Shown here: piece by piece, positions 1-64,000 of the stretch | How positions within the stretch are numbered: position 1 is the first letter of the stretch | Layout: every line of letters starts with the position of its first letter | Assembly (NCBI GenBank): GCA_021773015.1 | Contig: JAJFKW010000001.1 | Span: 558,001-622,000 of the forward strand | Length of the DNA stretch: 64,000 nt | Origin: Woeseia sp. | Lineage (GTDB): Bacteria > Pseudomonadota > Gammaproteobacteria > Steroidobacterales > Woeseiaceae | Reading direction: 5' to 3' | Position numbers and translations under genes: made by a program | The notes under the pieces: generated by a model | Databases searched by the model: none | Seen by the model: only the letters and a program-made list of their open reading frames with translations | What the model was told of the DNA's origin: nothing

Positions 1-1007
1 AAAGGTAAACCCAGCTGCCTCGCAATTTGCCCGCTTGCCTGGGCCGCTTTGGTGTATTCCGGCGTACCAAGCGCGGGTGCTCCGCTTTTCATATCAACAT
101 TGGAGGCAAAAGCGCCGTACATAACGGGTGCACCGGCCTGTATACATTGAGCAAAAGTAACGACTGCCAGGACCTCTGCAGTTTGTTGGACGAGTGTCCC
201 CGCGAGCGTCGCCGGGCTCATCGAACCCGCCAATGTGAACGGTGTAATCGCAGAGACTTGCCCCGCCCGCGCGAGTTCAACCACCGCCTCAGTCATAGGA
301 ATATCGAACTGCATTGGCGAATTGGTGTTGATGATACCCAATACAGCCGGTTCTTTGGCCAACTCATCGCGACTAGCATGCAATGCGATGCAAGCCATCT
401 CAATGGAGTCCTTTGCGCGTTCGCCACCCAATGCATAGGACTGACAATTCTTGTCCAAGTAGCGATATTGGGCAAGATAGGTGTCGAGATGTCGTGTCTC
501 TGGCGGCAGATCCATCGGTTCAAATGACATCCCACCTTCTTGGTGAATGATATTCAGGCTTTGAATCAGACGAAAATAATTGCACAGATCTGCGTAGGTA
601 CCCGGTCTCCTGCCGTTGTCGATGTCGCTGCAAAACGCCGGACCGCCAACCGCCGCAAACACCATCCTATTGCCACCTAAGCTGAGGTCCTTTTCAGGGT
701 TACGCGCCCGCAAGGTGAATTCCGCCGGTGCCAAAGCCACTTTTTCACGTACCAACTCCACGGGGAAACGCACAATTTGCGTACCTTCATCTACGTCCGC
801 ACCCATCTCGCGCATAAATTTTCTGCTACCGGGCTCAAGAAATTTCATACCGTAGCTTTGCAGTACTGACAGTGCCGCCTCAATGATCGCGTTGACCTGA
901 TCGGCGCTGATAACCTCTATTGGCGCATAGGGATTGATGACATTGCGCCATGGCAATTGTTGGATTCCACTTACAACACGTTTTTCGCGCCGTCTACGCC
1001 TGCTCAT
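1..1007 (-). CDS. Trimethylamine methyltransferase (MttB) family protein, 3' truncated by window edge
   Basis: The minus strand is open from an ATG at 1007 to the window edge, giving about 335 residues with the C-terminus missing. The start MSRRRRREKR is strikingly arginine-rich. It is followed by NPYAPIEVISADQV and an EAALSVLQSYGMKFL-type segment characteristic of the MttB family of corrinoid-dependent methyltransferases, then GGNRMVFAAVGGPAF. No in-frame amber codon is seen in the visible part, so it is a non-pyrrolysine homologue, a group that includes glycine-betaine and other quaternary-amine demethylases. It is divergent from a second family member at 1277. No corrinoid protein gene is visible nearby. 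Family assignment is firm; the substrate is unknown. Confidence 0.8.
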   Translation of the reverse strand, partial: MSRRRRREKRVVSGIQQLPWRNVINPYAPIEVISADQVNAIIEAALSVLQSYGMKFLEPGSRKFMREMGADVDEGTQIVRFPVELVREKVALAPAEFTLRARNPEKDLSLGGNRMVFAAVGGPAFCSDIDNGRRPGTYADLCNYFRLIQSLNIIHQEGGMSFEPMDLPPETRHLDTYLAQYRYLDKNCQSYALGGERAKDSIEMACIALHASRDELAKEPAVLGIINTNSPMQFDIPMTEAVVELARAGQVSAITPFTLAGSMSPATLAGTLVQQTAEVLAVVTFAQCIQAGAPVMYGAFASNVDMKSGAPALGTPEYTKAAQASGQIARQLGLP

Positions 1008-1276
1008 TGAATATTCTCATTGGATATTTAAGCCCACAAAGTGAAGTCGCCGCCTGCTAACCTTATCTCACTCTTTAAAGTACTACTTTGAAGCTGGCAC
1101 GATATGAAAATGTGCGAATTGTCATGCCATTTTGCGTCGGCGGTTCACAAGATGAAAGAAATCGCGCTGATTCGTCGTTTTCGTACCCAGCGAGTCGGGT
1201 TGTAGCGCATAATTCTGATGGAACCTGGGCCCCTGCGTACACATGAACGTCAATTACACATAGACCATAGAAATAT
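1008..1276. other. Intergenic region between divergent MttB-family genes
   Basis: About 270 bp separates the two divergent methyltransferase genes and must hold both promoters. I see no clear riboswitch, dyad operator or convincing small ORF here; the minus-strand ORF at 1075-1362 runs into the coding sequence of the downstream gene and looks spurious. Confidence 0.4.
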
Positions 1277-2815
1277 ATGCGACCAACTCTCAACATGCTT
1301 TCTGGCAACCTCATCGAAAAAATACTCGATGAGTCAAAACGCATAATGTCGGAAACCGGCATGGAAATTCGCGGCCAAGCACTGCGGCAACGTTTGCTAG
1401 ATCATGGATTGAAAACAGACGATTCCGGGCAACGGATATTTTTTCCCGCTGACGTCGTTGATAAAGCAATAGAGACAGCACCTAGCCTGTTTGAATTGTT
1501 CGATCGTGATGGCAACGTTCATGCAAGACTTGGCGGCAATAACGTGCACTATGTGCCAGGCTCAAGTGGTCTAAAAATCCTCGACCACCGCAGCGGTGAA
1601 ACACGTTTGTCGAACTCAAAGGACTTCATCGAATACGCGCGACTCTGCGACGGTCTTGAGCACATCGCTTACCTTGCAACCGCGTTTTCCACTAACAAGG
1701 ACATTGAGTCGCAGGTTTCTGACGCTTGGCGCTTATACATGACGTTGACGACCTCCAAGAAGCCTGTCGTATCCGGTGCATTCAGCGAGCATGGCGTGCC
1801 ACGCATGGTTGAGTTGATGCAGTTGTTTCGCGCCAACCGGGGCGACCTAATTCAAAAACCGATGTCGATTTTTACGATTACCGCAACCGGAAATTTTCGC
1901 TACGGCGAAGATTCCTGCCAAAATCTTTTGGATTGCGTGGAAGCCGGCATTCCTATTGAAATAGTTCCAGTCACGTTGATGGGTCTAATCGCGCCAGTGA
2001 CTATTGTCGGGGCCCTCGTATTTCACTGTGTCGACGTGTTGACTGGTATCACGATGGCGCAAATTGTCAAACCCGGTGCGCCCGTCTTGTTCGGCGGAGC
2101 GCCCGCCACATTTCACATGAAAGCGGCGAGTTCACCTATGGCGGCGATCGAAGCTCAACGCTTGAACGTCGCCTATGTATGCATCGCGAAGTCTCTCGAC
2201 TTGCCGACGCAAGCCTACATGGCGCTGAGCGATGGCAAGCTGCTCGATGCGCAAGCCGGCGGTGAGACTTTCAGCAGCGCGCTGTTGGCGGCGTTGGCGG
2301 GTGTGAATTCCGTGTCTGGGCCTGGAATGCTCGACTTTGTATTGACCTTCAGCTTGCCTAAGTTGGTATTCGACAATGAAGTCTGTGGCCAAGCATTGCA
2401 TTTTGTACGTGACGTCGAGCCGAAGGACGATCTACCGACAGCAGACCTCGTCGCGCAACTCTTGCAAGAAGATCACCTTATTACCGCACCTCACACGTTG
2501 CAGCACTGGCCGAAAGAGCTCTACCTAACAGACCCTGTCGTCGACCGTACGAATCGAGAATCCTGGGAGGAATCAGGTTCCACCGAATTGTATGAGCGGG
2601 CGTGCGCGGAAACCGAGCAGCGTCTTGTGGATTACCATCCGGTAGAGACCGACAAAGCACTCGACGAGGAAATGCGGCGCATCGTTAAGGAAGGCTTCAT
2701 GACTCAAGAGGAATTACCAGAATTGCCGGTCAAGGCGGAGGCACCTGCGGTGAAGGGCGTCGCTGGTCGGCGCGGACGCGCTGGCCGGCGCCGTGCGGCA
2801 CCAAAAAGCAATTAG
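1277..2815 (+). CDS. Trimethylamine methyltransferase (MttB) family protein
   Basis: This 512-residue protein has the length of MttB/MtgB-type methyltransferases, which move a methyl group from a quaternary or tertiary amine to a cob(I)alamin protein. Family signs are the N-terminal IMSETGMEI segment, [12 protein letters not shown] near residue 90, the KPVVSGAF and [12 protein letters not shown] strands, and [16 protein letters not shown] near residue 270. The frame is open throughout, so no amber/pyrrolysine codon is used. The C-terminus ends in a basic tail ([10 protein letters not shown]). Pyl-less relatives act on glycine betaine, proline betaine or carnitine, but the substrate cannot be read from sequence. 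No corrinoid protein or reductive activase gene is adjacent. The ATG at 1277 is not preceded by a strong RBS. Confidence 0.82.
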
Positions 2816-2881
2816 CGTCGAAGATCAGCAGACAGCAGTTGCTTCACACGCATTCTTTGTTAACCGAGTGGCGGTATCGCT

Positions 2882-3268
2882 TTAGGTAGTAGTCGGCACT
2901 GCCCTTGCCAGCGTCCACAGATAAAATCCAACGAACCCACTGCCCCATATCAAGCCCGGCGCGATGGCCAATATTATTTCAGGGGTCCCTAAGATAAGAT
3001 GAATGACGATCGGAATGAGGGCCATTACGGCGAATCCGGACAGGAAACTGAAGGTCAGTCCGTAAGCACAGCTACCGAGCTTCTCGAATGAGCGGCGTGT
3101 TGTGTATGTCACGATCCACGTCGAAAAAAGTGCATACACACCCTGCCCTACGCCCGTACGAACAAGCACCATCATTCCGTATTCACTATTGACGTACGCA
3201 GCCCAGCTGCCAAACACCAGCGCAGCAAGCAGCGGCGCAAAACGGAAGAGTCGGGGATCAATCTGCAA
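2882..3268 (-). CDS. Small multi-pass membrane protein of unknown function
   Basis: A protein of about 128 residues with three to four hydrophobic segments (FAPLLAALVFGSWAAYV, YALFSTWIVTY, FLSGFAVMALIPIVIHLIL, LIWGSGFVGFYLWTLA). The longer reading frame begins at 3385 and would overlap the upstream gene by more than 120 bases. I therefore prefer the TTG at 3268 (MQIDPRLFRFAP), which overlaps the DinB-like stop codon by 11 bases and suggests translational coupling. It is the last gene of the minus-strand operon that starts with the ATP-grasp ligase. I do not recognise the family; a role in membrane or lipid metabolism is suggested only by context. Confidence 0.6.
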   Translation of the reverse strand: MQIDPRLFRFAPLLAALVFGSWAAYVNSEYGMMVLVRTGVGQGVYALFSTWIVTYTTRRSFEKLGSCAYGLTFSFLSGFAVMALIPIVIHLILGTPEIILAIAPGLIWGSGFVGFYLWTLARAVPTTT

Positions 3269-3785
3269 CTTGGCGTACGTTCGAGCTAGCTTTGCGCAAG
3301 TACGATGCGGTAGCAGGCGCGATTCCAATGCTGTCTTCAACAACGATACCCTGCTTTTCCGCCAACAGTCTTGCAACAGCAGCATGGTGAATGACGTGAT
3401 TGATAAGATAATGCAGCTCGCGTCTGGAGTTGCTGCGAAACTGTTCGCACTTCGTCGTCGTGCAGGAAATTTCCGATTCGACGATGAGGCCCAAATCGTT
3501 CGGCGTAAATGTTTGCAGCCATTTCAGTATATCGCCCATCGCGACCAAGGCGACGCTTGCATCGCTTTCCATCACATTGTCGCGGCGACGAACATTGTAA
3601 TTTATAACGCCACTGATGGTGCCGGATTGCAGAGCAACGAAATGATCGACCACATGACGAACATGCCGGCCCACTCCGGAGGTGTAATAGATATTTTCGT
3701 CACCGACGGCGTCAGAGGTCATTGCGAGAATTATCTGCCGCAATTGATCTAGCGCTTCACCGGTTGCCTCAGGCAACTTTGACAT
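3258..3785 (-). CDS. DinB-like four-helix metal-binding protein
   Basis: This 175-residue protein carries histidines in the pattern of DinB/YfiT-like four-helix bundles: HVRHVVDHF around residues 41-49 and a later HYLINHVIHH cluster. Such proteins often bind a divalent metal through three histidines and act as thiol-dependent transferases or are uncharacterised. The ATG at 3785 overlaps the 3' end of the olsF-like gene by 17 bases, so it is almost certainly co-transcribed and coupled. No hydrophobic segment is seen, so it should be cytoplasmic. Function within a lipid-modification operon is unknown. Confidence 0.65.
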   Translation of the reverse strand: MSKLPEATGEALDQLRQIILAMTSDAVGDENIYYTSGVGRHVRHVVDHFVALQSGTISGVINYNVRRRDNVMESDASVALVAMGDILKWLQTFTPNDLGLIVESEISCTTTKCEQFRSNSRRELHYLINHVIHHAAVARLLAEKQGIVVEDSIGIAPATASYLRKASSNVRQVAD

Positions 3786-5553
3786 TACTATTCCATTTCT
3801 TCATAAATTCTTCACTTCCATTCTTACCGAGGTATCGTGTTAGATACTTTGCTGGAGTATTGCGGAGATCGACGATAATTAGACCGTCGAGCGAGTTGTT
3901 GAAACCTTTGTTTACACTGAACGAGGCAAATCGACCATTCAATGCTAGATAGTGGCGCAGGAGAATCGGGATGTGTTTGCCTTTGTCCAGATTTCCCAGA
4001 AGTTTGTTGATGATCGCAATACTATTCAGCGATTCGAGTATTTCTGGGCTCCACCGACGACCTTTGACTTTAAGCGGTGCCAAAGGTTGCACACGACTCA
4101 GCCAATCTTGTTTGACACAGAAATTCGTCATCATAGCGTCCGCGAGAAAAGCGCGGGCAAGCACTGAATACTGCTTTGAGATGCTCACACAACCAAACAA
4201 CGTATGGTAATCGGGGTTTTTGACCATGAATGAGCCAATTCCACGCCACAACAAATCCAGTGCACGTGGATGGCGTTGATATTCAGGCGTAACGAACGAC
4301 CGGCCCACTTCCACGGCACTGCCCAATTGATCCAGGAAAGATTGATCAAATTCGTATAGCGATCGGCTATAGAGATTTTCCAGACCGTGCTTGCGTACAA
4401 TATCGTCGGTTCTGCCGACGCGATAGCCACCAACGATGCGTTGCTCTGAATTATCCCAAATCCAGAGATGCCAATACCAAGGATCGAAACGGTCACTGTC
4501 CAACTCACGACCGGTGCCTTCATCGACTGCGCGAAAAGTCCTCTCTCTAACAATCGCGATTTGCTTCATCATGCATCCGAGCTCGCGGTACGGTGCACAA
4601 TAGACAGAGAATACATCATGATCCAGCAGGCGATAAGACTGTAGCTGCTCAAGCTGGCTCGCTAGTTGCTCCTGCCTAATATCCGCCGCAATTTTCTCCG
4701 CCGAATCTGTGGACCGACTGCCAGTGTCTTGCTGGGTTCTGAGGGTCAGCAAATCCGTGCTAAGCCGTAGGCACTGCGTAACCGCGGTAGCGTCGGCCAT
4801 CTTGCCTATTTCACTGGGGCTAACAAGCTCCCCCACCTGCGCGAGTACGGTATATCCGCGCTTGTTAGCCAATTCACGCGGCAGTAGTAAGGTGCGCAAA
4901 CGTCGATGAATCAATCCCGCGGCGTAGAAGCCAATGCTGTTACGCGCGCGTACCCGAATCGGTAGACAGGCGGCGCGGTACTTTTTCGCGAGATGGCCAA
5001 CTAGTTCGCTCCACCGGCGATCTTTAATTCGGCACGATTTAATGCTGAACCCAGACACCTCACCCGCAGGAAATATCAACAAAACGCCACTTCGCTGCAA
5101 ATGTCTGCATGCTGCGCGAATACCCTTACCGTTCTTTTGCGCAGCATTCTTGCTGAGCACATCGACACCTATAAACAGATCGGCGAACTCTGGAAATTTG
5201 AGTAGCAGTTCGTTCGTAAGCACTTTTATGTCGGAGCGCTTTTGCAGCAACTCACGTGCGAGCAACATGCCTTCAAGGCCACCCAGCGGATGATTTGCGA
5301 CGACGATGACGGGGCCTTCGTCCGGCAACTGCTGTAGATCACCGTCAGTCACCCACTGCAGCTTTGTATCTAGGTAGTTGAATGCAAAGTCCAGCAATTG
5401 GGGAGCAATAGGTTGATCGTCGCGTTTGTTAGCAGTCAGCCAAGCGTCATAAAGAGCGATCAGCGGACCAAGGCCAGCCACTCTTAATGCGAGCTTATTC
5501 AACAATTTGTTCTGAATTGGCAAACGCAGCGGACTCTCAGCTTCGGAGGACAT
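3769..5553 (-). CDS. olsF: OlsF-like bifunctional acyltransferase (PlsC-type plus OlsB-like domains), ornithine/amino-lipid synthesis
   Basis: The 594-residue protein joins two acyltransferase modules. Residues about 60-270 are PlsC/LPLAT-like, with the catalytic VANHPLGGLEG block (His of HX4D-type motif I, here HPLGG) and a FPAGEVS motif. Residues about 320-560 resemble the OlsB N-acyltransferase/GNAT fold (IAIVRERTFRAVDEG, DPWYWHLWIWD, AVEVGRSFV, FGCVSISKQY). This order matches OlsF of Serratia, which N-acylates ornithine with a 3-hydroxyacyl chain and then O-acylates the product to form ornithine lipid. It lies 6 bases behind an ATP-grasp gene and overlaps the next gene, so it sits inside a compact operon. 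The amino acid used as headgroup is not certain. Confidence 0.75.
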   Translation of the reverse strand: MSSEAESPLRLPIQNKLLNKLALRVAGLGPLIALYDAWLTANKRDDQPIAPQLLDFAFNYLDTKLQWVTDGDLQQLPDEGPVIVVANHPLGGLEGMLLARELLQKRSDIKVLTNELLLKFPEFADLFIGVDVLSKNAAQKNGKGIRAACRHLQRSGVLLIFPAGEVSGFSIKSCRIKDRRWSELVGHLAKKYRAACLPIRVRARNSIGFYAAGLIHRRLRTLLLPRELANKRGYTVLAQVGELVSPSEIGKMADATAVTQCLRLSTDLLTLRTQQDTGSRSTDSAEKIAADIRQEQLASQLEQLQSYRLLDHDVFSVYCAPYRELGCMMKQIAIVRERTFRAVDEGTGRELDSDRFDPWYWHLWIWDNSEQRIVGGYRVGRTDDIVRKHGLENLYSRSLYEFDQSFLDQLGSAVEVGRSFVTPEYQRHPRALDLLWRGIGSFMVKNPDYHTLFGCVSISKQYSVLARAFLADAMMTNFCVKQDWLSRVQPLAPLKVKGRRWSPEILESLNSIAIINKLLGNLDKGKHIPILLRHYLALNGRFASFSVNKGFNNSLDGLIIVDLRNTPAKYLTRYLGKNGSEEFMKKWNSNVKVA

Positions 5554-5559
5554 TGAATC

Positions 5560-6669
5560 TCAATCCGTCAACGGGTAGTAGCGCGCCAATTCGCGCTCAC
5601 TTTTCCAGTGTGCCAAGACACTGGAAACACCCGGTGCAACGTAGCCTCGCCGCCGATTCATTGAACCGAGTTTAAACAACGTTCGATATTGCCAAAGTAA
5701 TGCACTGAACGCGGAACCGAGACGCGCATCGCGATCCCAAATGTGCAGCGACTCCGCGCTTGCGGCATTAATTTCCACAATTTCGATGTCCTTGCCACGC
5801 TGTAGTTGCTCTGCATTTGAAAACTTGATGTCCAGTCGTCCGTAGTGAAACTCCGGTAGTCCCGACATCAATTCGCTAATCCGCACAGTTAGCGCATCAG
5901 AAATTAAATCGCAGCCATTGCGAAAAATTGCGCCACGACAATGACTGATCGAAAACACCAAGCGATACGGTACGCCATCCTCAATAATCTCTTCTAGGTT
6001 TTCGCGGTGTCGCGTCATATACAAATGCTGCAATTCTCCGGCCCGTGGATCTCGCTCTATCAATTCGCGCAACGAACTTTTGCCATCGCCGACAACGTAG
6101 GGACTGTACTTAAGTGCAAGCGATACAACCTTGCCGTGTTCCTGTCCGGGTTCACGAACGAAAAATACGCCAGCCTCGGGTTCCCATGTTGATAGTTTTT
6201 GCAAAACAATAGCTGTTCCGACGGGGTACGCTTCCAGGTATGCGGAGAGTTGCTCAATATTTCGAATCAGTTTGACACCGGAGCCTCTACAACCCATGTC
6301 CGGCTTTGCCACGAATGGAAGATTGATTGATGAGTCAGCAAGAATATCGACAAGTCGCGCAGCCTGTGTATCCACTGACGACTCACCAATCTGGTGCTTG
6401 TGCCATGACAGAATGGTCTCGGCGCATTCTCCCGTGGCCTGTTGCATCAATTCGCTCTTGCCAACGCCAACAATTCCAGACAGCGGAAGTTTGGGATTTG
6501 CAATCAATGGTAACGTGAGTGAACGATAACGAATTGACAATATGAGCCATTGAAATATCACCGGCACGTACATCAACCACATCGGCCAAAACTCGAAAAA
6601 CGAGGTTTGGCGCCCGCTCAAATCCAGCGGTGGCATACCTGATGTTACAAATGTTTTACTTTCTTTCAT
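5560..6669 (-). CDS. ATP-grasp carboxylate-amine ligase-like protein with N-terminal membrane segment
   Basis: The 369-residue protein has an N-terminal hydrophobic/aromatic stretch (FWPMWLMYVPVIFQWLIL, about residues 27-45). An ATP-grasp core related to D-Ala-D-Ala ligase and RimK-like enzymes follows: LPFVAKPDMGCRGSGVKLI near residue 120 for nucleotide binding, and EIVEINAASAES near residue 305 as the metal-binding Glu-x-Asn block. ATP-grasp enzymes join a carboxylate to an amine through an acyl-phosphate. It is the first gene of the operon and lies 6 bases upstream of the olsF-like acyltransferase, so an aminoacyl- or amino-lipid substrate is a reasonable inference. The exact reaction is unknown. 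Confidence 0.7.
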   Translation of the reverse strand: MKESKTFVTSGMPPLDLSGRQTSFFEFWPMWLMYVPVIFQWLILSIRYRSLTLPLIANPKLPLSGIVGVGKSELMQQATGECAETILSWHKHQIGESSVDTQAARLVDILADSSINLPFVAKPDMGCRGSGVKLIRNIEQLSAYLEAYPVGTAIVLQKLSTWEPEAGVFFVREPGQEHGKVVSLALKYSPYVVGDGKSSLRELIERDPRAGELQHLYMTRHRENLEEIIEDGVPYRLVFSISHCRGAIFRNGCDLISDALTVRISELMSGLPEFHYGRLDIKFSNAEQLQRGKDIEIVEINAASAESLHIWDRDARLGSAFSALLWQYRTLFKLGSMNRRRGYVAPGVSSVLAHWKSERELARYYPLTD

Positions 6670-6804
6670 TTAACAAGCCCAGCGACGCAATCTTCCAGGG
6701 AAATCTGATCGAAGTTCCTTAGCGGATACACGGTCGCTTGATCCTAAGGTACACAGCAGTGTGAAAATGTCGGCGATCTGCTGGCGATATATCCAAAAGC
6801 CGCA

Positions 6805-7368
6805 TTAATCGACACCGCGCGTTCTCCACCACAATCCGAGGCGAGTGGTATAGCCGAAATCCTTGTGGACGATGCGGTTCGCGCTGTCCAAAACGTAGTA
6901 TGTCGGATAACCCGGCACACGCCAATTGTCTGCCGTTTCTCGTTCGCCCATTAGGACTGGAACTTGCAACGCGTGGCGGCTGGCAAATTCACGCACTTCC
7001 TCAGCTTGCTGCCAATCGAGTGCGACCATTACGACGCTCAGATCTTCTGCCGAGTTACCCTCGCGCAAGCTATTGATATTGTGGGCACTCGCACCACAGA
7101 TTCCACACCATGGCGCAAAAAAGTACACCAATGTAGGGCGATTATTTGCTGCCTGACTGTGAAATTCACCGGACAGAGTCGCAAGATCAAGCGGCGGTGC
7201 GGTTAATTCGTCCGCAGCCAGCATATTTCGCATTTGAAACAGCTGTATAGCCAAAAACGCAAGCAGCACCCAGCCAATGTCATAGAAAATACCCAGGCGC
7301 AAACGAACGCGCCGCAAAAGCGACGGCTTCGGCGTAGGATTGTCCTTGCTTGTCTTTTCGTCCGTCAT
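6805..7368 (-). CDS. Membrane-anchored thioredoxin-like (TlpA/ScsD-type) protein
   Basis: A 187-residue protein. A polar N-terminus precedes one transmembrane helix (FYDIGWVLLAFLAIQLF, about residues 28-44). A periplasmic thioredoxin fold follows, with active site FFAPWCGICGAS and the expected cis-proline loop GYPTYYVLD. This is the TlpA/DsbE/ScsD layout used to reduce periplasmic disulfides. The CGIC dipeptide differs from CPHC of DsbA and CGPC of thioredoxin. It is on the same strand as the ATP-grasp operon, 135 bases upstream, so it may or may not be co-transcribed. The client protein is unknown. Confidence 0.8.
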   Translation of the reverse strand: MTDEKTSKDNPTPKPSLLRRVRLRLGIFYDIGWVLLAFLAIQLFQMRNMLAADELTAPPLDLATLSGEFHSQAANNRPTLVYFFAPWCGICGASAHNINSLREGNSAEDLSVVMVALDWQQAEEVREFASRHALQVPVLMGERETADNWRVPGYPTYYVLDSANRIVHKDFGYTTRLGLWWRTRGVD

Positions 7369-7671
7369 TGACAGTGTGATTCAAACATTCCTATTTTTGG
7401 CGAAAATACAACAATAGATCGTAAGTACCGTAGCGGATTCGCACACTCTAAACTGACCCCATTTGGAGAGTATTTATTACCTATTTAAAGGGAATTAACT
7501 CGGAATACGAGCAATGATCTGAGCATTCCACCCGCTATAATCAATCAACAATAAATACCATGCGAGTATCACATTGGTATCACGTGCTGATTGTCCTCAA
7601 TGCCCGAACGTATCGCTTATGATCGAGATACCCAAATTTAGTTCGTTTGTTCACAGAGGTGGTTACCCAGT
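7369..7671. other. Intergenic region with short hairpin containing a CTGACCCC repeat motif
   Basis: This stretch separates the divergent thioredoxin-like and lipoprotein genes. At 7445-7471 ACTCT...AGAGT arms with inner AAA/TTT flank CTGACCCCA, a short motif that recurs elsewhere in the window (22391, 25874, 26463). No ORF or clear promoter boxes stand out. Confidence 0.4.
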
Positions 7672-8676
7672 ATGGTCCCGTCACCGATAAAGATTGTCAT
7701 GGCCATTGTGAGTCTATGCACAATATCGTTGTCCGCGTGTACGGGCGGCTCGGCATTTAACGGCTCAATCAAGTTGACGGGCCAGGTGGTAGATGCTCAG
7801 GGGGCCGCACTTGGTGACGTTCATGTCAGTGTGCGAAAAAGTTCGTTCACCTTGAGTAATTCGTCATTCAAGTCTTCGGACGAAAGCAGAATTGAACTGG
7901 AAGACGGAAATTTCGAGATATCGTGCCGAACCTGTACGGGAATTCGCCTGCACTTTTCGAAGAGCGGATATTATTCTGAAACACTCGATTTCGGTGTGAA
8001 AAGAGAGTCGGTGCCGTCGGATACCGAGGCCGCGAGCACCGCGGCACACGACCGATATGGGACGAACGTAGAAAGCCTCGAACAGCGGGATCTTCGGATT
8101 GTAATGCGCAGTACCGAAAATCAGGCTCAGCTGGATAGCTATAGCGGCTACCTAGAAACGTCCGCAACCGGACCGCTGCGAGTAGTGCCTTTGCGCCGCG
8201 ACCTTGGGAGCAGCGGTGTTGAAATTGATCAGCTCCACAAACCGCCGTCCAAGTCGGCAAAAATGTTGGGCGGACATGTCCAATTACTGGTGACGATCAC
8301 CGAAGATGGACGATTGGCCGCACGACCGATGCTGGATGTGCCAGGCGCGCAATTTCGCAAACCCGCCGCAACAGCGCTTGATTTCAGCAAGGCAAATGGC
8401 GGCGTATTGCTCTATGAATTTTCAGACGAAAGTCCCCCTACAGTCTACCGAGCGATGGCCACGGCACCGAATGACGGCTACCAACTATCTCTCTATGTCG
8501 ATTCCGACGATCGGTCAGGCGACTACTATTTTTACTGTCGGGTTGGTCAGTGGTATGGAAAAGGGCGCATAGCAAAACCAAGTTTCCAAACCTCGGATGG
8601 CCGGCAAGTGGTCGGTACATATGTCGAAATGCGGATAAACCCCGATGGGAGTCGAAACCTGGAAACATCGCGTTGA
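7672..8676 (+). CDS. Putative lipoprotein with carboxypeptidase-regulatory-like N-terminal domain
   Basis: The 334-residue protein starts with a lipoprotein signal (hydrophobic stretch then LSAC, Cys about residue 23). LTGQVVDAQGAALGDVHVSV follows, typical of a carboxypeptidase-regulatory-like beta-sandwich found in exported proteins. The remainder, including a WYGKGRI segment near the end, matches no family I recognise. It should be anchored in the outer or inner membrane. It appears monocistronic. The upstream GAGGTGGTT provides a plausible RBS about 9 bases before ATG 7672. Confidence 0.7.
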   Translation: MVPSPIKIVMAIVSLCTISLSACTGGSAFNGSIKLTGQVVDAQGAALGDVHVSVRKSSFTLSNSSFKSSDESRIELEDGNFEISCRTCTGIRLHFSKSGYYSETLDFGVKRESVPSDTEAASTAAHDRYGTNVESLEQRDLRIVMRSTENQAQLDSYSGYLETSATGPLRVVPLRRDLGSSGVEIDQLHKPPSKSAKMLGGHVQLLVTITEDGRLAARPMLDVPGAQFRKPAATALDFSKANGGVLLYEFSDESPPTVYRAMATAPNDGYQLSLYVDSDDRSGDYYFYCRVGQWYGKGRIAKPSFQTSDGRQVVGTYVEMRINPDGSRNLETSR

Positions 8677-9238
8677 ACATCAGCACCTAAGGACTCGATT
8701 CTGGTGCCAGTAAACGATCGTGAGGCTTTAGTTTCTTGTTGTGGTATTGGTGCCGATAATTCAAACGTTGAATACGTCCTAGTTATTCATCAATGATACT
8801 TCGACAACCAGTCATTCATTATTTCGGCAGTTTTCTGCCATGAAGGTTTGCCGTCCTCGAAGGCACACGCGTCCAATAGAAATGGATACGACAATTGGGC
8901 TCATATCGGCGATTTTATGAGAATCCGAGTGAAGTCGCGGTCCGCGTACGTCTTTTCCCTCGAACCCCGGTTGGGTCCGCAATCGTATTAATGTCTTGGT
9001 GATCGGCATATAGCCGAGCTCGCACCGGCTACGGCGCTGCTCGTCGTATCGGCCTATTTTTAAGAAGCCTAATTCCTCTTGAATATCGTCAGGGCGTCAG
9101 TCCATCACTGGCCACTTAGAATGCGTCTAAACTTATAGAAACTGTCAATATTCCGTGACAGGTAGGCTTGGTGCTGGTTTCCTTCCTGTCGAAGGTCTAC
9201 AATAACATTTCTTTAAGCGTCTGCCATAACCGAGAGTG
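8677..9238. other. Gene-poor region carrying a hydrolase gene remnant
   Basis: About 560 bases lie between the lipoprotein and the padR-type gene. The only recognisable content is the decayed minus-strand hydrolase 3' end at 8790-9070. The rest should contain the promoter of the PadR-ABC operon; no operator could be assigned. Confidence 0.4.
8790..9070 (-). pseudogene. Remnant of the 3' end of an alpha/beta-hydrolase gene (paralogue of the gene at 15041-16165)
   Basis: Read on the minus strand, the end of this stretch translates as FLLDACAFEDGKPSWQ... and finishes IMNDWLSKYH before a TGA at 8792-8790. The intact hydrolase at 15041-16165 ends SLLDAYAFERGKPAWQ... IMNNWLSKHR. Base identity is also obvious over about 100 bases. 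Further upstream a shifted frame reads TLIRLRTQPG against TVNRLRPG, and a TGA interrupts the frame before the conserved end. No complete gene is present, so this is a truncated, frameshifted second copy. Confidence 0.75.
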
Positions 9239-9574
9239 ATGCAAATGGGTAGAGAGTCGACCGAACTTTTTCAGGGCACACTAAACCTACTGATTCTCAA
9301 AGTTCTTTCCAGAGGTGCCGAACACGGGTGGGGTATTTCGCAAGCAATTCAGGCCGCATCGCGTGACGTACTGCAGGTCAATCAGGGATCGCTCTACCCC
9401 GCGCTGCGCCGGCTAGAGAAAGCTGGCCTAGTGCAGGCCGAATGGGGTGTTTCTACAAATAATAGACGGGCGCGTTTTTACAACCTTACTGACGTTGGCC
9501 GTAATCATCTGGGCGAGGAACTATCGACTTGGCAGCGATTTGCCGGCGCCGTCAATTTGGTGCTCGCTGCGTAG
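9239..9574 (+). CDS. PadR family transcriptional regulator
   Basis: About 111 residues form a PadR winged helix: ELFQGTLNLLILKVLSRG, then HGWGISQAIQ, NQGSLYPALRRLEKAGLV as recognition helix, and RRARFYNLTDVGR as the wing. PadR proteins typically repress neighbouring transporter genes and release DNA on ligand binding. Starts at 9236 (GTG), 9239 (ATG) and 9245 (ATG) are all possible; MGRESTEL from 9245 best resembles relatives. The permease gene begins 10 bases after its stop, so PadR, permease, adaptor and ATPase form one operon. PadR next to an ADOP-type permease is a known pairing. Confidence 0.85.
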   Translation: MQMGRESTELFQGTLNLLILKVLSRGAEHGWGISQAIQAASRDVLQVNQGSLYPALRRLEKAGLVQAEWGVSTNNRRARFYNLTDVGRNHLGEELSTWQRFAGAVNLVLAA

Positions 9575-9584
9575 GAGACAAACA

Positions 9585-12215
9585 GTGCGGTTATGGCAAC
9601 GATTCATTCAACGGCTTCGCGGGCTTGTTTGGCGGAACGATACGGAGCAGGGACTTGACGAGGAACTACAGTTTCACATTGACATGGAGATTGGCCGGAA
9701 CCGCGAGCGCGGCCTAAGCGATCAGGAGGCACGCCGCGTGGCGCTGCGTGACTTTGGCGGCATCGAAGTTACCAAGGAAGCCGTGCGCGATACAGTTGCG
9801 ATCCGATGGTTTGTGGATTTTATTCACGACCTCCATTTTTCTGCACGTGTGTTGTTCAAACGACCTGCATTCTCGGTAGCCACGGTTCTCACGATTTCTG
9901 TAGCCGCCGCCACAACGGCATTGGCAATAGCGGCTATACGTCAAATCTTATGGACACCACTGCCATACGCCGAATCTGATCGTATCGTCGTCTTCTATGA
10001 AACCGATTTGTCCAATGGTATGGAACACCAGGGCGTTTCGCCAGGAAATGTTCTTGAATGGCAACGCCGAACGACCGCATTCGATTCAATATCTGTAGCA
10101 GAGCCTTGGGGAATCGACACTACGGTGAATGATCGGCCAATGGCCTTTTCTGCTTGGGCGGTTTCGAACGGATTTATGGAAACCATGGGGCTGAAACCGA
10201 TGCTCGGCCGAACATTTGATCCCGCCCAGTATGAATTGGACAACGCCACCGAAATACTCGTTACGTACCAAGGTTGGAAACGGATTTTTGGCAGCGATCA
10301 ATCAATTGTTGGCACCACTCTTGAGTCGGATCAAGGTAAATTAGTGATCGTTGGCGTCTTACCGGCCGATGTCGACCTGCCGTCGCCCAGAGATTTTTGG
10401 CTGCCGCGGGCAATTCCGTCATATCACGTTGACACTCGTAGTGGCAGCTGGATAACAGGTGTCGGTCGTCTAAAGGCCGGTCACTCATTGACAAACGGAC
10501 GCGCAGATATCGAACGGGTGGCAGCGGCCCTCTCTAAAGAGTATCCGGAGTCCAATGGCGGCGCTGGCGTGACAGCGCACGGGCTGAAACAACAGCTGCT
10601 GGGTGGAATAGAGCCTGCCGTCAAGGCTTTAGGTATAGCGGCTGTGTGCTTTTTTCTTGCAGCATGCGCGACGCTTGCCAGTATGTTTTTAACGCGCCTC
10701 TATGCGCGAAGCAATGAACTCTCGATTCGCAAGGCTCTAGGCGCTCATCACGCTGTATTGATTCGACAAGGACTCGCCGAATTACTAATTATATGCGTGA
10801 TCGCAGGTTGTATGGCGATATTCCTTACGGTTCTGGCTATCGAATTTCTTACCCAGGCGTTGCCAGATAACCTGCCTTTGTTGTCGGACCTCCAGCTCGA
10901 TTCATTCGCCGTCGTAACGGCATTCGCGATCTCTCCGCTGATCATTGTCTGCTGTGCCGTGCTTCCGCTGCTTAAAGTTTCGCGACGTCAATTAGCGACA
11001 CTCAATGAGCCTACTAGGTCCACAGGAAATCGAGCAGAACTTCGCGCGCGCAGTGTGCTCATTACGCTACAAGTTTGTGTAGCCGTCATCGTCCTCGTTG
11101 GCGCCACGCTAATGATTCAAAGCTTAGGCCGACTCCTGGACAGCGATATTGGCTTCGATCCGGACAGCAAGGTATCGTTACAAGTGTTGACACCGATTCG
11201 ATTACCACAACGACAGCTAGCCAACTACTTTGAGGAGCTGTTGTCGAGTATCGCTAATGTATCGGGCGTCGACAGCGTTGCTGGAGTATCCGCGTTGCCA
11301 TTTCACCCACGGCAGATCGATCCCGAGTCCAGATTCGAACATATGGACGAAGTCGCGACCGACGACGAAAGGCTTTCGACATTTACGATCGTTACGACGC
11401 CGGGCTACTTCGACTTAATGGGCATCGCCATGCGTGACGGTCGCGAGTTTTCAAAGTTTGACGGCGCGGACTCCAAGCAAGTCGCCATCGTTAATCAACT
11501 GATGGCTGATCGATACTGGCCAGATGGGGACCCGATCGGCAAACGCATCAACGCAAGTGTCAATGGAAATCCCGTGACTGTTGAGATCGTTGGCATAGTA
11601 GAAAACACGCGGCCGTTTAGTTTCGATAGCCCATCACGCCCGGAACTATTTGTTCCACTAAAACAATCCGCCTTTGATCCGTTCACGTTAGTGGCGAAAA
11701 CCGATATGCCGCCCGAAACGCTGATACCGGCGCTCCAGGCAGCAATATGGAAGGTCGCACCACAACAGGCTGTCTATCATACAGCGACGGTTCCGTCGCT
11801 GGTATCGAAGAGCGCCCAAACGCGAAGCTTCGCAACCCGCGTTTTGGGTGCTTTTGCCTTCGGCGCGGTTGGTCTGGCGATACTGGGAATCTATAGCCTG
11901 ATGAATTACACAGTCACGCTCCGCAAGCGCGAGTTCGGCATACGCATGGCGATCGGTGCAACTCCTGCAAGTATCCAAAAAGCGATCGCTCGACGAACAA
12001 TCGTGTTGACGCTTGCAGGTGTAATTCCGGGAGTTTTGCTTGCTGCATTAGTCGCAACCCGGTTGCGTCCGCTGTTGTATGGTATAGAACCGCACGATAT
12101 TCAAACCTATTTGATTGCCGGTCTCTTGATCGCAACGGTGAGTATCACAGCAGCATTAATTCCAGCATGGCGTGCCAGCCGCCATAGCGTCGCTTCGTTA
12201 CTCAATGCTCCGTGA
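9585..12215 (+). CDS. ADOP/MacB-like ABC transporter permease with N-terminal prefix domain
   Basis: The frame is open from 9447, but that would lie inside padR. The GTG at 9585 sits 7 bases after GGAGA and gives 876 residues. The first 80 residues (LDEELQFHIDMEIGRNRERG) match the prefix domain of acidobacterial-type duplicated orphan permeases. After it come a helix and MacB-like periplasmic domain, an FtsX block with three helices around residues 330-470, a second MacB-like domain, and a final FtsX block (RKREFGIRMAIGATP). Such permeases act as mechanotransmitters rather than classical channels. Unlike most ADOPs, it is followed directly by an adaptor and an ATPase gene, so it is probably a complete tripartite-style efflux module. 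Confidence 0.85.
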   Translation: MRLWQRFIQRLRGLVWRNDTEQGLDEELQFHIDMEIGRNRERGLSDQEARRVALRDFGGIEVTKEAVRDTVAIRWFVDFIHDLHFSARVLFKRPAFSVATVLTISVAAATTALAIAAIRQILWTPLPYAESDRIVVFYETDLSNGMEHQGVSPGNVLEWQRRTTAFDSISVAEPWGIDTTVNDRPMAFSAWAVSNGFMETMGLKPMLGRTFDPAQYELDNATEILVTYQGWKRIFGSDQSIVGTTLESDQGKLVIVGVLPADVDLPSPRDFWLPRAIPSYHVDTRSGSWITGVGRLKAGHSLTNGRADIERVAAALSKEYPESNGGAGVTAHGLKQQLLGGIEPAVKALGIAAVCFFLAACATLASMFLTRLYARSNELSIRKALGAHHAVLIRQGLAELLIICVIAGCMAIFLTVLAIEFLTQALPDNLPLLSDLQLDSFAVVTAFAISPLIIVCCAVLPLLKVSRRQLATLNEPTRSTGNRAELRARSVLITLQVCVAVIVLVGATLMIQSLGRLLDSDIGFDPDSKVSLQVLTPIRLPQRQLANYFEELLSSIANVSGVDSVAGVSALPFHPRQIDPESRFEHMDEVATDDERLSTFTIVTTPGYFDLMGIAMRDGREFSKFDGADSKQVAIVNQLMADRYWPDGDPIGKRINASVNGNPVTVEIVGIVENTRPFSFDSPSRPELFVPLKQSAFDPFTLVAKTDMPPETLIPALQAAIWKVAPQQAVYHTATVPSLVSKSAQTRSFATRVLGAFAFGAVGLAILGIYSLMNYTVTLRKREFGIRMAIGATPASIQKAIARRTIVLTLAGVIPGVLLAALVATRLRPLLYGIEPHDIQTYLIAGLLIATVSITAALIPAWRASRHSVASLLNAP

Positions 12216-13495
12216 TGAACTCGCGTGCCGATGTATCAAATGCCATGGACAGGCAAATAGTCAATGGCGATAGAACGAACACTCGTCGTCGGATCGCAAT
12301 CATCGGGGCTGTTTTAGCAGTGTTAGCTGCCATCGGAACGAATTCGTTTGTTTCAACATTGCCATCCGTCGACCTAGCAGCAGTCGTAATCGACGAAGTT
12401 TATTATGGTGCACTCGACAAGATCGTAACTGGCCGGGGGAAACTCATACCTGCAGAAGAACGAATTATCGCGGCACATGCACGTGCGATGGTTGAAGAAG
12501 TCTCTCACGATCCAGGTGCCGAACTCTCGGCGGGCGATGAAATCTTAAGTTTACTCAATCCCGATAGCAATCTGGCTCTGTTGGAGGCACGACGAGATTT
12601 GACGGTGGCAGAAGCAGAGCTAGTCAACCTGCGAGCCAGTCTTGACCAGCGTTTGCTGGATCAAGACGCGCACGTTCAGCAAATAAGATTCCAACGATTG
12701 GATGCTCAGCGAGTAGCGAACGCCTATGAAGATCTCGCAAAGAGTGGATCCGTGTCCGAATTGGACCTCAGACGTGCGCAGGACCGTCTTGTTGAACTGG
12801 GTGATCTCGTCGAAATAGAAAAACGCAAGAAGAGTTTCCTAATGGAATCTCGATCGGCGCAGCTCGAATCGCAACGTACCAAAAACAACCAGCTCAAGAT
12901 CCTAGTTGAATTTCGCGAAAAACTCGTTGCCGACCTTACCGTCACCACACCGATTTCAGGTGTTCTACAAGAGATGGCTGTCGACGAAGGTCAATGGGTC
13001 GATGCTGGCGATATGGTGGCTCGTGTAACGGCATCTGGCAATTTAAAAGTCGTTCTACAACTTCCACAAACCAATGCCGATGACGTGTCGCTGGGGCAGA
13101 TCGTGTCGATTGACACCAGGATCGGCATCGTTATGGGTCACGTATTCCGCATTGACCCTGAGGTTCAAGACGGCGCAGTAATTGTTGAAGTCGTCTTAGA
13201 CGAGCCGCTGCCAAAAGGTGCACGCGCGGAGCTGACTGTATACGGAACGATCGTTGCAGGCCGGATTGGTAATGCACTATCGATTCGACGACCTCCCAAT
13301 GCGATAGCTAATGTTTCAGGTGAGCTATTTCGCGTCGATGCTTCTACATCGACTGCATCGCGAGTTCAGGTGGTCTTCGGCGAAAGTACCGGTGATCGAA
13401 TTGAAATACTCGAAGGTGGCGGCGAAGGTGACCACTTCATCGTTTCTGATACTTCAACTTGGGACCACTACAACACAATCAAAATAGAACGTTAG
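12215..13495 (+). CDS. HlyD-type periplasmic adaptor (membrane fusion) protein
   Basis: The ATG at 12215 overlaps the permease TGA by one base (TGATG), a coupled arrangement. The 426-residue protein has one N-terminal transmembrane helix (IAIIGAVLAVLAAIGTNSFV) and a lipoyl half-motif near residue 100. A coiled-coil hairpin rich in Leu, Glu, Arg and Gln spans residues about 120-230, followed by the second half-lipoyl/beta-barrel region (TTPISGVLQEMAVDEGQWV). Adaptors of this kind connect an inner-membrane ABC unit to an outer-membrane factor or envelope substrate. No outer-membrane TolC gene is in the operon. Confidence 0.85.
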   Translation: MNSRADVSNAMDRQIVNGDRTNTRRRIAIIGAVLAVLAAIGTNSFVSTLPSVDLAAVVIDEVYYGALDKIVTGRGKLIPAEERIIAAHARAMVEEVSHDPGAELSAGDEILSLLNPDSNLALLEARRDLTVAEAELVNLRASLDQRLLDQDAHVQQIRFQRLDAQRVANAYEDLAKSGSVSELDLRRAQDRLVELGDLVEIEKRKKSFLMESRSAQLESQRTKNNQLKILVEFREKLVADLTVTTPISGVLQEMAVDEGQWVDAGDMVARVTASGNLKVVLQLPQTNADDVSLGQIVSIDTRIGIVMGHVFRIDPEVQDGAVIVEVVLDEPLPKGARAELTVYGTIVAGRIGNALSIRRPPNAIANVSGELFRVDASTSTASRVQVVFGESTGDRIEILEGGGEGDHFIVSDTSTWDHYNTIKIER

Positions 13496-13505
13496 GGAAA
13501 AATAC

Positions 13506-14249
13506 ATGAACGATAACCAGCCTATCATCAAAATGACGAATATTTCACGAACATACCGTACGGATACGATCGAGACTGCTGCGTTGTCGGAGGTTGACAT
13601 ATCGATTACCGCGGGTGAGTTCGTCAGCATCAGCGGGCCGTCAGGGTGCGGGAAGTCAACTCTGCTTTCAATCCTTGGACTTCTCGATCAACCGACTAGC
13701 GGCAGCTACTGGCTCAATGGCCAAGACACCCGCGCGCTTAGTCCGCACGCCGCCGCATCGCTCCGCAATCGACAACTTGGATTTGTCTTTCAATCGTTTA
13801 ATTTAATCGGCGATCTCAGTGTCGAAGAAAATGTCGAGCTACCATTGCGTTACCGAGGATCGACCGCCGAATATCGCCTGCGACGCGTTCGCGAGGCGCT
13901 TGATAGGGTCGACATATTGCATCGCGCTCGGCATTATCCATCTCAACTATCCGGCGGGCAGCAACAAAGAGTCGCCGTTGCGCGAGCCATTGCTGGTGAT
14001 CCCATCTTGTTGTTGGCCGATGAGCCGACCGGAAACCTCGATTCTGCCAGCGGCGATTCAGTTACCCGGCTGCTTGAGGAGCTACACGATGCCGGCGCCA
14101 CGATTGTCATGGTTACTCATGACCCTCGTTATGCACGCGCGGCTGGTAGACAGATCGAATTGCTGGACGGAAAAATAGTTGGCACGGCGAATCAACCAAT
14201 GCGCACTAAGCACATTCAAGACTCGCAGGGTTATCAATCCAACCCGTAA
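13506..14249 (+). CDS. ABC transporter ATP-binding protein (LolD/MacB type)
   Basis: The 247-residue ATPase contains Walker [10 protein letters not shown] near residue 43, Q-loop VFQSFNL, signature [14 protein letters not shown], Walker [14 protein letters not shown] and H-loop VTHD. It belongs to the MacB/LolD/FtsE class that energises FtsX-fold permeases. It follows the adaptor by 10 bases in the same operon and presumably powers the permease at 9585. The substrate is unknown; drug, peptide or lipoprotein export are all possible for this class. Confidence 0.9.
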
Positions 14250-14532
14250 ACCTGATTCCGCCGAGTCGCCGATGTAATTGTGGCAACATGAAAAACAGGC
14301 GACGACTAGCCGCGTCGTTAGAACGGCGTCTTGCTGAGATAAATCGTTCGCTGCATTGAGAAGTAATCGCGGCTGGAAGCCGCTCCTACGCAGCAACGGG
14401 GCAGATCCAATTAAACCGACGGATAGGACCCGATTCCTTTAGCAAGACAACTCCGCACCACTGATCGACGATTGCGATATAGGTGTGAATAAATCAGACT
14501 CTGCCCTCGCAGGTAGCGGTCAAACTAATGAA
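14250..14532. other. Intergenic region with a REP-like hairpin
   Basis: This gap between the ABC operon and the cupin contains the REP-like hairpin at 14366-14390 and an AGGACCCGATTCC motif at about 14426 related to the scattered GGGGTC repeats. The REP could serve as a transcript end for the ABC operon. The GTG at 14485 is an alternative start for the cupin. Confidence 0.4.
14366..14390. repeat. REP-like palindrome (CGCGGCTGGAAGCCGCTCCTACG)
   Basis: ATCGCGGCTGGAAGCCGC followed by TCCTACG is the hairpin form of a REP element familiar from gamma-proteobacterial genomes (GCGGCT-loop-AGCCGC with a TAGGAG foot). Related copies occur at 41737 and, inverted, at 41909. Confidence 0.7.
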
Positions 14533-14916
14533 ATGAAGACAACATCACTTCCAGCACAACCCGATAGAAAGTCACCGGCGGGCGCAGACGTTCGTTTCAT
14601 CATGGATGGGACAACAGGCGGTATGATCCACAGTACGGTTCCGTCACATCAAATCAACAAAGCGACAGTTCACGCAACGGTCAGCGAATTCTGGTACATC
14701 TTGGAGGGTCATGGCGAGATTTGGCGAGATGACGGTTCGGAAAGTGGCGTCACTGCGCTTGTTGCCGGCACCTCAATCGACATCCCGGTAGGAACAGTTT
14801 TTCAATACCGAAACGTTTCGGATGTCGACTTGAAGTTTATTTGTATTACGATGCCGCCGTGGCCTGGAGCCGCTGAAGCGACCTTCGTCGATGGAATGTG
14901 GGACCCGACCATCTAA
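14533..14916 (+). CDS. Cupin domain protein
   Basis: About 127 residues from ATG 14533 (or 143 from GTG 14485) form a single small cupin: HATVSEFWYILEGHGEIW as motif 1, GTSIDIPVGTVFQYRNVSD as the loop and motif 2, and the end FICITMPPWPG. Small cupins of this kind act as isomerases, epimerases or ligand sensors; catalysis cannot be assigned. A decayed second copy lies at 17791-18030, so this is the surviving member of a duplication. It is on the same strand as, but about 280 bases behind, the ABC operon. Confidence 0.8.
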   Translation: MKTTSLPAQPDRKSPAGADVRFIMDGTTGGMIHSTVPSHQINKATVHATVSEFWYILEGHGEIWRDDGSESGVTALVAGTSIDIPVGTVFQYRNVSDVDLKFICITMPPWPGAAEATFVDGMWDPTI

Positions 14917-15040
14917 CAACGGCGTTTGCGGAACGCGGTTGTAACCCGACCTGGGGTATGGTTACGGGTTACTAGAGTTCGCAATCGGGCGCGTAGATTG
15001 TCTTACGACAAGATACATAAGAACACCGCCTATTCGACCG

Positions 15041-16165
15041 TCAACGATGTTTGGACAACCAATTGTTCATTATGTCGGCCGCATCCTGCCATGCAGGTTT
15101 GCCACGCTCGAAGGCGTACGCGTCCAATAGTGATGGATACGCGTCGTCGCTATGACCAATCTTTGAACGCTCGACAAATTGAGCGGTACCCGGACGCAAT
15201 CGATTGACGGTATCGGCGATAAGCCAGTGACCGTGCCGCGCTTCGAACTGATCGTATTCATTGAATATGACCAACACCTGTGCGTTCAATTTTGCCCATG
15301 CCGAAAGAAAATTGTGACTTGCCGCCTGTTGGTGCCAACTGAACGGCCGGCCGTAGTGATCGTTTTCCCCAAGCCCGAGAATATCTTCCCGGATGGCTGC
15401 CATTTGCGTGCTATCGAGAGCAATGTCATTCGGGTGTCGTTTTCGAGTCAGATACTCGTAGTGAAATTTCGCACGCTCGAGGAATTGATCGTGAATATCA
15501 GACGGTGATACCTGGACAGGGCGGCGCTCGAGGTAGTTCCGTTCGAATGCCAACATGCGTTCGTAGTACGTAACGGCGCCCCCGCCCTGAACCATAATGC
15601 CGGCGATGTTGATGCCCTCCTCCTGCAACGATTTTGCAACCAGCGGTGCCGTCGTCGCGCCAAGACTGGATCCGTAAACAAAGACTTTGTCAGTATTGAG
15701 ATTCTCGGACTTCAGAAGCTGATTAAACGCGAAAATGTAATGCGCAAGTTCTGTGTCATAGTCCAACTCGCTACACGGCGGGCCGATGCTGTCACCATCC
15801 GACGAGCGTTCCACGCGGACTAGGGATAGGCCTGAGTCTCGCGCAAGCTGCGCCAGCAGTTCGTGGGCACTGGATCCCTCTCGATACTCCACAGATCCAC
15901 ACGACACCCATTGCGTAAACAGCAGCGGAAATTTCGGAGCCTTTTCGCCCTTTGGCCTGGTAATAATCGTTCGAAGCTTTACACCGTCCGGTGTGCGGAC
16001 GGACCCGTAAATTGAGGTCACACCGGGTATCTCCTCCAGCGGCTTGTCGGCAACACGCTGTAGACCGCCGATTTCTTTTGCATTAAGCAATATTGGCATT
16101 GTTGTGATCATCAACGCCGTCAATAGGGCCTTAGAATCGATGCAGTTTTTTAGTCGGCGAACCAT
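15041..16165 (-). CDS. Secreted alpha/beta hydrolase (prolyl-oligopeptidase/acyl-peptidase-like)
   Basis: The 374-residue protein starts at ATG 16165, with AGAGGT six bases upstream; a longer start at 16189 is less likely. A hydrophobic signal segment (ALLTALMITTMPILLNAKE) is followed by an alpha/beta-hydrolase core with nucleophile elbow VYGSSLGA. The likely catalytic Asp is in VIFNEYDQFE and the likely catalytic His in SKIGHSDDA. It probably acts on esters or peptides in the periplasm. It lies 27 bases downstream of the merR-type gene and should be its target or co-transcribed partner. A truncated paralogue lies at 8790-9070. Confidence 0.78.
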   Translation of the reverse strand: MVRRLKNCIDSKALLTALMITTMPILLNAKEIGGLQRVADKPLEEIPGVTSIYGSVRTPDGVKLRTIITRPKGEKAPKFPLLFTQWVSCGSVEYREGSSAHELLAQLARDSGLSLVRVERSSDGDSIGPPCSELDYDTELAHYIFAFNQLLKSENLNTDKVFVYGSSLGATTAPLVAKSLQEEGINIAGIMVQGGGAVTYYERMLAFERNYLERRPVQVSPSDIHDQFLERAKFHYEYLTRKRHPNDIALDSTQMAAIREDILGLGENDHYGRPFSWHQQAASHNFLSAWAKLNAQVLVIFNEYDQFEARHGHWLIADTVNRLRPGTAQFVERSKIGHSDDAYPSLLDAYAFERGKPAWQDAADIMNNWLSKHR

Positions 16166-16192
16166 AATTGACCTCTGTGAACGCTGCACGGA

Positions 16193-17047
16193 CTAGGCGG
16201 CCTTGAGCGGTAGAAGTAATTCCGTGACATATTCGTCCGTTTCCTTCGCCAGCATTTTTGCCGGCAGTTTGTAATCTTCTTGATCGGCACCGAAGCGATG
16301 GTAGATTTCGCGGAGCGGACCGCCAGGTGTCAATCCAACATTCTCGACCCAATTGACCATTCGATCACGAAGCGTTTCGGTTTGGCCGTAATGCCCGCCA
16401 TAAACAACTGCACATGCCAGCTCGCACCCAGGAATAAGAATCGAATTTAAACATTGGCTCGACTCTTCTTTTACCGGTATGCACACTTCGACTTTGAGGT
16501 CTCGTTTCTTTGCCGGCAAATCGTGAAATAGCAAAAATGGTGCGCGAGACATGCGAGCGTCACAAGACGCCACTTCGGCCTCCGCTGCCTCGAACATCTC
16601 TGTCACCGGTGCTCCGAGGGTTAACACATGTTTCGAAACTGAATGGACGAGCTGCGGCGAAACAGATGTGAGTTTCACTGTTGATAACGCTTGCTCTGAA
16701 TGGCTGGCCAGCGACTTGGAGAGCGTGTCAACGATTCGAAGCCGGTCGTCGATGGCTGCTCGGTCATCGAGCAGTTTCTCGCGTTTTGCTGAAATAAAGT
16801 CAGCCAAAACGTCGGAGCTTAAATCCGATCGCAGCAAAGCTACGATTTCACTGATATGAAAGCCTGCCGCACGGAGATTGGTAATTTGCGCCAGATGCGC
16901 CGCCTGAGCAATTCGGTAGTAGCGATAACCCGTTGCCGGATCAACGATCTCGGGTTTGAGTAGCCCTTCCACATCGTAATATCGAAGCGTCTTGATTGAC
17001 ACTCGTCCTAATTTTGCGAAATCCCCGATGCGCAGCAGCTCACTCAT
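16193..17047 (-). CDS. MerR family regulator with GyrI-like ligand domain
   Basis: The 284-residue protein has an N-terminal MerR winged helix (LLRIGDFAKLGRVSIKTLRYYDVEGLL, then TGYRYYRIAQ). A dimerisation coiled coil covers about residues 80-115, and a C-terminal GyrI-like effector domain follows (VVYGGHYGQTETLRDRMVNW, ending ELLLPL). This is BmrR/Mta-type architecture, which usually senses hydrophobic cations or drugs and activates efflux or detoxification genes. The ATG at 17047 falls exactly where transcription should start from the promoter at 17055-17085, so the message is probably leaderless and autoregulated. The hydrolase gene follows by 27 bases. Confidence 0.88.
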   Translation of the reverse strand: MSELLRIGDFAKLGRVSIKTLRYYDVEGLLKPEIVDPATGYRYYRIAQAAHLAQITNLRAAGFHISEIVALLRSDLSSDVLADFISAKREKLLDDRAAIDDRLRIVDTLSKSLASHSEQALSTVKLTSVSPQLVHSVSKHVLTLGAPVTEMFEAAEAEVASCDARMSRAPFLLFHDLPAKKRDLKVEVCIPVKEESSQCLNSILIPGCELACAVVYGGHYGQTETLRDRMVNWVENVGLTPGGPLREIYHRFGADQEDYKLPAKMLAKETDEYVTELLLPLKAA

Positions 17048-17054
17048 TGACTTC

Positions 17055-17085
17055 ACTATAAAGTCTTCCCTAAGGGGAGAGTCAA
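17055..17085 (-). promoter_or_regulatory. MerR-type promoter with 19-bp spacer and dyad operator
   Basis: On the minus strand, TTGACT (17085-17080) and TATAGT (17060-17055) are separated by exactly 19 bases. That spacer holds the dyad CTCCCCTTAGGGAAG. The over-long spacer with a central dyad is the hallmark of MerR-activated promoters, where DNA distortion realigns the -35 and -10 boxes. It lies directly upstream of the merR-type gene at 16193-17047, implying autoregulation and control of the downstream hydrolase. Confidence 0.85.
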
Positions 17086-17379
17086 TAGTTAAATTCCGGA
17101 AACAGGTTACTTATTAACGGTTGGGCTCGTGGGTGGTTTGATAGAAAATAAGTAAACTGCCCTAATCTTCTTGTCACAACAGCACCGAGCCATAATCTAG
17201 TAGACGAAGATATCGTTCCGCTTAGCATTGATGTCGGAACCTTTCTCTTAACTATTCACCGCTGACACAAGAATAAGAAATTTAGGACAAAGAATGATTA
17301 GTATCAAACAATCAGAATACGGATATGCTGGCTTGAATGCTTCTCAACTGGAATGGGATGCGATTATGGCGATGGTTAA

Positions 17380-17652
17380 AATGCCGTTGAATCATATAGT
17401 CAAACTGAGCTGGATACATTTCTTCCAGGCGTTGCGGAACGTCGATTCACAACGCTTAAACAATTTTCGGAAATATTAGGTGTGGAAGATGAACTACCCG
17501 CCAGTATAAGCAGGGAAAGTTTACGCGTTTTGCTAGTCGTAGCGGATGGATCCGAATTTCTGGAGATTGCAGACGTGATCACCTTGCAGCGCGATGACGT
17601 AGTTGGTCAACTCGGACGATTTAGTGTTGAAAGGATATTTCGAGACGATTAG
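17380..17652 (+). pseudogene. Open frame without start codon, possible frameshifted gene remnant
   Basis: The frame is open from 17380 to a TAG at 17650-17652 and reads as a plausible protein of about 90 residues (QTELDTFLPGVAERRF, LRVLLVVADGSEFLEI, then DVVGQLGRFSVERIF). It has no ATG or convincing alternative start. A separate short frame from 17294 (MISIKQSEYGYAGLNASQ) could join it by a frameshift near 17375. I do not recognise the family. It may be the remains of a gene upstream of the decayed cupin. Confidence 0.35.
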
Positions 17653-17790
17653 TTGGACTCGGAAATCTAAAGAGGGGGTCGAAATACGGCATCAGATCCA
17701 TCTTATTAGGCGGTTTGGATCCGCCCCTTTTTCCCAAACAACGCTTATCACGTTCGAGCAGAGCAATCTTGAAACCGACAATTATCAACC

Positions 17791-18030
17791 TACGCAGAAC
17801 TCTCGCTTTCGCGATTTTGGAAGGTTACGGGGAATATGTCGAGACGACAGTTCGGAGAACGGCGTCGCGACACTTATTGCCGGTACGTCAATCGATATCC
17901 CGGTAGGAATAACGTTTCAATACCGAAATGATTCGGATGTAGACCTGAAACTAGTTTGTATTGCGATGCCGCCATGGCCTCGAGTAGTGAAGCTACCTTC
18001 GTGGATGGCATTTGGATACCAACCATCTAA
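17791..18030 (+). pseudogene. Remnant of a cupin gene (paralogue of the gene at 14533-14916)
   Basis: From about 17791 the DNA aligns with the cupin at 14690-14916 almost codon for codon. GVATLIAGTSIDIPVG and TFQYRNDSDVDLKLVCI stand against GVTALVAGTSIDIPVG and VFQYRNVSDVDLKFICI, with the same PPWP end and the same ATCTAA stop region (18028). The first half is missing and the reading frame is broken near the EGYGEYV segment and again near the end, so it is not functional. Confidence 0.75.
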
Positions 18031-18193
18031 CCGTAGCACGTGCGCTGTCTAAAGTTCGTCCGTACAGAGAGATCGAATCCATCGAACTAGACAGATTGGA
18101 TCCGACCTCTTCATGCTGTGGCTCGAAATTCCGCAACGACACAGACCTCCTGTCAGCGACAATAACGGCATCTTTTTTGCCAGCTAAACCAGA

Positions 18194-21100
18194 CTATGGA
18201 CTAACTTGCGCACGCAAGACGCGGTTGCGTATCCATAGCACGACAATCCCGATCAGTAACAACAATATGAGTATCAGGCAAATCCAGAACATGACGTTGT
18301 CCGTCGGCTGCCCGCCGGCATCCGGCGCGCTTGGCGGTGCACGATTTTCGCCGTCTGTTGGGTCCGTACCGTTGGCAATTTCATCCGCATCAGAAACGCC
18401 GTCACCGTCGGTATCGCGATCCTTCGGTGAGGTTCCCGCCGCAAACTCATCTACATTGCTTACACCATCGCCGTCGATATCCTGATTGGCGTCGGCCGCG
18501 TCGTTCGGATCAAGGCCCCAGCCCAGTTCCCAGGGATCGGGCATGCCGTCGCCGTCCGTGTCCTCGGTCGCTTTATCGTCGTCTGCCGGATCAAGCGCGT
18601 CAGTGCCACTAAAGAACTCTGTACCATCGTCGACACCGCCATCATCGGTGTCGCGCTTGAACGGATCGGTGCCGATTGCCAACTCCTTCCAACTCAAGAG
18701 GCCATCGCGATCGGGATCTTTGAACACATCTTGTGGATCGTCAGGGTCAAATCCGTGCGCATCCTCAATCACGTCAGTCACACGGTCGCCATCGCTGTCG
18801 ACTTCCTCAACATAGAGACCAAGCGGGAACACGCGCGACCTTGCAACACCGTCGTCACCCGTCCACTGAGCGGTTGCCTCTGCGTGAATCATGCCGCCCT
18901 TGTTCGTTCGCGAAATTTGGCCGGTGTATATCCCATCACCTGCACGCCGATCGCCGCCCTGTCCATCATCAAGCAGGGCAAAAACCTCGGCTCCATGTGC
19001 ATTGCTGGTCGCAAGGCCAGTTACCGTCGCATTGCTTATCGCCCGCTGCGACACCAGCGCCAACGCAACAGTAATGGCTTCACCCGGTTTTGGCGTTCGC
19101 GGAACGGACAATGTCTGGTCCTCAATTTCTACGCCATTAATTCCGGGTACCGCATTGAAAAATCCGTGCGCGATGCTTGCACCACTAAGTGTAATCACTG
19201 TTCGTAGCTCATTGCGCGGCGGCATTAAGAGCTGCCAAACGCCGGCAACCGGCGAGTCAATCCGGAATACGAAATTCGTATTCCCACGGGAGCTTTGGAT
19301 CGCACTCGCATTCTGCCCCGGTGGCGGAATGAGATATATTGGATCATCTATCGTCGTTGCCCAATTCAGCGATAGCGTCGCATAACTTAGGCCGGGCTCG
19401 ATAGGGACAGGCACGATTTCAGCACGGGTTTCCCGTAGCAACGGATTGTCAGGCAGCTTTACTATTTTCACTTTGCCGGTGTTGTCATACACAAATTGTT
19501 TCAGTCGATTTTGTCCCGATACTGCGTTGTGAAAATGCTCGTAAGCGTTGGCCAGGCGGTACGGGAGCACCAACTCACTCAGCGTAACCGGAGCCTGAGC
19601 ATGCGCGGTGCGAGTAACGAAACTGCCGACGTTTTCGAGCATTGAAGTCGCGTTTTCCGGCGAAGGATCGAGATCAACGATCAGCGGGTTACCGCCAGTC
19701 AGAGCCGCTATTTGTCCCATCAACCCGGGATCGGAATCCGGCCCGAGTGACAGTGTGTGGATCCTCACATCGTTGTTATCGTCACTGTCGGAATTAACCA
19801 CGACGAATTCGTTATGAACCGATACTCCGGTATCGGGAACTGCAGAATTACAGGCGACACCGCTATGAGTACCCCAGTAACGCGGAACGTTTTGTTTGCC
19901 GTCACTCAACAAAATTATTGAACGCAGCCGGTTACTCATCGCCGCACCGCTGTCCAAATTCGTTAGACCGCGCAATAGTCCCTGGCCAAGGGGTGTGCAT
20001 CCAGCCGGTGTCAATAGCCCGATCTGTGTATCGGTAGGACCACGAGCGATCGACGCGACATCAAGTCCCTGCACATCCGATGCGCTGGTACCGGAATAAC
20101 GCACAGCACCGACCCGGTCGTCGTCGTGCAAGGTGTCGAGGTAAAGTGATGCAGCATTAACGGCCGACTCCATTTTGCGGTCGTCTTCCATGCTTCCGGA
20201 TGTGTCGACTACCAACACAGTGTCGGCAAAGCGCGGGTCGCCAAGGACAACGGCGTTCGGTTGAGTTTTGGTGATTGCCGCATTGCACAGGCGGTAGGTG
20301 ACTGCCAGATCCTGCACGCCGGCGCCGGCGGGCACGTCAACAACCAACCAGTATTCATTGCCGACGCGTTCGCCGGTAACGACAGCAGCGTTTGCAGTGC
20401 CCAAGGTCACCGAGAAAGCGTCGATGTCCGGCACGAAGTTCAACGGCTTATAGCTCATGCGTACCAGCATGCGTCCAGTGCCGTCGCCGCGAATGAGTTC
20501 GATGGAACTCTCCGTTGGCGACAGGATATTGAATGACAGTCCTGTCTTGCTGCTGTCGCCAAGTGCGGGTACGAGATCGACAATGTCCGGTCGAGAATCG
20601 GTTGAGGCAAGCGTTGCGCTCTGTTGCGTTGGCACAGGGAAGTCGCGCGCCGTAACCGACCAATTTAATGCTGTAATTGATTCTCCTGCATCGAAACCCT
20701 GGGTTAACGCACGACAATCAAGGCGCGCCTGGTAGGTTAGTGCGCTCGCCCATTTGAGGGGCACCGCCGAGCTACTCGCTACGTTGCCATTCGAACCAAC
20801 TGTATCCCACTGCAAGTCGGCATCGATCTCATCAATATCAACCAGCCGATCGCTAATGCGCACTCGAAATACCGCCGCCGGATTGCCGGTCGCTGACAGA
20901 AACAGGCGCGGCGTATCGATGCGAGGTGGATTCGGGTCTGCCGGACTCGGCATATTGTTGCGTACTATCTTGGGATCGCCGAGAACGTTTGATGTTGATC
21001 GGCTATCGTTGCCCCACACCATGTCGAGATCTCCATCGCGATCGACGTCTCCAAAAGCGACCGCGACCTGTGATGAACCTGCACCGACAGGATTCAAGAC

Positions 21101-22378
21101 CGCATCATTGTCCGAACGCGTCAACGCTGTGCCACCGTTATTGAGATACAAGGCGTTTGCGCGCCATTGACCACCGTCGGGTTCCGGAACTGCGATGTCG
21201 AGAAAGTCGTCATGATTGATGTCCCCAATAACCGCATCGTACGACGTCCCGTCCATTCCCGCGGGTAGTGCCGGCACGAATACCGAACCGGAAAATCCGA
21301 AATTGCCGTCCCCAAGAATCACCCGGTCAGTCTGCGAAACGCCGGTCCAGTCTACGACGGCGAGGTAAAGATCGAGGTTGCGATCGCGATTGAAATCGAA
21401 CATCGCAAAATTTGCGATGTAGGTGTTACTGCCAAGGCCATCGTAGGGAGTGCGCGGGAGCCAATCCACCAAACCATTGCCGTCGACGTCGCCACCGTTC
21501 TCAAAAATTTCCAAAATCGGTGGCCGCACCTCGCTGCCACCCGACTCCACGCTGGAGTAATTTCGAGAATGTGAAATCAGCAAGTCCAGCCTGCCGTCAT
21601 TATTCAAATCGGCGAATTTTACTGCGTGGCTGGAGCTTTCGCTTTCGCCCGCAATTGTTGTCGAGTCGGCACCGAAAAGCTCAAAATTAAGCGGCGCCCG
21701 ATTGAAAAATCCGGCACCGTCGTTGTAAACCAGCGCGCTCGGCCCCCACATTCTCGGGTCGTCAATGCCGGGCGAATTACCTCCATTGAAATCGTGGGTG
21801 CGATTTGCAAACAGCAAGTCGATATCTCCATCGCCATCCGCATCGCCGGCGAACGAGTCGTCCCATACCTCGGTGTTATCAATACGCACAAAAGACGGCA
21901 GTCGCATGGTTTCGTCGGCAAACACGCCGCCATTGTTTATGTACAACAGGTTGCCATGCGGACTCGTGTGTACGATATCGTAATCTCCATCGTCATCCAC
22001 ATCGACGAAGTCCGCGTCGTATGTGCCGCGATCAGGGGCCGGATTCAGGAACGGCAACGCCGTAGCTGTTTGGTCGGCAAACGTTGTACCGCTCCAGAGA
22101 TACAGCGTATCCAACTGACCGTTGCTCGGCCGCGTCAGCGGCAGGTAAAGCATTAGATTGCCGCCCGGCGACTCCGGCGCAAGAACAACGGATTTGTATT
22201 CGGAATCACGCGGATGGTCACTTGGCCAAGTGATGTAAGAACTATCCGCTGTGAGTGACACATCGTTTTGGGCTATCGCAACTCTCGACGAAAGAATTAC
22301 CAGTCCCAGGAAAACAGCCGCAACAGGTAGTAAATTGTATAGGGCGTAGCGACACGCCGCGCTTTTCTGACCAGTCAT
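18194..22378 (-). CDS. Giant secreted/anchored protein with FG-GAP repeats, VWA domain and TSP type-3 calcium repeats
   Basis: The 1394-residue protein starts at ATG 22378, with GGAGG seven bases before. A signal segment (AAVFLGLVILSSRVAIAQ) leads into FG-GAP/VCBS-like repeats at residues about 50-480, with many acidic Ca-binding loops such as DVDDDGDYDIV and DADGDGDIDLLF. A von Willebrand A domain begins near residue 720 (VLVVDTSGSMEDD, the MIDAS motif). An Ig-like section follows, then thrombospondin type-3 repeats from about 1190 (DTDGDGVSDADEIANGTDP). One transmembrane helix near residue 1363 with a short basic tail anchors it. It should be a calcium-stabilised surface adhesin or binding protein. 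The metzincin gene 126 bases upstream is probably co-transcribed. Confidence 0.82.
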   Translation of the reverse strand: MTGQKSAACRYALYNLLPVAAVFLGLVILSSRVAIAQNDVSLTADSSYITWPSDHPRDSEYKSVVLAPESPGGNLMLYLPLTRPSNGQLDTLYLWSGTTFADQTATALPFLNPAPDRGTYDADFVDVDDDGDYDIVHTSPHGNLLYINNGGVFADETMRLPSFVRIDNTEVWDDSFAGDADGDGDIDLLFANRTHDFNGGNSPGIDDPRMWGPSALVYNDGAGFFNRAPLNFELFGADSTTIAGESESSSHAVKFADLNNDGRLDLLISHSRNYSSVESGGSEVRPPILEIFENGGDVDGNGLVDWLPRTPYDGLGSNTYIANFAMFDFNRDRNLDLYLAVVDWTGVSQTDRVILGDGNFGFSGSVFVPALPAGMDGTSYDAVIGDINHDDFLDIAVPEPDGGQWRANALYLNNGGTALTRSDNDAVLNPVGAGSSQVAVAFGDVDRDGDLDMVWGNDSRSTSNVLGDPKIVRNNMPSPADPNPPRIDTPRLFLSATGNPAAVFRVRISDRLVDIDEIDADLQWDTVGSNGNVASSSAVPLKWASALTYQARLDCRALTQGFDAGESITALNWSVTARDFPVPTQQSATLASTDSRPDIVDLVPALGDSSKTGLSFNILSPTESSIELIRGDGTGRMLVRMSYKPLNFVPDIDAFSVTLGTANAAVVTGERVGNEYWLVVDVPAGAGVQDLAVTYRLCNAAITKTQPNAVVLGDPRFADTVLVVDTSGSMEDDRKMESAVNAASLYLDTLHDDDRVGAVRYSGTSASDVQGLDVASIARGPTDTQIGLLTPAGCTPLGQGLLRGLTNLDSGAAMSNRLRSIILLSDGKQNVPRYWGTHSGVACNSAVPDTGVSVHNEFVVVNSDSDDNNDVRIHTLSLGPDSDPGLMGQIAALTGGNPLIVDLDPSPENATSMLENVGSFVTRTAHAQAPVTLSELVLPYRLANAYEHFHNAVSGQNRLKQFVYDNTGKVKIVKLPDNPLLRETRAEIVPVPIEPGLSYATLSLNWATTIDDPIYLIPPPGQNASAIQSSRGNTNFVFRIDSPVAGVWQLLMPPRNELRTVITLSGASIAHGFFNAVPGINGVEIEDQTLSVPRTPKPGEAITVALALVSQRAISNATVTGLATSNAHGAEVFALLDDGQGGDRRAGDGIYTGQISRTNKGGMIHAEATAQWTGDDGVARSRVFPLGLYVEEVDSDGDRVTDVIEDAHGFDPDDPQDVFKDPDRDGLLSWKELAIGTDPFKRDTDDGGVDDGTEFFSGTDALDPADDDKATEDTDGDGMPDPWELGWGLDPNDAADANQDIDGDGVSNVDEFAAGTSPKDRDTDGDGVSDADEIANGTDPTDGENRAPPSAPDAGGQPTDNVMFWICLILILLLLIGIVVLWIRNRVLRAQVSP

Positions 22379-22503
22379 TTTGACCTCCGATGGGGTCGGA
22401 CCCGATTCCATGTGCGAATCGGACCCAATACTTTTATCTCTAGGGACGATTCATCTAATTCGCGATCCCTACTCTCGCTATCAACTACGTCATTTGCCTC
22501 AGC

Positions 22504-23487
22504 TCAATCGTCGCCCTTACGTACGCCGGCAAGTTCGAGATATCGTGCATGAAGCTCTCTGAGCCTCACGCCGAGTCCCCGACGGGTGAAGCAAACACCG
22601 ATCTGACTAACAAAATTTGATGAACGCATCATGCAGCACTGCCAGTTCGTCAGTTGGTCCTTGGTGGCAGAGGCAGTACCGAACATGATGTTTTCCGGAT
22701 TGTCATCGTGAGAGAGATCGGCATGGTGGCCAAACTCGTGAACGACTGACGCACCGTTCGCGCCGTCCGTCAACACGACATAGCTGGTGCGCGAAATCGT
22801 GCACGCGTTAGCGTCTGCCATGCTGTCGACGAAGTACAGGGTCAGCGGCTTAATGGCGGAAAAAAACGATCGCGGACAGGTATTGCGTTCGAACCATGGA
22901 AACGCCCTGCTGAAAAACTGACTGGCACCGCATTCCACTCCGGTCATATGGTCCGCATTGCGCACGAACTCGACAGAGTGGAGACAAATATCGATGTTGC
23001 ATTGGTCGAGGTGACCATCAGCCTCCTCCAATATTGCCAGTGTCGCTTCTCGTGTGGTCGCGGCATTGCCATTGTCGTCGGTTAGAATTCTGACGCAGAC
23101 ATGCAGCCTGCGTCGCAATTCGACGCCGAGCAAACAAAAAAGGATATCGACTAGGCGCAGTGGCCAGTCGATAATCCAACACACCCAGCGAACGAGATAA
23201 ATTATGTAGGTAATAATCGTTTCGACGATCCTAATGATCGTTTTTACGACCTCCTCGCAAACCCATTCGATAACTTCCGTGATTACCTCAACTAACTCGG
23301 TAACCCAATCACAGAGTTTATTGAGTGGCCACGGCAACCAGGAACAGATCTTTTTCACCACCTCGACAACGGTGCGAATAATGGTCGTAACCCAACCGCA
23401 AACTGTTTCAATAACGGTTTCTACGATCTCAAGAATTGTGCGGACAACCCAGACAATGACATCCACAATCATTTGGCAGATTTGCAT
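22504..23487 (-). CDS. Metzincin-like zinc protease with Ile/Val/Trp-rich amphipathic repeat N-terminus
   Basis: The 327-residue protein has a clear start (AAGGAGA seven bases before ATG 23487). Residues 1-120 are almost only I, V, W, T, E, K, R and C, in what appear to be two tandem units ending SWLPWPLNKL (49-58) and IIDWPLRLV (105-113). They read as long amphipathic helices rather than a classical signal peptide. The C-terminal half has HEFGHHADLSHD at residues 250-261, an HExxHxxxxxH zinc site with Asp where metzincins usually have Gly. NIM at 266-268 may be the Met-turn. Cysteines are frequent. Neighbouring the VWA/FG-GAP gene on the same strand, it may process or be delivered with that protein. 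Function is not known. Confidence 0.75.
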   Translation of the reverse strand: MQICQMIVDVIVWVVRTILEIVETVIETVCGWVTTIIRTVVEVVKKICSWLPWPLNKLCDWVTELVEVITEVIEWVCEEVVKTIIRIVETIITYIIYLVRWVCWIIDWPLRLVDILFCLLGVELRRRLHVCVRILTDDNGNAATTREATLAILEEADGHLDQCNIDICLHSVEFVRNADHMTGVECGASQFFSRAFPWFERNTCPRSFFSAIKPLTLYFVDSMADANACTISRTSYVVLTDGANGASVVHEFGHHADLSHDDNPENIMFGTASATKDQLTNWQCCMMRSSNFVSQIGVCFTRRGLGVRLRELHARYLELAGVRKGDD

Positions 23488-23820
23488 TAGCGGTCTCCTT
23501 TACGTTTATCGTGCTCTGGAATCTATGTTGTTGATTCGGCATCGATTGTTGAGACGTAATTCAGCGCGAATTTGTCTCTCTTGCCCGGTAAAGCGAGAGC
23601 TGAGCGTGAATTCCCTCATTGGCGCGACGCTTATGCGACTCATTTTTCTTATTGAATCGAAACGGGGCTCAGATCGAAGCTTTTCGAGTCAGGGTGTTTG
23701 TTGCTGGCTCGGTAGCGAAGAAGGTGCTACGAGCTAAGGTAATGCAAGCCCGATAGAATAACTTCCCAATCTCGTGCAAGATTGCCCCAATAACAAAATG
23801 CGAGACAGAGGGACAATCTA
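23488..23820. other. Intergenic region between divergent metzincin and methyltransferase genes
   Basis: No gene is supported in these 333 bases. They contain a copy of the GGGGCTCAGATCGAAG repeat at 23664-23679, nearly identical to the copy at 26467, and AT-rich stretches that could serve as promoters. The plus-strand ORF covering 23234-23737 is antisense to the repetitive metzincin N-terminus. Confidence 0.4.
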
Positions 23821-24612
23821 GTGTCAGAAACTGATGAAATGGGACTTACACCTGATGCGGCCCAAGGTTATGAGCAGTTCTTTGTGCCTGCCATGTTCCG
23901 CCATTGGCCCGGGAAAATAGTTTCGGCCGCAGTGATTACGGAAAGCGACAATGTTCTGGATATCGGGTGTGGAACTGGAGCGTTGACTCGCGAGGTAGTT
24001 AAGTGCGCTGGAAGCGTGACCGGTTTTGATCTTAGCGAGAGTATGCTGGGCGTGGCAAGGCAGGTATGCCCAACAGTAATTTTTCAGCAAGGTAACGTGG
24101 CAGAGTTGCCGTTTAAAGATTCAGCCTTTGATGTCGTTGTCAGCGCATTCATGCTGATGTTCGTACCAGATCCTAAACAGGCGTTAGGCGAGATACGACG
24201 AGTGCTGCGTCCGAGCGGCCGTGTAGTCGCGAGTATTTGGCAAGGTCTGGACAACAACCCTGTTTACGCCGCCTTGGTAGAGGCGACTCGTGAAGTGGTT
24301 GACGGCAAGTCCGCAGATTCCATGGCTTGGCCGTTCACAATGGGTGATGTGCGAAAGCTAGCAGACATTTTCGACGTCGACGGACTGACGGACATTTCCG
24401 TAATACCACATGATGGATATGCGGAATTTCCATCAGTTGAGGACCTGGTCGAAGTCGAGATTCAGGCGTGGCTGCTCGCAAACAGTGTCAGCGCAGATCA
24501 AATTTCGGAGATTGCCTCGAAGCTTCGTAACAAGTATGCGGATTTCGCGAACAGTACCGGCCAAATCAAGTTTCCTTTAAACGCATATATCGTCAGCGCA
24601 GTATCTAGCTAA
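23821..24612 (+). CDS. Class I SAM-dependent methyltransferase (Methyltransf_11/UbiE-like)
   Basis: The 263-residue enzyme has the SAM-binding motif I VLDIGCGTGALT near residue 44, acidic loop VTGFDLSESML, and motif FKDSAFDVVVSAFMLMFV, followed by GEIRRVLRPSGRVV. These are standard features of methyltransferases acting on small molecules or quinones. The GTG at 23821 is preceded by GAGGGA at a good distance; ATG 23839 is an alternative. It is monocistronic and divergent from the metzincin gene. The substrate is unknown. Confidence 0.85.
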   Translation: MSETDEMGLTPDAAQGYEQFFVPAMFRHWPGKIVSAAVITESDNVLDIGCGTGALTREVVKCAGSVTGFDLSESMLGVARQVCPTVIFQQGNVAELPFKDSAFDVVVSAFMLMFVPDPKQALGEIRRVLRPSGRVVASIWQGLDNNPVYAALVEATREVVDGKSADSMAWPFTMGDVRKLADIFDVDGLTDISVIPHDGYAEFPSVEDLVEVEIQAWLLANSVSADQISEIASKLRNKYADFANSTGQIKFPLNAYIVSAVSS

Positions 24613-24817
24613 CGGATCGCGTCTCACCGCGCTGCCGCGCAATACACAGCAGTGCGGGTCCATGCACCTATGATTGCTGAGGTTCGTAGGCATCGATAAG
24701 CGGCAACTTGTGGACGCGAGCCGTCATTGGATGGCCGTATCTGTCGCTGATCAACAACAGCAGTGTCAGTTCCCGACCATAATCGGCAGTTCTCGTTTTA
24801 CATACTCACGATTACTT

Positions 24818-24833
24818 TGTGACGAAAGTCACA
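24818..24833. promoter_or_regulatory. Perfect CRP-consensus palindrome TGTGAC-GAAA-GTCACA
   Basis: TGTGACGAAAGTCACA matches TGTGA-N6-TCACA exactly and is a perfect 6-4-6 inverted repeat. It lies about 50 bases before the sigma-54-like -12 element, at about -67 from the predicted transcription start. A CRP/Vfr/FNR-family regulator could bind here. Confidence 0.65.
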
Positions 24834-24866
24834 TTTTTGTCGAATTCGCCACGCCTCATTACCCGC

Positions 24867-24882
24867 TGGCACGCTAGTTGCA
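24867..24882 (+). promoter_or_regulatory. Sigma-54 (-24/-12) promoter consensus
   Basis: TGGCACG-CTAG-TTGCA matches the RpoN consensus TGGCACG-N4-TTGCW at every position. Transcription would start near 24893 and run toward the small ORF at 24928 and the membrane protein gene at 25094. A chance match of this quality in 64 kb is unlikely but possible. Confidence 0.65.
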
Positions 24883-24927
24883 CTATTCATATTAGCCGTT
24901 GCTAATTCGAATGGTTGGAACGCTTAG

Positions 24928-25020
24928 ATGTTTGCAACGGATAGAGTTGGTAGCGAGAACATCGTGCTTCATTCGTACTTTCGTGAACCGATGAATTGTG
25001 TGCCGCAGTGCTCGTGTTGA
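24928..25020 (+). CDS. Possible 30-residue Cys-containing peptide
   Basis: An ATG at 24928, about 35 bases after the predicted sigma-54 start and preceded by GGAA, opens 30 codons ending NCVPQCSC before TGA at 25020. The position just behind the promoter and the three clustered cysteines make it worth recording. With no homologue known to me and such a short length, it could equally be untranslated leader. Confidence 0.25.
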   Translation: MFATDRVGSENIVLHSYFREPMNCVPQCSC

Positions 25021-25093
25021 GACGAGTTGGATCAATTCGCTCGAGCTGCGTCAGGCAATGACCCGCGTGAGAAACTGCTAAAAGGCTGATTCT

Positions 25094-25363
25094 ATGGAAA
25101 CACAACTCGGAATAATCCTGTTTACAGTCGCTACAATAATCTGCGTGTTGCTAGTAACTACTGCACGTATAAGAAAATCAAACCGCGCCGTCCTAGACTC
25201 GCAGACACAAGCAGAACACGACGAACAAACCCGACTCATGACAAAGAGGCTAGCGGACTCTGGTACTGAATGGCGAGTCGCGCACGACAAGGCCAAACGC
25301 AAGTCAGATATCGACAATCTAATCGATCAAAGTGTTGAAGCCCAATTTGATCCATTTGGTTGA
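25094..25363 (+). CDS. Small single-pass membrane protein, unknown
   Basis: The 89-residue protein has one N-terminal transmembrane helix (LGIILFTVATIICVLLVTTA, residues 5-24) followed by a charged, probably helical cytoplasmic tail rich in Arg, Lys, Asp and Gln. AAAGG lies about 11 bases before ATG 25094. It is the first sizeable ORF downstream of the sigma-54-type promoter. I do not recognise a family; the composition is protein-like, but coding status is moderately uncertain. Confidence 0.5.
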   Translation: METQLGIILFTVATIICVLLVTTARIRKSNRAVLDSQTQAEHDEQTRLMTKRLADSGTEWRVAHDKAKRKSDIDNLIDQSVEAQFDPFG

Positions 25364-25375
25364 GGCGCATGAGCC

Positions 25376-25624
25376 ATGCAAAGAACAAGGGATCGTACCA
25401 ATAATCTACGTTCGCTTATTCGGTTCGACCCCTTATTCGTAACACTTGTGTCCGTCGGGAAGGAGGCCCTTGCTGCAGATGACTTCCATTTCATCCCGGA
25501 TCCGGCGCGTTCCTCAGCATCCGGCGGCGGAGGCTCCATCGGCCTACGGTTCTCAATGATTGCCGCACTACTGACTATCCGCCGGCGGTGGCAGCGGCTG
25601 GCTAGGGGTCTTTCGTCTCAGTAA
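25376..25624 (+). pseudogene. Short ORF ending in a GlyGly-CTERM-like sorting tail, possible gene remnant
   Basis: The 82-codon frame ends SASGGGGSIGLRFSMIAALL followed by an Arg cluster (RRRW). A Ser/Gly run, a hydrophobic stretch and an Arg patch are the layout of GlyGly-CTERM (rhombosortase) tails. The N-terminal half is not protein-like and contains the repeat-related bases at 25424, so I read it as the 3' end left from a larger exported-protein gene. It may also be chance. Confidence 0.3.
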
Positions 25625-25873
25625 GCGAAGACGCCTTGTGGCCCCATGACAACTTGGTCCATACCCAAGGCACATCCCGGCAGCGAGACGTCGTGGAATA
25701 CATTTGCTACGCGATCGACAAGCTTATTCAATCACTGGCAGAGGTAGTGTGCGGCCGGGCGCAGCCGAAACCAGACATCATAAATTCGGGATTCCAGCCT
25801 ATTAAATGTCCGCTTCGGAGAAGAGCAGACATCGTGGAAACTTGCGTCAGACTGGAGCCCTTGTGAAAGTGCG

Positions 25874-25890
25874 GTCTGACCCCGATTTTT
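25874..25890. repeat. TCTGACCCC repeat motif, left copy
   Basis: GTCTGACCCCGATTTTT lies just after the stop of the lipoprotein gene at 25893. Its inverted partner (AAATGGGGTCAGA) is at 26463-26475, on the other side of that gene. Related short motifs are at 7453, 22391 and 23664. Confidence 0.55.
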
Positions 25891-25892
25891 CG

Positions 25893-26387
25893 CTATTTTC
25901 CTTGGTAACCCCAATAGCCGATGATACGTGTTTGCGCTCGGTGACGTCGCAAGTGCTTGCGACGCCAGTCGCGAAATGCAGTGACCTCGACTTCTTCAGG
26001 GACTTGCCAGTTGTTGCGGCGAAAATAGTGTGCCGTGTACGCTTCAAGATAAGCCGCTTCCCGAATGAGCAGCAACTCGTCGAGATAGACATCACTAATG
26101 CTGACATTTTCGGCACGTTGTTCGGCCCACGCATCGACAAGGACATTGCGCGCTTTGATTTCGCAATTGTATGAACTCTGACGTGCCGGATTGTCGCCAC
26201 CCAATTCGAGTTGGCAAATACTTTTTGCGAGGCTATAGGCAACCCAGCTCTGCAGCACGGGATCGGGATCGACAGACGCCACGGGCGCAAGGTAAAACGT
26301 GTCACCATCGGTGACGCCGTCACGCACGTATATCTCGTTATTGCAGCCCGATAGTATGACCGGGGCTATGAGCCATAAATACCGCAT
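25893..26387 (-). CDS. Putative lipoprotein, unknown function
   Basis: The 164-residue protein begins MRYLWLIAPVILSGCNN, a classic short lipoprotein signal with LSGC. The remainder includes DGDTFYLAPV and a Trp/Arg-rich C-terminus (DWRRKHLRRHR). It is likely anchored to the envelope. No family is recognised. The gene stands alone and is bracketed by inverted copies of a TCTGACCCC motif, suggesting it could be an inserted cassette. Confidence 0.65.
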   Translation of the reverse strand: MRYLWLIAPVILSGCNNEIYVRDGVTDGDTFYLAPVASVDPDPVLQSWVAYSLAKSICQLELGGDNPARQSSYNCEIKARNVLVDAWAEQRAENVSISDVYLDELLLIREAAYLEAYTAHYFRRNNWQVPEEVEVTAFRDWRRKHLRRHRAQTRIIGYWGYQGK

Positions 26388-26462
26388 GATTAGCTTGAGC
26401 CTACACCTACCGCCTTAATCTGGTCTGAATTTGCGTCACGGTATTGCCATTCGGCTCAGAAG

Positions 26463-26481
26463 AAAATGGGGTCAGATCGAA
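26463..26481. repeat. TCTGACCCC repeat motif, right (inverted) copy
   Basis: AAATGGGGTCAGATCGAAG is the inverse of the copy at 25874 and nearly identical to GGGGCTCAGATCGAAG at 23664. Motifs of this kind resemble REP-like elements mobilised by REP-associated tyrosine transposases, none of which is in the window. Confidence 0.55.
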
Positions 26482-26547
26482 GTTTTTGTGTAAACACGAA
26501 CTACCCCAACTTTTTCTATATCATTCCAATACTTGGGGATCGTCAAT

Positions 26548-26639
<92 letters not shown>

Positions 26640-26673
26640 AAATTGTTTAAGGCTACTTTGCCCTGCTGCGCCG

Positions 26674-26931
26674 CTACTTAGAACCGATCGGTGGCGGTTT
26701 ATCTACGCAACCGCCCACAACAGGACCATCAGGTTTCACCGATGGTTCCGGAATTTTGAGTTCGCGTGCAAGCTCTGGCGCATCCAGGTCCTCTGGCACG
26801 TTGATTTGCTTTCCAAGCGCAGCAGATTCATAAAACTTCGGTTCGTCACAAGTTTCGTTGCTGCCACACGCAGAAAGTAATAACACCGAAAACAATGTCG
26901 TAATCGTCGCGACAACTCTCATCAGACTCAT
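26674..26931 (-). CDS. Small lipoprotein downstream of dapA (BamC-N-terminus-like)
   Basis: The 85-residue protein has a lipoprotein signal ending LSACGS and a short acidic/proline tail with INVPEDLDAPELARELKIPEPS-type sequence. That tail recalls the unstructured N-terminus of BamC/NlpB, which follows dapA in enterobacteria. The large folded BamC domains are absent. It overlaps the dapA stop by 4 bases, so it is coupled to it. A role in the outer-membrane assembly complex is inference from position and the short similarity. Confidence 0.65.
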   Translation of the reverse strand: MSLMRVVATITTLFSVLLLSACGSNETCDEPKFYESAALGKQINVPEDLDAPELARELKIPEPSVKPDGPVVGGCVDKPPPIGSK

Positions 26932-27845
26932 GCTGCATCCTTCGTCGAAATTCCGGCAATCTCCAACGCGCTTAGCATTTGCGCGTGAAATTGCTCGCTG
27001 TAGTACGTCAGTGGCAGCCTAATTCCTGCACCAACCAGACCCATTTGCTGCAACGCCCATTTTACCGGGATTGGGTTGGATTCAGCGAATAGCGCGGTAT
27101 TCAATGCCTGTAGCGAATCGTCCAGCGCTTTCGCCCGCCCCACATCACCATCAGATGCAGCTCTGCAAAGTTCAGCCATCGAATGCGGCACTACATTACC
27201 GCTTACCGTCACAACGCCGTGGCCACCATTAGATATGAAGTCCAAAACCGTAAAATCGTCGCCGCTGAAAAACAGAAAGTCGTCATCGACCAGCTCTTGC
27301 TCAGCCTTTAAACGCTCAATGTCACCCGTTGCGTCCTTAATTGCGACGATATTTTCGTGTTTTGCCAGTCTAGCTAACGTCTCCGGCAAAATATCTGTCA
27401 CCGTGCGTCCTGGAACGTTGTACAGCATGATGTTCTTGCCTACGGCGTCCGCGATCGATTGAAAGTGTTGGTATATGCCCTCTTGAACGGGCTTATTGTA
27501 GTAAGGCGCAACCAACAGAAAGCCATCGATTCCGCAGTCTTGCACTTCCAACGACAGATCGATGGTTTGCTGGGTCGAGTTTGAGCCAGTGCCGGCAATC
27601 ACGGTCATTCGACCGTCTATATACTCGGTTGTCCGCGCAATGAGTTGCGCGTGCTCGCTTTTCGTGAGGGTCGCAGACTCGCCAGTAGTCCCGGCAACCA
27701 CAATACCGTCGGACCCCTGCTCCACATGGAAATCGATCAGCCGATGAACCGCTGGATAATCGATTTGGTTATTGCTGTCGAACGGCGTTGCAAGCGCTAC
27801 AAAACTACCTTTCCACACAGATTCAATCCTGAAAAAATGAGCCAA
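26928..27845 (-). CDS. dapA: 4-hydroxy-tetrahydrodipicolinate synthase
   Basis: The 305-residue protein (296 from GTG 27818, which has AGGA upstream and the usual family N-terminus) condenses pyruvate with aspartate semialdehyde in lysine/diaminopimelate synthesis. Visible signatures are GTTGESATL for the Thr-Thr relay, YNVPGRT with the catalytic Tyr, and VAIKDATGD with the Schiff-base Lys. GHGVVTVSGNV follows. It is the first gene of a two-gene operon with a lipoprotein and is divergent from gcvR, the arrangement seen in many gammaproteobacteria. Confidence 0.95.
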   Translation of the reverse strand: MAHFFRIESVWKGSFVALATPFDSNNQIDYPAVHRLIDFHVEQGSDGIVVAGTTGESATLTKSEHAQLIARTTEYIDGRMTVIAGTGSNSTQQTIDLSLEVQDCGIDGFLLVAPYYNKPVQEGIYQHFQSIADAVGKNIMLYNVPGRTVTDILPETLARLAKHENIVAIKDATGDIERLKAEQELVDDDFLFFSGDDFTVLDFISNGGHGVVTVSGNVVPHSMAELCRAASDGDVGRAKALDDSLQALNTALFAESNPIPVKWALQQMGLVGAGIRLPLTYYSEQFHAQMLSALEIAGISTKDAA

Positions 27846-28000
27846 GACGGCTATTGATGCCGCTTTATTAGCCCCAATAGTGTCGCCAGAAATAAGGCGG
27901 CGATGTTACTGTTGATATAGCTGACTGGCAAGGTGCGATAGCGGAATCGTGCACTGCTGGCCGTTGTTGCCAACCATCGAACGGACGTTCTGAGAACTAC

Positions 28001-28552
28001 ATGTCAATTAACTCAAATAAAATGCCACAACTTGTTGTTTTATCTATTGTTGGTACCGACCGATCGGGTGTCGTCAACGATATTAGCAAAGTCATCCTCG
28101 ACTGTGGCGGTAATATCGAGGAAAGCCGTATGACCGCGCTCGGCGCCGAATTCGCAATGCTACTGCTGGTCTCGGGGAATTGGGCCACCGTCGAAAAATT
28201 GGAAAAGGCGCTCAGCAAATTCTCAGCTGACAAACCCTTTAGCGTGACGATTCGCAAAACGGATGAGCGCAGTACCAAGAGCGAGTGCATGCCTTATGGC
28301 GTCGACGTTGTCAGTCTCGACCAGCCCGGCATTGTTTTCAAATTGGCGAACTTTTTTGCGTCACGCAATATAGAAATTGCCGACCTGTCGACGCGCCGTT
28401 ATGCCGCTGCACATACGGGCTCGCAAATGTTTGCGGTTCAGATGGCCGTCAACATACCTGCGGCTCAACCGTTAACGCAGATTCGTGAAGAATTCTTGGA
28501 ATTGTGCGATCAATTAAATCTCGACGCCATCATTGAGCCCATCAAGGCTTAG
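28001..28552 (+). CDS. gcvR: Glycine cleavage system transcriptional repressor (ACT-domain protein)
   Basis: The 183-residue protein holds two ACT domains. The first begins LVVLSIVGTDRSGVVNDISKVI and the second VDVVSLDQPGIVFKLANFF. GcvR binds glycine and antagonises GcvA at the glycine-cleavage operon. It lies divergent from dapA and 53 bases before bcp, the classical dapA/gcvR-bcp layout. No gcvA or gcvTHP is in the window, so the partner must be elsewhere. Confidence 0.9.
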   Translation: MSINSNKMPQLVVLSIVGTDRSGVVNDISKVILDCGGNIEESRMTALGAEFAMLLLVSGNWATVEKLEKALSKFSADKPFSVTIRKTDERSTKSECMPYGVDVVSLDQPGIVFKLANFFASRNIEIADLSTRRYAAAHTGSQMFAVQMAVNIPAAQPLTQIREEFLELCDQLNLDAIIEPIKA

Positions 28553-28605
28553 CGACGGCGCCCACCAACACCAAATCAGATTATCGAAAACTTAAGGAGA
28601 CTATC

Positions 28606-29073
28606 TTGCCAGCACCCAAGCTCAATCGTGTTGTCGCAGACTTCAAGTGCGCAGCGACCGGGGACCAGACCTTACAACTGAAAAGCCTGCGCGGCCAAAA
28701 AGTTATCTTGTATTTTTATCCTAAGGACGCAACACCTGGCTGCACCACTGAAGGACAGGATTTTCGCGATCTCTACAGCAAATTCAAGCGGCAAAAAGCG
28801 GTCGTCCTCGGCGTTTCACGCGACAGCATCGCATCCCATGAGAAATTCAAAGAAAAGCAGAAATTTCCATTCGATCTACTTTCTGACCCAGACGAGACTG
28901 TTTGTAAGAAATTCGATGTCATCAAAGAGAAGTCTCTTTACGGTAGAAAGTTCATGGGCATTGAGCGCAGCACCTTTCTAATCGATGAGGACGGCAAACT
29001 CCGCCAAGAATGGCGAAAAGTCAAAGTAAAGGGCCATGCGCAGGAGGTGCTCGACGCTGTCAAGAATTGTTAA
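28606..29073 (+). CDS. bcp: Thioredoxin-dependent peroxiredoxin Bcp
   Basis: The 155-residue enzyme begins with TTG 28606 behind AAGGAGA. It carries the peroxidatic ATPGCTTEGQDFRDL motif (first Cys about residue 46) and the fold segments VILYFYPKD and LGVSRDS. The usual second Cys of two-Cys Bcp enzymes (TxxC following) is not obvious, so it could be a one-Cys type. It reduces hydroperoxides with thioredoxin in the cytoplasm. It follows gcvR in the same operon. Confidence 0.93.
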   Translation: MPAPKLNRVVADFKCAATGDQTLQLKSLRGQKVILYFYPKDATPGCTTEGQDFRDLYSKFKRQKAVVLGVSRDSIASHEKFKEKQKFPFDLLSDPDETVCKKFDVIKEKSLYGRKFMGIERSTFLIDEDGKLRQEWRKVKVKGHAQEVLDAVKNC

Positions 29074-29226
29074 TCGACATTCTTCTTACCTTTCAGATGC
29101 TTATGTAAATAACCGTCAGCAATACGCAACAAAAATTTACAGCCCAATTTCAGCTCGCAAGGTATGATGGGGAACGAGTCAGATTCGCCAGAGTCGGAGT
29201 ATGCGGACATACGGTAACGCCATCCA

Positions 29227-30723
29227 TTGAATTTACGAATACGACAACTAGCCGTTTTTACCGCCGCCGCCTTCATTGGCGCCGCGACGTCGTCGCTCGC
29301 GGACAATAGTAACCTTCCGGATATCGGCAGCCCGGCGGATGCCGTGTTATCCAAAAACGAGGAATCAAGAATTGGCGCCTCGATAATGCGCCAGATTAAT
29401 GCCTCCGGCGCAGTGGTTGATGACCCACAAATTGCCGAATACGTGACCGATATTGGACATCGAATTTCTGCCCACGCGAATAATGGCGACCATCAATTTA
29501 CCTTTTTCGTGATCGATGACCCAAGCATCAACGCGTTTGCGCTCCCCGGCGGCTACATCGGAGTTCACACTGGGCTAATTGAGGCCACGCGCAGTGAGGA
29601 TGAGCTTGCGGGTGTTCTGGCGCACGAAGTCGCGCATGTCACCCAACGACACATAGCAAGGGCCGTAACCGCAAATCAACGACAGAGCATATTAAGTACA
29701 GCAATCATGCTTGGCGCACTGATCGGTGGTGCACTAGCAGGCGCAGACGCCGATGTATTACAGGGTACCGTCGCAACCGCCCAAGGTGTCTCCGCGCAAG
29801 CACGCATCAACTTCACGCGCTCAAACGAGCACGAAGCGGATCGAATTGGCATCATCACTCTCGCAGAATCCGGTTTTGACCCACGTGGAATGGCGTCATT
29901 TTTTGAAGTCATTGGCCGAACGAATACGCCATCTGAAGCTCGGATGCCAACGTTCCTAAGAACGCATCCGGTCAGCAGCACCCGCATTGCCGAGTCCCGT
30001 GCGCGGGCAAGAAACTATACTCAGGTTCGCACAGCGGACACCGTCAACTACGGCGTGGCGAGGGCCCGGCTTCGCGTCGCAAACTACGAGCAACCGGAAG
30101 ATGCGGTTGCGCATTTCGAGGATCAGCCAGCGGCGTTTCAAAGCGACGACTGGAGGTATGGGCTGGGCGTTGCCTATCTTCGCGACGACCAATACATAAA
30201 GGCATTGCGGATATTTGAAGAATTGGCCAATCGCGAAACCTCGGTCATTGCCTACCATATCGGCCTCGCCCGCGCGCAACTCGGCATGGAGCAAATTGAC
30301 GACGCGCGCAACACCTTTGAACGAGCACTGGAATTGTTTCCACGCAACGTGCCGCTGGTCGTTCGATTTGCGGAAACCCTACTGAGGCTTGGCGATCCGG
30401 AACGCGCGCATGCGCTGCTACTCGACCTATTCAACAACGTCGCGCCAACGCCCTCACAGGTTCAACTCATTGCCAGAGCGGCGGTTGACGCCGATGAATT
30501 GGCCGAAGCACACTATTATCAGGCCGAGTACAAATTCATGATCGGTGATCTTGTGGGCGGGATTACCGCGCTAAGACAGGCGCTTGCCATGCCGGATCTT
30601 AAGGAAATTCAACGTATTCGGTTCGAGGCGCGGATTGATTTCGTACGAGAGTTCATGAGCGAAGAACAACTGCGTCAACTTCAGCGTAGTCGCTCAATAG
30701 CCCAAACTGTTTCGACCAGATAG
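29227..30723 (+). CDS. bepA: BepA/YfgC-like M48 periplasmic metalloprotease with TPR domain
   Basis: The 498-residue protein starts at TTG 29227 and has a signal peptide (AVFTAAAFIGAATSSLA). The M48 zinc site HEVAHVTQRH lies near residue 135, with the further zinc-ligand region NEHEADRIG downstream. A C-terminal TPR domain covers residues about 300-480 (YIKALRIFEEL, ARNTFERALELFP). BepA degrades misassembled LptD/BamA substrates and aids outer-membrane assembly. It follows bcp, as in E. coli yfgC neighbourhoods, and precedes mlaA, so envelope functions cluster here. Confidence 0.92.
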   Translation: MNLRIRQLAVFTAAAFIGAATSSLADNSNLPDIGSPADAVLSKNEESRIGASIMRQINASGAVVDDPQIAEYVTDIGHRISAHANNGDHQFTFFVIDDPSINAFALPGGYIGVHTGLIEATRSEDELAGVLAHEVAHVTQRHIARAVTANQRQSILSTAIMLGALIGGALAGADADVLQGTVATAQGVSAQARINFTRSNEHEADRIGIITLAESGFDPRGMASFFEVIGRTNTPSEARMPTFLRTHPVSSTRIAESRARARNYTQVRTADTVNYGVARARLRVANYEQPEDAVAHFEDQPAAFQSDDWRYGLGVAYLRDDQYIKALRIFEELANRETSVIAYHIGLARAQLGMEQIDDARNTFERALELFPRNVPLVVRFAETLLRLGDPERAHALLLDLFNNVAPTPSQVQLIARAAVDADELAEAHYYQAEYKFMIGDLVGGITALRQALAMPDLKEIQRIRFEARIDFVREFMSEEQLRQLQRSRSIAQTVSTR

Positions 30724-30838
30724 GTCGGCCAACCAGCGATAATCCGGCAATAGTCCAACGATAGTCGATCGTCGCTACTTGGTAGCCGATCGTCCCAACA
30801 CAGTAGACGGCGCCCATCAATCGATTAGAATAACCCCT

Positions 30839-31618
30839 ATGAAATCACAAATCACCACAGCCGCAATCGTTGCGAGCCTGCTTGCTCTGTCGGCATGCTC
30901 AAGCATTCCCGCTGCGCCAAAAGATCAGCGCGCACCCGCAGACCCGTGGGAGCCTATGAATCGTCAGATTCACGGCTTCAATACGGGCTTCGACAGCGTC
31001 ACCCTGAAACCGATAGCTCAAGGCTACGAGTTTATTTTTCCGCAGTTCCTGCGCACCGGAATCGGCAACTTCTCAGATAATTTACGAACGCCGCTGAGCA
31101 TCATCAACAATTTTTTACAAGGTAAAGGTAATGCCGGCTTCAGCGAGACTGGGCGTCTGCTGGTGAACAGTACCGTGGGAATCGGCGGCCTCTTCGACGT
31201 TGCAGATGAAATGGGTATAGAGCAACATAAAGAAGACTTCGGCCAGACATTCGCAGTATGGGGAATGTCGGATGGTCCGTACGTTTCATTGCCATTCTTT
31301 GGACCCAGCACGCTGCGTGACGGATTCGCTATGCCACTCAATATTTTAGCCGATCCACTATTTTGGTATGACGTATCTTCGGTTCGCGACAAAATTGCAA
31401 TTACACGCTTGGTGGATCAACGGCAACGTCTGTTTAGTGCGGAAAAATTGCTGGCAGATTCGGCAGATCCTTACATTTCACTGCGTGAATCGTATTTGCA
31501 AAACAGACGCTTCGTTATTTTTGATGGTGATCCGCCGGTCGACGATGACTTCTATGAAGAATTCGACGAGGAAGAATTCGATGACGAAGAAGAGATTGCT
31601 GAAGAGCCAGCGCAGTAA
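30839..31618 (+). CDS. mlaA: Outer-membrane phospholipid-asymmetry lipoprotein MlaA (VacJ)
   Basis: The start at ATG 30839 (not the upstream frame extension at 30779) gives 259 residues with lipobox ALSAC. VacJ-family signatures are DPWEPMNRQIHGFN, LRTGIGNFSDNL, GFSETGRLLVNSTVGIGG and DFGQTFAVWGM followed by the PYVSLPFFGPS block. The C-terminus is very acidic (EEFDEEEFDDEEE). MlaA removes mislocalised phospholipids from the outer leaflet. It is convergent with the mlaFEDCB operon instead of being part of it. Confidence 0.95.
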   Translation: MKSQITTAAIVASLLALSACSSIPAAPKDQRAPADPWEPMNRQIHGFNTGFDSVTLKPIAQGYEFIFPQFLRTGIGNFSDNLRTPLSIINNFLQGKGNAGFSETGRLLVNSTVGIGGLFDVADEMGIEQHKEDFGQTFAVWGMSDGPYVSLPFFGPSTLRDGFAMPLNILADPLFWYDVSSVRDKIAITRLVDQRQRLFSAEKLLADSADPYISLRESYLQNRRFVIFDGDPPVDDDFYEEFDEEEFDDEEEIAEEPAQ

Positions 31619-31648
31619 ACTATCTACCGATCCCTACAATTCCTGCGT

Positions 31649-31981
31649 TTAATTTGGCGCCTCGATAAAACCGGCCCAACGTTCTCCGCGCCGCAATAGA
31701 TCGTCGACTTCGGTTGTTTTTGCAATCGCATCGATCTTTGCGGGTGTGCCTACAAAACGAATTTCCCGGACCGTGTGGTTTGCCCAGGTAATCCATTCAA
31801 GCATCAACGCCAAGCCGGCCGAGTCTGTGTCGGTTACGCCATTAAGATCCAGCTCGATTCGCGTGTGTTCTTCAAACATATTTTCGCTAACGCGCAATAT
31901 CTGGCCGGCCGTCTGAAATGTCATCTTACCGGATAGAGAAAATGTGCCTTCACCAAGATTTTTGAGGTCGAAGTCGCTCAT
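31649..31981 (-). CDS. mlaB: MlaB, STAS-domain subunit of the Mla ABC transporter
   Basis: About 110 residues start at ATG 31981, one base after the mlaC stop (TGAAATG); the longer frame to 31999 overlaps mlaC. The STAS fold shows ARIELDLNGVTDTDSAGLAL-like sequence (EHTRIELDLNGV, then DTDSAGLALMLEW). MlaB binds MlaF and stabilises the MlaFEDB complex in the inner membrane. It is the last gene of the operon. Confidence 0.88.
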   Translation of the reverse strand: MSDFDLKNLGEGTFSLSGKMTFQTAGQILRVSENMFEEHTRIELDLNGVTDTDSAGLALMLEWITWANHTVREIRFVGTPAKIDAIAKTTEVDDLLRRGERWAGFIEAPN

Positions 31982-31982
31982 T

Positions 31983-32585
31983 TCAGGCGTCGTCGCCAAT
32001 ATCCTTGTTTAGTCTGCCAATAACAGCATCAAGACTAGTGTTTTGAATTTCCGAGTTTAGCTCTGCACGAAAATTTCTGACGTAGGAAATACCTTCGATG
32101 GTGACATCGAACATCAACCATCCCGTGTCCCGCCTAACCAATCCATAATTAACGGGTACTTTAGTTCCATTATCGAGTGTAACGATCGTCTTGACCGTTG
32201 TACGTTTTTTGCTGTCGTCACCACGATACTTCAGTATCTTAATTTTGTTCTGGTCAAATTCGAGCACGCCGTCAGCATATTTTCGCAACAGACTTTGGTA
32301 GAAAGCATCGGTAAACGCTGTGCGTTGCTCCGCGGACGCTTTACGCCAATGTCGGCCGAGCACCAGCTGCGCCGCGTACTTTCTATCAAAGCGTGGCAGT
32401 AACAGATCATCGATCAACGTATATAACACCTGCCTATCGGCTGCCAACTCCTCTCCGCGATCAGCCAACGCCTGATCTAAGACAACCAGCGCCTCCTCAA
32501 CAACGGTATTTGGAGACTGCGCCCAAGCGCTGACAGACAACACAATCATGGCTGTCGATATTGCTAATTTCTTTAACGCACTCAC
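31983..32585 (-). CDS. mlaC: MlaC, periplasmic phospholipid shuttle protein
   Basis: The 200-residue protein has a signal peptide (LAISTAMIVLSVSAWA) and the MlaC/Ttg2D pattern FDRKYAAQLVLGRHWRKAS followed by FTDAFYQSLLRKYADG. The later DVTIEGISYVRNFRAEL segment is the usual C-terminal signature. MlaC carries phospholipid between MlaA and the MlaFEDB complex. It is between mlaD and mlaB. The start is a GTG. Confidence 0.93.
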   Translation of the reverse strand: MSALKKLAISTAMIVLSVSAWAQSPNTVVEEALVVLDQALADRGEELAADRQVLYTLIDDLLLPRFDRKYAAQLVLGRHWRKASAEQRTAFTDAFYQSLLRKYADGVLEFDQNKIKILKYRGDDSKKRTTVKTIVTLDNGTKVPVNYGLVRRDTGWLMFDVTIEGISYVRNFRAELNSEIQNTSLDAVIGRLNKDIGDDA

Positions 32586-32597
32586 TCAAATATTCCT

Positions 32598-33065
32598 TTA
32601 CTCACTATCGCTGCCACTGTTAAACAGATACTTGCTTATTAGATTCTCGATGACCAAAGCAGACTGCGTAAATTCGATTTCGCTGCCATTTTCCAGATAG
32701 AAATCCGATCCGCCGGCCTGGATACCAATGTACTGGCTTCCCAATAAACCGGCCGTCAATATGCTGGCATCCGAATCGTCTGGAATCTGGCCATACTGAC
32801 TGTCAATTTCAAATACGACAACTGCGTCTAGATTCTCGGGGTCGAACGCTACTGAACGTACTCGTCCAATTGTGACCCCCGACATTGCGACGGGTGCGCG
32901 GTTTTTCAAGCTACCGACATTCTCAAATCGCGCAGTAACTTCGAAAACGTCATCACCTGAAAACCCATCGGACCCTGTCGTTTGCGTCGTCAGAAAAAAC
33001 AGCGCCGCAAATCCGAAAAGTACGAATAATCCAGCGCCTAATTCAACCGAACGTGTTTGCTGCAT
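32598..33065 (-). CDS. mlaD: MlaD, MCE-domain subunit of the Mla transporter
   Basis: The 155-residue protein has an N-terminal transmembrane helix (LFVLFGFAALFFLTTQT). An MCE domain follows: VTARFENVGSLKNRAPVAMSGVTIGRV, then DASILTAGLLGSQYIGIQAGG. MlaD forms the hexameric lipid-binding ring at the periplasmic face. GAGGAACAGAA before ATG 33065 is a good RBS. Confidence 0.95.
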   Translation of the reverse strand: MQQTRSVELGAGLFVLFGFAALFFLTTQTTGSDGFSGDDVFEVTARFENVGSLKNRAPVAMSGVTIGRVRSVAFDPENLDAVVVFEIDSQYGQIPDDSDASILTAGLLGSQYIGIQAGGSDFYLENGSEIEFTQSALVIENLISKYLFNSGSDSE

Positions 33066-33103
33066 TTCTGTTCCTCAAATTCTAAAAGCAAATTTACTGC
33101 GAT

Positions 33104-33868
33104 CTACAGCATCGCCGCAGTGATCATAAAATCCAGTATCAACACAGCTATTGCCGTGATCACGACTGTACGCGTAGTTGCCTTACCAACACCCTCAGCC
33201 GTGGGAACGGCATTATACCCCTCCCACACAGCGAGCAAACTCGCGACGAAGCCAAATACGACGCTCTTCAATATGCCTTCATAGACATCTGGCAAGGTTA
33301 AAGTTGCCTGCATCTGTTGCCAAAAAGCGCCGGTATCGACACCCAGCAGGCCTACGGCCACTACGTGCGCGCCAAATAAACCGATGACGTTAAATATCGC
33401 GACTAAAAGCGGCATCGATATTACGCCGCCAAGAAATCGCGGCACCAACACCCGGCGCAGCGGATCAGTTGCCATCATTTCCATCGCGGAAAGCTGATCC
33501 GTGGCTTTCATCAAGCCTATCTCAGAAGACAACGCGGTACCGGCCCTGCCAGCGAATAATAAAGCGGTGATCACCGGCCCCAATTCCTTCAACAACGAAA
33601 ACGCCGCAAACGCGCCGACCGAATCCTCCGCATTGAACTTCGAGAGATTCGAGTAACCCTGCAAGCCCAATACACCACCGACAAAAAATGCCGAGACCAT
33701 AATGATGACCAACGACATGGCGCCAGCATTGAAAACTTGTTTGACGACAAGGCTGAAGCGACGAACGAATATCGACGGCGAGTTCGCAAGTATTCGCAAT
33801 GAAAATAACTGAAACGCACCTAACGTTCGCAGAAAACCAATGATGGTATAAAAAATATCACGAAACAC
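33104..33868 (-). CDS. mlaE: MlaE, permease subunit of the Mla phospholipid transporter
   Basis: The 254-residue protein has the multi-helix MlaE/YrbE layout with LGPVITALLFAGRAGTALSSEIG, the family's most conserved loop. Further signs are the VPRFLGGVISMPLL segment and the C-terminal FVASLLAVWEGYNA. It is the membrane core of the MlaFEDB ABC system. It starts 5 bases after the mlaF stop. Confidence 0.95.
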   Translation of the reverse strand: MFRDIFYTIIGFLRTLGAFQLFSLRILANSPSIFVRRFSLVVKQVFNAGAMSLVIIMVSAFFVGGVLGLQGYSNLSKFNAEDSVGAFAAFSLLKELGPVITALLFAGRAGTALSSEIGLMKATDQLSAMEMMATDPLRRVLVPRFLGGVISMPLLVAIFNVIGLFGAHVVAVGLLGVDTGAFWQQMQATLTLPDVYEGILKSVVFGFVASLLAVWEGYNAVPTAEGVGKATTRTVVITAIAVLILDFMITAAML

Positions 33869-33873
33869 GTTGC

Positions 33874-34689
33874 TTACTCGCTATCGCGTCCGAGCAGCTG
33901 CTCGGCATAGTCGGGGGCTGAAAAATGAAAGGCAACCGGCCCATCAGCCATACCGTGCATAAACTGCCGCACCAAATCAGAGGGGGTTTCGCTTAGTTCA
34001 TCCGGACTACCAGACGCTGCAACCTTGCCGTCAGATATCAGAAAACTCTGATCAGACACCGTCGCGATCTCTTGCACATCATGACTGACGAGGATGCTGG
34101 ATATGCCTAGCGCATCATTCATTTTCCTGACCAGGCGGACGATGACGCCCATCGAAATCGGATCAAGCCCGACGAACGGTTCGTCGTAGATCAGAATCTC
34201 CGGATCCATGACCATCGCTCTGGCCAGCGCTACGCGACGTGCCATACCGCCGGATAGTTCGGACGGCATCATATCCGCAGCACCTCTGAGGCCAACCGCA
34301 TGCAATTTGGTTAGCACGATGTGTCGAACCAGCCGGTTCGGCAGACGGGTGTGTTCGCGAAGCGGAAACGCGACGTTTTCGAACACGCTGAAGTCTGTCA
34401 GCAAAGCACCGTTTTGAAATAGCATGCCAAAGCGCCGCCGCATGCGAAACATCTCTTTTTGACTCAACATTGCGATGTCGATGCCATTGATTTTGATCGT
34501 ACCGCGATGCGGTCGAATTTGGCGCGTAATCAAGCGCAATAGGGTCGTCTTGCCCGTGCCACTTGGCCCCATTACCGCGGTTACCTTGCCGCGCGGTATA
34601 TCGATATTGAGCCCTTTGAATATTTGCCGCTGGCCGCGGGAATAATCCAGGTCACGAATTTCGATAACGTTGTCTGTCTGTTGGTCCAT
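33874..34689 (-). CDS. mlaF: MlaF, ATPase subunit of the Mla phospholipid transporter
   Basis: Starting at ATG 34689 (the frame runs open to 34764) gives 271 residues. Motifs: Walker A GPSGTGKTT, FQNGALLTDFSV Q-loop, signature ELSGGMARRVALARA, Walker B ILIYDEPFVGLDP, and the H-loop VSHDVQEI. The FVGLDP and MARRVALARA forms are typical of MlaF/Ttg2A. It is the first gene of mlaFEDCB. Confidence 0.95.
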   Translation of the reverse strand: MDQQTDNVIEIRDLDYSRGQRQIFKGLNIDIPRGKVTAVMGPSGTGKTTLLRLITRQIRPHRGTIKINGIDIAMLSQKEMFRMRRRFGMLFQNGALLTDFSVFENVAFPLREHTRLPNRLVRHIVLTKLHAVGLRGAADMMPSELSGGMARRVALARAMVMDPEILIYDEPFVGLDPISMGVIVRLVRKMNDALGISSILVSHDVQEIATVSDQSFLISDGKVAASGSPDELSETPSDLVRQFMHGMADGPVAFHFSAPDYAEQLLGRDSE

Positions 34690-34866
34690 GCAGGTGCTCA
34701 AAGCCGCAATCGGCGGCCATTCGGTTGATGTTGCGTGTAGTTGCTGGCCTGTGGCGGATCTCACTTATCCCGCCTGGCTTCCATTTTTGGGGGCTGGCGA
34801 CAGAATATCAAACTGCCAGTGGCATGCATATTTCATTGCAACAAACGGGTGCATCATAGATTAAAT

Positions 34867-34883
34867 AGGACTAAAATAGTCCT
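34867..34883. promoter_or_regulatory. IscR type-1-like operator (AGGACTA-AAA-TAGTCCT)
   Basis: The perfect 7-3-7 palindrome AGGACTAAAATAGTCCT contains GACTAAAATAGTC, which matches the core GACTRWWWYAGTC of the IscR type-1 [2Fe-2S]-dependent site. It lies 23 bases before the GTG of the Rrf2-type regulator and the sufBCDSUT operon, so it should mediate feedback repression of Fe-S biogenesis. Confidence 0.75.
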
Positions 34884-34905
34884 CTTTTATTTCGAGGAGC
34901 ACTCT

Positions 34906-35367
34906 GTGCTGAGAATCAGCAAATTGACCGACTACGGCACCGTCGTTCTGGCTCACCTCGCACATGACGACAGCAGTCTCGTTAGCGCCTCTGATGTCGC
35001 GGTAGCCACAAGCATCGCCCTACCGACGGTCAGCAAGCTGCTCAAGGCACTTGCACGGGCAGACCTCGTGCGTTCAACGCGTGGCGCCCAAGGCGGCTAC
35101 CAACTGTCTCGTGGTGCTAAGGAAATAAGTGCTGCGGCCGTCATCGATGCCCTCGAAGGACCTGTATCAATCACCGAATGCAGTTCTCACGACGGTCACT
35201 GTGACATTGAGTCTGTCTGCGCGGTCGGCGGCGCGTGGCAACGAATCAACATTGCCATTCGGCGCTCCCTCGAAGAAGTGAGCTTGGCGGATCTTCTGCA
35301 AGCGCAGCGCCTGCCATCTCGATTCGAGTTTGCGGGAACACCCATCAACATTGAAATGAAGAACTAA
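34906..35367 (+). CDS. SUF-system Rrf2-family Fe-S-responsive regulator
   Basis: GTG 34906 behind GAGGAG gives 153 residues; the frame extends upstream to 34741, but that part precedes the promoter. The N-terminal winged helix (LRISKLTDYGTVVLAHLA, LPTVSKLLKALARADLV, GAQGGYQLSR) is Rrf2-like. Three cysteines (TECSSHDGHCDIESVC) fit the cluster-binding loop seen in IscR, NsrR and SUF regulators. The operon of sufB to sufT follows 3 bases after the stop. It likely represses the operon when clusters are plentiful. Confidence 0.92.
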   Translation: MLRISKLTDYGTVVLAHLAHDDSSLVSASDVAVATSIALPTVSKLLKALARADLVRSTRGAQGGYQLSRGAKEISAAAVIDALEGPVSITECSSHDGHCDIESVCAVGGAWQRINIAIRRSLEEVSLADLLQAQRLPSRFEFAGTPINIEMKN

Positions 35368-35370
35368 TTC

Positions 35371-36819
35371 ATGGCTACCGATCCCAACAACATTGAAAGC
35401 CTGGTCAATCGCCGTTACGAGCACGGTTTTATCACTGACATCGCATCTGACAGCCTGCCACCAGGCTTGGACGAAGACGTCGTGCGCGCAATATCGGCTA
35501 AGAAAAACGAGCCCGAGTTCATGCTCGAATGGCGCCTCAAGGCGTTTCGTCACTGGCAAACGATGCGCGAACCTGAATGGGCACATGTCCACTATCCCAA
35601 GATTGACTATCAGGCCATCTCTTATTTTTCTGCACCGATATCCGACGAAGACCGCCCGAAGAGTTTGGACGAAGTCGACCCGAAGCTACTTGAAACCTAT
35701 GACAAGCTTGGCATACCGCTCCACGAACGGGCGCGCTTGGCTGGTGTGGCTGTGGATGCCGTTTTCGACAGCGTTTCGGTCGCCACGACCTTTAAAGAAA
35801 AATTAAAGGACGCGGGCGTCATATTTTGCCCATTTTCCGAAGCTGTCATTAACCATCCTGAACTCGTAAGAAAGTATCTGGGTTCGGTCGTTCCGCAGCG
35901 CGACAATTTTTTTGCCTGTCTGAATTCCGCCGTATTCAGTGACGGATCGTTTGTCTACATTCCCAAGGGCGTGCGTTGTCCGATGGAATTGTCGACCTAC
36001 TTTAGAATCAACGCAGAGAATACTGGCCAATTTGAACGAACTTTGATTGTTGCGGAAGAAGGCAGTCACGTCAGTTATTTGGAGGGTTGCACAGCACCGA
36101 TGCGTGACGAGAACCAGTTACACGCAGCAGTCGTGGAATTGGTTGCCTTGAAAGATGCAGAAATCAAATATTCCACCGTGCAGAATTGGTATCCCGGAGA
36201 TGAAAACGGCGTAGGCGGTATTTACAATTTCGTAACCAAACGCGGCGACTGTCGTGGCGACAACTCGAAAATTTCCTGGACGCAAGTAGAGACCGGTTCC
36301 GCTATCACCTGGAAATACCCAAGCTGCATATTGCGTGGCGCGAATTCTGTCGGCGAATTTTATTCCGTAGCCGTAGCCAATAATATGCAGCAGGCCGATA
36401 CTGGAACAAAAATGATCCATATCGGGCCGAATACGCGCAGCACCATCGTCTCCAAGGGCATATCCGCAGGCAAAGCCCAGAATGCCTATCGCGGCCTGGT
36501 CAAAATGATGCCGCAAGCCAACAATGCACGAAATCACACGCAATGCGATTCTTTATTGATCGGCAAACAATGTGGCGCACACACATTTCCCTATATGGAA
36601 GTTCGCAACCCGTCTGCCAAAGTTGAACACGAAGCAACCACTTCGAAAATCTCGGCAGACCAACTTTTTTATTGCAGACAGCGTGGCATTTCGGAAGAAG
36701 ACGCCGTCAACATGATCGTTAATGGATTCTGTAAAGAAGTATTCAAAGAACTGCCGATGGAATTTGCCGTCGAAGCACAAAATCTACTAAACGTAAGTCT
36801 TGAAGGAGCCGTCGGCTAG
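35371..36819 (+). CDS. sufB: Fe-S cluster assembly scaffold SufB
   Basis: The 482-residue protein contains the SufB hallmarks: the Cys-bearing [18 protein letters not shown] loop, [21 protein letters not shown], and [20 protein letters not shown]. The C-terminus has [15 protein letters not shown]. SufB is the core of the SufBC2D scaffold where [4Fe-4S] clusters are assembled. It is the first structural gene of a SUF-only operon, and no isc genes are visible. Confidence 0.97.
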
Positions 36820-37587
36820 ATGCCGCGAAATCACATGCTTGAGATCAATAATTTACATGCGCGCATCGGCGATGCCACAATACTCAACGGAGTGACGCTG
36901 TCTATCGGTGCCGGCGAAGTACACGCGATAATGGGGCCGAACGGTTCCGGAAAAAGTACCCTTGCACAAGTCATTGCGGGGCATAGCGACTATGAGGTCG
37001 TTGACGGCAGTGTCAGTTTCTTTGGCGAAGACATGCTGCAACTCGAGCCGGAAGAGCGCGCTCAGCGCGGCTTCTTTCTAGGTTTTCAATACCCTGTGGA
37101 GATTGCTGGCGTCAACAATGCCTACCTTTTGAAAGCGGCATTAAACGCCAAACGCAGTTATCTTGGCGAAACTGAGGTTGACGCGTTCGAGTTTTTGAAA
37201 CTCGCGAAGGAAAAAATGAAGTTGCTGGACATGGACCCCAGCTTTCTTAATCGCGGCGTTAACGAAGGGTTTTCCGGCGGCGAGAAAAAGCGCAACGAAA
37301 TTTTGCAGATGGCAGTACTTGAGCCGAATTTGGCTTTTTTGGATGAGACCGACTCTGGCCTGGATATCGATGCACTCAAATCAGTGGCCAACGGTGTGAA
37401 TGCGTTGCGCTCAAAAGAGCGTGCCATCGTATTGGTCACCCACTACCAAAGATTGCTCGACTATATCAAGCCGGACTTCGTTCACGTGTTATCAAACGGC
37501 AAGATTGTGCGATCTGGCGATTATATGCTGGCCGAAGAATTGGAAAACAAAGGCTACGATTGGCTTCGCGAGGTCAGCACCGGATGA
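36820..37587 (+). CDS. sufC: Fe-S cluster assembly ATPase SufC
   Basis: The 255-residue ATPase has Walker [10 protein letters not shown], the SufC-type signature [14 protein letters not shown], and Walker [17 protein letters not shown]. The start ATG 36820 touches the sufB stop; an alternative start is 36835 (MLEINN). SufC drives conformational change of the SufB-SufD scaffold. It overlaps sufD by four bases. Confidence 0.97.
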
Positions 37588-38855
37588 CTACGCACGAATT
37601 CGACCAGGCTGTGTTTCAGAAATGTGTCGCGTCGATACCCGACAGCGCGCTGTCAGCGGTAAGGCATGCAGCGGCCGCAGAGTTTGGCCAGTCGGGTTTT
37701 CCGACGACTCGTCACGAGGATTGGCGATACACCAATTTGGCGCCAGCCATTGCCATACAGCAAAAATCGTTACTTGAACGGGAACGTGGTGATCGTCAGC
37801 TAAACCCTGTTGATGTTATCGATATTGTTGAAGCCTGTTGGATTCGGTTCGACGATGGTGAGTTTTCTTTTCCGCTGAATGATCTTCCGCCGGGCGTTAC
37901 GATCAATCGGCTGGCGGATTCGGAACAAGCGTCGGTAATCGACGTGAAGAATTCACTGTCGCAGATCAATGCGGCGCTGCTGCGCGATGCATTACACGTC
38001 ACGATTGCGGCAGGGGTGACAATCGATAGGCCCATAGGGCTACTATTCGCGGAGCATAGCGAATCACCCGCTCTCGCAAATCACGCCCGCGTCATTATTT
38101 CAGTCGAAAAAGACGCGAGCGTACAAATACTGGAGGCGCAACTGTCGTCGGGTGGCGGCGATGTCTACATCAATACCGTGACTCAGCTATTGTTAGCGAA
38201 TAACGCCAACGTCAACTACGTTCGGCTACAGGACTGCGCGGATCACCACGTACAGACAAACAGACTAATTGCCAATATCGGTTCGCGCGCCAAGTTGACG
38301 CACCTTGCATTTGATCTTGGCGCCCAATTAGCTCGCAACGATGTCGAAGTTGCATTGAACGACAGCGATGCCAGCGTCACGTTAAATGGGCTTTACCTTG
38401 CCGACGGCGCGCAGCATATCGATAACCATACGCGGGTCGACCACGCTGCGGGCCCTTCGTTCAGCGAAGAATTGTATCGTGGCATTCTCAACGGCAAGTC
38501 CCGTTGCGTTTTCAATGGCAAAGCGGTGGTGCACGAGGGTGCAGACGGAACAGACGCAGCCCAGGCTAATCACAATTTGTTGCTCTCCGATGATGCGGAG
38601 GTCGACACAAAGCCGGAACTGGAAATTTACGCCGATGATGTCAAGTGCAGTCACGGCGCCACGGTCGGTCAGCTTGACGCCAATGCTTTGTTTTATTTGC
38701 GCACTCGCGGTCTTGATGAAGAGACGGCAAAACATGCCATCACGAAGGCGTTTGCTGCCGAGATTGTGGAGACCATCGCGCCGTCACAGATTCACGACTA
38801 CATTCAAAGCCGGGTTGACGCAAAGCTCGATCAACTGACGGCAAAGAACCAATAA
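37584..38855 (+). CDS. sufD: Fe-S cluster assembly protein SufD
   Basis: The ATG at 37584 overlaps the sufC TGA (ATGA) and gives 423 residues. Family signs are [17 protein letters not shown] near residue 38 and [33 protein letters not shown] carries the conserved Cys and His, and [16 protein letters not shown] follows. SufD partners SufB and is needed for iron acquisition by the scaffold. Confidence 0.95.
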
Positions 38856-38880
38856 CAGACTCAATCGAGATGAATAGATT

Positions 38881-40143
38881 ATGAATACCGCGCAAAATTC
38901 CATGCAAGACGACGACACAGGAACGTTTGATATGGAATCGTACCGTGCCGAGTTCCCGATTCTTTCGCGTGAAATAAACGGTTGTCCGCTTGTTTATTTG
39001 GACAGCGCGGCATCGTCGCAGCTCCCCAATACGGTAATCAATGCCGTTAGCGAATATCAAAAGACCAAACATGCCAACGTACATCGAGGCGTACACACGC
39101 TAAGCCACCTGGCAACCGACGCATACGAGGGCGCAAGAGATTCGATCGTCGACTTTATCGGCGCAGCCAGCCGAAGCGAAATCATCCTTACCAGCGGCAC
39201 CACCGAGTCTATTAACCTTGTCGCCCAGAGTTTTGCGCGACCGATCTTAGGCAGCGGTGACAAGATCGTCATCACCCAGCTCGAGCATCACTCAAATATC
39301 GTACCGTGGCAGCTGGTCTGCGAGCAGACGGGCGCGGAACTACATGTCATACCGATCAACGAGCGTGGTGAAGTCTCGCTTGATGATGTTGTCGCGGCAT
39401 TGGATGACAATGTGCGATTGCTTGCGGTTGCCTATGTTTCCAACGCGCTTGGAAGCATTTTACCCATCAAGGAAATCGTAAAAGAGGCCCACGACCGTAG
39501 CATCCCGGTTTTGGTCGACGGCGCGCAAGCAGTGCCGCACATCCCCGTCGACGTTCAGGATCTCGACTGTGATTTTTTCGCATTTTCCGGACATAAAATG
39601 TTTGCTCCCACCGGATCCGGCGTGCTCTACGGGAAAGAGAATATTCTTGAGAAGATGCCGCCGTACAAAGGTGGTGGTGACATGATATTGGAGGTGCACT
39701 TTGAGGGGACCACCTACAATGAGCTACCGTACAAATTCGAGGCGGGGACGCCGAATATTTCATCAGTGATTGGTCTCGGCGAGTCTATCGCGTTTTTGAC
39801 AGCGATCGGCATGCGCAATGTCTACGATCACGAGAATCGCGTGCTTGACTATCTGACGTCCCAATTATCGACTCTCGACGAAATGCGCTTAATCGGTACC
39901 GCTGCCAAAAAAGCAAGCGTCCAATCATTCATGTTGGCCGATATTCATCCGCATGATCTAGGTACCATTCTCGACCACCAAGGTGTGGCGATACGGACCG
40001 GGCACCACTGTGCCATGCCGGTGATGGACTATTTTGCGGTACCCGGGACTGCGCGTGCGTCACTTGCGCTCTACAACAACGAAAACGACGTTGACCGTAT
40101 GATCGAAGCGCTAGTTAAAGCACGCGAGGTGTTTCGATCGTGA
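38881..40143 (+). CDS. sufS: Cysteine desulfurase SufS
   Basis: The 420-residue PLP enzyme has NVHRGVHTLSHLATD, TSGTTESINLVA and DGAQAVPHIPVDVQ. The PLP-lysine is in FFAFSGHKMFAPTG and the catalytic Cys in GVAIRTGHHCAMPVM, of group II (SufS) type. It releases sulfur from cysteine as a persulfide. SufU is encoded by the following overlapping gene, so SufS-SufU sulfur transfer is expected here rather than SufE. Confidence 0.95.
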   Translation: MNTAQNSMQDDDTGTFDMESYRAEFPILSREINGCPLVYLDSAASSQLPNTVINAVSEYQKTKHANVHRGVHTLSHLATDAYEGARDSIVDFIGAASRSEIILTSGTTESINLVAQSFARPILGSGDKIVITQLEHHSNIVPWQLVCEQTGAELHVIPINERGEVSLDDVVAALDDNVRLLAVAYVSNALGSILPIKEIVKEAHDRSIPVLVDGAQAVPHIPVDVQDLDCDFFAFSGHKMFAPTGSGVLYGKENILEKMPPYKGGGDMILEVHFEGTTYNELPYKFEAGTPNISSVIGLGESIAFLTAIGMRNVYDHENRVLDYLTSQLSTLDEMRLIGTAAKKASVQSFMLADIHPHDLGTILDHQGVAIRTGHHCAMPVMDYFAVPGTARASLALYNNENDVDRMIEALVKAREVFRS

Positions 40144-40613
40144 CCGACGAAGACAAATCCACCAATGAGTTACGCGATCTCTATCGAGAATTGATTCTCG
40201 ACCATGCTCGCAATCCTCGGCACTTTGGCCGTCTTGACGACCCAACGCATACCGCGGACGGCATAAATCCACTGTGCGGTGACAAGCTCAAAATGTACTT
40301 TCGCGTTGACGGCAGCGGCCGGATCGTCGACGCGAAATTTGAAGGCACCGGCTGCGCGATTTCCGTTGCATCGGCATCGTTGCTAACTGATACCACCATC
40401 GGAATGCGAACTGACGAGGCAATGCAATTTTTTTCGGCTGTTGTTAGCAAGCTATCTGGCAAGGGCGATGAAGCCGAACCCACCGACATCGGAAAGCTGA
40501 AAGCACTTGAGGGCGTCAAGGAATTTCCCGCAAGAGTTAAGTGTGCCACCCTGCCCTGGCACGCACTGCGCTCGGCACTGAACAACGACGATAAGACTGC
40601 ATCCACGGAGTAA
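40140..40613 (+). CDS. sufU: SUF-system NifU-like protein SufU
   Basis: The 157-residue protein starts at GTG 40140, overlapping sufS by four bases. Conserved Cys-bearing blocks are GINPLCGDKLKM, FEGTGCAISVASASLL and ARVKCATLPWHAL. In Gram-positive bacteria SufU receives sulfur from SufS through a zinc site. Its use in a gammaproteobacterial operon without sufE is less common than the E. coli SufE design. Confidence 0.93.
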   Translation: MTDEDKSTNELRDLYRELILDHARNPRHFGRLDDPTHTADGINPLCGDKLKMYFRVDGSGRIVDAKFEGTGCAISVASASLLTDTTIGMRTDEAMQFFSAVVSKLSGKGDEAEPTDIGKLKALEGVKEFPARVKCATLPWHALRSALNNDDKTASTE

Positions 40614-40616
40614 GCA

Positions 40617-41168
40617 ATGTTTGGCCACATGAATGAACCGTTTTCTGTTTCACGAGACGTTACCGCGATTATCATTCCGGTCGGTGAAGCGATCATTTTG
40701 CGCGAAGGTACGAGCGGATTTATCACACAAGCTTTGGGGGGCAGTTTTACTGTTTACGTTGAAGGCAATCTGTTTCGCGTCGCGGGCGCGGATGCGGACG
40801 CCATTGGTAAGGAACCTGTGCCGCCGCCGGCCGTCCCCGACAACGCGACAGATGCCGATATCGAACAGGTCATATGGGAGCAATTGCGTACCGTCTACGA
40901 CCCGGAGATACCGATCAATATTGTCGATCTCGGGCTGGTTTATCGGTGCGACATCGAAAATCGTCCAGAAGGCGGGCGCTTCGTCGGTGTCGATATGACC
41001 TTGACCGCACCTGGTTGCGGAATGGGCGACATATTGGTGCAGGATGCGCAGGAAAAGATCGCAGTGATTCCAACTGTTGAGGACGTGAAGGTCGAATTGG
41101 TATTCGACCCACCCTGGAATCAAAGCATGATGTCCGACGAGGCGCGCCTGCAAACGGGAATGATGTAG
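40617..41168 (+). CDS. sufT: Fe-S maturation factor SufT (DUF59-type)
   Basis: The 183-residue protein has a short N-terminal domain (IIPVGEAIILREGT, a beta-rich part). A C-terminal MIP18/DUF59 domain follows: EQLRTVYDPEIPINIVDLGLVY, then DMTLTAPGCGMGDIL with the conserved Cys, and ELVFDPPWNQSMMS. SufT helps maturation of some Fe-S proteins. It follows sufU by 3 bases. Confidence 0.93.
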   Translation: MFGHMNEPFSVSRDVTAIIIPVGEAIILREGTSGFITQALGGSFTVYVEGNLFRVAGADADAIGKEPVPPPAVPDNATDADIEQVIWEQLRTVYDPEIPINIVDLGLVYRCDIENRPEGGRFVGVDMTLTAPGCGMGDILVQDAQEKIAVIPTVEDVKVELVFDPPWNQSMMSDEARLQTGMM

Positions 41169-41203
41169 TAATATCGGGGACTCATTTGACGCAGCAACGG
41201 GTC

Positions 41204-41707
41204 ATGAAAACTCTCACTTTATTGCGACACGCGAAATCGAGTTGGGGCGACGCCACCCTTGCGGACGCAGAACGTCCGCTTAATGGCAGAGGCGAACGCG
41301 ACGCGCCAATGATGGCGGAACGCATTCACAAAGCCGGCATTCGCCCGTCTCTGATCATCAGCAGTCCGGCATTGCGCGCCTGGACCACAGCAAAGGTACT
41401 GGCGGAGGAGATTTCGTACCCCAACGAATTCTTGCAGCGCGAGAAGGATGTTTACCTAGCCAGCAAGAATACGCTGCTTGACGTTATCGGTGAACAGGAC
41501 AATGGCTTTAACAGTCTGTTGGTCGTCGGGCACAATCCGGGAATGACTGAACTTGCCAATTTCTTGCAGCCGGGTCTTACGCAAAACCTGCCAACTTGCG
41601 CGGTTGTCTCACTAAACATCGACACTAACGATTGGGACTTACGCGACATTGGCTCGGTCGAGTTAGCTTTGTACGACTTTCCGAAGCGACAACCAGACGA
41701 GTCTTAA
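41204..41707 (+). CDS. sixA: SixA-like phosphohistidine phosphatase (histidine phosphatase family)
   Basis: ATG 41204 gives 167 residues. The catalytic LLRHAKSSWGD (RHA/RHG motif) is at the N-terminus and VVGHNPGMTELANFL supplies the second His. SixA dephosphorylates phosphohistidine proteins such as phosphotransferase/HPt components. It lies 35 bases behind sufT on the same strand, so it may be read through from the suf operon, but a functional link is not known. Confidence 0.85.
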   Translation: MKTLTLLRHAKSSWGDATLADAERPLNGRGERDAPMMAERIHKAGIRPSLIISSPALRAWTTAKVLAEEISYPNEFLQREKDVYLASKNTLLDVIGEQDNGFNSLLVVGHNPGMTELANFLQPGLTQNLPTCAVVSLNIDTNDWDLRDIGSVELALYDFPKRQPDES

Positions 41708-41736
41708 ATAATCTCGACCGAACGCTGCAGCGGCAC

Positions 41737-41759
41737 ATCGCGGCTGGAAGTCGTTCCCA
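41737..41759. repeat. REP-like element, left copy
   Basis: ATCGCGGCTGGAAGTCGTTCCCA is a degenerate copy of the element at 14366. It forms an inverted pair with the one at 41909, in the gap between the convergent sixA and sdaA genes. Confidence 0.6.
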
Positions 41760-41908
41760 ATCCGCCTACAGTGGAGAAACGAACGTGGCTTACGCATGTG
41801 GATTGATCTTTAGTGCAGTAAACTTCAGTGCGCAACGATCATAAAAACCAGATTCCAAGGTGTAGGTGGACTGGATCCTGAGTACGCGATCTGCCCAAAC
41901 CGCAATGC

Positions 41909-41932
41909 GTAGGAGCGGCATCTTGCCGCGAT
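41909..41932. repeat. REP-like element, right inverted copy
   Basis: CGTAGGAGCGGCATCTTGCCGCGAT is the opposite orientation of the copies at 14366 and 41737, giving a BIME-like pair about 150 bases apart. Such pairs often sit at convergent gene ends and limit read-through or protect mRNA ends. Confidence 0.6.
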
Positions 41933-41946
41933 AACGATTCAATTGA

Positions 41947-43305
41947 CTAGCATTCCACAACATTCACCGCGAGACCTCCTTCGGACGTCTCCTTATAGAT
42001 GGTCTGCATGTCCAATCCTGTTTGACGCATTGTGCTAATGACCTGATCCAATGTCACCTTGTGCGAGCCGTCACCATGCATCGCAAGCCTTGCTGCATTG
42101 ATCGCCTTTACTGCGCCCATCGCGTTGCGCTCGATACATGGTATTTGTACCAGACCGCCGACCGGATCGCAGGTCAATCCAAGGTTGTGCTCCATCCCAA
42201 CTTCCGCTGCATTTTCAATGCGCTCGTTTGAGCCTCCAAAAGCCGCAACAAGACCAGCCGCCGCCATGGAACACGCAACACCAACCTCGCCTTGGCAGCC
42301 CATTTCCGCGCCTGATATCGACGCATTGATTTTGTAGAGTATGCCGATGGCCCCGGCAGTCAAAATGAAACGATGCACACCCGCAAGCTCCGCGTTCGGT
42401 ATCAATCGCCAGTAATAATGTAACACCGCGGGAATGACACCCGCCGCGCCATTCGTTGGCGACGTAACGACCCGCCCGCCTGCCGCATTTTCCTCATTGA
42501 CCGCGATAGCATAAGTATTGACCCAATCTAATGTGTCTCTGCCATTTTGGTCGCCAGCAGCCAACATCGCTTTAAACAACCGCGGTGCACGACGTACGAC
42601 CGACATGCGACCTGGCAGCACACCTTCGGTTGTCAAACCGCGTTCAACACAAGATTTCATGGCATCCCAAATCGTGTCTATGCGTTGCACGACCTCAGCC
42701 TCGGTACGCCAGCTTAGTTCGTTGCGCAACACCAGTTCTGGAATGGTCAGGTCTTGCTTCGTTGCTTGGGCTAACATTTCTGAGCCTGTCGAAAATGGAT
42801 ACTCTGGCTCACCTTCCTGTGCCAGCGGCTCGTCTTCGTCGCCACGTACGATAAATCCACCGCCCAGCGAGTAGTAATCTTCGCTGAGAACGACCGATTC
42901 GTCATGATCGTAGGCAATAAAGCGCATACCGTTGGTATGCCGCGGCAGCGTTTCTTTATATTCGAATATTATGTCGATGTCCGGATCAAACGGAAGTCGA
43001 CCGATCCCTGGTACATCAAGGTGCTTTTCTTTGTGAAATTTTCGCAGTCGCTCATCCATCAGGTTTGGATCGATAGTTTCCGGAATCGAACCCGCGAGAC
43101 CGAGCAAAACAGCCGAATCGGTAGCGTGACCTTTTCCGGTATAAGCAAGCGATCCATAGAGGATCACCTGGATCTTGCTCACCGTAAGGTCGGCCGACAG
43201 CACACTCTGGATGAACGAAAATGCCGCCTTCATTGGTCCGATTGTGTGCGAACTCGACGGACCAACGCCGATCTTAAAAATATCGAAAACGCTTATCGCC
43301 GGCAT
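41947..43305 (-). CDS. sdaA: L-serine ammonia-lyase (L-serine dehydratase)
   Basis: The 452-residue enzyme converts L-serine to pyruvate and ammonia. The N-terminal part has [19 protein letters not shown]. The C-terminal catalytic part has [17 protein letters not shown] and [21 protein letters not shown], whose cysteines bind the oxygen-sensitive [4Fe-4S] cluster; [14 protein letters not shown] ends it, as in SdaA. Being Fe-S dependent and near the suf operon is suggestive but may be coincidence. It faces sixA convergently. Confidence 0.95.
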
Positions 43306-43387
43306 ACTAATTCTCTGGGTGGCAAGGATTTGTCGGCGCGATTATAGACACTAATTCACGATCGTCATACCAAACGATCGATGTCTT

Positions 43388-43780
43388 TCATTGTTCGCGA
43401 CCCCGTTTACGTAAGAGGCGCTGCGTATGCTTGTCTGGGCGACCCTCCGTACGCGGAAGCAACAAGCGATCTGCACGCAGCCCTTGCCGTAAATCGTCTC
43501 TCGATTGCACAGTATCGGCATCTTCCAGATAGCACGATTGTGCTTCAGGTGCCGGGCCCCGTCGATGCGGCAGTGTTGTCGCAGTCAGTTTGTAGGGCAG
43601 CCGGTCTTTCAGTATTTCGACACTATCGCCCTCGGATACACGATTGCCCGGTGCGGCACATACGCCATTCACTTTCACATGACCGGCCGCAACCGCTTTG
43701 CTCGCCAAGCTCCTGGTCTTGAAAAAGCGGCAATAGAACAACCAACGGTCAATTCTCAGTGCGCCGTCGGTGGACGTCAT
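43388..43780 (-). CDS. hslR: Heat-shock protein 15-like ribosome-associated S4-domain protein
   Basis: The ATG at 43780, with GGAG nine bases before, gives 130 residues; the frame runs further to 43939 but would overlap kbl. LRIDRWLFYCRFFKTRSLASKAV with GHVKVNG is the S4 RNA-binding domain. VSEGDSVEIL follows, and the C-terminus is very basic. Hsp15 rescues stalled 50S subunits carrying nascent chains. It is divergent from kbl. Confidence 0.88.
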   Translation of the reverse strand: MTSTDGALRIDRWLFYCRFFKTRSLASKAVAAGHVKVNGVCAAPGNRVSEGDSVEILKDRLPYKLTATTLPHRRGPAPEAQSCYLEDADTVQSRDDLRQGLRADRLLLPRTEGRPDKHTQRLLRKRGREQ

Positions 43781-43845
43781 TGTGCATTCTCCGTTGGTTA
43801 GCTGGCTGATATACTCTGCGGCCTTTAGGCCAAGAGAGCAATGCC

Positions 43846-45045
43846 GTGGCAACGAATTTCCTGCGGAAACTTGCAGTGCAGACTGATGAGCTGAAAGATC
43901 AGGGCTTATACAAAAAAGAGCGGCTAATCGCCGGTCCACAGCAAGCCGACATTCGTGTGCTGCAAGACGGACACGAATTGGAAGTTATCAATCTCTGCGC
44001 CAACAATTATCTTGGCCTGGCAAACCATCCTGACATTGTAAGCGCCGCACATCGCGCGCTCGACGATTACGGCTACGGCATGGCATCTGTTCGCTTCATA
44101 TGCGGAACGCAAACCATTCACAAGGACTTGGAACGAAGGATCAGTGAGTTTCTTGGTACAGAAGATACAATATTGTATCCATCTTGCTTTGATGCCAATG
44201 GCGGACTGTTTGAAACCATACTCGGACCCGACGATTCGGTTATCAGCGATTCACTCAATCACGCAAGCATCATTGACGGCATTCGACTTTGCAAGGCGAA
44301 GCGCTATCGATATCAAAACAATGATATGGCTGACCTTGAGCGGCAACTAGTGGACGCCGCGTCCAGCGAAAACCGTCTAATCGTGTCCGATGGGGTGTTC
44401 TCCATGGACGGCGTCATCGCCCAACTGGACAAAATCGTCGACCTCGCCAAAACGCACGACGCGCTCACCATGATCGACGATTGCCATGCAACGGGCTTCC
44501 TCGGTGAATCTGGGCGTGGTACCCACGAATATTGCGGCGTAATGGGCGAGATAGATATCATCACAGGTACCTTAGGCAAAGCATTGGGCGGCGCGTCGGG
44601 TGGTTACACATCTGGCCGCAAGGAAATAGTCGGTTGGTTGAGGCAGCGCTCACGACCCTATCTATTTTCGAATTCCGTTGCACCGGCGATCGCGGCAACA
44701 TCGCTTGCCGTCATCGACCTCGTGGAGCGCGACGCGTCGTTGCGGAGTCAATTGCACGACAACGCGAGGTATTTCAGAGCAGCCATGACGGACCTTGGAT
44801 TTGATCTGAAACCCGGGCAACATCCCATTATTCCGGTCATGCTGGGCGACGCGCGCATTGCTGCCGAAATGGCAGATAAATTGCTGGCAAAAGGAATCTA
44901 CGTTATCGGCTTTTCCTTTCCCGTCGTGCCTGAAGGCCAAGCGCGAATTCGTACGCAGATGTCAGCAGGCCTGAATACATCACATTTGGATCGCGCGATC
45001 GGCGCATTCGCTGAAGTTGGCCGCGAGCTGAATATCATTCACTGA
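43846..45045 (+). CDS. kbl: Glycine C-acetyltransferase (2-amino-3-ketobutyrate CoA ligase)
   Basis: The 399-residue PLP enzyme begins at GTG 43846 with AGAGAG nine bases before. Signatures: [47 protein letters not shown] and the PLP-Lys segment [15 protein letters not shown]. It cleaves 2-amino-3-ketobutyrate with CoA to glycine and acetyl-CoA. tdh follows by 25 bases, forming the threonine-to-glycine operon. Confidence 0.97.
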
Positions 45046-45070
45046 AGAAACTTAGGAATTTCTACCTGCC

Positions 45071-46096
45071 ATGCGAGCATTGGTAAAATCAAAAGCTGAG
45101 AAAGGCATATGGCTTGAGGATATTGGCACACCGTCGCCCGGCCACAACGATGTGCTCATCAAGGTCAAGCGTACCGCGATCTGCGGAACCGATATTCATA
45201 TTTATCAGTGGGATGATTGGGCCGCAAAGACAATTCCAATCCCGTTAGCCGTGGGTCACGAGTTTTCTGGCGAGATTGTCGAAATCGGCAGCGAGGTACG
45301 TGGATTTGAAATCGGCGACAGAGTTTCGGCCGAAGGCCACGTTACCTGCGGTTTCTGCCGAAATTGCCGGGCTGGGCGCAGACACCTATGCATGAACACC
45401 GAAGGTATTGGCGTTAGCCGAGCGGGTGCTTTTGCCGAATACATCGCCGTTCCCGCATTCAACGTATTCAAACTACCGGACTCCATTACCGAGGACATGG
45501 CCGCAATTCTCGACCCACTCGGCAACGCGACACACACGGCATTGTCGTTCGACTTAGTGGGCGAAGATGTCTTAATCACTGGTGCCGGTCCAATCGGCAT
45601 AATGGCGGTCGCCATCGCACGATTTGCCGGTGCCCGGCACATCGTGATCACCGACATTAACGACTACCGCCTGGATCTCGCGCGCAAGATTGGGGCGACA
45701 GTGGCCCTGAATGTGACAAGTGAATCGCTGCAAGACACCATGAAAACGCTGCGCATGGAAGAAGGCTTTGACGTTGGCATGGAGATGTCCGGCAACCCTG
45801 CCGCCTTTCGTGACATGTTAACGACGATGCACCACGGTGGAAAAATTGCACTGCTCGGTATTCCACCTACCGATACTTCAATTGACTGGAATCAAGTCAT
45901 ATTCAAAGGTCTGGTCATCAAGGGAGTGTACGGCCGTGAGATGTTCGAGACCTGGTACAAAATGTCGAGCATGCTGCAGAGCGGTCTAAATATTCAGCCC
46001 GTCGTCACCCACCATTTCGACGTGGACGACTATCAGGAAGCCTTTGAATTGATGGCCTCTGGGCAGTCAGGAAAAGTAATTCTCAACTGGAGCTAA
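45071..46096 (+). CDS. tdh: L-threonine 3-dehydrogenase
   Basis: The 341-residue zinc alcohol-dehydrogenase-like enzyme has the catalytic-zinc [13 protein letters not shown] and structural-zinc [15 protein letters not shown]. The [13 protein letters not shown] region and NAD-binding [13 protein letters not shown] are also present. It oxidises threonine to 2-amino-3-ketobutyrate for Kbl. The operon ends after it; the AT-rich AAACAA...TTGTTTT dyad near 46119-46137 could be a weak terminator before the convergent kinase gene. Confidence 0.97.
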
Positions 46097-46148
46097 TTGG
46101 ATATTTAACATTAATTAAACAACGTAAGACATTGTTTTAATAATATTT

Positions 46149-48848
46149 TTAGTCAATGTTAATTTCTAAAATCCGCGCCGGATTACCCATCGCTTCGTAC
46201 AGACGAGACAGCGCCGCGCGCGCTCGGCGACTACGGCGGTTTTCCTTTTCACGCAGTACAGCAAAACTTCTAAGCAATATTTCTTCAGCTTCCTCGTAAC
46301 GACCGAGCCGTGTCAGAGTATCGCCGTACACCGCATACGTTCCAGCTGCCAATGGATGTTCTTCGTTATAGTCTATCGCTCTGATTTCAATTGCTCGAGC
46401 AAGAATATTCTCGGCTTCAGAAAGCTCACTTTTCGTGTTGAGGATCGCACCGAGTTCGGTTAGCGCGGAACCGACGTATTGGTGCTTATCTCCGAGTGAT
46501 TCGGAATAGATTGCCATCGCGTCTCTCAATGCCTGTTCCGCTTCGTCAATTTTTTCAACATCGTGTAACAACATACCGAGGCTGGTGAGGTCATAGCCGA
46601 CGTAAGGGTGTGAATCGCCTCTGGCATTTCGATGTATGTCTAATGCGCGACGAAGCGCCACCTCTGCCTCGATAAAGTCACCTTCTTCATGTAGCAAGGT
46701 GCCAAGCATGGTAAGCGATCCGCCCAACAGGCTATGCTCGTCGCCGAGAACTCGCTGCGTTACGTCTATGGACTGGTGTAGCAACGCTTTTGCTTCCTCC
46801 GGCTCGCCCTTCAATTGCATCAAGACTGCAAGATTCTGCAGGTAATACGCGATTAGCTGGTGATCCGACCCTAAGTTGCTTTCGACAATGGACAATGCCT
46901 CGTAGTAAAGCTTCTCCGCTTCATCCAAATTGCCTTTCGCACGCTGAACAACTGCAAACATGTTTTTTGCTTCAGCGAGTTCCCGCGCATACTCTCCGCC
47001 GAGCTGCCCATAAATTTCTACGCTCCGACTCGCAAATTCCCCCGCGATATCATTTTCCCCCCGAACGTAATGCAATTCTGCCAAATTATGTAGGTTATCC
47101 GCGACACTCGGATGTACGCTTCCCAGATACGATCGGTTGTATGCAAGCGACTCGTTCAGTAACTTTTCGGCTCTGGCATATTTAGCTTGCTGTATTAAGG
47201 TTGCTCCCAATTCGTTTTTTGTTACAGCGACTTGCTCATTCGAATCTCCAAATAGGGCGCTGCGTAGGCGCAGCGACTCCTCCAACATTTCCGCCGACGG
47301 CTTGTACTCACCTAAATTTGAATAGACCCGACCGATGGTCTCCATTAGCGTTGCCTGAATCTCCGGTCGGTCGCCTAACTGCTTCGAAATTCGCTGCGCG
47401 CCGTTTGCTAGAATTTCTTTTGCCGTGATATCCAATCCGCGTGCACGATCCGGATCTGGCTCCTTAAATATTTCTTCGAGAAAAGTCGAGACTTCACGAA
47501 CCTTGGCAATCTCCGCCTCAATATGGCGATTCTTGACGGTCGTAACGATGCCAAATGTGGCCAGCAGCGCAATAAGCAGAGCTCCCGCAGCTACACCGGC
47601 AAAGTGGCGTCGAATAAACTTGCTGCTTCGATAACGCCAGGTATCCGTGCGGGCAGCAATCGGCATCGACTTGGAGTGCAGACGAATATCTTCTGCGAGT
47701 TCTATTGCGGACTGATAACGGCGTTCAGGTTCTTTGCGCATCGCCATTTGTACGATCATGTCAAGATCGCCGCTCAGCAAACGGCGAAGCTTATCGGTCG
47801 TCGTACTACGGTTGGCGCTGACCGTTTCAAGGCTGACACCGCCTCCAAGCGGCAGCGAATCTGCCGGCGCCAGGCGAGAGGCACGCACACTAGGCCTTAG
47901 TGGCTCGGTATCGCAGATCTGTCTCGCGACATCGTGCGGTCGAGCCGCATCAATTTTGAACGGCGAGAAGCCCGACAGTAAACGATACAAAAGAAGCCCA
48001 AGGGCGTACGTATCCGTCGCTGTAGTCACGCTTTGGCCCAATACCTGTTCTGGTGCCGCATTTTCCGGTGTCAGCAGCACCATGCCATCTCGGGTAAGCC
48101 CGTCGGTTGCTACGCCGCTGGAATCGACGAGTTTTGCAATACCGAAATCCAGGAGAATAGGCTTTCCGTCGGTATTCACCAGAATATTCGAGGCTTTTAT
48201 ATCGCGATGTACCACCAGGTTTTGATGCGCATAGTGAACGGCAGTGCATATATGGCGAAAAAGTTGCAGCCTGCGGTCAATAGACAACTTGTGACGATCG
48301 CAATAGTCGACGATGGGTTCTCCATCGATATATTCCATGACCAAATACGGCGTGCCATCATGCATTGTCCCGCCATCCAGAAGGCGCGCAATATTCGGAT
48401 GATTTAAATTTGCGAGAATTTGCCGTTCACTAACCAATCGTTCTTCGACCGCAGGATCCGTCAAACGCTGTCTAACGAGCTTAATGGCAACTTGCTGGTT
48501 AAATTGCTCATCTGCACGCTCAGCAAGATACACAATCCCCATTCCGCCGCTGCCCAACTCGCTGACAACTTGATACGCGCCGATGCGACTACCGATGGCG
48601 TCCCTATGAGGCGAATCTTCTTCGCTAACCAGCGCCAGAACATCTCGAACCGACTGCTCGATAAAAGTGTCTTCGGCCATGTCGGAATGTAGTAAGGATA
48701 GAATGAAACCACGCAATTCAATGTCATCCGCGCACGCTTTTGCCAGAAATGGCGTACGGTCGCCCTCGGGTAGGTCGGCAGCCTCATCGAAAAGTTTTTC
48801 AGCCTGCGCCCAACGCTGTGGGGTCAGATCAATCGTTTTTGCATTCAT
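46149..48848 (-). CDS. Transmembrane Ser/Thr protein kinase with C-terminal TPR repeats
   Basis: The ATG at 48848 gives 899 residues. A cytoplasmic Hanks-type kinase domain spans about residues 75-400: ELGSGGMGIVYLAE glycine loop, VAIKLVRQRL, VVHRDIKASNILVN catalytic loop and LLDFGIAKLVD. One transmembrane helix (AGVAAGALLIALLATFGIV) lies near residue 425. About ten TPR-type repeats follow outside the membrane to the end. The gene overlaps the ECF sigma stop by 20 bases. ECF sigma factor with TPR kinase is a known pairing, in which phosphorylation may activate the sigma factor. Confidence 0.9.
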   Translation of the reverse strand: MNAKTIDLTPQRWAQAEKLFDEAADLPEGDRTPFLAKACADDIELRGFILSLLHSDMAEDTFIEQSVRDVLALVSEEDSPHRDAIGSRIGAYQVVSELGSGGMGIVYLAERADEQFNQQVAIKLVRQRLTDPAVEERLVSERQILANLNHPNIARLLDGGTMHDGTPYLVMEYIDGEPIVDYCDRHKLSIDRRLQLFRHICTAVHYAHQNLVVHRDIKASNILVNTDGKPILLDFGIAKLVDSSGVATDGLTRDGMVLLTPENAAPEQVLGQSVTTATDTYALGLLLYRLLSGFSPFKIDAARPHDVARQICDTEPLRPSVRASRLAPADSLPLGGGVSLETVSANRSTTTDKLRRLLSGDLDMIVQMAMRKEPERRYQSAIELAEDIRLHSKSMPIAARTDTWRYRSSKFIRRHFAGVAAGALLIALLATFGIVTTVKNRHIEAEIAKVREVSTFLEEIFKEPDPDRARGLDITAKEILANGAQRISKQLGDRPEIQATLMETIGRVYSNLGEYKPSAEMLEESLRLRSALFGDSNEQVAVTKNELGATLIQQAKYARAEKLLNESLAYNRSYLGSVHPSVADNLHNLAELHYVRGENDIAGEFASRSVEIYGQLGGEYARELAEAKNMFAVVQRAKGNLDEAEKLYYEALSIVESNLGSDHQLIAYYLQNLAVLMQLKGEPEEAKALLHQSIDVTQRVLGDEHSLLGGSLTMLGTLLHEEGDFIEAEVALRRALDIHRNARGDSHPYVGYDLTSLGMLLHDVEKIDEAEQALRDAMAIYSESLGDKHQYVGSALTELGAILNTKSELSEAENILARAIEIRAIDYNEEHPLAAGTYAVYGDTLTRLGRYEEAEEILLRSFAVLREKENRRSRRARAALSRLYEAMGNPARILEINID

Positions 48849-49392
48849 TGGCCAACCAGGCTTTCGCGAATCGCAGCTCCCGATGCACTGTCGCCGCTGA
48901 GATTTCCAGCGACTGCGCAACTTCATCGTAATTCAAACCGCCGAAATAATGCAGCACGACCACATCGCACTTACGTGCGTCGATTTCGGCGAGCCGGTTG
49001 AGCGCATCGTCGAGTTCGATAATGTCGACGTTGGCAGCGGTCGGATCAGGTGTTACTTCGTCTCGTAATGTGTCTGCAACAATGCCCTTGCCGCGCTTGA
49101 GACTACCCCGCGCCTTCGCATAATCGACTAATATACGGCGCATCAATCGTGCTGCAATCGCAAAAAAATGTACCCTATCCTTCCAGGCGACTTCCATTCC
49201 CGCCAGGTGCACAAATGCCTCGTTGACCAAACCTGTCGCTTGCAGGGTGTGGTCTGACCGCTCACTACGCATATAATGGTGCGCAAGACGCCGCAGCTCT
49301 TCGTAGACAAGCGGCGTCAGTTTATCGAGCGCATCTGCATCACCCGAACGCCAGTCCCCGAGTAATTGCGTAACGGCACTTGAGGATGGCAT
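48829..49392 (-). CDS. ECF RNA polymerase sigma factor (SigX6/ECF41-43-like, kinase-paired)
   Basis: ATG 49392 (MPSSSAVTQLLGDW) gives 187 residues; the open frame runs to 49449. Region 2 includes TPLVYEELRRLAHHYM with the VNEAFVHLAG segment. Region 4 is DVVVLHYFGGLNYDEVAQSL followed by ISAATVHRELRFAKAWL. It belongs to the ECF class encoded next to Hanks kinases, lacking a classical anti-sigma gene. It is divergent from the small gene at 49545. Confidence 0.9.
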   Translation of the reverse strand: MPSSSAVTQLLGDWRSGDADALDKLTPLVYEELRRLAHHYMRSERSDHTLQATGLVNEAFVHLAGMEVAWKDRVHFFAIAARLMRRILVDYAKARGSLKRGKGIVADTLRDEVTPDPTAANVDIIELDDALNRLAEIDARKCDVVVLHYFGGLNYDEVAQSLEISAATVHRELRFAKAWLANECKND

Positions 49393-49544
49393 AGAACCCC
49401 GCAAAGCTGAGACTTTATATCGCCTTGATAACAAATAGTCCGTAGCCACGCAATGCTACGCCTAAAGGCGTTCGTAAACGGGCATAAATCATCAAAAAGA
49501 GTTAACAAAAGACCATTTCTAACCACAAGTACGAGGATCAAATC

Positions 49545-49775
49545 ATGGCTGTAGAAGACTTACCCCCACAAACAGTAAGAAAAATCGCACTCACCGCTGC
49601 TGCAGGCGGCTTTGGTGGCGCGGTCGTCGGCGTTTTGGCCGCTGGCATGATCGGTGGCTCGCCAGACGGCGGCATGTCCAGAGCTATTGACGAAGCACCG
49701 GCAGAACGGAGGCAGCAAGTCAGTGAGGTGGCAAAACCCGCTGAAGCGCAGGAAATTGCCCTCGTAACCCCGTAA
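49545..49775 (+). CDS. Small Gly/Ala-rich membrane protein
   Basis: The 76-residue protein has one hydrophobic Gly-zipper-like helix (LTAAAGGFGGAVVGVLAAGMIGG, about residues 16-38) and a charged tail. GAGG ten bases before ATG 49545 supports translation. It is divergent from the ECF sigma gene, and could be an output of that sigma factor, but this is only inference. No family is recognised. Confidence 0.5.
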   Translation: MAVEDLPPQTVRKIALTAAAGGFGGAVVGVLAAGMIGGSPDGGMSRAIDEAPAERRQQVSEVAKPAEAQEIALVTP

Positions 49776-49916
49776 CGGCGCCGTCGGCGGGCTGGCCATT
49801 TACGGGTCAGCTCGCCATTTTTCGTAGCAAATTTTTTTCTCGTTGGATGAGGGAATTTGGGCTGCGATCTCGCTATACCAATTAGAGGGACACACTCTGT
49901 ATACGGGTATTGCGAT

Positions 49917-50102
49917 ATGAACGACGAAAAAAAGAAATACTGCGTCATTGATCACGCGGACAAACAAAGCTCAACGGCTGGTTTCGACCCCTACCAATTC
50001 TGGCTCAATCAAGTACGGCGACGATCTCAGCTTGAGGGGGACGGCAATAACACTAAATCGAGCGACGCAATAGCGGACGAAATAGAGTTTGACGACGACT
50101 AG
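49917..50102 (+). CDS. Small acidic protein, unknown
   Basis: ATG 49917 gives 61 residues, MNDEKKKYCVIDHADKQSS..., with a FDPYQFWLNQVRRRSQ amphipathic segment and an acidic end EIEFDDD. GGTATT upstream is a poor RBS. It follows the small membrane protein on the same strand by about 140 bases. The composition is protein-like, but there is no known family. Confidence 0.4.
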   Translation: MNDEKKKYCVIDHADKQSSTAGFDPYQFWLNQVRRRSQLEGDGNNTKSSDAIADEIEFDDD

Positions 50103-50130
50103 CAAACACTAGACGCCGCCGTCGAAACGC

Positions 50131-51978
50131 CTACTCAAACTCGCAAAAGCAATGGGCGTAGCTGCCACGTGGATCATTGAATTGCAGCATCGGGCTTACA
50201 GCCTTGTTAATAAAGTTGACGATTTGGTCGACAGGCGTCGCTGGTCGAGACGTCAGCTGTCTGATTGCGCGGCCAGACTGCTCACTGCTCATCAGATCGA
50301 CGAGAAATTGTTCGGTGGCATCGAGTTCAGGTTCAAAATACTTTCGGCCATACTCGCCGTCTTCTAACCCGGCCAACTCCGCGGCCGCGGCAACAGCATC
50401 ACCAAGATTACCAATCTCATCAATTAATCCGTTTACCTTTGCCTGCTCACCTGTCCACACTTGTCCTTGAGCGATCGCATCCACGGCCGCCGTCTCCATA
50501 CCCCGTGCGGCAGCAACGCGCTCAACGAAATCGTCGTAGTCGCTGGAAATGAGTAATTCGAATAGCGCTTTAGCATCGTCGCTCATCGGCCGATCAGGAC
50601 GAAACTCTCCGGCCCAAGGCGTTGTCGCAACCCCGTCAGTGGTAATGCCGATCGTATTCAGTGCGCGTTGATAGGTCGCAAACATGCCCAGCACACCAAT
50701 GGACCCGGTAATCGTGGCAGGACTCGCATAAATTTTGTCGGCTGTCATTGAAATCCAGTAGCCGCCCGACGCCGCAACACTGCTCATTGAGGCGACAATA
50801 GGTTTTCCCGCTTCCTTCAACGCAGCGACTTCATCGCCGATTACCCGAGAAGCAAATACGCTGCCGCCGGGACTATCCACACGCAGTACAACCGCCTTGA
50901 CAGAATCGTCCAGCCTGGCCTGCCGCAAGAGTCGGGCCGTCGAGTCCGCGCCAATGGTTCCCGGCGCCTGTGTACCGCTGAGAATCTGGCCGCTGGCGAC
51001 GATGACTGCGACATTTTCGTCGGCAACGCTAGAACCGTGTTTAAGGCGCTGATCTGCAAGATAGGAATGTAAGTCGGTAGAAGAGTAGTAACCCTCGTTG
51101 TCCGAGTCCTCAGGCACGAACTCCATTACGCGCTGGCGGAATTCCTCACTATCCAGCATATCGTCGATCAATCCCGCATCGACATACGTTTGACCAAGTT
51201 GACCATCGGATGCTTCCACTCGGGCGACGAAATTGGCGATAAGATCGTCAACCTCCTGCTCATCAAGCGCCCTTGCGTAGGCAATGTCCGCACGATAGAT
51301 AGCCCAGAATTCTTCCAGAAGCTGTCCTAGCGAATCGCGATCCTCTGCCGACATGTCGTTGCGCGTATATGCCTCATAGGCGGTTTTGTGACTGCCTGCC
51401 CGGAATACATGCCAATCGATCTGCAATTTGTCGATAACGTCTTTGTAATAATTTTGATAGACACCGTAACCGGTCAACAGCATGAACCCATCACGGCGTA
51501 GATAGACTTCAGTTGCTCGCGCTGCCAAGTAGTAGCTACCCTGGCTATAGTAATCGGCGATGGCTAAAACCGGCTTCCCAGAATCCTCGAAGTCGTCAAT
51601 CGCCTCACCAATTAACTTAAATTTGCTTAACCCACCGCCGCTCAGGCCACTCAGATCTAGGACGACCGCCTCGATGCGGTCATCATTTTTCGCAAAACTC
51701 AATGCATCAGTAATATCGCGAAGCAGCGTCTGTGGTTCGTAAGAACCTCGCAACTCGGCTACGGCTCTATCGTAGGCACTGCCCTTGAGCTGTTCAACAA
51801 TGCTGCCCGCAGGCCTGATGACAAGCGCAGCGGACGCAGGCACCATCGGTGAATATCCAGATAGCGAACCTAAGGTTACGCCAAAGATCACTACGAATAT
51901 CACCAATAAGACGATCAGATGCAGCACTTTTCGAACGCCGTTTACACCAGTCCAAAGGGCCTGAAGAAATCTCATCAT
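50131..51978 (-). CDS. sppA: Signal peptide peptidase SppA (67 kDa type)
   Basis: ATG 51978, behind AGCAGGAAACACA, gives 615 residues. A membrane helix (VLHLIVLLVIFVVIFGVTLG) precedes two ClpP-like S49 domains. The catalytic Lys lies in FRAGSHKTAYEAY (N-terminal half) and the Ser in MSSVAASGGYWIS near residue 405. TADKIYASPATITGSIGV follows. SppA degrades cleaved signal peptides in the membrane. The C-terminal 20 residues are Cys/aromatic-rich. Confidence 0.93.
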   Translation of the reverse strand: MMRFLQALWTGVNGVRKVLHLIVLLVIFVVIFGVTLGSLSGYSPMVPASAALVIRPAGSIVEQLKGSAYDRAVAELRGSYEPQTLLRDITDALSFAKNDDRIEAVVLDLSGLSGGGLSKFKLIGEAIDDFEDSGKPVLAIADYYSQGSYYLAARATEVYLRRDGFMLLTGYGVYQNYYKDVIDKLQIDWHVFRAGSHKTAYEAYTRNDMSAEDRDSLGQLLEEFWAIYRADIAYARALDEQEVDDLIANFVARVEASDGQLGQTYVDAGLIDDMLDSEEFRQRVMEFVPEDSDNEGYYSSTDLHSYLADQRLKHGSSVADENVAVIVASGQILSGTQAPGTIGADSTARLLRQARLDDSVKAVVLRVDSPGGSVFASRVIGDEVAALKEAGKPIVASMSSVAASGGYWISMTADKIYASPATITGSIGVLGMFATYQRALNTIGITTDGVATTPWAGEFRPDRPMSDDAKALFELLISSDYDDFVERVAAARGMETAAVDAIAQGQVWTGEQAKVNGLIDEIGNLGDAVAAAAELAGLEDGEYGRKYFEPELDATEQFLVDLMSSEQSGRAIRQLTSRPATPVDQIVNFINKAVSPMLQFNDPRGSYAHCFCEFE

Positions 51979-52009
51979 TGTGTTTCCTGCTGACATTTAC
52001 CGCTCCAAC

Positions 52010-52029
52010 TACACACGTAATCCTGTGTA
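52010..52029. promoter_or_regulatory. Inverted repeat TACACA-N8-TGTGTA upstream of sppA
   Basis: A perfect 6-8-6 inverted repeat lies about 32 bases upstream of the sppA start (minus strand), in the position of an operator. No regulator is assigned. Confidence 0.4.
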
Positions 52030-52082
52030 TCTAGTTTTGGACATTACCATTTAGTCAATGGTTCCGACCGGGGGACGCCGAT

Positions 52083-53174
52083 CTAATCAGGCGCATAGCT
52101 AACGCGATAGATCCGCCCAGCCTTGTCATCGCTGATCAACAAGGAGCCATCAATCCAGACCAATACATCAACCGGTCTTCCCGATGCCGACTCTCCTTGC
52201 AACCACCCTTCCACGAATGGCGCATATCTCGTAACCGCACCGTCCTTAATTGTCGCCATAGATACTCTGTAACCAATTTTCTTTGACCGATTCCACGATC
52301 CATGTTCGGCAATGAATAGGGATCCCCTATATTCCGCAGGAAACATGTCCCCGTCGTAAAATCTCAAGCCGAGCGGTGCGACGTGAGCATTTAGCTTCTG
52401 CTCTGGTTTCGTGTAATTGTCACACGCACCAGCAGAACCGAATTTGTCGTCTTCGATGTAACCCGCGTGGCAAGCAGGATAACCAAAATGCTGACCCGTT
52501 TCGCTCGCTCGGTTTAACTCATCGGGCGGTATATCGTCGCCCAGCATATCTCGACCATTGTCGGTAAACCATAGATCGCCCGTTTCCGCATGCCATGCCT
52601 GACCGAGTGAATTTCGTATTCCGTAGGCAAAGACTTCACGCCCACTGCCATCCATATTGACTCTTGAGATGATGCCAAATCCCTTACGCTCGCAAATATT
52701 ACACGGCATGCCAATGCTGAAGTACAGCTTGTTGTCCGGGCCAATACTCAGGTATCGGTCACGATGATGATTTTCGCTGGGCAAGCCGTCGAGAATGACT
52801 TCTGCTGCAGGCGGATTGTCCAGTCGATTATCGACATTGCGATATCGCGATATCCTCGTTTGTTCCGCTACAAACAAGTCGCCGTCTCTGTACGCAATGC
52901 CGTTTGGAACTTTCAGACTAGACGCAAACGTAACTACTGTCGGTTGTGATCCGCTGTTTGGTATCAACGCATAAATACGACCGCCTTCACGTGTCGATAC
53001 AAAAACAACGCCGTTTGCCCCATTCGCCAGCGAGCGGGCTCGCGGTACATCGTCGGTAAAAACTTCGATACTAAATCCATGCGGCAACGAAAACGCATGA
53101 AACTCATCGTTCGCGTTAACACAAGCGGTCAGGAAAAACGAAGCTAGAAAGAACATCAACAAATATACGCGCAT
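52083..53174 (-). CDS. Sorbosone/glucose-dehydrogenase-like lipoprotein (PQQ-type beta-propeller)
   Basis: ATG 53174 is preceded by AGGATTGCC and gives 363 residues; the frame reaches 53192. A lipoprotein signal ends FFLTACVN. The propeller has LPHGFSIEVFTDDVPRARSLA, NHHRDRYLSIGPDNKLYFSIG, AYGIRNSLGQAWH, LWFTDNGRDMLGDDIP and FIAEHGSWNRS. That pattern belongs to the soluble aldose-sugar dehydrogenase/sorbosone dehydrogenase family, many members of which use PQQ. Activity and substrate are not established. Confidence 0.82.
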   Translation of the reverse strand: MRVYLLMFFLASFFLTACVNANDEFHAFSLPHGFSIEVFTDDVPRARSLANGANGVVFVSTREGGRIYALIPNSGSQPTVVTFASSLKVPNGIAYRDGDLFVAEQTRISRYRNVDNRLDNPPAAEVILDGLPSENHHRDRYLSIGPDNKLYFSIGMPCNICERKGFGIISRVNMDGSGREVFAYGIRNSLGQAWHAETGDLWFTDNGRDMLGDDIPPDELNRASETGQHFGYPACHAGYIEDDKFGSAGACDNYTKPEQKLNAHVAPLGLRFYDGDMFPAEYRGSLFIAEHGSWNRSKKIGYRVSMATIKDGAVTRYAPFVEGWLQGESASGRPVDVLVWIDGSLLISDDKAGRIYRVSYAPD

Positions 53175-53224
53175 GGCAATCCTATACATCATCGTTAGTG
53201 CCGATTGGAAAGTGTGAGACTAAA

Positions 53225-54478
53225 TTAGTTCAACAACCATAACGACAACGTTGGCCAAAAAGTAATGACCAATACAGAAAGTATCAGAATCAATAGAAAC
53301 GGCAGTGTCGCCGAATACACATGCATGATGGGCTTATCGAAGCGGTAACTTGCAATAAATAAATTTAGCCCGACGGGTGGCGTAAGATAACCAAGCTGCA
53401 TACTGGCTAAGAATATGATGCCCAAATGGACCTCATTGACGCCGTATTGAGCGGCGATCGGCAATATTAGCGGTACAACTAAAACGATCGCCGAAAAAAT
53501 ATCTAAAATTGCACCAAGTATTAACAGGAATATCAGCAATAGCACCAAAAAGCTTGCCTGACTGGATACATAATCGGACATATATGCCAACAGCTTCTGC
53601 GGTACACCGGCATCAATCATGTAATTGGTCGATGCCAAAGAAACGCCTAGAATTATGAGTATGCCGCCCACAAGCAGCATTGACTCGCGCATCACCTGAG
53701 GCAATTCACGAAATTTGATTTCCCTAAGTATCAGCACTTCAACGACGAGCACATAAAGCGCAGTAACCGCTGCGGCCTCGGAAACCGCAAAGAAGCCCGA
53801 ATAAATTCCCCCGAGTACGACTAGCGGTAGCGGCAATTCCCACATGCTTTCGCGTAACGCGGCGGCTAATTCGCGCCAGGAAAATTTGTGCAGCTTTTGA
53901 TCGCTTTTGCCGCTAACCCACATGCTGTATCCGGATAACATCACCAACATCAACATGCCTGGCAGCACACCGGCCTTAAACAGATCGTCAATTGAAACGT
54001 TGGATACAACGCCATATAAAATTAGCGGCAGTGACGGCGCAAACAACAAACCAAGGCTGCCGGCGGAAGTTACGAGCCCAAGATTGAATCGATCTGGATA
54101 ACCATCCTGTTTTAGCGCTGGATATAGAATTGCACCAAGGGCAATGATCGTAACACCAGAAGCGCCGGTAAATGCGGTGAAGAATGCACAAGCGGCCAAT
54201 GCGACTAGCGCCAACCCGCCGGGCATCCAACCAAGCAATGCTCTAGTGACGCGCACTAGGCGCTGAGGAGCATTACTTTCGCTGAGTAGATATCCGGCGA
54301 ATGTAAAAAGGGGAATAGCGGACAAGAACGGTAGACTCGATATGCCGATAACTTCCACAATAATCGCCATTAGATCGATTTCTTCTTTCGCGTAACCCGA
54401 CATTGCACTTGCCGCAATAATTGCGAAAAGTGGCGCGCCGAATACCGCCAAAATCACCAGTATGATTGCAACAATCAC
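53225..54478 (-). CDS. dctM: TRAP transporter large permease (DctM family)
   Basis: The 417-residue protein has about eleven to twelve hydrophobic helices with FLSAIPLFTFAGYLL, GASGVTIIALGAILYPAL and QLGYLTPPVGLNLFIASYRF, all typical DctM segments. It forms the Na+-driven transport channel with DctQ. It overlaps dctQ by four bases. Order here is tatT, dctP, dctQ, dctM. Confidence 0.93.
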   Translation of the reverse strand: MIVAIILVILAVFGAPLFAIIAASAMSGYAKEEIDLMAIIVEVIGISSLPFLSAIPLFTFAGYLLSESNAPQRLVRVTRALLGWMPGGLALVALAACAFFTAFTGASGVTIIALGAILYPALKQDGYPDRFNLGLVTSAGSLGLLFAPSLPLILYGVVSNVSIDDLFKAGVLPGMLMLVMLSGYSMWVSGKSDQKLHKFSWRELAAALRESMWELPLPLVVLGGIYSGFFAVSEAAAVTALYVLVVEVLILREIKFRELPQVMRESMLLVGGILIILGVSLASTNYMIDAGVPQKLLAYMSDYVSSQASFLVLLLIFLLILGAILDIFSAIVLVVPLILPIAAQYGVNEVHLGIIFLASMQLGYLTPPVGLNLFIASYRFDKPIMHVYSATLPFLLILILSVLVITFWPTLSLWLLN

Positions 54479-55002
54479 TGGGGCTCTACCGTTTCAGGTG
54501 CTGCTGCATCGCTTAGTCCGAGCGCGCCCTTCGCGGACAACAGAAAAAACCGGTATGCCATCAGACCCAATGAAATTGGCGCAACAAGAAAAACAATCCA
54601 CGCCGGGATACCCGTCAAAACAGTATCCTCAAACTCTTTCAACAACTGCACGTAGCGATAGGCTTGATAACAAAGAACGCCACAGATAATGCTTGCAAAC
54701 AGGTCAACAATGATTCTGGGGAATCGGGAAAATTTCTGCGGCACGAAATGCGACAACGCATCAATTCGAAGATGACGGTCGCTGCGTGCCGCCGCAACTG
54801 AGGCAACTAATGCAATCCAAAGTACGGTTAGACTAATTAACTCGTCGGCCCAGACGTAACCTGCGCTAAAGAAAAGTCGCAGTATGATTTGGCCGACCGC
54901 AGCAAGAATCATTGCAGTCAGCAAAGTGACTAAAACTGCGTTTTCCGCACCCTTGCCGAATCGCTCAAGTCTCTCCAACCAGGCAAGCAAACCTGCACGC
55001 AT
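54475..55002 (-). CDS. dctQ: TRAP transporter small permease (DctQ family)
   Basis: The 175-residue protein has four hydrophobic helices with the DctQ signs YVWADELISLTVLWIALV and ARSDRHLRIDALSHFVP. It starts one base into the dctP stop (TAATG), so the two are coupled. The C-terminal ALGLSDAAAPETVEPQ is free. Confidence 0.9.
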   Translation of the reverse strand: MRAGLLAWLERLERFGKGAENAVLVTLLTAMILAAVGQIILRLFFSAGYVWADELISLTVLWIALVASVAAARSDRHLRIDALSHFVPQKFSRFPRIIVDLFASIICGVLCYQAYRYVQLLKEFEDTVLTGIPAWIVFLVAPISLGLMAYRFFLLSAKGALGLSDAAAPETVEPQ

Positions 55003-56105
55003 TAGTGGCTGCCGTTGGTGACCACGTTGGACTGCGGCGCTGGATCCTTGACATCAGAAATTATTTCCAATTCGGCGGGCGAATTTTGGCCAGATGCTAA
55101 TTTCTTAGATTCTATTTTACGATAGTCGGAAATGTGTTGTTGCATCTGCTCAAGCAATTCCAGCGAAAACAATCCTTGCGTCGCCATATCTCGATTGTTC
55201 TCGGTCATTACTTCGCGGATACGATCAAATTCACCTTGATCGGGATCGATGCTCTCGATACCGCTGTTGATCAGGGCATCCTTGGCATTCTTAGCATCTT
55301 TCTGGCTCTCCGAATTAATCTCGGCATAGACGTTGCCGAGCACTTCATACATTACGGCTTGATCTGTATCACTCAATTTTTCGAAGACCCGTTTCTGGAC
55401 TGCCATGAATTGCATCGCGTAAATAACCGGCATGTCCGTGAAATATTTGACAGCAGTGTGCCATTGCAACACGACAGCCGCTGCAGGCGGCACAGCGACA
55501 ACGTCAAATAGCCCAGTTCGCAGGCCGGTCATCACATCGGACAACGGCTTACTGTTCGGCACCAACTGCAATCGCTTTAACGCCCGGTCGCTAATATCGT
55601 CACCTTCCGGTAGCCATACTTTTCGACCACGCAGATCACCCAGACCTCGCACCGGGATGTTAGATAAAATAATTGCGAAGTCACCGGCGAATCCGAACGT
55701 CACATAACCTTCATCGCCCAAACTTTTAACGAGCATTTCATCCATGCGAGCCCGGACGTAGTTAACTTCGTCGATTGATTCAAAAACGAATGGCAAGCCG
55801 TATATATTCAGATTCGGCAATTTGTCCTGAAAATCTGTCGGCGTAAAATCTCCACCGTGTAATTGCCCAATACGGATTTTTTGTTTTACCTTTGCGGCAT
55901 GACCCTGCACTCCACCATAGTAAACTTTGAGATCAACGCGTCCTTCGGTGCGACTCTTGATTTCACTTCGCGCTGCGTCAATCTTGCTCCCCCAAGCCGA
56001 TGCTTTCGGAACAATCGTCGCAACTTTGATTTGCGTCGCAGCTTGCAATGGCGCGACAGCAATGAGTGCTATCAAACTTGTTGCCATCAGTAGACGTTTA
56101 ATCAT
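55002..56105 (-). CDS. dctP: TRAP transporter substrate-binding protein (DctP family)
   Basis: ATG 56105, with GGAGAATACGA before it, gives 367 residues and a signal peptide (LLMATSLIALIAVAPLQAA). DctP-type sequence follows: IKVATIVPKASAWGSKIDAAR, KVKQKIRIGQLHGGDF, VRGLGDLRGRKVW. TatT-linked TRAP systems often carry non-dicarboxylate organic acids or unknown ligands, so the substrate cannot be stated. A C-terminal Ser/Gln-rich tail is unusual for DctP. Confidence 0.9.
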   Translation of the reverse strand: MIKRLLMATSLIALIAVAPLQAATQIKVATIVPKASAWGSKIDAARSEIKSRTEGRVDLKVYYGGVQGHAAKVKQKIRIGQLHGGDFTPTDFQDKLPNLNIYGLPFVFESIDEVNYVRARMDEMLVKSLGDEGYVTFGFAGDFAIILSNIPVRGLGDLRGRKVWLPEGDDISDRALKRLQLVPNSKPLSDVMTGLRTGLFDVVAVPPAAAVVLQWHTAVKYFTDMPVIYAMQFMAVQKRVFEKLSDTDQAVMYEVLGNVYAEINSESQKDAKNAKDALINSGIESIDPDQGEFDRIREVMTENNRDMATQGLFSLELLEQMQQHISDYRKIESKKLASGQNSPAELEIISDVKDPAPQSNVVTNGSH

Positions 56106-56158
56106 TCGTATTCTCCATCGGCGACGATTCAGTGATTCGCCAAGTAAACTGTTATCGC

Positions 56159-57022
56159 TCAAAAGTAGTCGTCGGCAGTTGCCAGCAACTCTATTGCATT
56201 TTCTTGTGCAATGACGTTAGTGAGTATGTACCCGTCCTGGTATGGGTCGGCGGCTAACACTTCCTGCAACAAGCGGTCATGTAATTCCCGCTCGTAAAGC
56301 AATCGTGCATAACCGCGTGCGAATTCGACTTTCGCACTCAAGTCCAGACCGTTACTCAGCTCAATCGCTTTTTCAAACGCCGCTCTGCCTTTTTCCGGTT
56401 CGCCACCCAGTGCCGGGGGCCGCAAGGTCGCCAATATTCCCAGGTACACGTAAACGGAAGCAGCGGAATCACCCTCATCAATCTCAAGGTATCGTTCTAA
56501 CAGTGCCTCCGCGTGCGGCAGTCGAGCCAGGGCATTGAAGTCATCAGCATGTGCACGTATGTAAGCGAGCGATGCGAGACCGTATGCGAAAACGGCATCC
56601 GCTTGTTTCGCGGATAAACCACCAAGCGTGTCGGCAAATTCATCGAAAGACTGTTTCTGCCAATCACATGCTGCCTCGTAACTCAGACAAATCGCGCGAA
56701 AGCCGTAATCCTGAGCTCTTTTTGTCAGTCGTGCAGAGCGCTTATCGTCGTCGGCAAAGACGGCGCCATAGGACGCATAGAGCCCGGCGGCGGCGGATAG
56801 AATTGCCGGGTCATCCGGGCTGCCTTCAAGCAGGCTATCCAGCAAGATGAGGTACGACGGAGCGCCTTGCCTAACGATTTCTGGATCATCCTGGTTTGAT
56901 ACCGCCACTGAAATATTATCGGCGAATTTGCTTGCAGCATTGGAAACCAATGCCGCACAACCGCTGCAGAGCGTGAAAGCCGCCAACAGCATGAACAATC
57001 CGAATCGGTTCAATTTCCTCAT
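56159..57022 (-). CDS. TatT family TRAP-associated periplasmic/lipoprotein component
   Basis: ATG 57022 gives 287 residues (open frame to 57202). The lipobox is LCSGCAA. Helical TPR-like repeats follow: LLDSLLEGSPDDPAILSAAAGLY, KRAQDYGFRAICL, and LLERYLEIDEGDSAASVYVYLG. This matches the TatT (TRAP-associated TPR) family that forms trimers binding the DctP protein. It is 53 bases before dctP on the same strand, as expected. Confidence 0.88.
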   Translation of the reverse strand: MRKLNRFGLFMLLAAFTLCSGCAALVSNAASKFADNISVAVSNQDDPEIVRQGAPSYLILLDSLLEGSPDDPAILSAAAGLYASYGAVFADDDKRSARLTKRAQDYGFRAICLSYEAACDWQKQSFDEFADTLGGLSAKQADAVFAYGLASLAYIRAHADDFNALARLPHAEALLERYLEIDEGDSAASVYVYLGILATLRPPALGGEPEKGRAAFEKAIELSNGLDLSAKVEFARGYARLLYERELHDRLLQEVLAADPYQDGYILTNVIAQENAIELLATADDYF

Positions 57023-57122
57023 GCCTCGACAGACCCCAATAGGTACCATTGGTTCAGAGTCTAGGACCAAGAAATTCGATATACGGGCACCACGTCCCAA
57101 AATTGGGAATTGGGCGTCCGGA

Positions 57123-57467
57123 TTAGATTTTCTCTTTGATTCTTGCGGCCTTGCCGGTACGACCTCGCAAGTAGTAGAGCTTGGCTCGCCGCACGTCGCC
57201 ACGACGCTTTACTTCGATCGCACTCACCGTCGGACTGTACGTTTGAAATACGCGCTCGACACCTTCACCGTGAGAAATCTTGCGAACGGTAAAAGATGAG
57301 TTCAAGCCGCGATTGCGTTTCGCAATGACGACACCTTCAAAGGCCTGTAGCCGCTCACGCGTACCCTCTTTGACTTTCACCTGCACAATAATGGTGTCGC
57401 CTGGCGAAAACGCCGGAATTTCTTTACCCATTTGCTCTTGTTCAAGCGCTTCTATTACTTTGCTCAT
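57123..57467 (-). CDS. rplS: 50S ribosomal protein L19
   Basis: The 114-residue protein has [58 protein letters not shown] and [21 protein letters not shown], all typical L19. It is the last gene of the rpsP-rimM-trmD-rplS operon. Confidence 0.98.
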
Positions 57468-57525
57468 TTTGCTCTACCTACACACTCAGTCTTTAATCGA
57501 ACTGCAACCCACGTAAGCCTTTGAC

Positions 57526-58275
57526 CTACTCTTCAGTTGCAGCATTCTCGTTCAAATATTCTGCGAGCAACGTTTGTTGCTCCACGTCTAATTCCAGCCG
57601 CGTTAACAAATCAGGCCGACGCACATAACTTCTGCCTAATGCCTGTTTTCGCCTCCAGCGGGCTATTCGTTCGTGATCACCCGACAACAGGACCTCCGGT
57701 ACATTTCGACCGGCTATGCTCTCTGGCCTCGTGTAGTGCGGATGATCCAACAAGCCGTCGCTGAAGGAGTCCTGCAATGCAGACTCATCCTTGCCGAGCG
57801 CACCCGGCAGCAACCTGACGACCGAGTCAATTACTGCCATCGCGGCAATCTCGCCACCGCTTAACACGAAATCGCCCAGTGATAATTCTTCGTCGACGCT
57901 CGCCTCCATAAGGCGCTCGTCTATTCCTTCGTAACGTCCGGCCAGCATAATTACCCCTGGCAAAACTGACAATCTAGCTGCGGTCGCCTGATCAAATCGA
58001 CGACCCTGCGGCGACAAGCAAATTACCGGCACATCATCGGGCATTTTCGACTTTGCCCGCTCGATCGCTTCTGCCACCGGTGCAAACTTCATCACCATGC
58101 CAGGACCGCCTCCGTACGGCCTGTCATCAACGGTACGATGAATATCCGTCGCGAAATCGCGCGGGTTTTCGCAAGCCAGCTCGACCAAGCCCGACGATAT
58201 CGCTCTTCCGACCACGCCATACCGTGCAACTTCAGCAATCATTTTCGGAAACAGCGTGACGACGTTAATTTGCAT
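57526..58275 (-). CDS. trmD: tRNA (guanine-N1)-methyltransferase
   Basis: ATG 58275 gives 249 residues. It contains [49 protein letters not shown] and [14 protein letters not shown] (trefoil-knot SAM site), and [21 protein letters not shown]. TrmD makes m1G37 in tRNAs to prevent frameshifting. It lies 4 bases downstream of rimM. Confidence 0.98.
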
Positions 58276-58279
58276 CGCC

Positions 58280-58831
58280 TTACAGCCATTCCCAATCAAC
58301 CTGGATGACACCTTTGGTGACGTCCACGTCCAAAATCGTATTACCTAGCACGAATGGGATCAGTATTTCTTGATCCCCTTTGACCACCATTACGTCATGC
58401 GCTCCGGTCGCCAGCATGTGCTCTACTTCACCTAACGTCGTGCCGTCCTTGTGGACGACGCTCAATCCTTGCAGATCCGACCAATAATATTGGCCTTCCC
58501 CTGCTTCCGGCATGTCATCACGCCGAATGCGAATCTCTTGACCAATCAGGGCAGCTGCCGAGTCCCTGTCGCTAACGCCCTCCAACCGCACAATGACATT
58601 CTTGCCATGGCGCTTGCCTTCGACCCATTTCGCCGCGTTCCATTGCCCGCCGTTACCCAGCAGAAAACTAGCGTAGTCTAATATTGCTTCTCTTGGCTCG
58701 GTGTATGAAAACAGCTTTACCCAGCCATTAACCCCAAAAACTCCGACCACCTTGCCCAGCGTGATGGGTTCTACCAAGTTGTCCGTTGACTCTGTCAACG
58801 TCGCTCCAGTCCCGGAATTTCCGGTACCCAT
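58280..58831 (-). CDS. rimM: Ribosome maturation factor RimM
   Basis: The 183-residue protein has [22 protein letters not shown] near residue 25 and the C-terminal PRC-barrel with [14 protein letters not shown] and [14 protein letters not shown]. RimM binds S19 in 30S maturation. The start at ATG 58831 gives an extra Ser/Thr/Gly-rich N-terminal leader of about 20 residues compared with most RimM proteins. Confidence 0.96.
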
Positions 58832-58850
58832 TGCCCTGAATGCGTAACGC

Positions 58851-59108
58851 TTAGTTGCTTACTGTCGCCTTGCGTTGCACTTTGAGCAATGCGGCCACAC
58901 GGTCCGACGGCTTCGCGCCCTGACCAATCCAATAGTCGACACGATCCAAATCGATGCGCAAATTCTCTTCTTTCTCAGTTCCTACCGGATTGAAAAAGCC
59001 CAACCGTTCAATGTACCGACCATCACGGCGGTTCCGGCTGTCAGTGACAACCAGATGATAAAAAGGACGTTTTTTCGCGCCCGCGCGCGAAAGGCGAATA
59101 CTAACCAT
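58851..59108 (-). CDS. rpsP: 30S ribosomal protein S16
   Basis: ATG 59108 gives 85 residues ([54 protein letters not shown]), the normal length of S16. The longer open frame to 59309 is not supported. It is the first gene of the four-gene operon. Confidence 0.98.
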
Positions 59109-59381
59109 TACTCTTCCGTTTTGATTAAAAATACAGGCAGACGTGCCAAGTCTCGGGGGGTGCCCGAGTAAACCGCGCATTCTACCCATTTCCGCAAGAA
59201 TGTGAAGCCCTAATTGAGCGTTTTGTCCGCTCGATAGCCTATAAAAATCAGTGTTTTGCAATTTTCTCGGAGCAGCCCCGAAAATGCCCAGTCGGGCTGC
59301 GCTGCACACGCGCCATTAGCGCTTTGAGCCACACCGCAGACAACGCGGCAATTCTAGCCGAGAATCGCGAAATTGGCGGAT
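59109..59381. other. Gap between ffh and rpsP
   Basis: About 270 bases without a gene. It carries the rpsP promoter; no ribosomal leader structure was identified by eye, and the usual directly adjacent ffh-rpsP arrangement is slightly loosened here. Confidence 0.4.
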
Positions 59382-60755
59382 CTATCGGCCTGGCGGCGGC
59401 ATCCCCGGCGGCATCCCACCGCCCGGCATTCCTCGCAGCATCTTTTTCATGCCACCCTTCGACATCTTCTTCATCATCTTTTCCATCTGAACATGCTGCT
59501 TTAGCAGCCGGTTCACATCCTGAATCTGCAGGCCCGAACCGCTCGCGATGCGTTTTTTCCGCGACCCATTGATGGTCTTGGGAAAACGACGTTCGCCCGG
59601 GGTCATTGAATTGATGATAGCGATCTGGCGTCGCAGCTGTTTTTCATTTGCCGCATCCTTCAGCATCCCGGGATTCACATTCCCTGGAATTGGCAGTTTT
59701 TCCAACATTGCCGCCATACCTCCCATATTCAGCATCTGTTCAAACTGGTCACGCAAATCCGACAGGTCAAAGCCACGCCCTCGCTGCAGTTTTTTGGCAA
59801 GCTTTTCCGCTTTCTCCTTACTGACCTTGTCCTCAATTTCCTCAACCAGTGACAGCACATCACCCATGCCGAGAATTCGCGAAGCCATCCGATCGGGATG
59901 GAACACTTCCAGCGCATCAGTTTTCTCACCTACACCAATGAAACGAATCGGTTTCCCAATGACCTCGACTACGGACAGCGCAACACCACCTTTTGCATCA
60001 CCGTCGGTTTTGGTCAGCACAACACCACTCAACGGCAACTTCTCGTTGAAGGCCCGCGCAGAATTGACCGCATCCTGGCCGGCCATACTGTCAATCACAA
60101 AAAATGTTTCATGTGGTTGCGCCGCCTGGTGAACCTTTGCGACTTCATCCATCAATTCTTCGTCGACGTGCAGCCGTCCAGCGGTATCGAGCAGCAATAC
60201 GTCAACGTGCGAGCGCCGCGCCTCATCGAGTGCTTTGGCGACGATATCGACTGGTTTTTGTGCTGCGTCGCTGTCACAAAACGTGGCACCGACATCCTCA
60301 GCAAGCGTTTTCAGCTGCAAAATAGCCGCTGGACGATATACGTCCACGCTCACCATCATTACGCTTTTCTTATCTTTCGTAATCAATCGCCGCGCGAGCT
60401 TTGCTGCCGTCGTCGTCTTACCCGCGCCTTGCAAACCTGCCAGCATAATGACAATAGGGGGCTGTGCCCTAAACTCAAGCGGCTTCGTCTCTTGACCAAG
60501 AAGACTGACCAACTCTGCATGAATGATCTTTATCAGCGCCTGTCCGGGCGACAGGCTTTTTCCAACTTCTTCACCAACCGCGCGTTCGCGGATTTTCTCA
60601 ATGAAGGATTTTGCTACCGGCAATGCGACGTCGGCTTCGAGTAATGCGAGTCGCACTTGCCGCAGCGTGTCTTTGATATTCGACTCGCTTAGTCGACCTT
60701 TGCCGGTCAGGTTACGGGTCGCATCCGCCAGTCGGCCCGAAAGATTTTCAAACAT
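59382..60755 (-). CDS. ffh: Signal recognition particle protein Ffh
   Basis: The 457-residue GTPase has an N domain (LSGRLADATRNLTGKGRLSE) and G-domain motifs LAGLQGAGKTTTAAKLA, SVDVYRPAA, DTAGRLHVDEELM and LTKTDGDAKGG. The M domain has the SRP RNA-binding helix region (GSRKKRIASGSG). A Met/Gly/Pro-rich tail ends it. It targets membrane proteins cotranslationally with 4.5S RNA. It lies upstream of rpsP on the same strand. Confidence 0.98.
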   Translation of the reverse strand: MFENLSGRLADATRNLTGKGRLSESNIKDTLRQVRLALLEADVALPVAKSFIEKIRERAVGEEVGKSLSPGQALIKIIHAELVSLLGQETKPLEFRAQPPIVIMLAGLQGAGKTTTAAKLARRLITKDKKSVMMVSVDVYRPAAILQLKTLAEDVGATFCDSDAAQKPVDIVAKALDEARRSHVDVLLLDTAGRLHVDEELMDEVAKVHQAAQPHETFFVIDSMAGQDAVNSARAFNEKLPLSGVVLTKTDGDAKGGVALSVVEVIGKPIRFIGVGEKTDALEVFHPDRMASRILGMGDVLSLVEEIEDKVSKEKAEKLAKKLQRGRGFDLSDLRDQFEQMLNMGGMAAMLEKLPIPGNVNPGMLKDAANEKQLRRQIAIINSMTPGERRFPKTINGSRKKRIASGSGLQIQDVNRLLKQHVQMEKMMKKMSKGGMKKMLRGMPGGGMPPGMPPPGR

Positions 60756-60857
60756 TGGGATGGCTACCGCTATTGATTAGCGGTTGAGTCTAACCCGATA
60801 CACGAAATTAGGTCTATCACGACGCGCGGCCGACGGATGATTGCACAAGCAGGAAGC

Positions 60858-61625
60858 CTAAACGGTTATTACGACACCCCGAGATAGCATGCGGATTTTC
60901 TTACCCGGCGCCGCCTCAAGAACTTCTGCCAAAATTTTGTCCTCTTCACCGGGCTTCATGCCGGTCAACCAAATTTCAGGATCGTGCTCAAGCTGCTTTA
61001 AGTCCTCACACATCGTAGCCGGACAATAGTGGCCAGATTGTGCGGCTAATGCCTCATTTTCGTTTGGAAACGATACCTCTATTACAAGAACACGTAAGTC
61101 CTCACAGGCGTTTAGCACGGGCCAAAGCGTTTGATTCGTTTTCGTATCGCCACTAACGGCGAATACGCCACCGGAATTCTGCACCGTATAACCCAGTGAC
61201 GGAACGCTATGTGCAACATCGACCGCATGGAAATCGCGATGCCCAATGTTAACTGTCGATCCCGGCTCACATACGTGATAGCGCAAAACCGGGCTATCAG
61301 AAGTCGGCAGTTCGGCAAAATCTGGCCAAATCACCCAGTTGAACAAATGATCTTGAATCGCTTGCAGGGTTTCCTGGCGCCCGTACACTGTGACTGGAAT
61401 GTCGAGGTTTTCGTCAAATATGCAGTCGACCAGCATCGGCAGGCCAGCAATATGATCCAGATGCGCATGCGTAAGAAAAACATGCCGAATCGAACGCAAC
61501 TCCACTAAGCTGAGATCGCCGACGCCGGTTCCAGCGTCCAGCAGCACATCGTCGTCAACGAGCATCGCGGAGGTCCGGGATCCCGCACCAATACCACCGC
61601 TACAGCCGAGTATTCTTATGCGCAT
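60858..61625 (-). CDS. MBL-fold metallohydrolase, class-II 3',5'-cyclic nucleotide phosphodiesterase-like
   Basis: The 255-residue protein has LTHAHLDHIAGLPMLVD, the HxHxDH metal motif in the variant used by class II cyclic-nucleotide phosphodiesterases. An N-terminal LGCSGGIGAGSRTSAMLVDD opens the fold, and AVSGDTKTN supplies a downstream metal Asp. It is probably cytoplasmic. cAMP hydrolysis is plausible (a CRP-consensus site is in the window), but other MBL hydrolases look similar. It is divergent from ypjD. Confidence 0.8.
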   Translation of the reverse strand: MRIRILGCSGGIGAGSRTSAMLVDDDVLLDAGTGVGDLSLVELRSIRHVFLTHAHLDHIAGLPMLVDCIFDENLDIPVTVYGRQETLQAIQDHLFNWVIWPDFAELPTSDSPVLRYHVCEPGSTVNIGHRDFHAVDVAHSVPSLGYTVQNSGGVFAVSGDTKTNQTLWPVLNACEDLRVLVIEVSFPNENEALAAQSGHYCPATMCEDLKQLEHDPEIWLTGMKPGEEDKILAEVLEAAPGKKIRMLSRGVVITV

Positions 61626-61923
61626 TTAGCCGGCCTTCGGCTTCGATGGAGTTGTAGCTTGCGAATTCATAAGCAATAATTACTCGCTATCCTTGCAAGT
61701 TTCTCGCCACGACTTTGGCAGCGAATTTATGGTTCCTGGGCGGACATACGATTCGAATACCTAAGTTCGAGCCAAACACATACGACGAGAATTATCGAAT
61801 ATCCGACCAAATCCCCAATGTCGCAGCTTTTGTTGCCCGCTGTAGAAGCAGCAGGGTTCTAATGGACTGCACCATATGGGATCATTCGTCGAAGCAACGT
61901 AGGTCATCATCGGCTGGCTGTCT

Positions 61924-62730
61924 GTGTTTCAAATCACAATTTTTTTCTTGTATCTCATTGCGGCTGCCGCGTTCGGCATAAGTCGCCTGCGTGAGACCGA
62001 TTCGTCGGCAGTATTGGCAAGCACGATCGCCTTTGTGTGCGGGATTGCAGGCGTTTGTTGGCATAGCTATATTCTCGCTGGCCTAATATTGACGCCAACC
62101 GGTTTGCATCTTTCTATGTCAAATGCCGCGTCTCTAATCGGCGTACAGCTCGCCATTATCGCATTGCTAGGCGGACTACAAATGGCTCTGCGAGGCTTAT
62201 CCGGCGGTTTGTTGCTGATAGCCGCCGTCGCCGCGGCACTGACGGTATCGGCGCAAGGTGCAGCAGTTTCGGGTGTCCAGACCTGGCAGCTGCAAAGTCA
62301 CATATTGGTTTCAATGATTGCCTACGGACTACTTTGCGTTGGCGCAATCGTCGCAATTTATGCACTCGCTCAAGACTCGCGTTTGCGCGCTGGCAAGCTG
62401 TCGTCGGTTAACCGACTGTTTGCGCCGCTGGAGACGACTGAGGCGCTGCTGTACGGCATCGCCATGGCAGGATTTATCTCGCTATTGCTCGGCGTGCTAT
62501 TGGGATTGACGTTTGTAGAGGACATATTCGCGCAACATCTCGTGCACAAGTCGGCGTTATCGATATTGGCACTAATATTGTTCGGAGTATTGCTATTGGG
62601 CCGTCATTTCGCTGGCTGGCGTGGGCGCCGTGCAGTGTATCTTTATTTGATCGGTTTCATTATTTTGGGACTCGCCTACTTTGGCAGTCGTTACATTCTC
62701 GAGTACATTCTTAGTCGCTCATGGGGATAG
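61924..62730 (+). CDS. ypjD: Inner-membrane protein YpjD, CcsA/cytochrome-c-assembly-like
   Basis: The 268-residue protein has about eight transmembrane helices. It has the CcsA-type pattern QLQSHILVSMIAYGLLCVG and AQHLVHKSALSILALILFG, each with a histidine that may bind heme. YpjD lies between ffh and corB in many gammaproteobacteria, as here. Its role in cytochrome c assembly is not settled. The start is GTG 61924. Confidence 0.85.
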   Translation: MFQITIFFLYLIAAAAFGISRLRETDSSAVLASTIAFVCGIAGVCWHSYILAGLILTPTGLHLSMSNAASLIGVQLAIIALLGGLQMALRGLSGGLLLIAAVAAALTVSAQGAAVSGVQTWQLQSHILVSMIAYGLLCVGAIVAIYALAQDSRLRAGKLSSVNRLFAPLETTEALLYGIAMAGFISLLLGVLLGLTFVEDIFAQHLVHKSALSILALILFGVLLLGRHFAGWRGRRAVYLYLIGFIILGLAYFGSRYILEYILSRSWG

Positions 62731-62734
62731 TGCA

Positions 62735-62794
62735 GCAACCGCGAATTCGATTATGGGTAGACAAGCAACCGCATATTCGATTATGGGCAGACAG
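62735..62794. repeat. Tandem 30-bp direct repeat (2 copies)
   Basis: GCAACCGCGAATTCGATTATGGG... and GCAACCGCATATTCGATTATGGG... are adjacent 30-base units with few differences, in the gap between ypjD and corB. Replication slippage would explain it; an RNA-structural role is not evident. Confidence 0.6.
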
Positions 62795-62922
62795 CATCGG
62801 TATGGCCGATCACGGGCTGACATGGCCGCCGCCTTGGCGCAATTTGCCCAGCATTTCCTTGACAGGCGTCGCGGCGCTTGATGAACTGATCGACGTATTG
62901 GCATACAGGAGGTGCTCATTCG

Positions 62923-64000
62923 TTGGGCGATGACGTTCCCCTAGGGGCCTTAGTGGGTCTCATTCTTGTTCTACTTACCCTCTCCGCGTTCTTTTCGGGC
63001 TCAGAGACAGCCTTGATGAGCCTCAACCGTTACAAGCTTCGACACAAAGCTCGCAGCGGTCACCGAGGTGCAAAACTCGCAGAATCTCTGTTGGCCAAAC
63101 CAGACCGCCTAATCGGCTTGATACTGCTAGGTAATAATGCCGTTAATTTCGCGGCCGCATCACTGGTCGGCGTTATTTCTAGGGACTTGGGCGGACAACT
63201 CGGATTAGCGATTGGCACGGCCACGCTCACTCTGATTGTGTTGATATTTGCGGAGACCGCACCGAAAACAATGGCCGCACTCCATCCCGAGCGGGTCGCG
63301 TTCCCGGCCGCTTTCATTTACTACCCGCTGTTAAAAATTCTCTACCCGCTCGTATGGCTAACCAATTTGATGGCAAACGGCGTACTGTTTTTGCTTGGCC
63401 TACGAAAGTCGGACACCGAAGGGGACGCTTTAAGTCGTGAGGAATTGCGCACGATCGTTCACGAAGCGGGGACACGAATCTCTACCCGTTATCGACAAAT
63501 GTTGGTCAGTATTCTTGACCTGGAGCAAGTTACGGTTGACGACGTGATGGTTCCTCACAACGAAATCGTCGGTATTGATCTTGACGCAGATATTGATGAC
63601 ATCAAAAAGTTGATTGGCAATAGCAGCCACACACGGTTACCGGTGTTTCGTGACAACATCGATGCTGTCGTCGGCCTTTTGCACCTACGTAAACTCGCAA
63701 ACGTCGGCGGCAAATCTGAGTTTTCCAAGGCCGATATCGAAGCGCTCGTCATCGACCCGTATTTTGTACCCGAAGGTACACCCCTAAGCATTCAATTGGT
63801 GCAATTTCAAAAAAGCCAGCAAAGAATGGCGCTGATCGTTGATGAGTATGGCGATATTCAAGGTCTAGTAACGTTGGAAGATATTCTGGAAGAAATCGTC
63901 GGTGAATTTACCAGCGATTCGGGAAATGTTGATGAGGAAATAGTCCGCGAAAGCGACGGCTGTTACCTGGTATCCGGCGCAGCAAATATTCGTGAGATCA
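62923..64000 (+). CDS. corB: HlyC/CorC-family transporter CorB, 3' truncated by window edge
   Basis: The TTG at 62923 sits 10 bases after AGGAGG and begins MGDDVPLGALVGLI; about 359 codons are visible. Four hydrophobic segments form the DUF21/CNNM domain (FFSGSETALMSLNRYKLR, LLGNNAVNFAAASLVG, IFAETAPKTMA). The CBS pair follows from about residue 200 (DVMVPHNEIVGID; EYGDIQGLVTLEDILEEIVGE). CorB is a Mg2+ efflux-related CNNM protein. The C-terminal CorC-HlyC domain is largely outside the window. Confidence 0.93.
   Translation, partial: MGDDVPLGALVGLILVLLTLSAFFSGSETALMSLNRYKLRHKARSGHRGAKLAESLLAKPDRLIGLILLGNNAVNFAAASLVGVISRDLGGQLGLAIGTATLTLIVLIFAETAPKTMAALHPERVAFPAAFIYYPLLKILYPLVWLTNLMANGVLFLLGLRKSDTEGDALSREELRTIVHEAGTRISTRYRQMLVSILDLEQVTVDDVMVPHNEIVGIDLDADIDDIKKLIGNSSHTRLPVFRDNIDAVVGLLHLRKLANVGGKSEFSKADIEALVIDPYFVPEGTPLSIQLVQFQKSQQRMALIVDEYGDIQGLVTLEDILEEIVGEFTSDSGNVDEEIVRESDGCYLVSGAANIREI

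Follow-up and report, generated by a model that had tools for sequence, protein, structure and literature searches.

A mirror-symmetric cysteine ladder in a putative N-terminal helical hairpin of a bacterial metzincin-like protein

Analysis of the window (the whole stretch of 64,000 nucleotides studied here) reveals a gene for a 327-residue protein that very probably combines an antiparallel, cysteine-laddered helical hairpin with a metzincin-like domain. The cysteines of the two arms of this hairpin are arranged in exact mirror symmetry, and the geometry of the arms suggests a plate with a single hydrophobic side, which may dock the protease on a lipid surface. The features of the gene are as follows:

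22504..23487, minus strand: the whole gene, 327 amino acids, predicted N-terminal Cys-laddered hairpin and metzincin-like domain (open reading frame; full-length homolog L011, BLASTP E-value 2e-34 against P0002)
23495..23500, minus strand: ribosome-binding site AAGGAG, before the ATG at 23487-23485
23344..23487, minus strand: arm 1, residues 1-48, predicted helix with ladder cysteines C4, C30 and C48 (AlphaFold2 helix, cysteine mirror and periodicity)
23311..23346, minus strand: turn C48-SWLPWPLNKL-C59 (Cx3Px6C), with WLPWPL invariant in four of four sequences
23131..23313, minus strand: arm 2, residues 59-119, predicted helix with ladder cysteines C59, C77 and C103, followed by C118 (AlphaFold2 helix, cysteine mirror and periodicity)
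22603..23127, minus strand: metzincin-like domain, residues 121-295 (sub-cut-off profile matches and sequence alignments)
22708..22740, minus strand: putative zinc-binding motif HEFGHHADLSH, residues 250-260 (sequence; motif compared in four sequences)
22684..22692, minus strand: Met-turn candidate NIM, residues 266-268, with M268 eight residues past the third His (same spacing in four of four sequences)

The gene is real, with an intact frame of 327 residues and a ribosome-binding site, and such sites just upstream also support the starts of all four hairpin genes discussed below (that of the window, L011, L015 and L016). No signal peptide was found in any of these four hairpin proteins. In the window gene the frame is open for 331 codons in total and the cysteine ladder begins as early as residue 4 of the protein, so that there is no room for an N-terminal signal peptide, in agreement with the first-pass annotation, which had reported no classical one.

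The family is rare and patchy in the genomes searched. Matches of any kind were found in 3 of 60, 6 of 396, 4 of 107 and 2 of 274 genomes, in 3 of 398 with the C-terminal 200 residues as the query, and in 4 of 60 with the protease alignment A3 (the window's own genome is counted each time, and the sets overlap); among the genomes surrounding that of the window, no full-length relative was found. Genome contigs were scanned with residues 1-133 only (i.e. the hairpin side) as the query, which gave 48 pattern matches, one of which was confirmed, namely L011 from Chloroflexi bacterium UBA6265 (Chloroflexota), a protein conserved over its whole length (29% identity in 307 aligned columns, BLASTP E-value 2e-34). 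In the class to which that genome belongs, the protein is carried by 3 of 158 genomes: L011's own, G1102 (with the full-length L015) and G1186 (with L016, truncated where its contig ends). Searching this class with the hairpin alone led back to these three genomes of the 158 and revealed no fusion of the hairpin to a different domain. When 301 genomes were drawn from the phylum, three matches emerged, namely both full-length proteins and L023 from G1335 (739-1407, minus strand; Chloroflexota), a hairpin-less version of the protease half with the canonical Gly in its zinc motif and only four cysteines. L023 is a natural counterpart for judging what the hairpin contributes. Identity to the window sequence amounts to 40-45% in the hairpin (alignment A4) and 26-30% in the protease half (A3), and lateral transfer may lie behind the patchy spread, the organism of the window presumably being from a phylum other than Chloroflexota.

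Several other matches were set aside: that of L006 has three stops in the matched frame, those of L010 and L013 lie in low-complexity frames, and L028 is an astacin-like frame (assigned by eye). Three more were taken as chance, i.e. L002 (at the upstream end of a serine-hydrolase-like frame, named by eye), L005 (overlapping the frame of another enzyme, also named by eye) and L008 (where frames have at most 90 codons). On plasmids, neither the whole protein (E≤0.01) nor the hairpin (E≤10) had a match; the C-terminal 200 residues weakly matched two plasmid records (E-values 4 and 7) and the L011 protein one (E-value 0.5). Viral contigs contained no confirmed relative and no match to two WLPWP-type patterns, and none of the paper titles listed in literature searches describes such a bacterial protein.

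The N-terminal region had been described in the first-pass annotation as composed almost only of I, V, W, T, E, K, R and C and as built of two tandem units. Its composition is indeed extreme: among the 46 window frames that span at least 200 codons from stop to stop, a 120-residue stretch of this protein reaches 78% of these residues, compared to 57% in the runner-up frame and 36% on average, and its contents of I+V (38%) and W+C (13%) are also the highest. The words "almost only" are loose, as Leu makes up a further 9% of residues 1-120. The tandem units, on the other hand, had to be abandoned: the second WPL (in IIDWPLRLV) is not kept in place, as both homologs covering that site lack its Pro and have one only further along, inside an inserted GIPEF/GLPEF, and the cysteines are mirror-symmetric about WLPWPL instead, a regularity absent from the first-pass annotation.

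The mirror is exact in all four hairpin sequences. In the window protein the pairs are 4/103, 30/77 and 48/59, each summing to 107; in L011 they are 4/119, 30/93, 48/75 and 56/67 (sum 123), with identical positions in L016, and in L015 5/120, 31/94, 49/76 and 57/68 (sum 125). The centre of the mirror is given by the two cysteines that flank WLPWPL, and every other cysteine of arm 1 has its exact partner in arm 2. In a random model, three mirror pairs about any centre (6 Cys in 106 residues) arose in 210 of 300,000 trials and four pairs (8 Cys in 122) in 5 of 300,000, where the cysteines were placed uniformly, and these figures would be higher if cysteines favoured particular positions in helices. 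Both arms of the Chloroflexota hairpins are eight residues longer than those of the window protein, with the register kept and one Cys pair added, and the simplest explanation of such equal growth on both sides is antiparallel pairing of the arms. AlphaFold2, run from two sequences, predicts helices at residues 2-48 and 55-119, with block pLDDT values of 80-88 over residues 11-90. As judged from the alignments together with this model, the N-terminus is very probably an antiparallel helical hairpin and not a tandem repeat, and disulfides probably hold its two helices together as a plate with a hydrophobic side.

The full-length hairpin proteins contain 16, 14 and 14 cysteines in total, and the hairpin-less L023 contains 4. 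C118 and C131 are 13 residues apart in both lineages, and L023 lacks the two together, as a C118-C131 bond would predict. For two further pairs, C186-C229 and C204-C285, we can offer a guess from this one hairpin-less relative, in which the positions of C204 and C285 are without cysteine, and those of C186 and C229 have one in place or directly adjacent; the alignment near C186 and C204 is uncertain, with C204 matched to a cysteine of L011 in A1 and A5 and not in A3 (in the first row of A3 the opening M stands for Leu119, encoded by TTG). Paired cysteines imply an oxidising place.

Analysis of the arms supports the earlier view of the N-terminus as amphipathic. Hydrophobic periodicity peaks at 3.67 residues, i.e. 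an 11/3 pattern, in seven of the eight arms (3.6 in arm 1 of L016), and periodicity of the beta type is low. With 98.18 degrees per residue, whole arms and three hydrophobicity scales, 30 of 30 ladder cysteines are found at the + edge of this face, and in nine other settings 24-29 of the 30 do. The cysteines are turned off the centre of the face by about +75 degrees in both arms of the window protein, and by about +42 to +47 and +100 to +107 degrees in the Chloroflexota arms. For antiparallel helices joined on the cysteine line, the cosine between the two hydrophobic directions equals minus cos(a1+a2), and a coiled coil with its core between the helices gives -1; the four hairpins give 0.79-0.90, so that both hydrophobic faces would be on the same side, because the cysteines occupy one edge of the face in both arms. 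Co-direction of the faces alone was matched by random Cys ladders in 12-30% of the trials (null 0.12-0.30), and co-direction combined with tight grouping of the cysteines has a joint null of 0.004-0.020 per sequence, values that represent only two lineages, since the three Chloroflexota sequences are related. Taken together, these sequence features support, but do not prove, a laddered amphipathic plate.

Part of arm 2 might instead span a membrane; the first-pass annotation had proposed membrane insertion or permeabilisation, or self-assembly, for this region. In all four hairpins the top-scoring 19-residue segment has a Wimley-White octanol sum that favours membrane transfer (-10.3 to -13.5; -10.9 at residue 92 of the window protein), most strongly so towards the end of arm 2 in L011 and L016, and these sums would fit spanning in place of a plate. 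The geometry of the arms favours a hairpin that rests on a surface or pairs through its face with another. In the Chloroflexota members, arm 1 has a far lower hydrophobicity (mean H -0.18 to 0.08). The last part of arm 2, at about residues 100-140 of L011, L015 and L016, is strongly transmembrane-like on the Kyte-Doolittle scale (2.5-2.6 over 19 residues), and the window protein, with a maximum of 1.85 at residue 3, is less so; the two lineages may accordingly sit differently in the membrane.

The C-terminal half can be described as metzincin-like, with its membership suggested by the motif and by sub-threshold matches. In the translation of the window gene, the zinc-site stretch HEFGHHADLSHD corresponds to residues 250-261 and NIM to residues 266-268. 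The pattern HExxHxxxxxH, with the third His six residues past the second, is present in all four sequences examined, and at the sequence level all four also have N-[IL]-M, with the Met eight residues after the third His; in the window protein this His-to-Met spacing aligns without gaps with MMP-16. The proposal of a metzincin-like zinc site with NIM as its Met-turn is therefore borne out at the level of motifs, as is the Asp in place of the usual metzincin Gly in HEFGHHADLSH. This Asp is found at position 8 in three of the four sequences, and L023 has the canonical Gly (HEVAHACGLWH). The substitution is not new: mirolysin, a metzincin of the pappalysin family, is described with Asp231 at the usual place of Gly (PMC6949598) and the lower pappalysins with Asn (PMC12237041), so that Gly at this position is not strictly defining for metzincins.

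A phmmer search matched residues 139-264 to the snake metalloproteinase leucurolysin-A (E-value 3e-4), and all four sequences matched the matrixin family M10 of Pfam below its cut-off. The window protein scored at best 16.8 bits against the gathering score of 24 for M10, 16.2 against 27 for Reprolysin_5, and 15.9 against the curated 145 for the NCBIfam archaemetzincin NF033823. The model of the catalytic half is poor (pLDDT 34.9); 18 of its 50 rows of structural neighbors are adamalysin-type by title, with Z-scores of 2.6-3.5, and the top row is unrelated, with a Z-score of 4.7. For the metzincin fold, a five-stranded sheet with backing and active-site helices, these adamalysin-type neighbors are no more than a hint. 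Two further sequences, L009 and L003, share the zinc-site region with the window protein. L009 (838-1881, plus strand), from a genome of the window's family, has HEFGHNFDLRH and NIM, i.e. the same Asp-for-Gly motif, and L003 (1063-2349, plus strand), from a genome of the same order, has HEYGHTVGLSH and reaches 20 bits against the 24 of Pfam M10; both have N-termini that are lipobox-like by eye.

Genomic neighborhood analysis revealed that the gene downstream of the hairpin gene starts after 92 bases on the same strand, and the two are possibly co-transcribed; a methyltransferase lies upstream, on the other strand. The downstream gene (18194-22411, minus strand) encodes a 1405-residue protein of surface type, with FG-GAP repeats, a VWA domain, a choice-of-anchor X domain and TSP3 repeats, an N-terminus that is Sec-like by eye, and a hydrophobic C-terminal segment. 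The neighbors differ in Chloroflexota, with an amidase at one locus and HMG-CoA reductase together with a solute-binding protein at the other. As no conserved neighbor was seen at the two Chloroflexota loci examined, no substrate is suggested.

The main reading that we propose, with a probability of about 0.5, is that of a protease docked on a lipid surface by the plate. The chain of residues 1-119 would turn at WLPWPL, and its two amphipathic helices, running antiparallel, would be joined along one edge by the disulfides C4-C103, C30-C77 and C48-C59 (four pairs in Chloroflexota), the cysteines being presumed oxidised. With both faces turned the same way, the result would be one broad face of Ile, Val and Trp, two helices wide and about 65 Å long (44 residues), opposite a charged face. 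Such a plate could lie on a membrane or another lipid surface and hold the metzincin-type zinc protease there, which would then cut nearby proteins. The mirror pairs and their conservation, the 11/3 pattern, the edge placement of the cysteines and the zinc-site motif with its spacing can be read from the sequences themselves, and the hairpin is predicted by AlphaFold2; from these we infer oxidised cysteines, an extracytoplasmic site, lipid binding and proteolysis. A bolder and rather doubtful version would see here a new prokaryotic domain, i.e. a disulfide-laddered one-sided plate that is a functional analog of saposin built on the 11/3 pattern, changes its length symmetrically (by equal numbers of residues and one cysteine pair across both arms) and docks a metzincin of an unnamed family on lipid, the protein being exported in the absence of a Sec signal, perhaps by means of the plate itself.

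The geometry of the hairpin would also suit self-assembly, in which the hydrophobic face pairs with that of another copy to give a soluble, disulfide-laddered four-helix dimer or a larger assembly that clusters the protease without lipid. A one-sided face suits such face-to-face dimers, and the structural neighbors of the hairpin model include many helical assemblies (PspA/Vipp1, chemoreceptor bundles), but long helices resemble many things structurally, the face of the window protein is unusually broad and rich in Trp, Ile and Val, and the Chloroflexota arms differ greatly in hydrophobicity; we regard self-assembly as possible, with the odds against it. The cysteines themselves bear on a different and less likely alternative, namely that the protein stays in the cytoplasm with its cysteines reduced, or that they bind metal, the mirror then reflecting packing rather than disulfides. 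Here the missing signal peptides (in four of four proteins, with starts backed by ribosome-binding sites) speak for an intracellular protein, and they also count against the lipid-docked reading, as paired cysteines imply an oxidising place and yet none of the four members has a signal peptide. The mirror argues the other way: each ladder cysteine has exactly one exact partner, the totals in the three full-length hairpin proteins are even, and C118 and C131 disappear together in L023.

The hairpin could also be a pro-domain lying over the active site, with the protease inactive until this segment is removed or lipid is encountered. Metzincins are commonly zymogens with N-terminal segments, and in promirolysin the Cys of a Cys-Gly motif is described as blocking the zinc (PMC6949598), a motif that has its like in C30-G31 of the window protein. 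However, the three relatives have His or Arg in place of the Gly that follows C30, and conservation is higher in the hairpin than in the protease half, which is unexpected for a discarded segment, so that we consider latency the least probable of these explanations and quite improbable. If docking on lipid is true, bacteria have a saposin-like means of holding a protease at a lipid surface. The mirror-symmetric Cys ladder would also be a sequence signature that predicts fold and register without alignment to known structures, and one that can be searched for in unannotated proteins. The lipid-docked reading also raises the question of the route by which a disulfide-stapled protein devoid of a signal peptide would reach an oxidising place.

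Comparison with known systems agrees with the earlier statement that no named family has this design: none was found in the Pfam, NCBIfam and PHROGs scans, and the hairpin belongs to no family of Pfam or NCBIfam at curated cut-offs. Two likenesses were rejected. That to phage tape-measure proteins (phrog_5493, E-value 1.6e-4 for the window member) reflects composition only, since the reversed sequences score alike (1.4e-4), and a Pfam match to the DisA glycoprotein (E-value 5.7e-4, absent in reversed sequences) stays below the cut-off (19.7 bits against 27) in one of the four members. Adamalysins/reprolysins (M12B), matrixins (M10) and pappalysins share with the window protein the HExxHxx[D]LxH motif, the N-x-M turn, the MMP-16 spacing and the Asp of mirolysin; the window protein differs from them in falling under the curated Pfam and NCBIfam cut-offs and in having no Sec signal, and we know of no such N-terminal hairpin in these families.

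The 11/3 hydrophobic periodicity is common to the 11-mer repeats of perilipins, alpha-synuclein and apolipoproteins, and the 11-mer helices of perilipins are described as targeting lipid droplets (PMC4807253); the hairpin is set apart, by description, by two Ile/Val/Trp-rich arms locked in an antiparallel ladder. The periplasmic coiled coil of MmpL4 is described as a long alpha-hairpin whose tip bears a conserved disulfide (PMC12803245). A chain of the MmpL5 complex is found among the structural neighbors of our hairpin model (Z-score 7.5 over 117 residues), but the MmpL4 hairpin, unlike ours, is an insert in a transporter, with one conserved tip disulfide and without a protease. Twin-CX9C (CHCH) proteins and alpha-hairpinins are also helical hairpins with disulfides between the helices, but they are much shorter and have CX9C and CX3C spacings, as opposed to the 26/18/8 of the window hairpin.

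The closest parallel is with saposins. The SapB domain and the plant-specific insert of plant aspartic proteases, the latter described as a membrane-active domain attached to a protease, have amphipathic helices linked by three conserved cystines (PMC5717070), comparable to the amphipathic arms and putative disulfides of the hairpin. In a profile search of the PDB with the hairpin (E≤10), 13 of 20 rows were saposins or the small subunit of acyloxyacyl hydrolase (best E-value 0.059), and the five matches of the reversed sequences included no saposin. Saposin cystines are nested, and saposin-like domains have a CxxC near the N-terminus and CxxC-type ends. The hairpin has nested mirror cysteines, putatively bonded, and the Cx10C of the central turn, and its Cx3Px6C turn aligns with that of saposin D; this turn pair alone matches in spacing, the other cysteines being 26 and 18 apart, with C4-C30 26 apart instead of CxxC, in two continuous arms, and Chloroflexota members have four pairs against the three of saposins. 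SapB_1 of Pfam was matched by one of the four members below its cut-off (E-value 0.55, 10.7 bits against 25.2), SapB_2 was absent from the 14 families listed at E≤10, and in the fold comparison saposin C (Z-score 6.5 over 73 residues) ranked below many unrelated long-helix rows. We accordingly describe the hairpin as resembling saposins by analogy and do not place it in their family.
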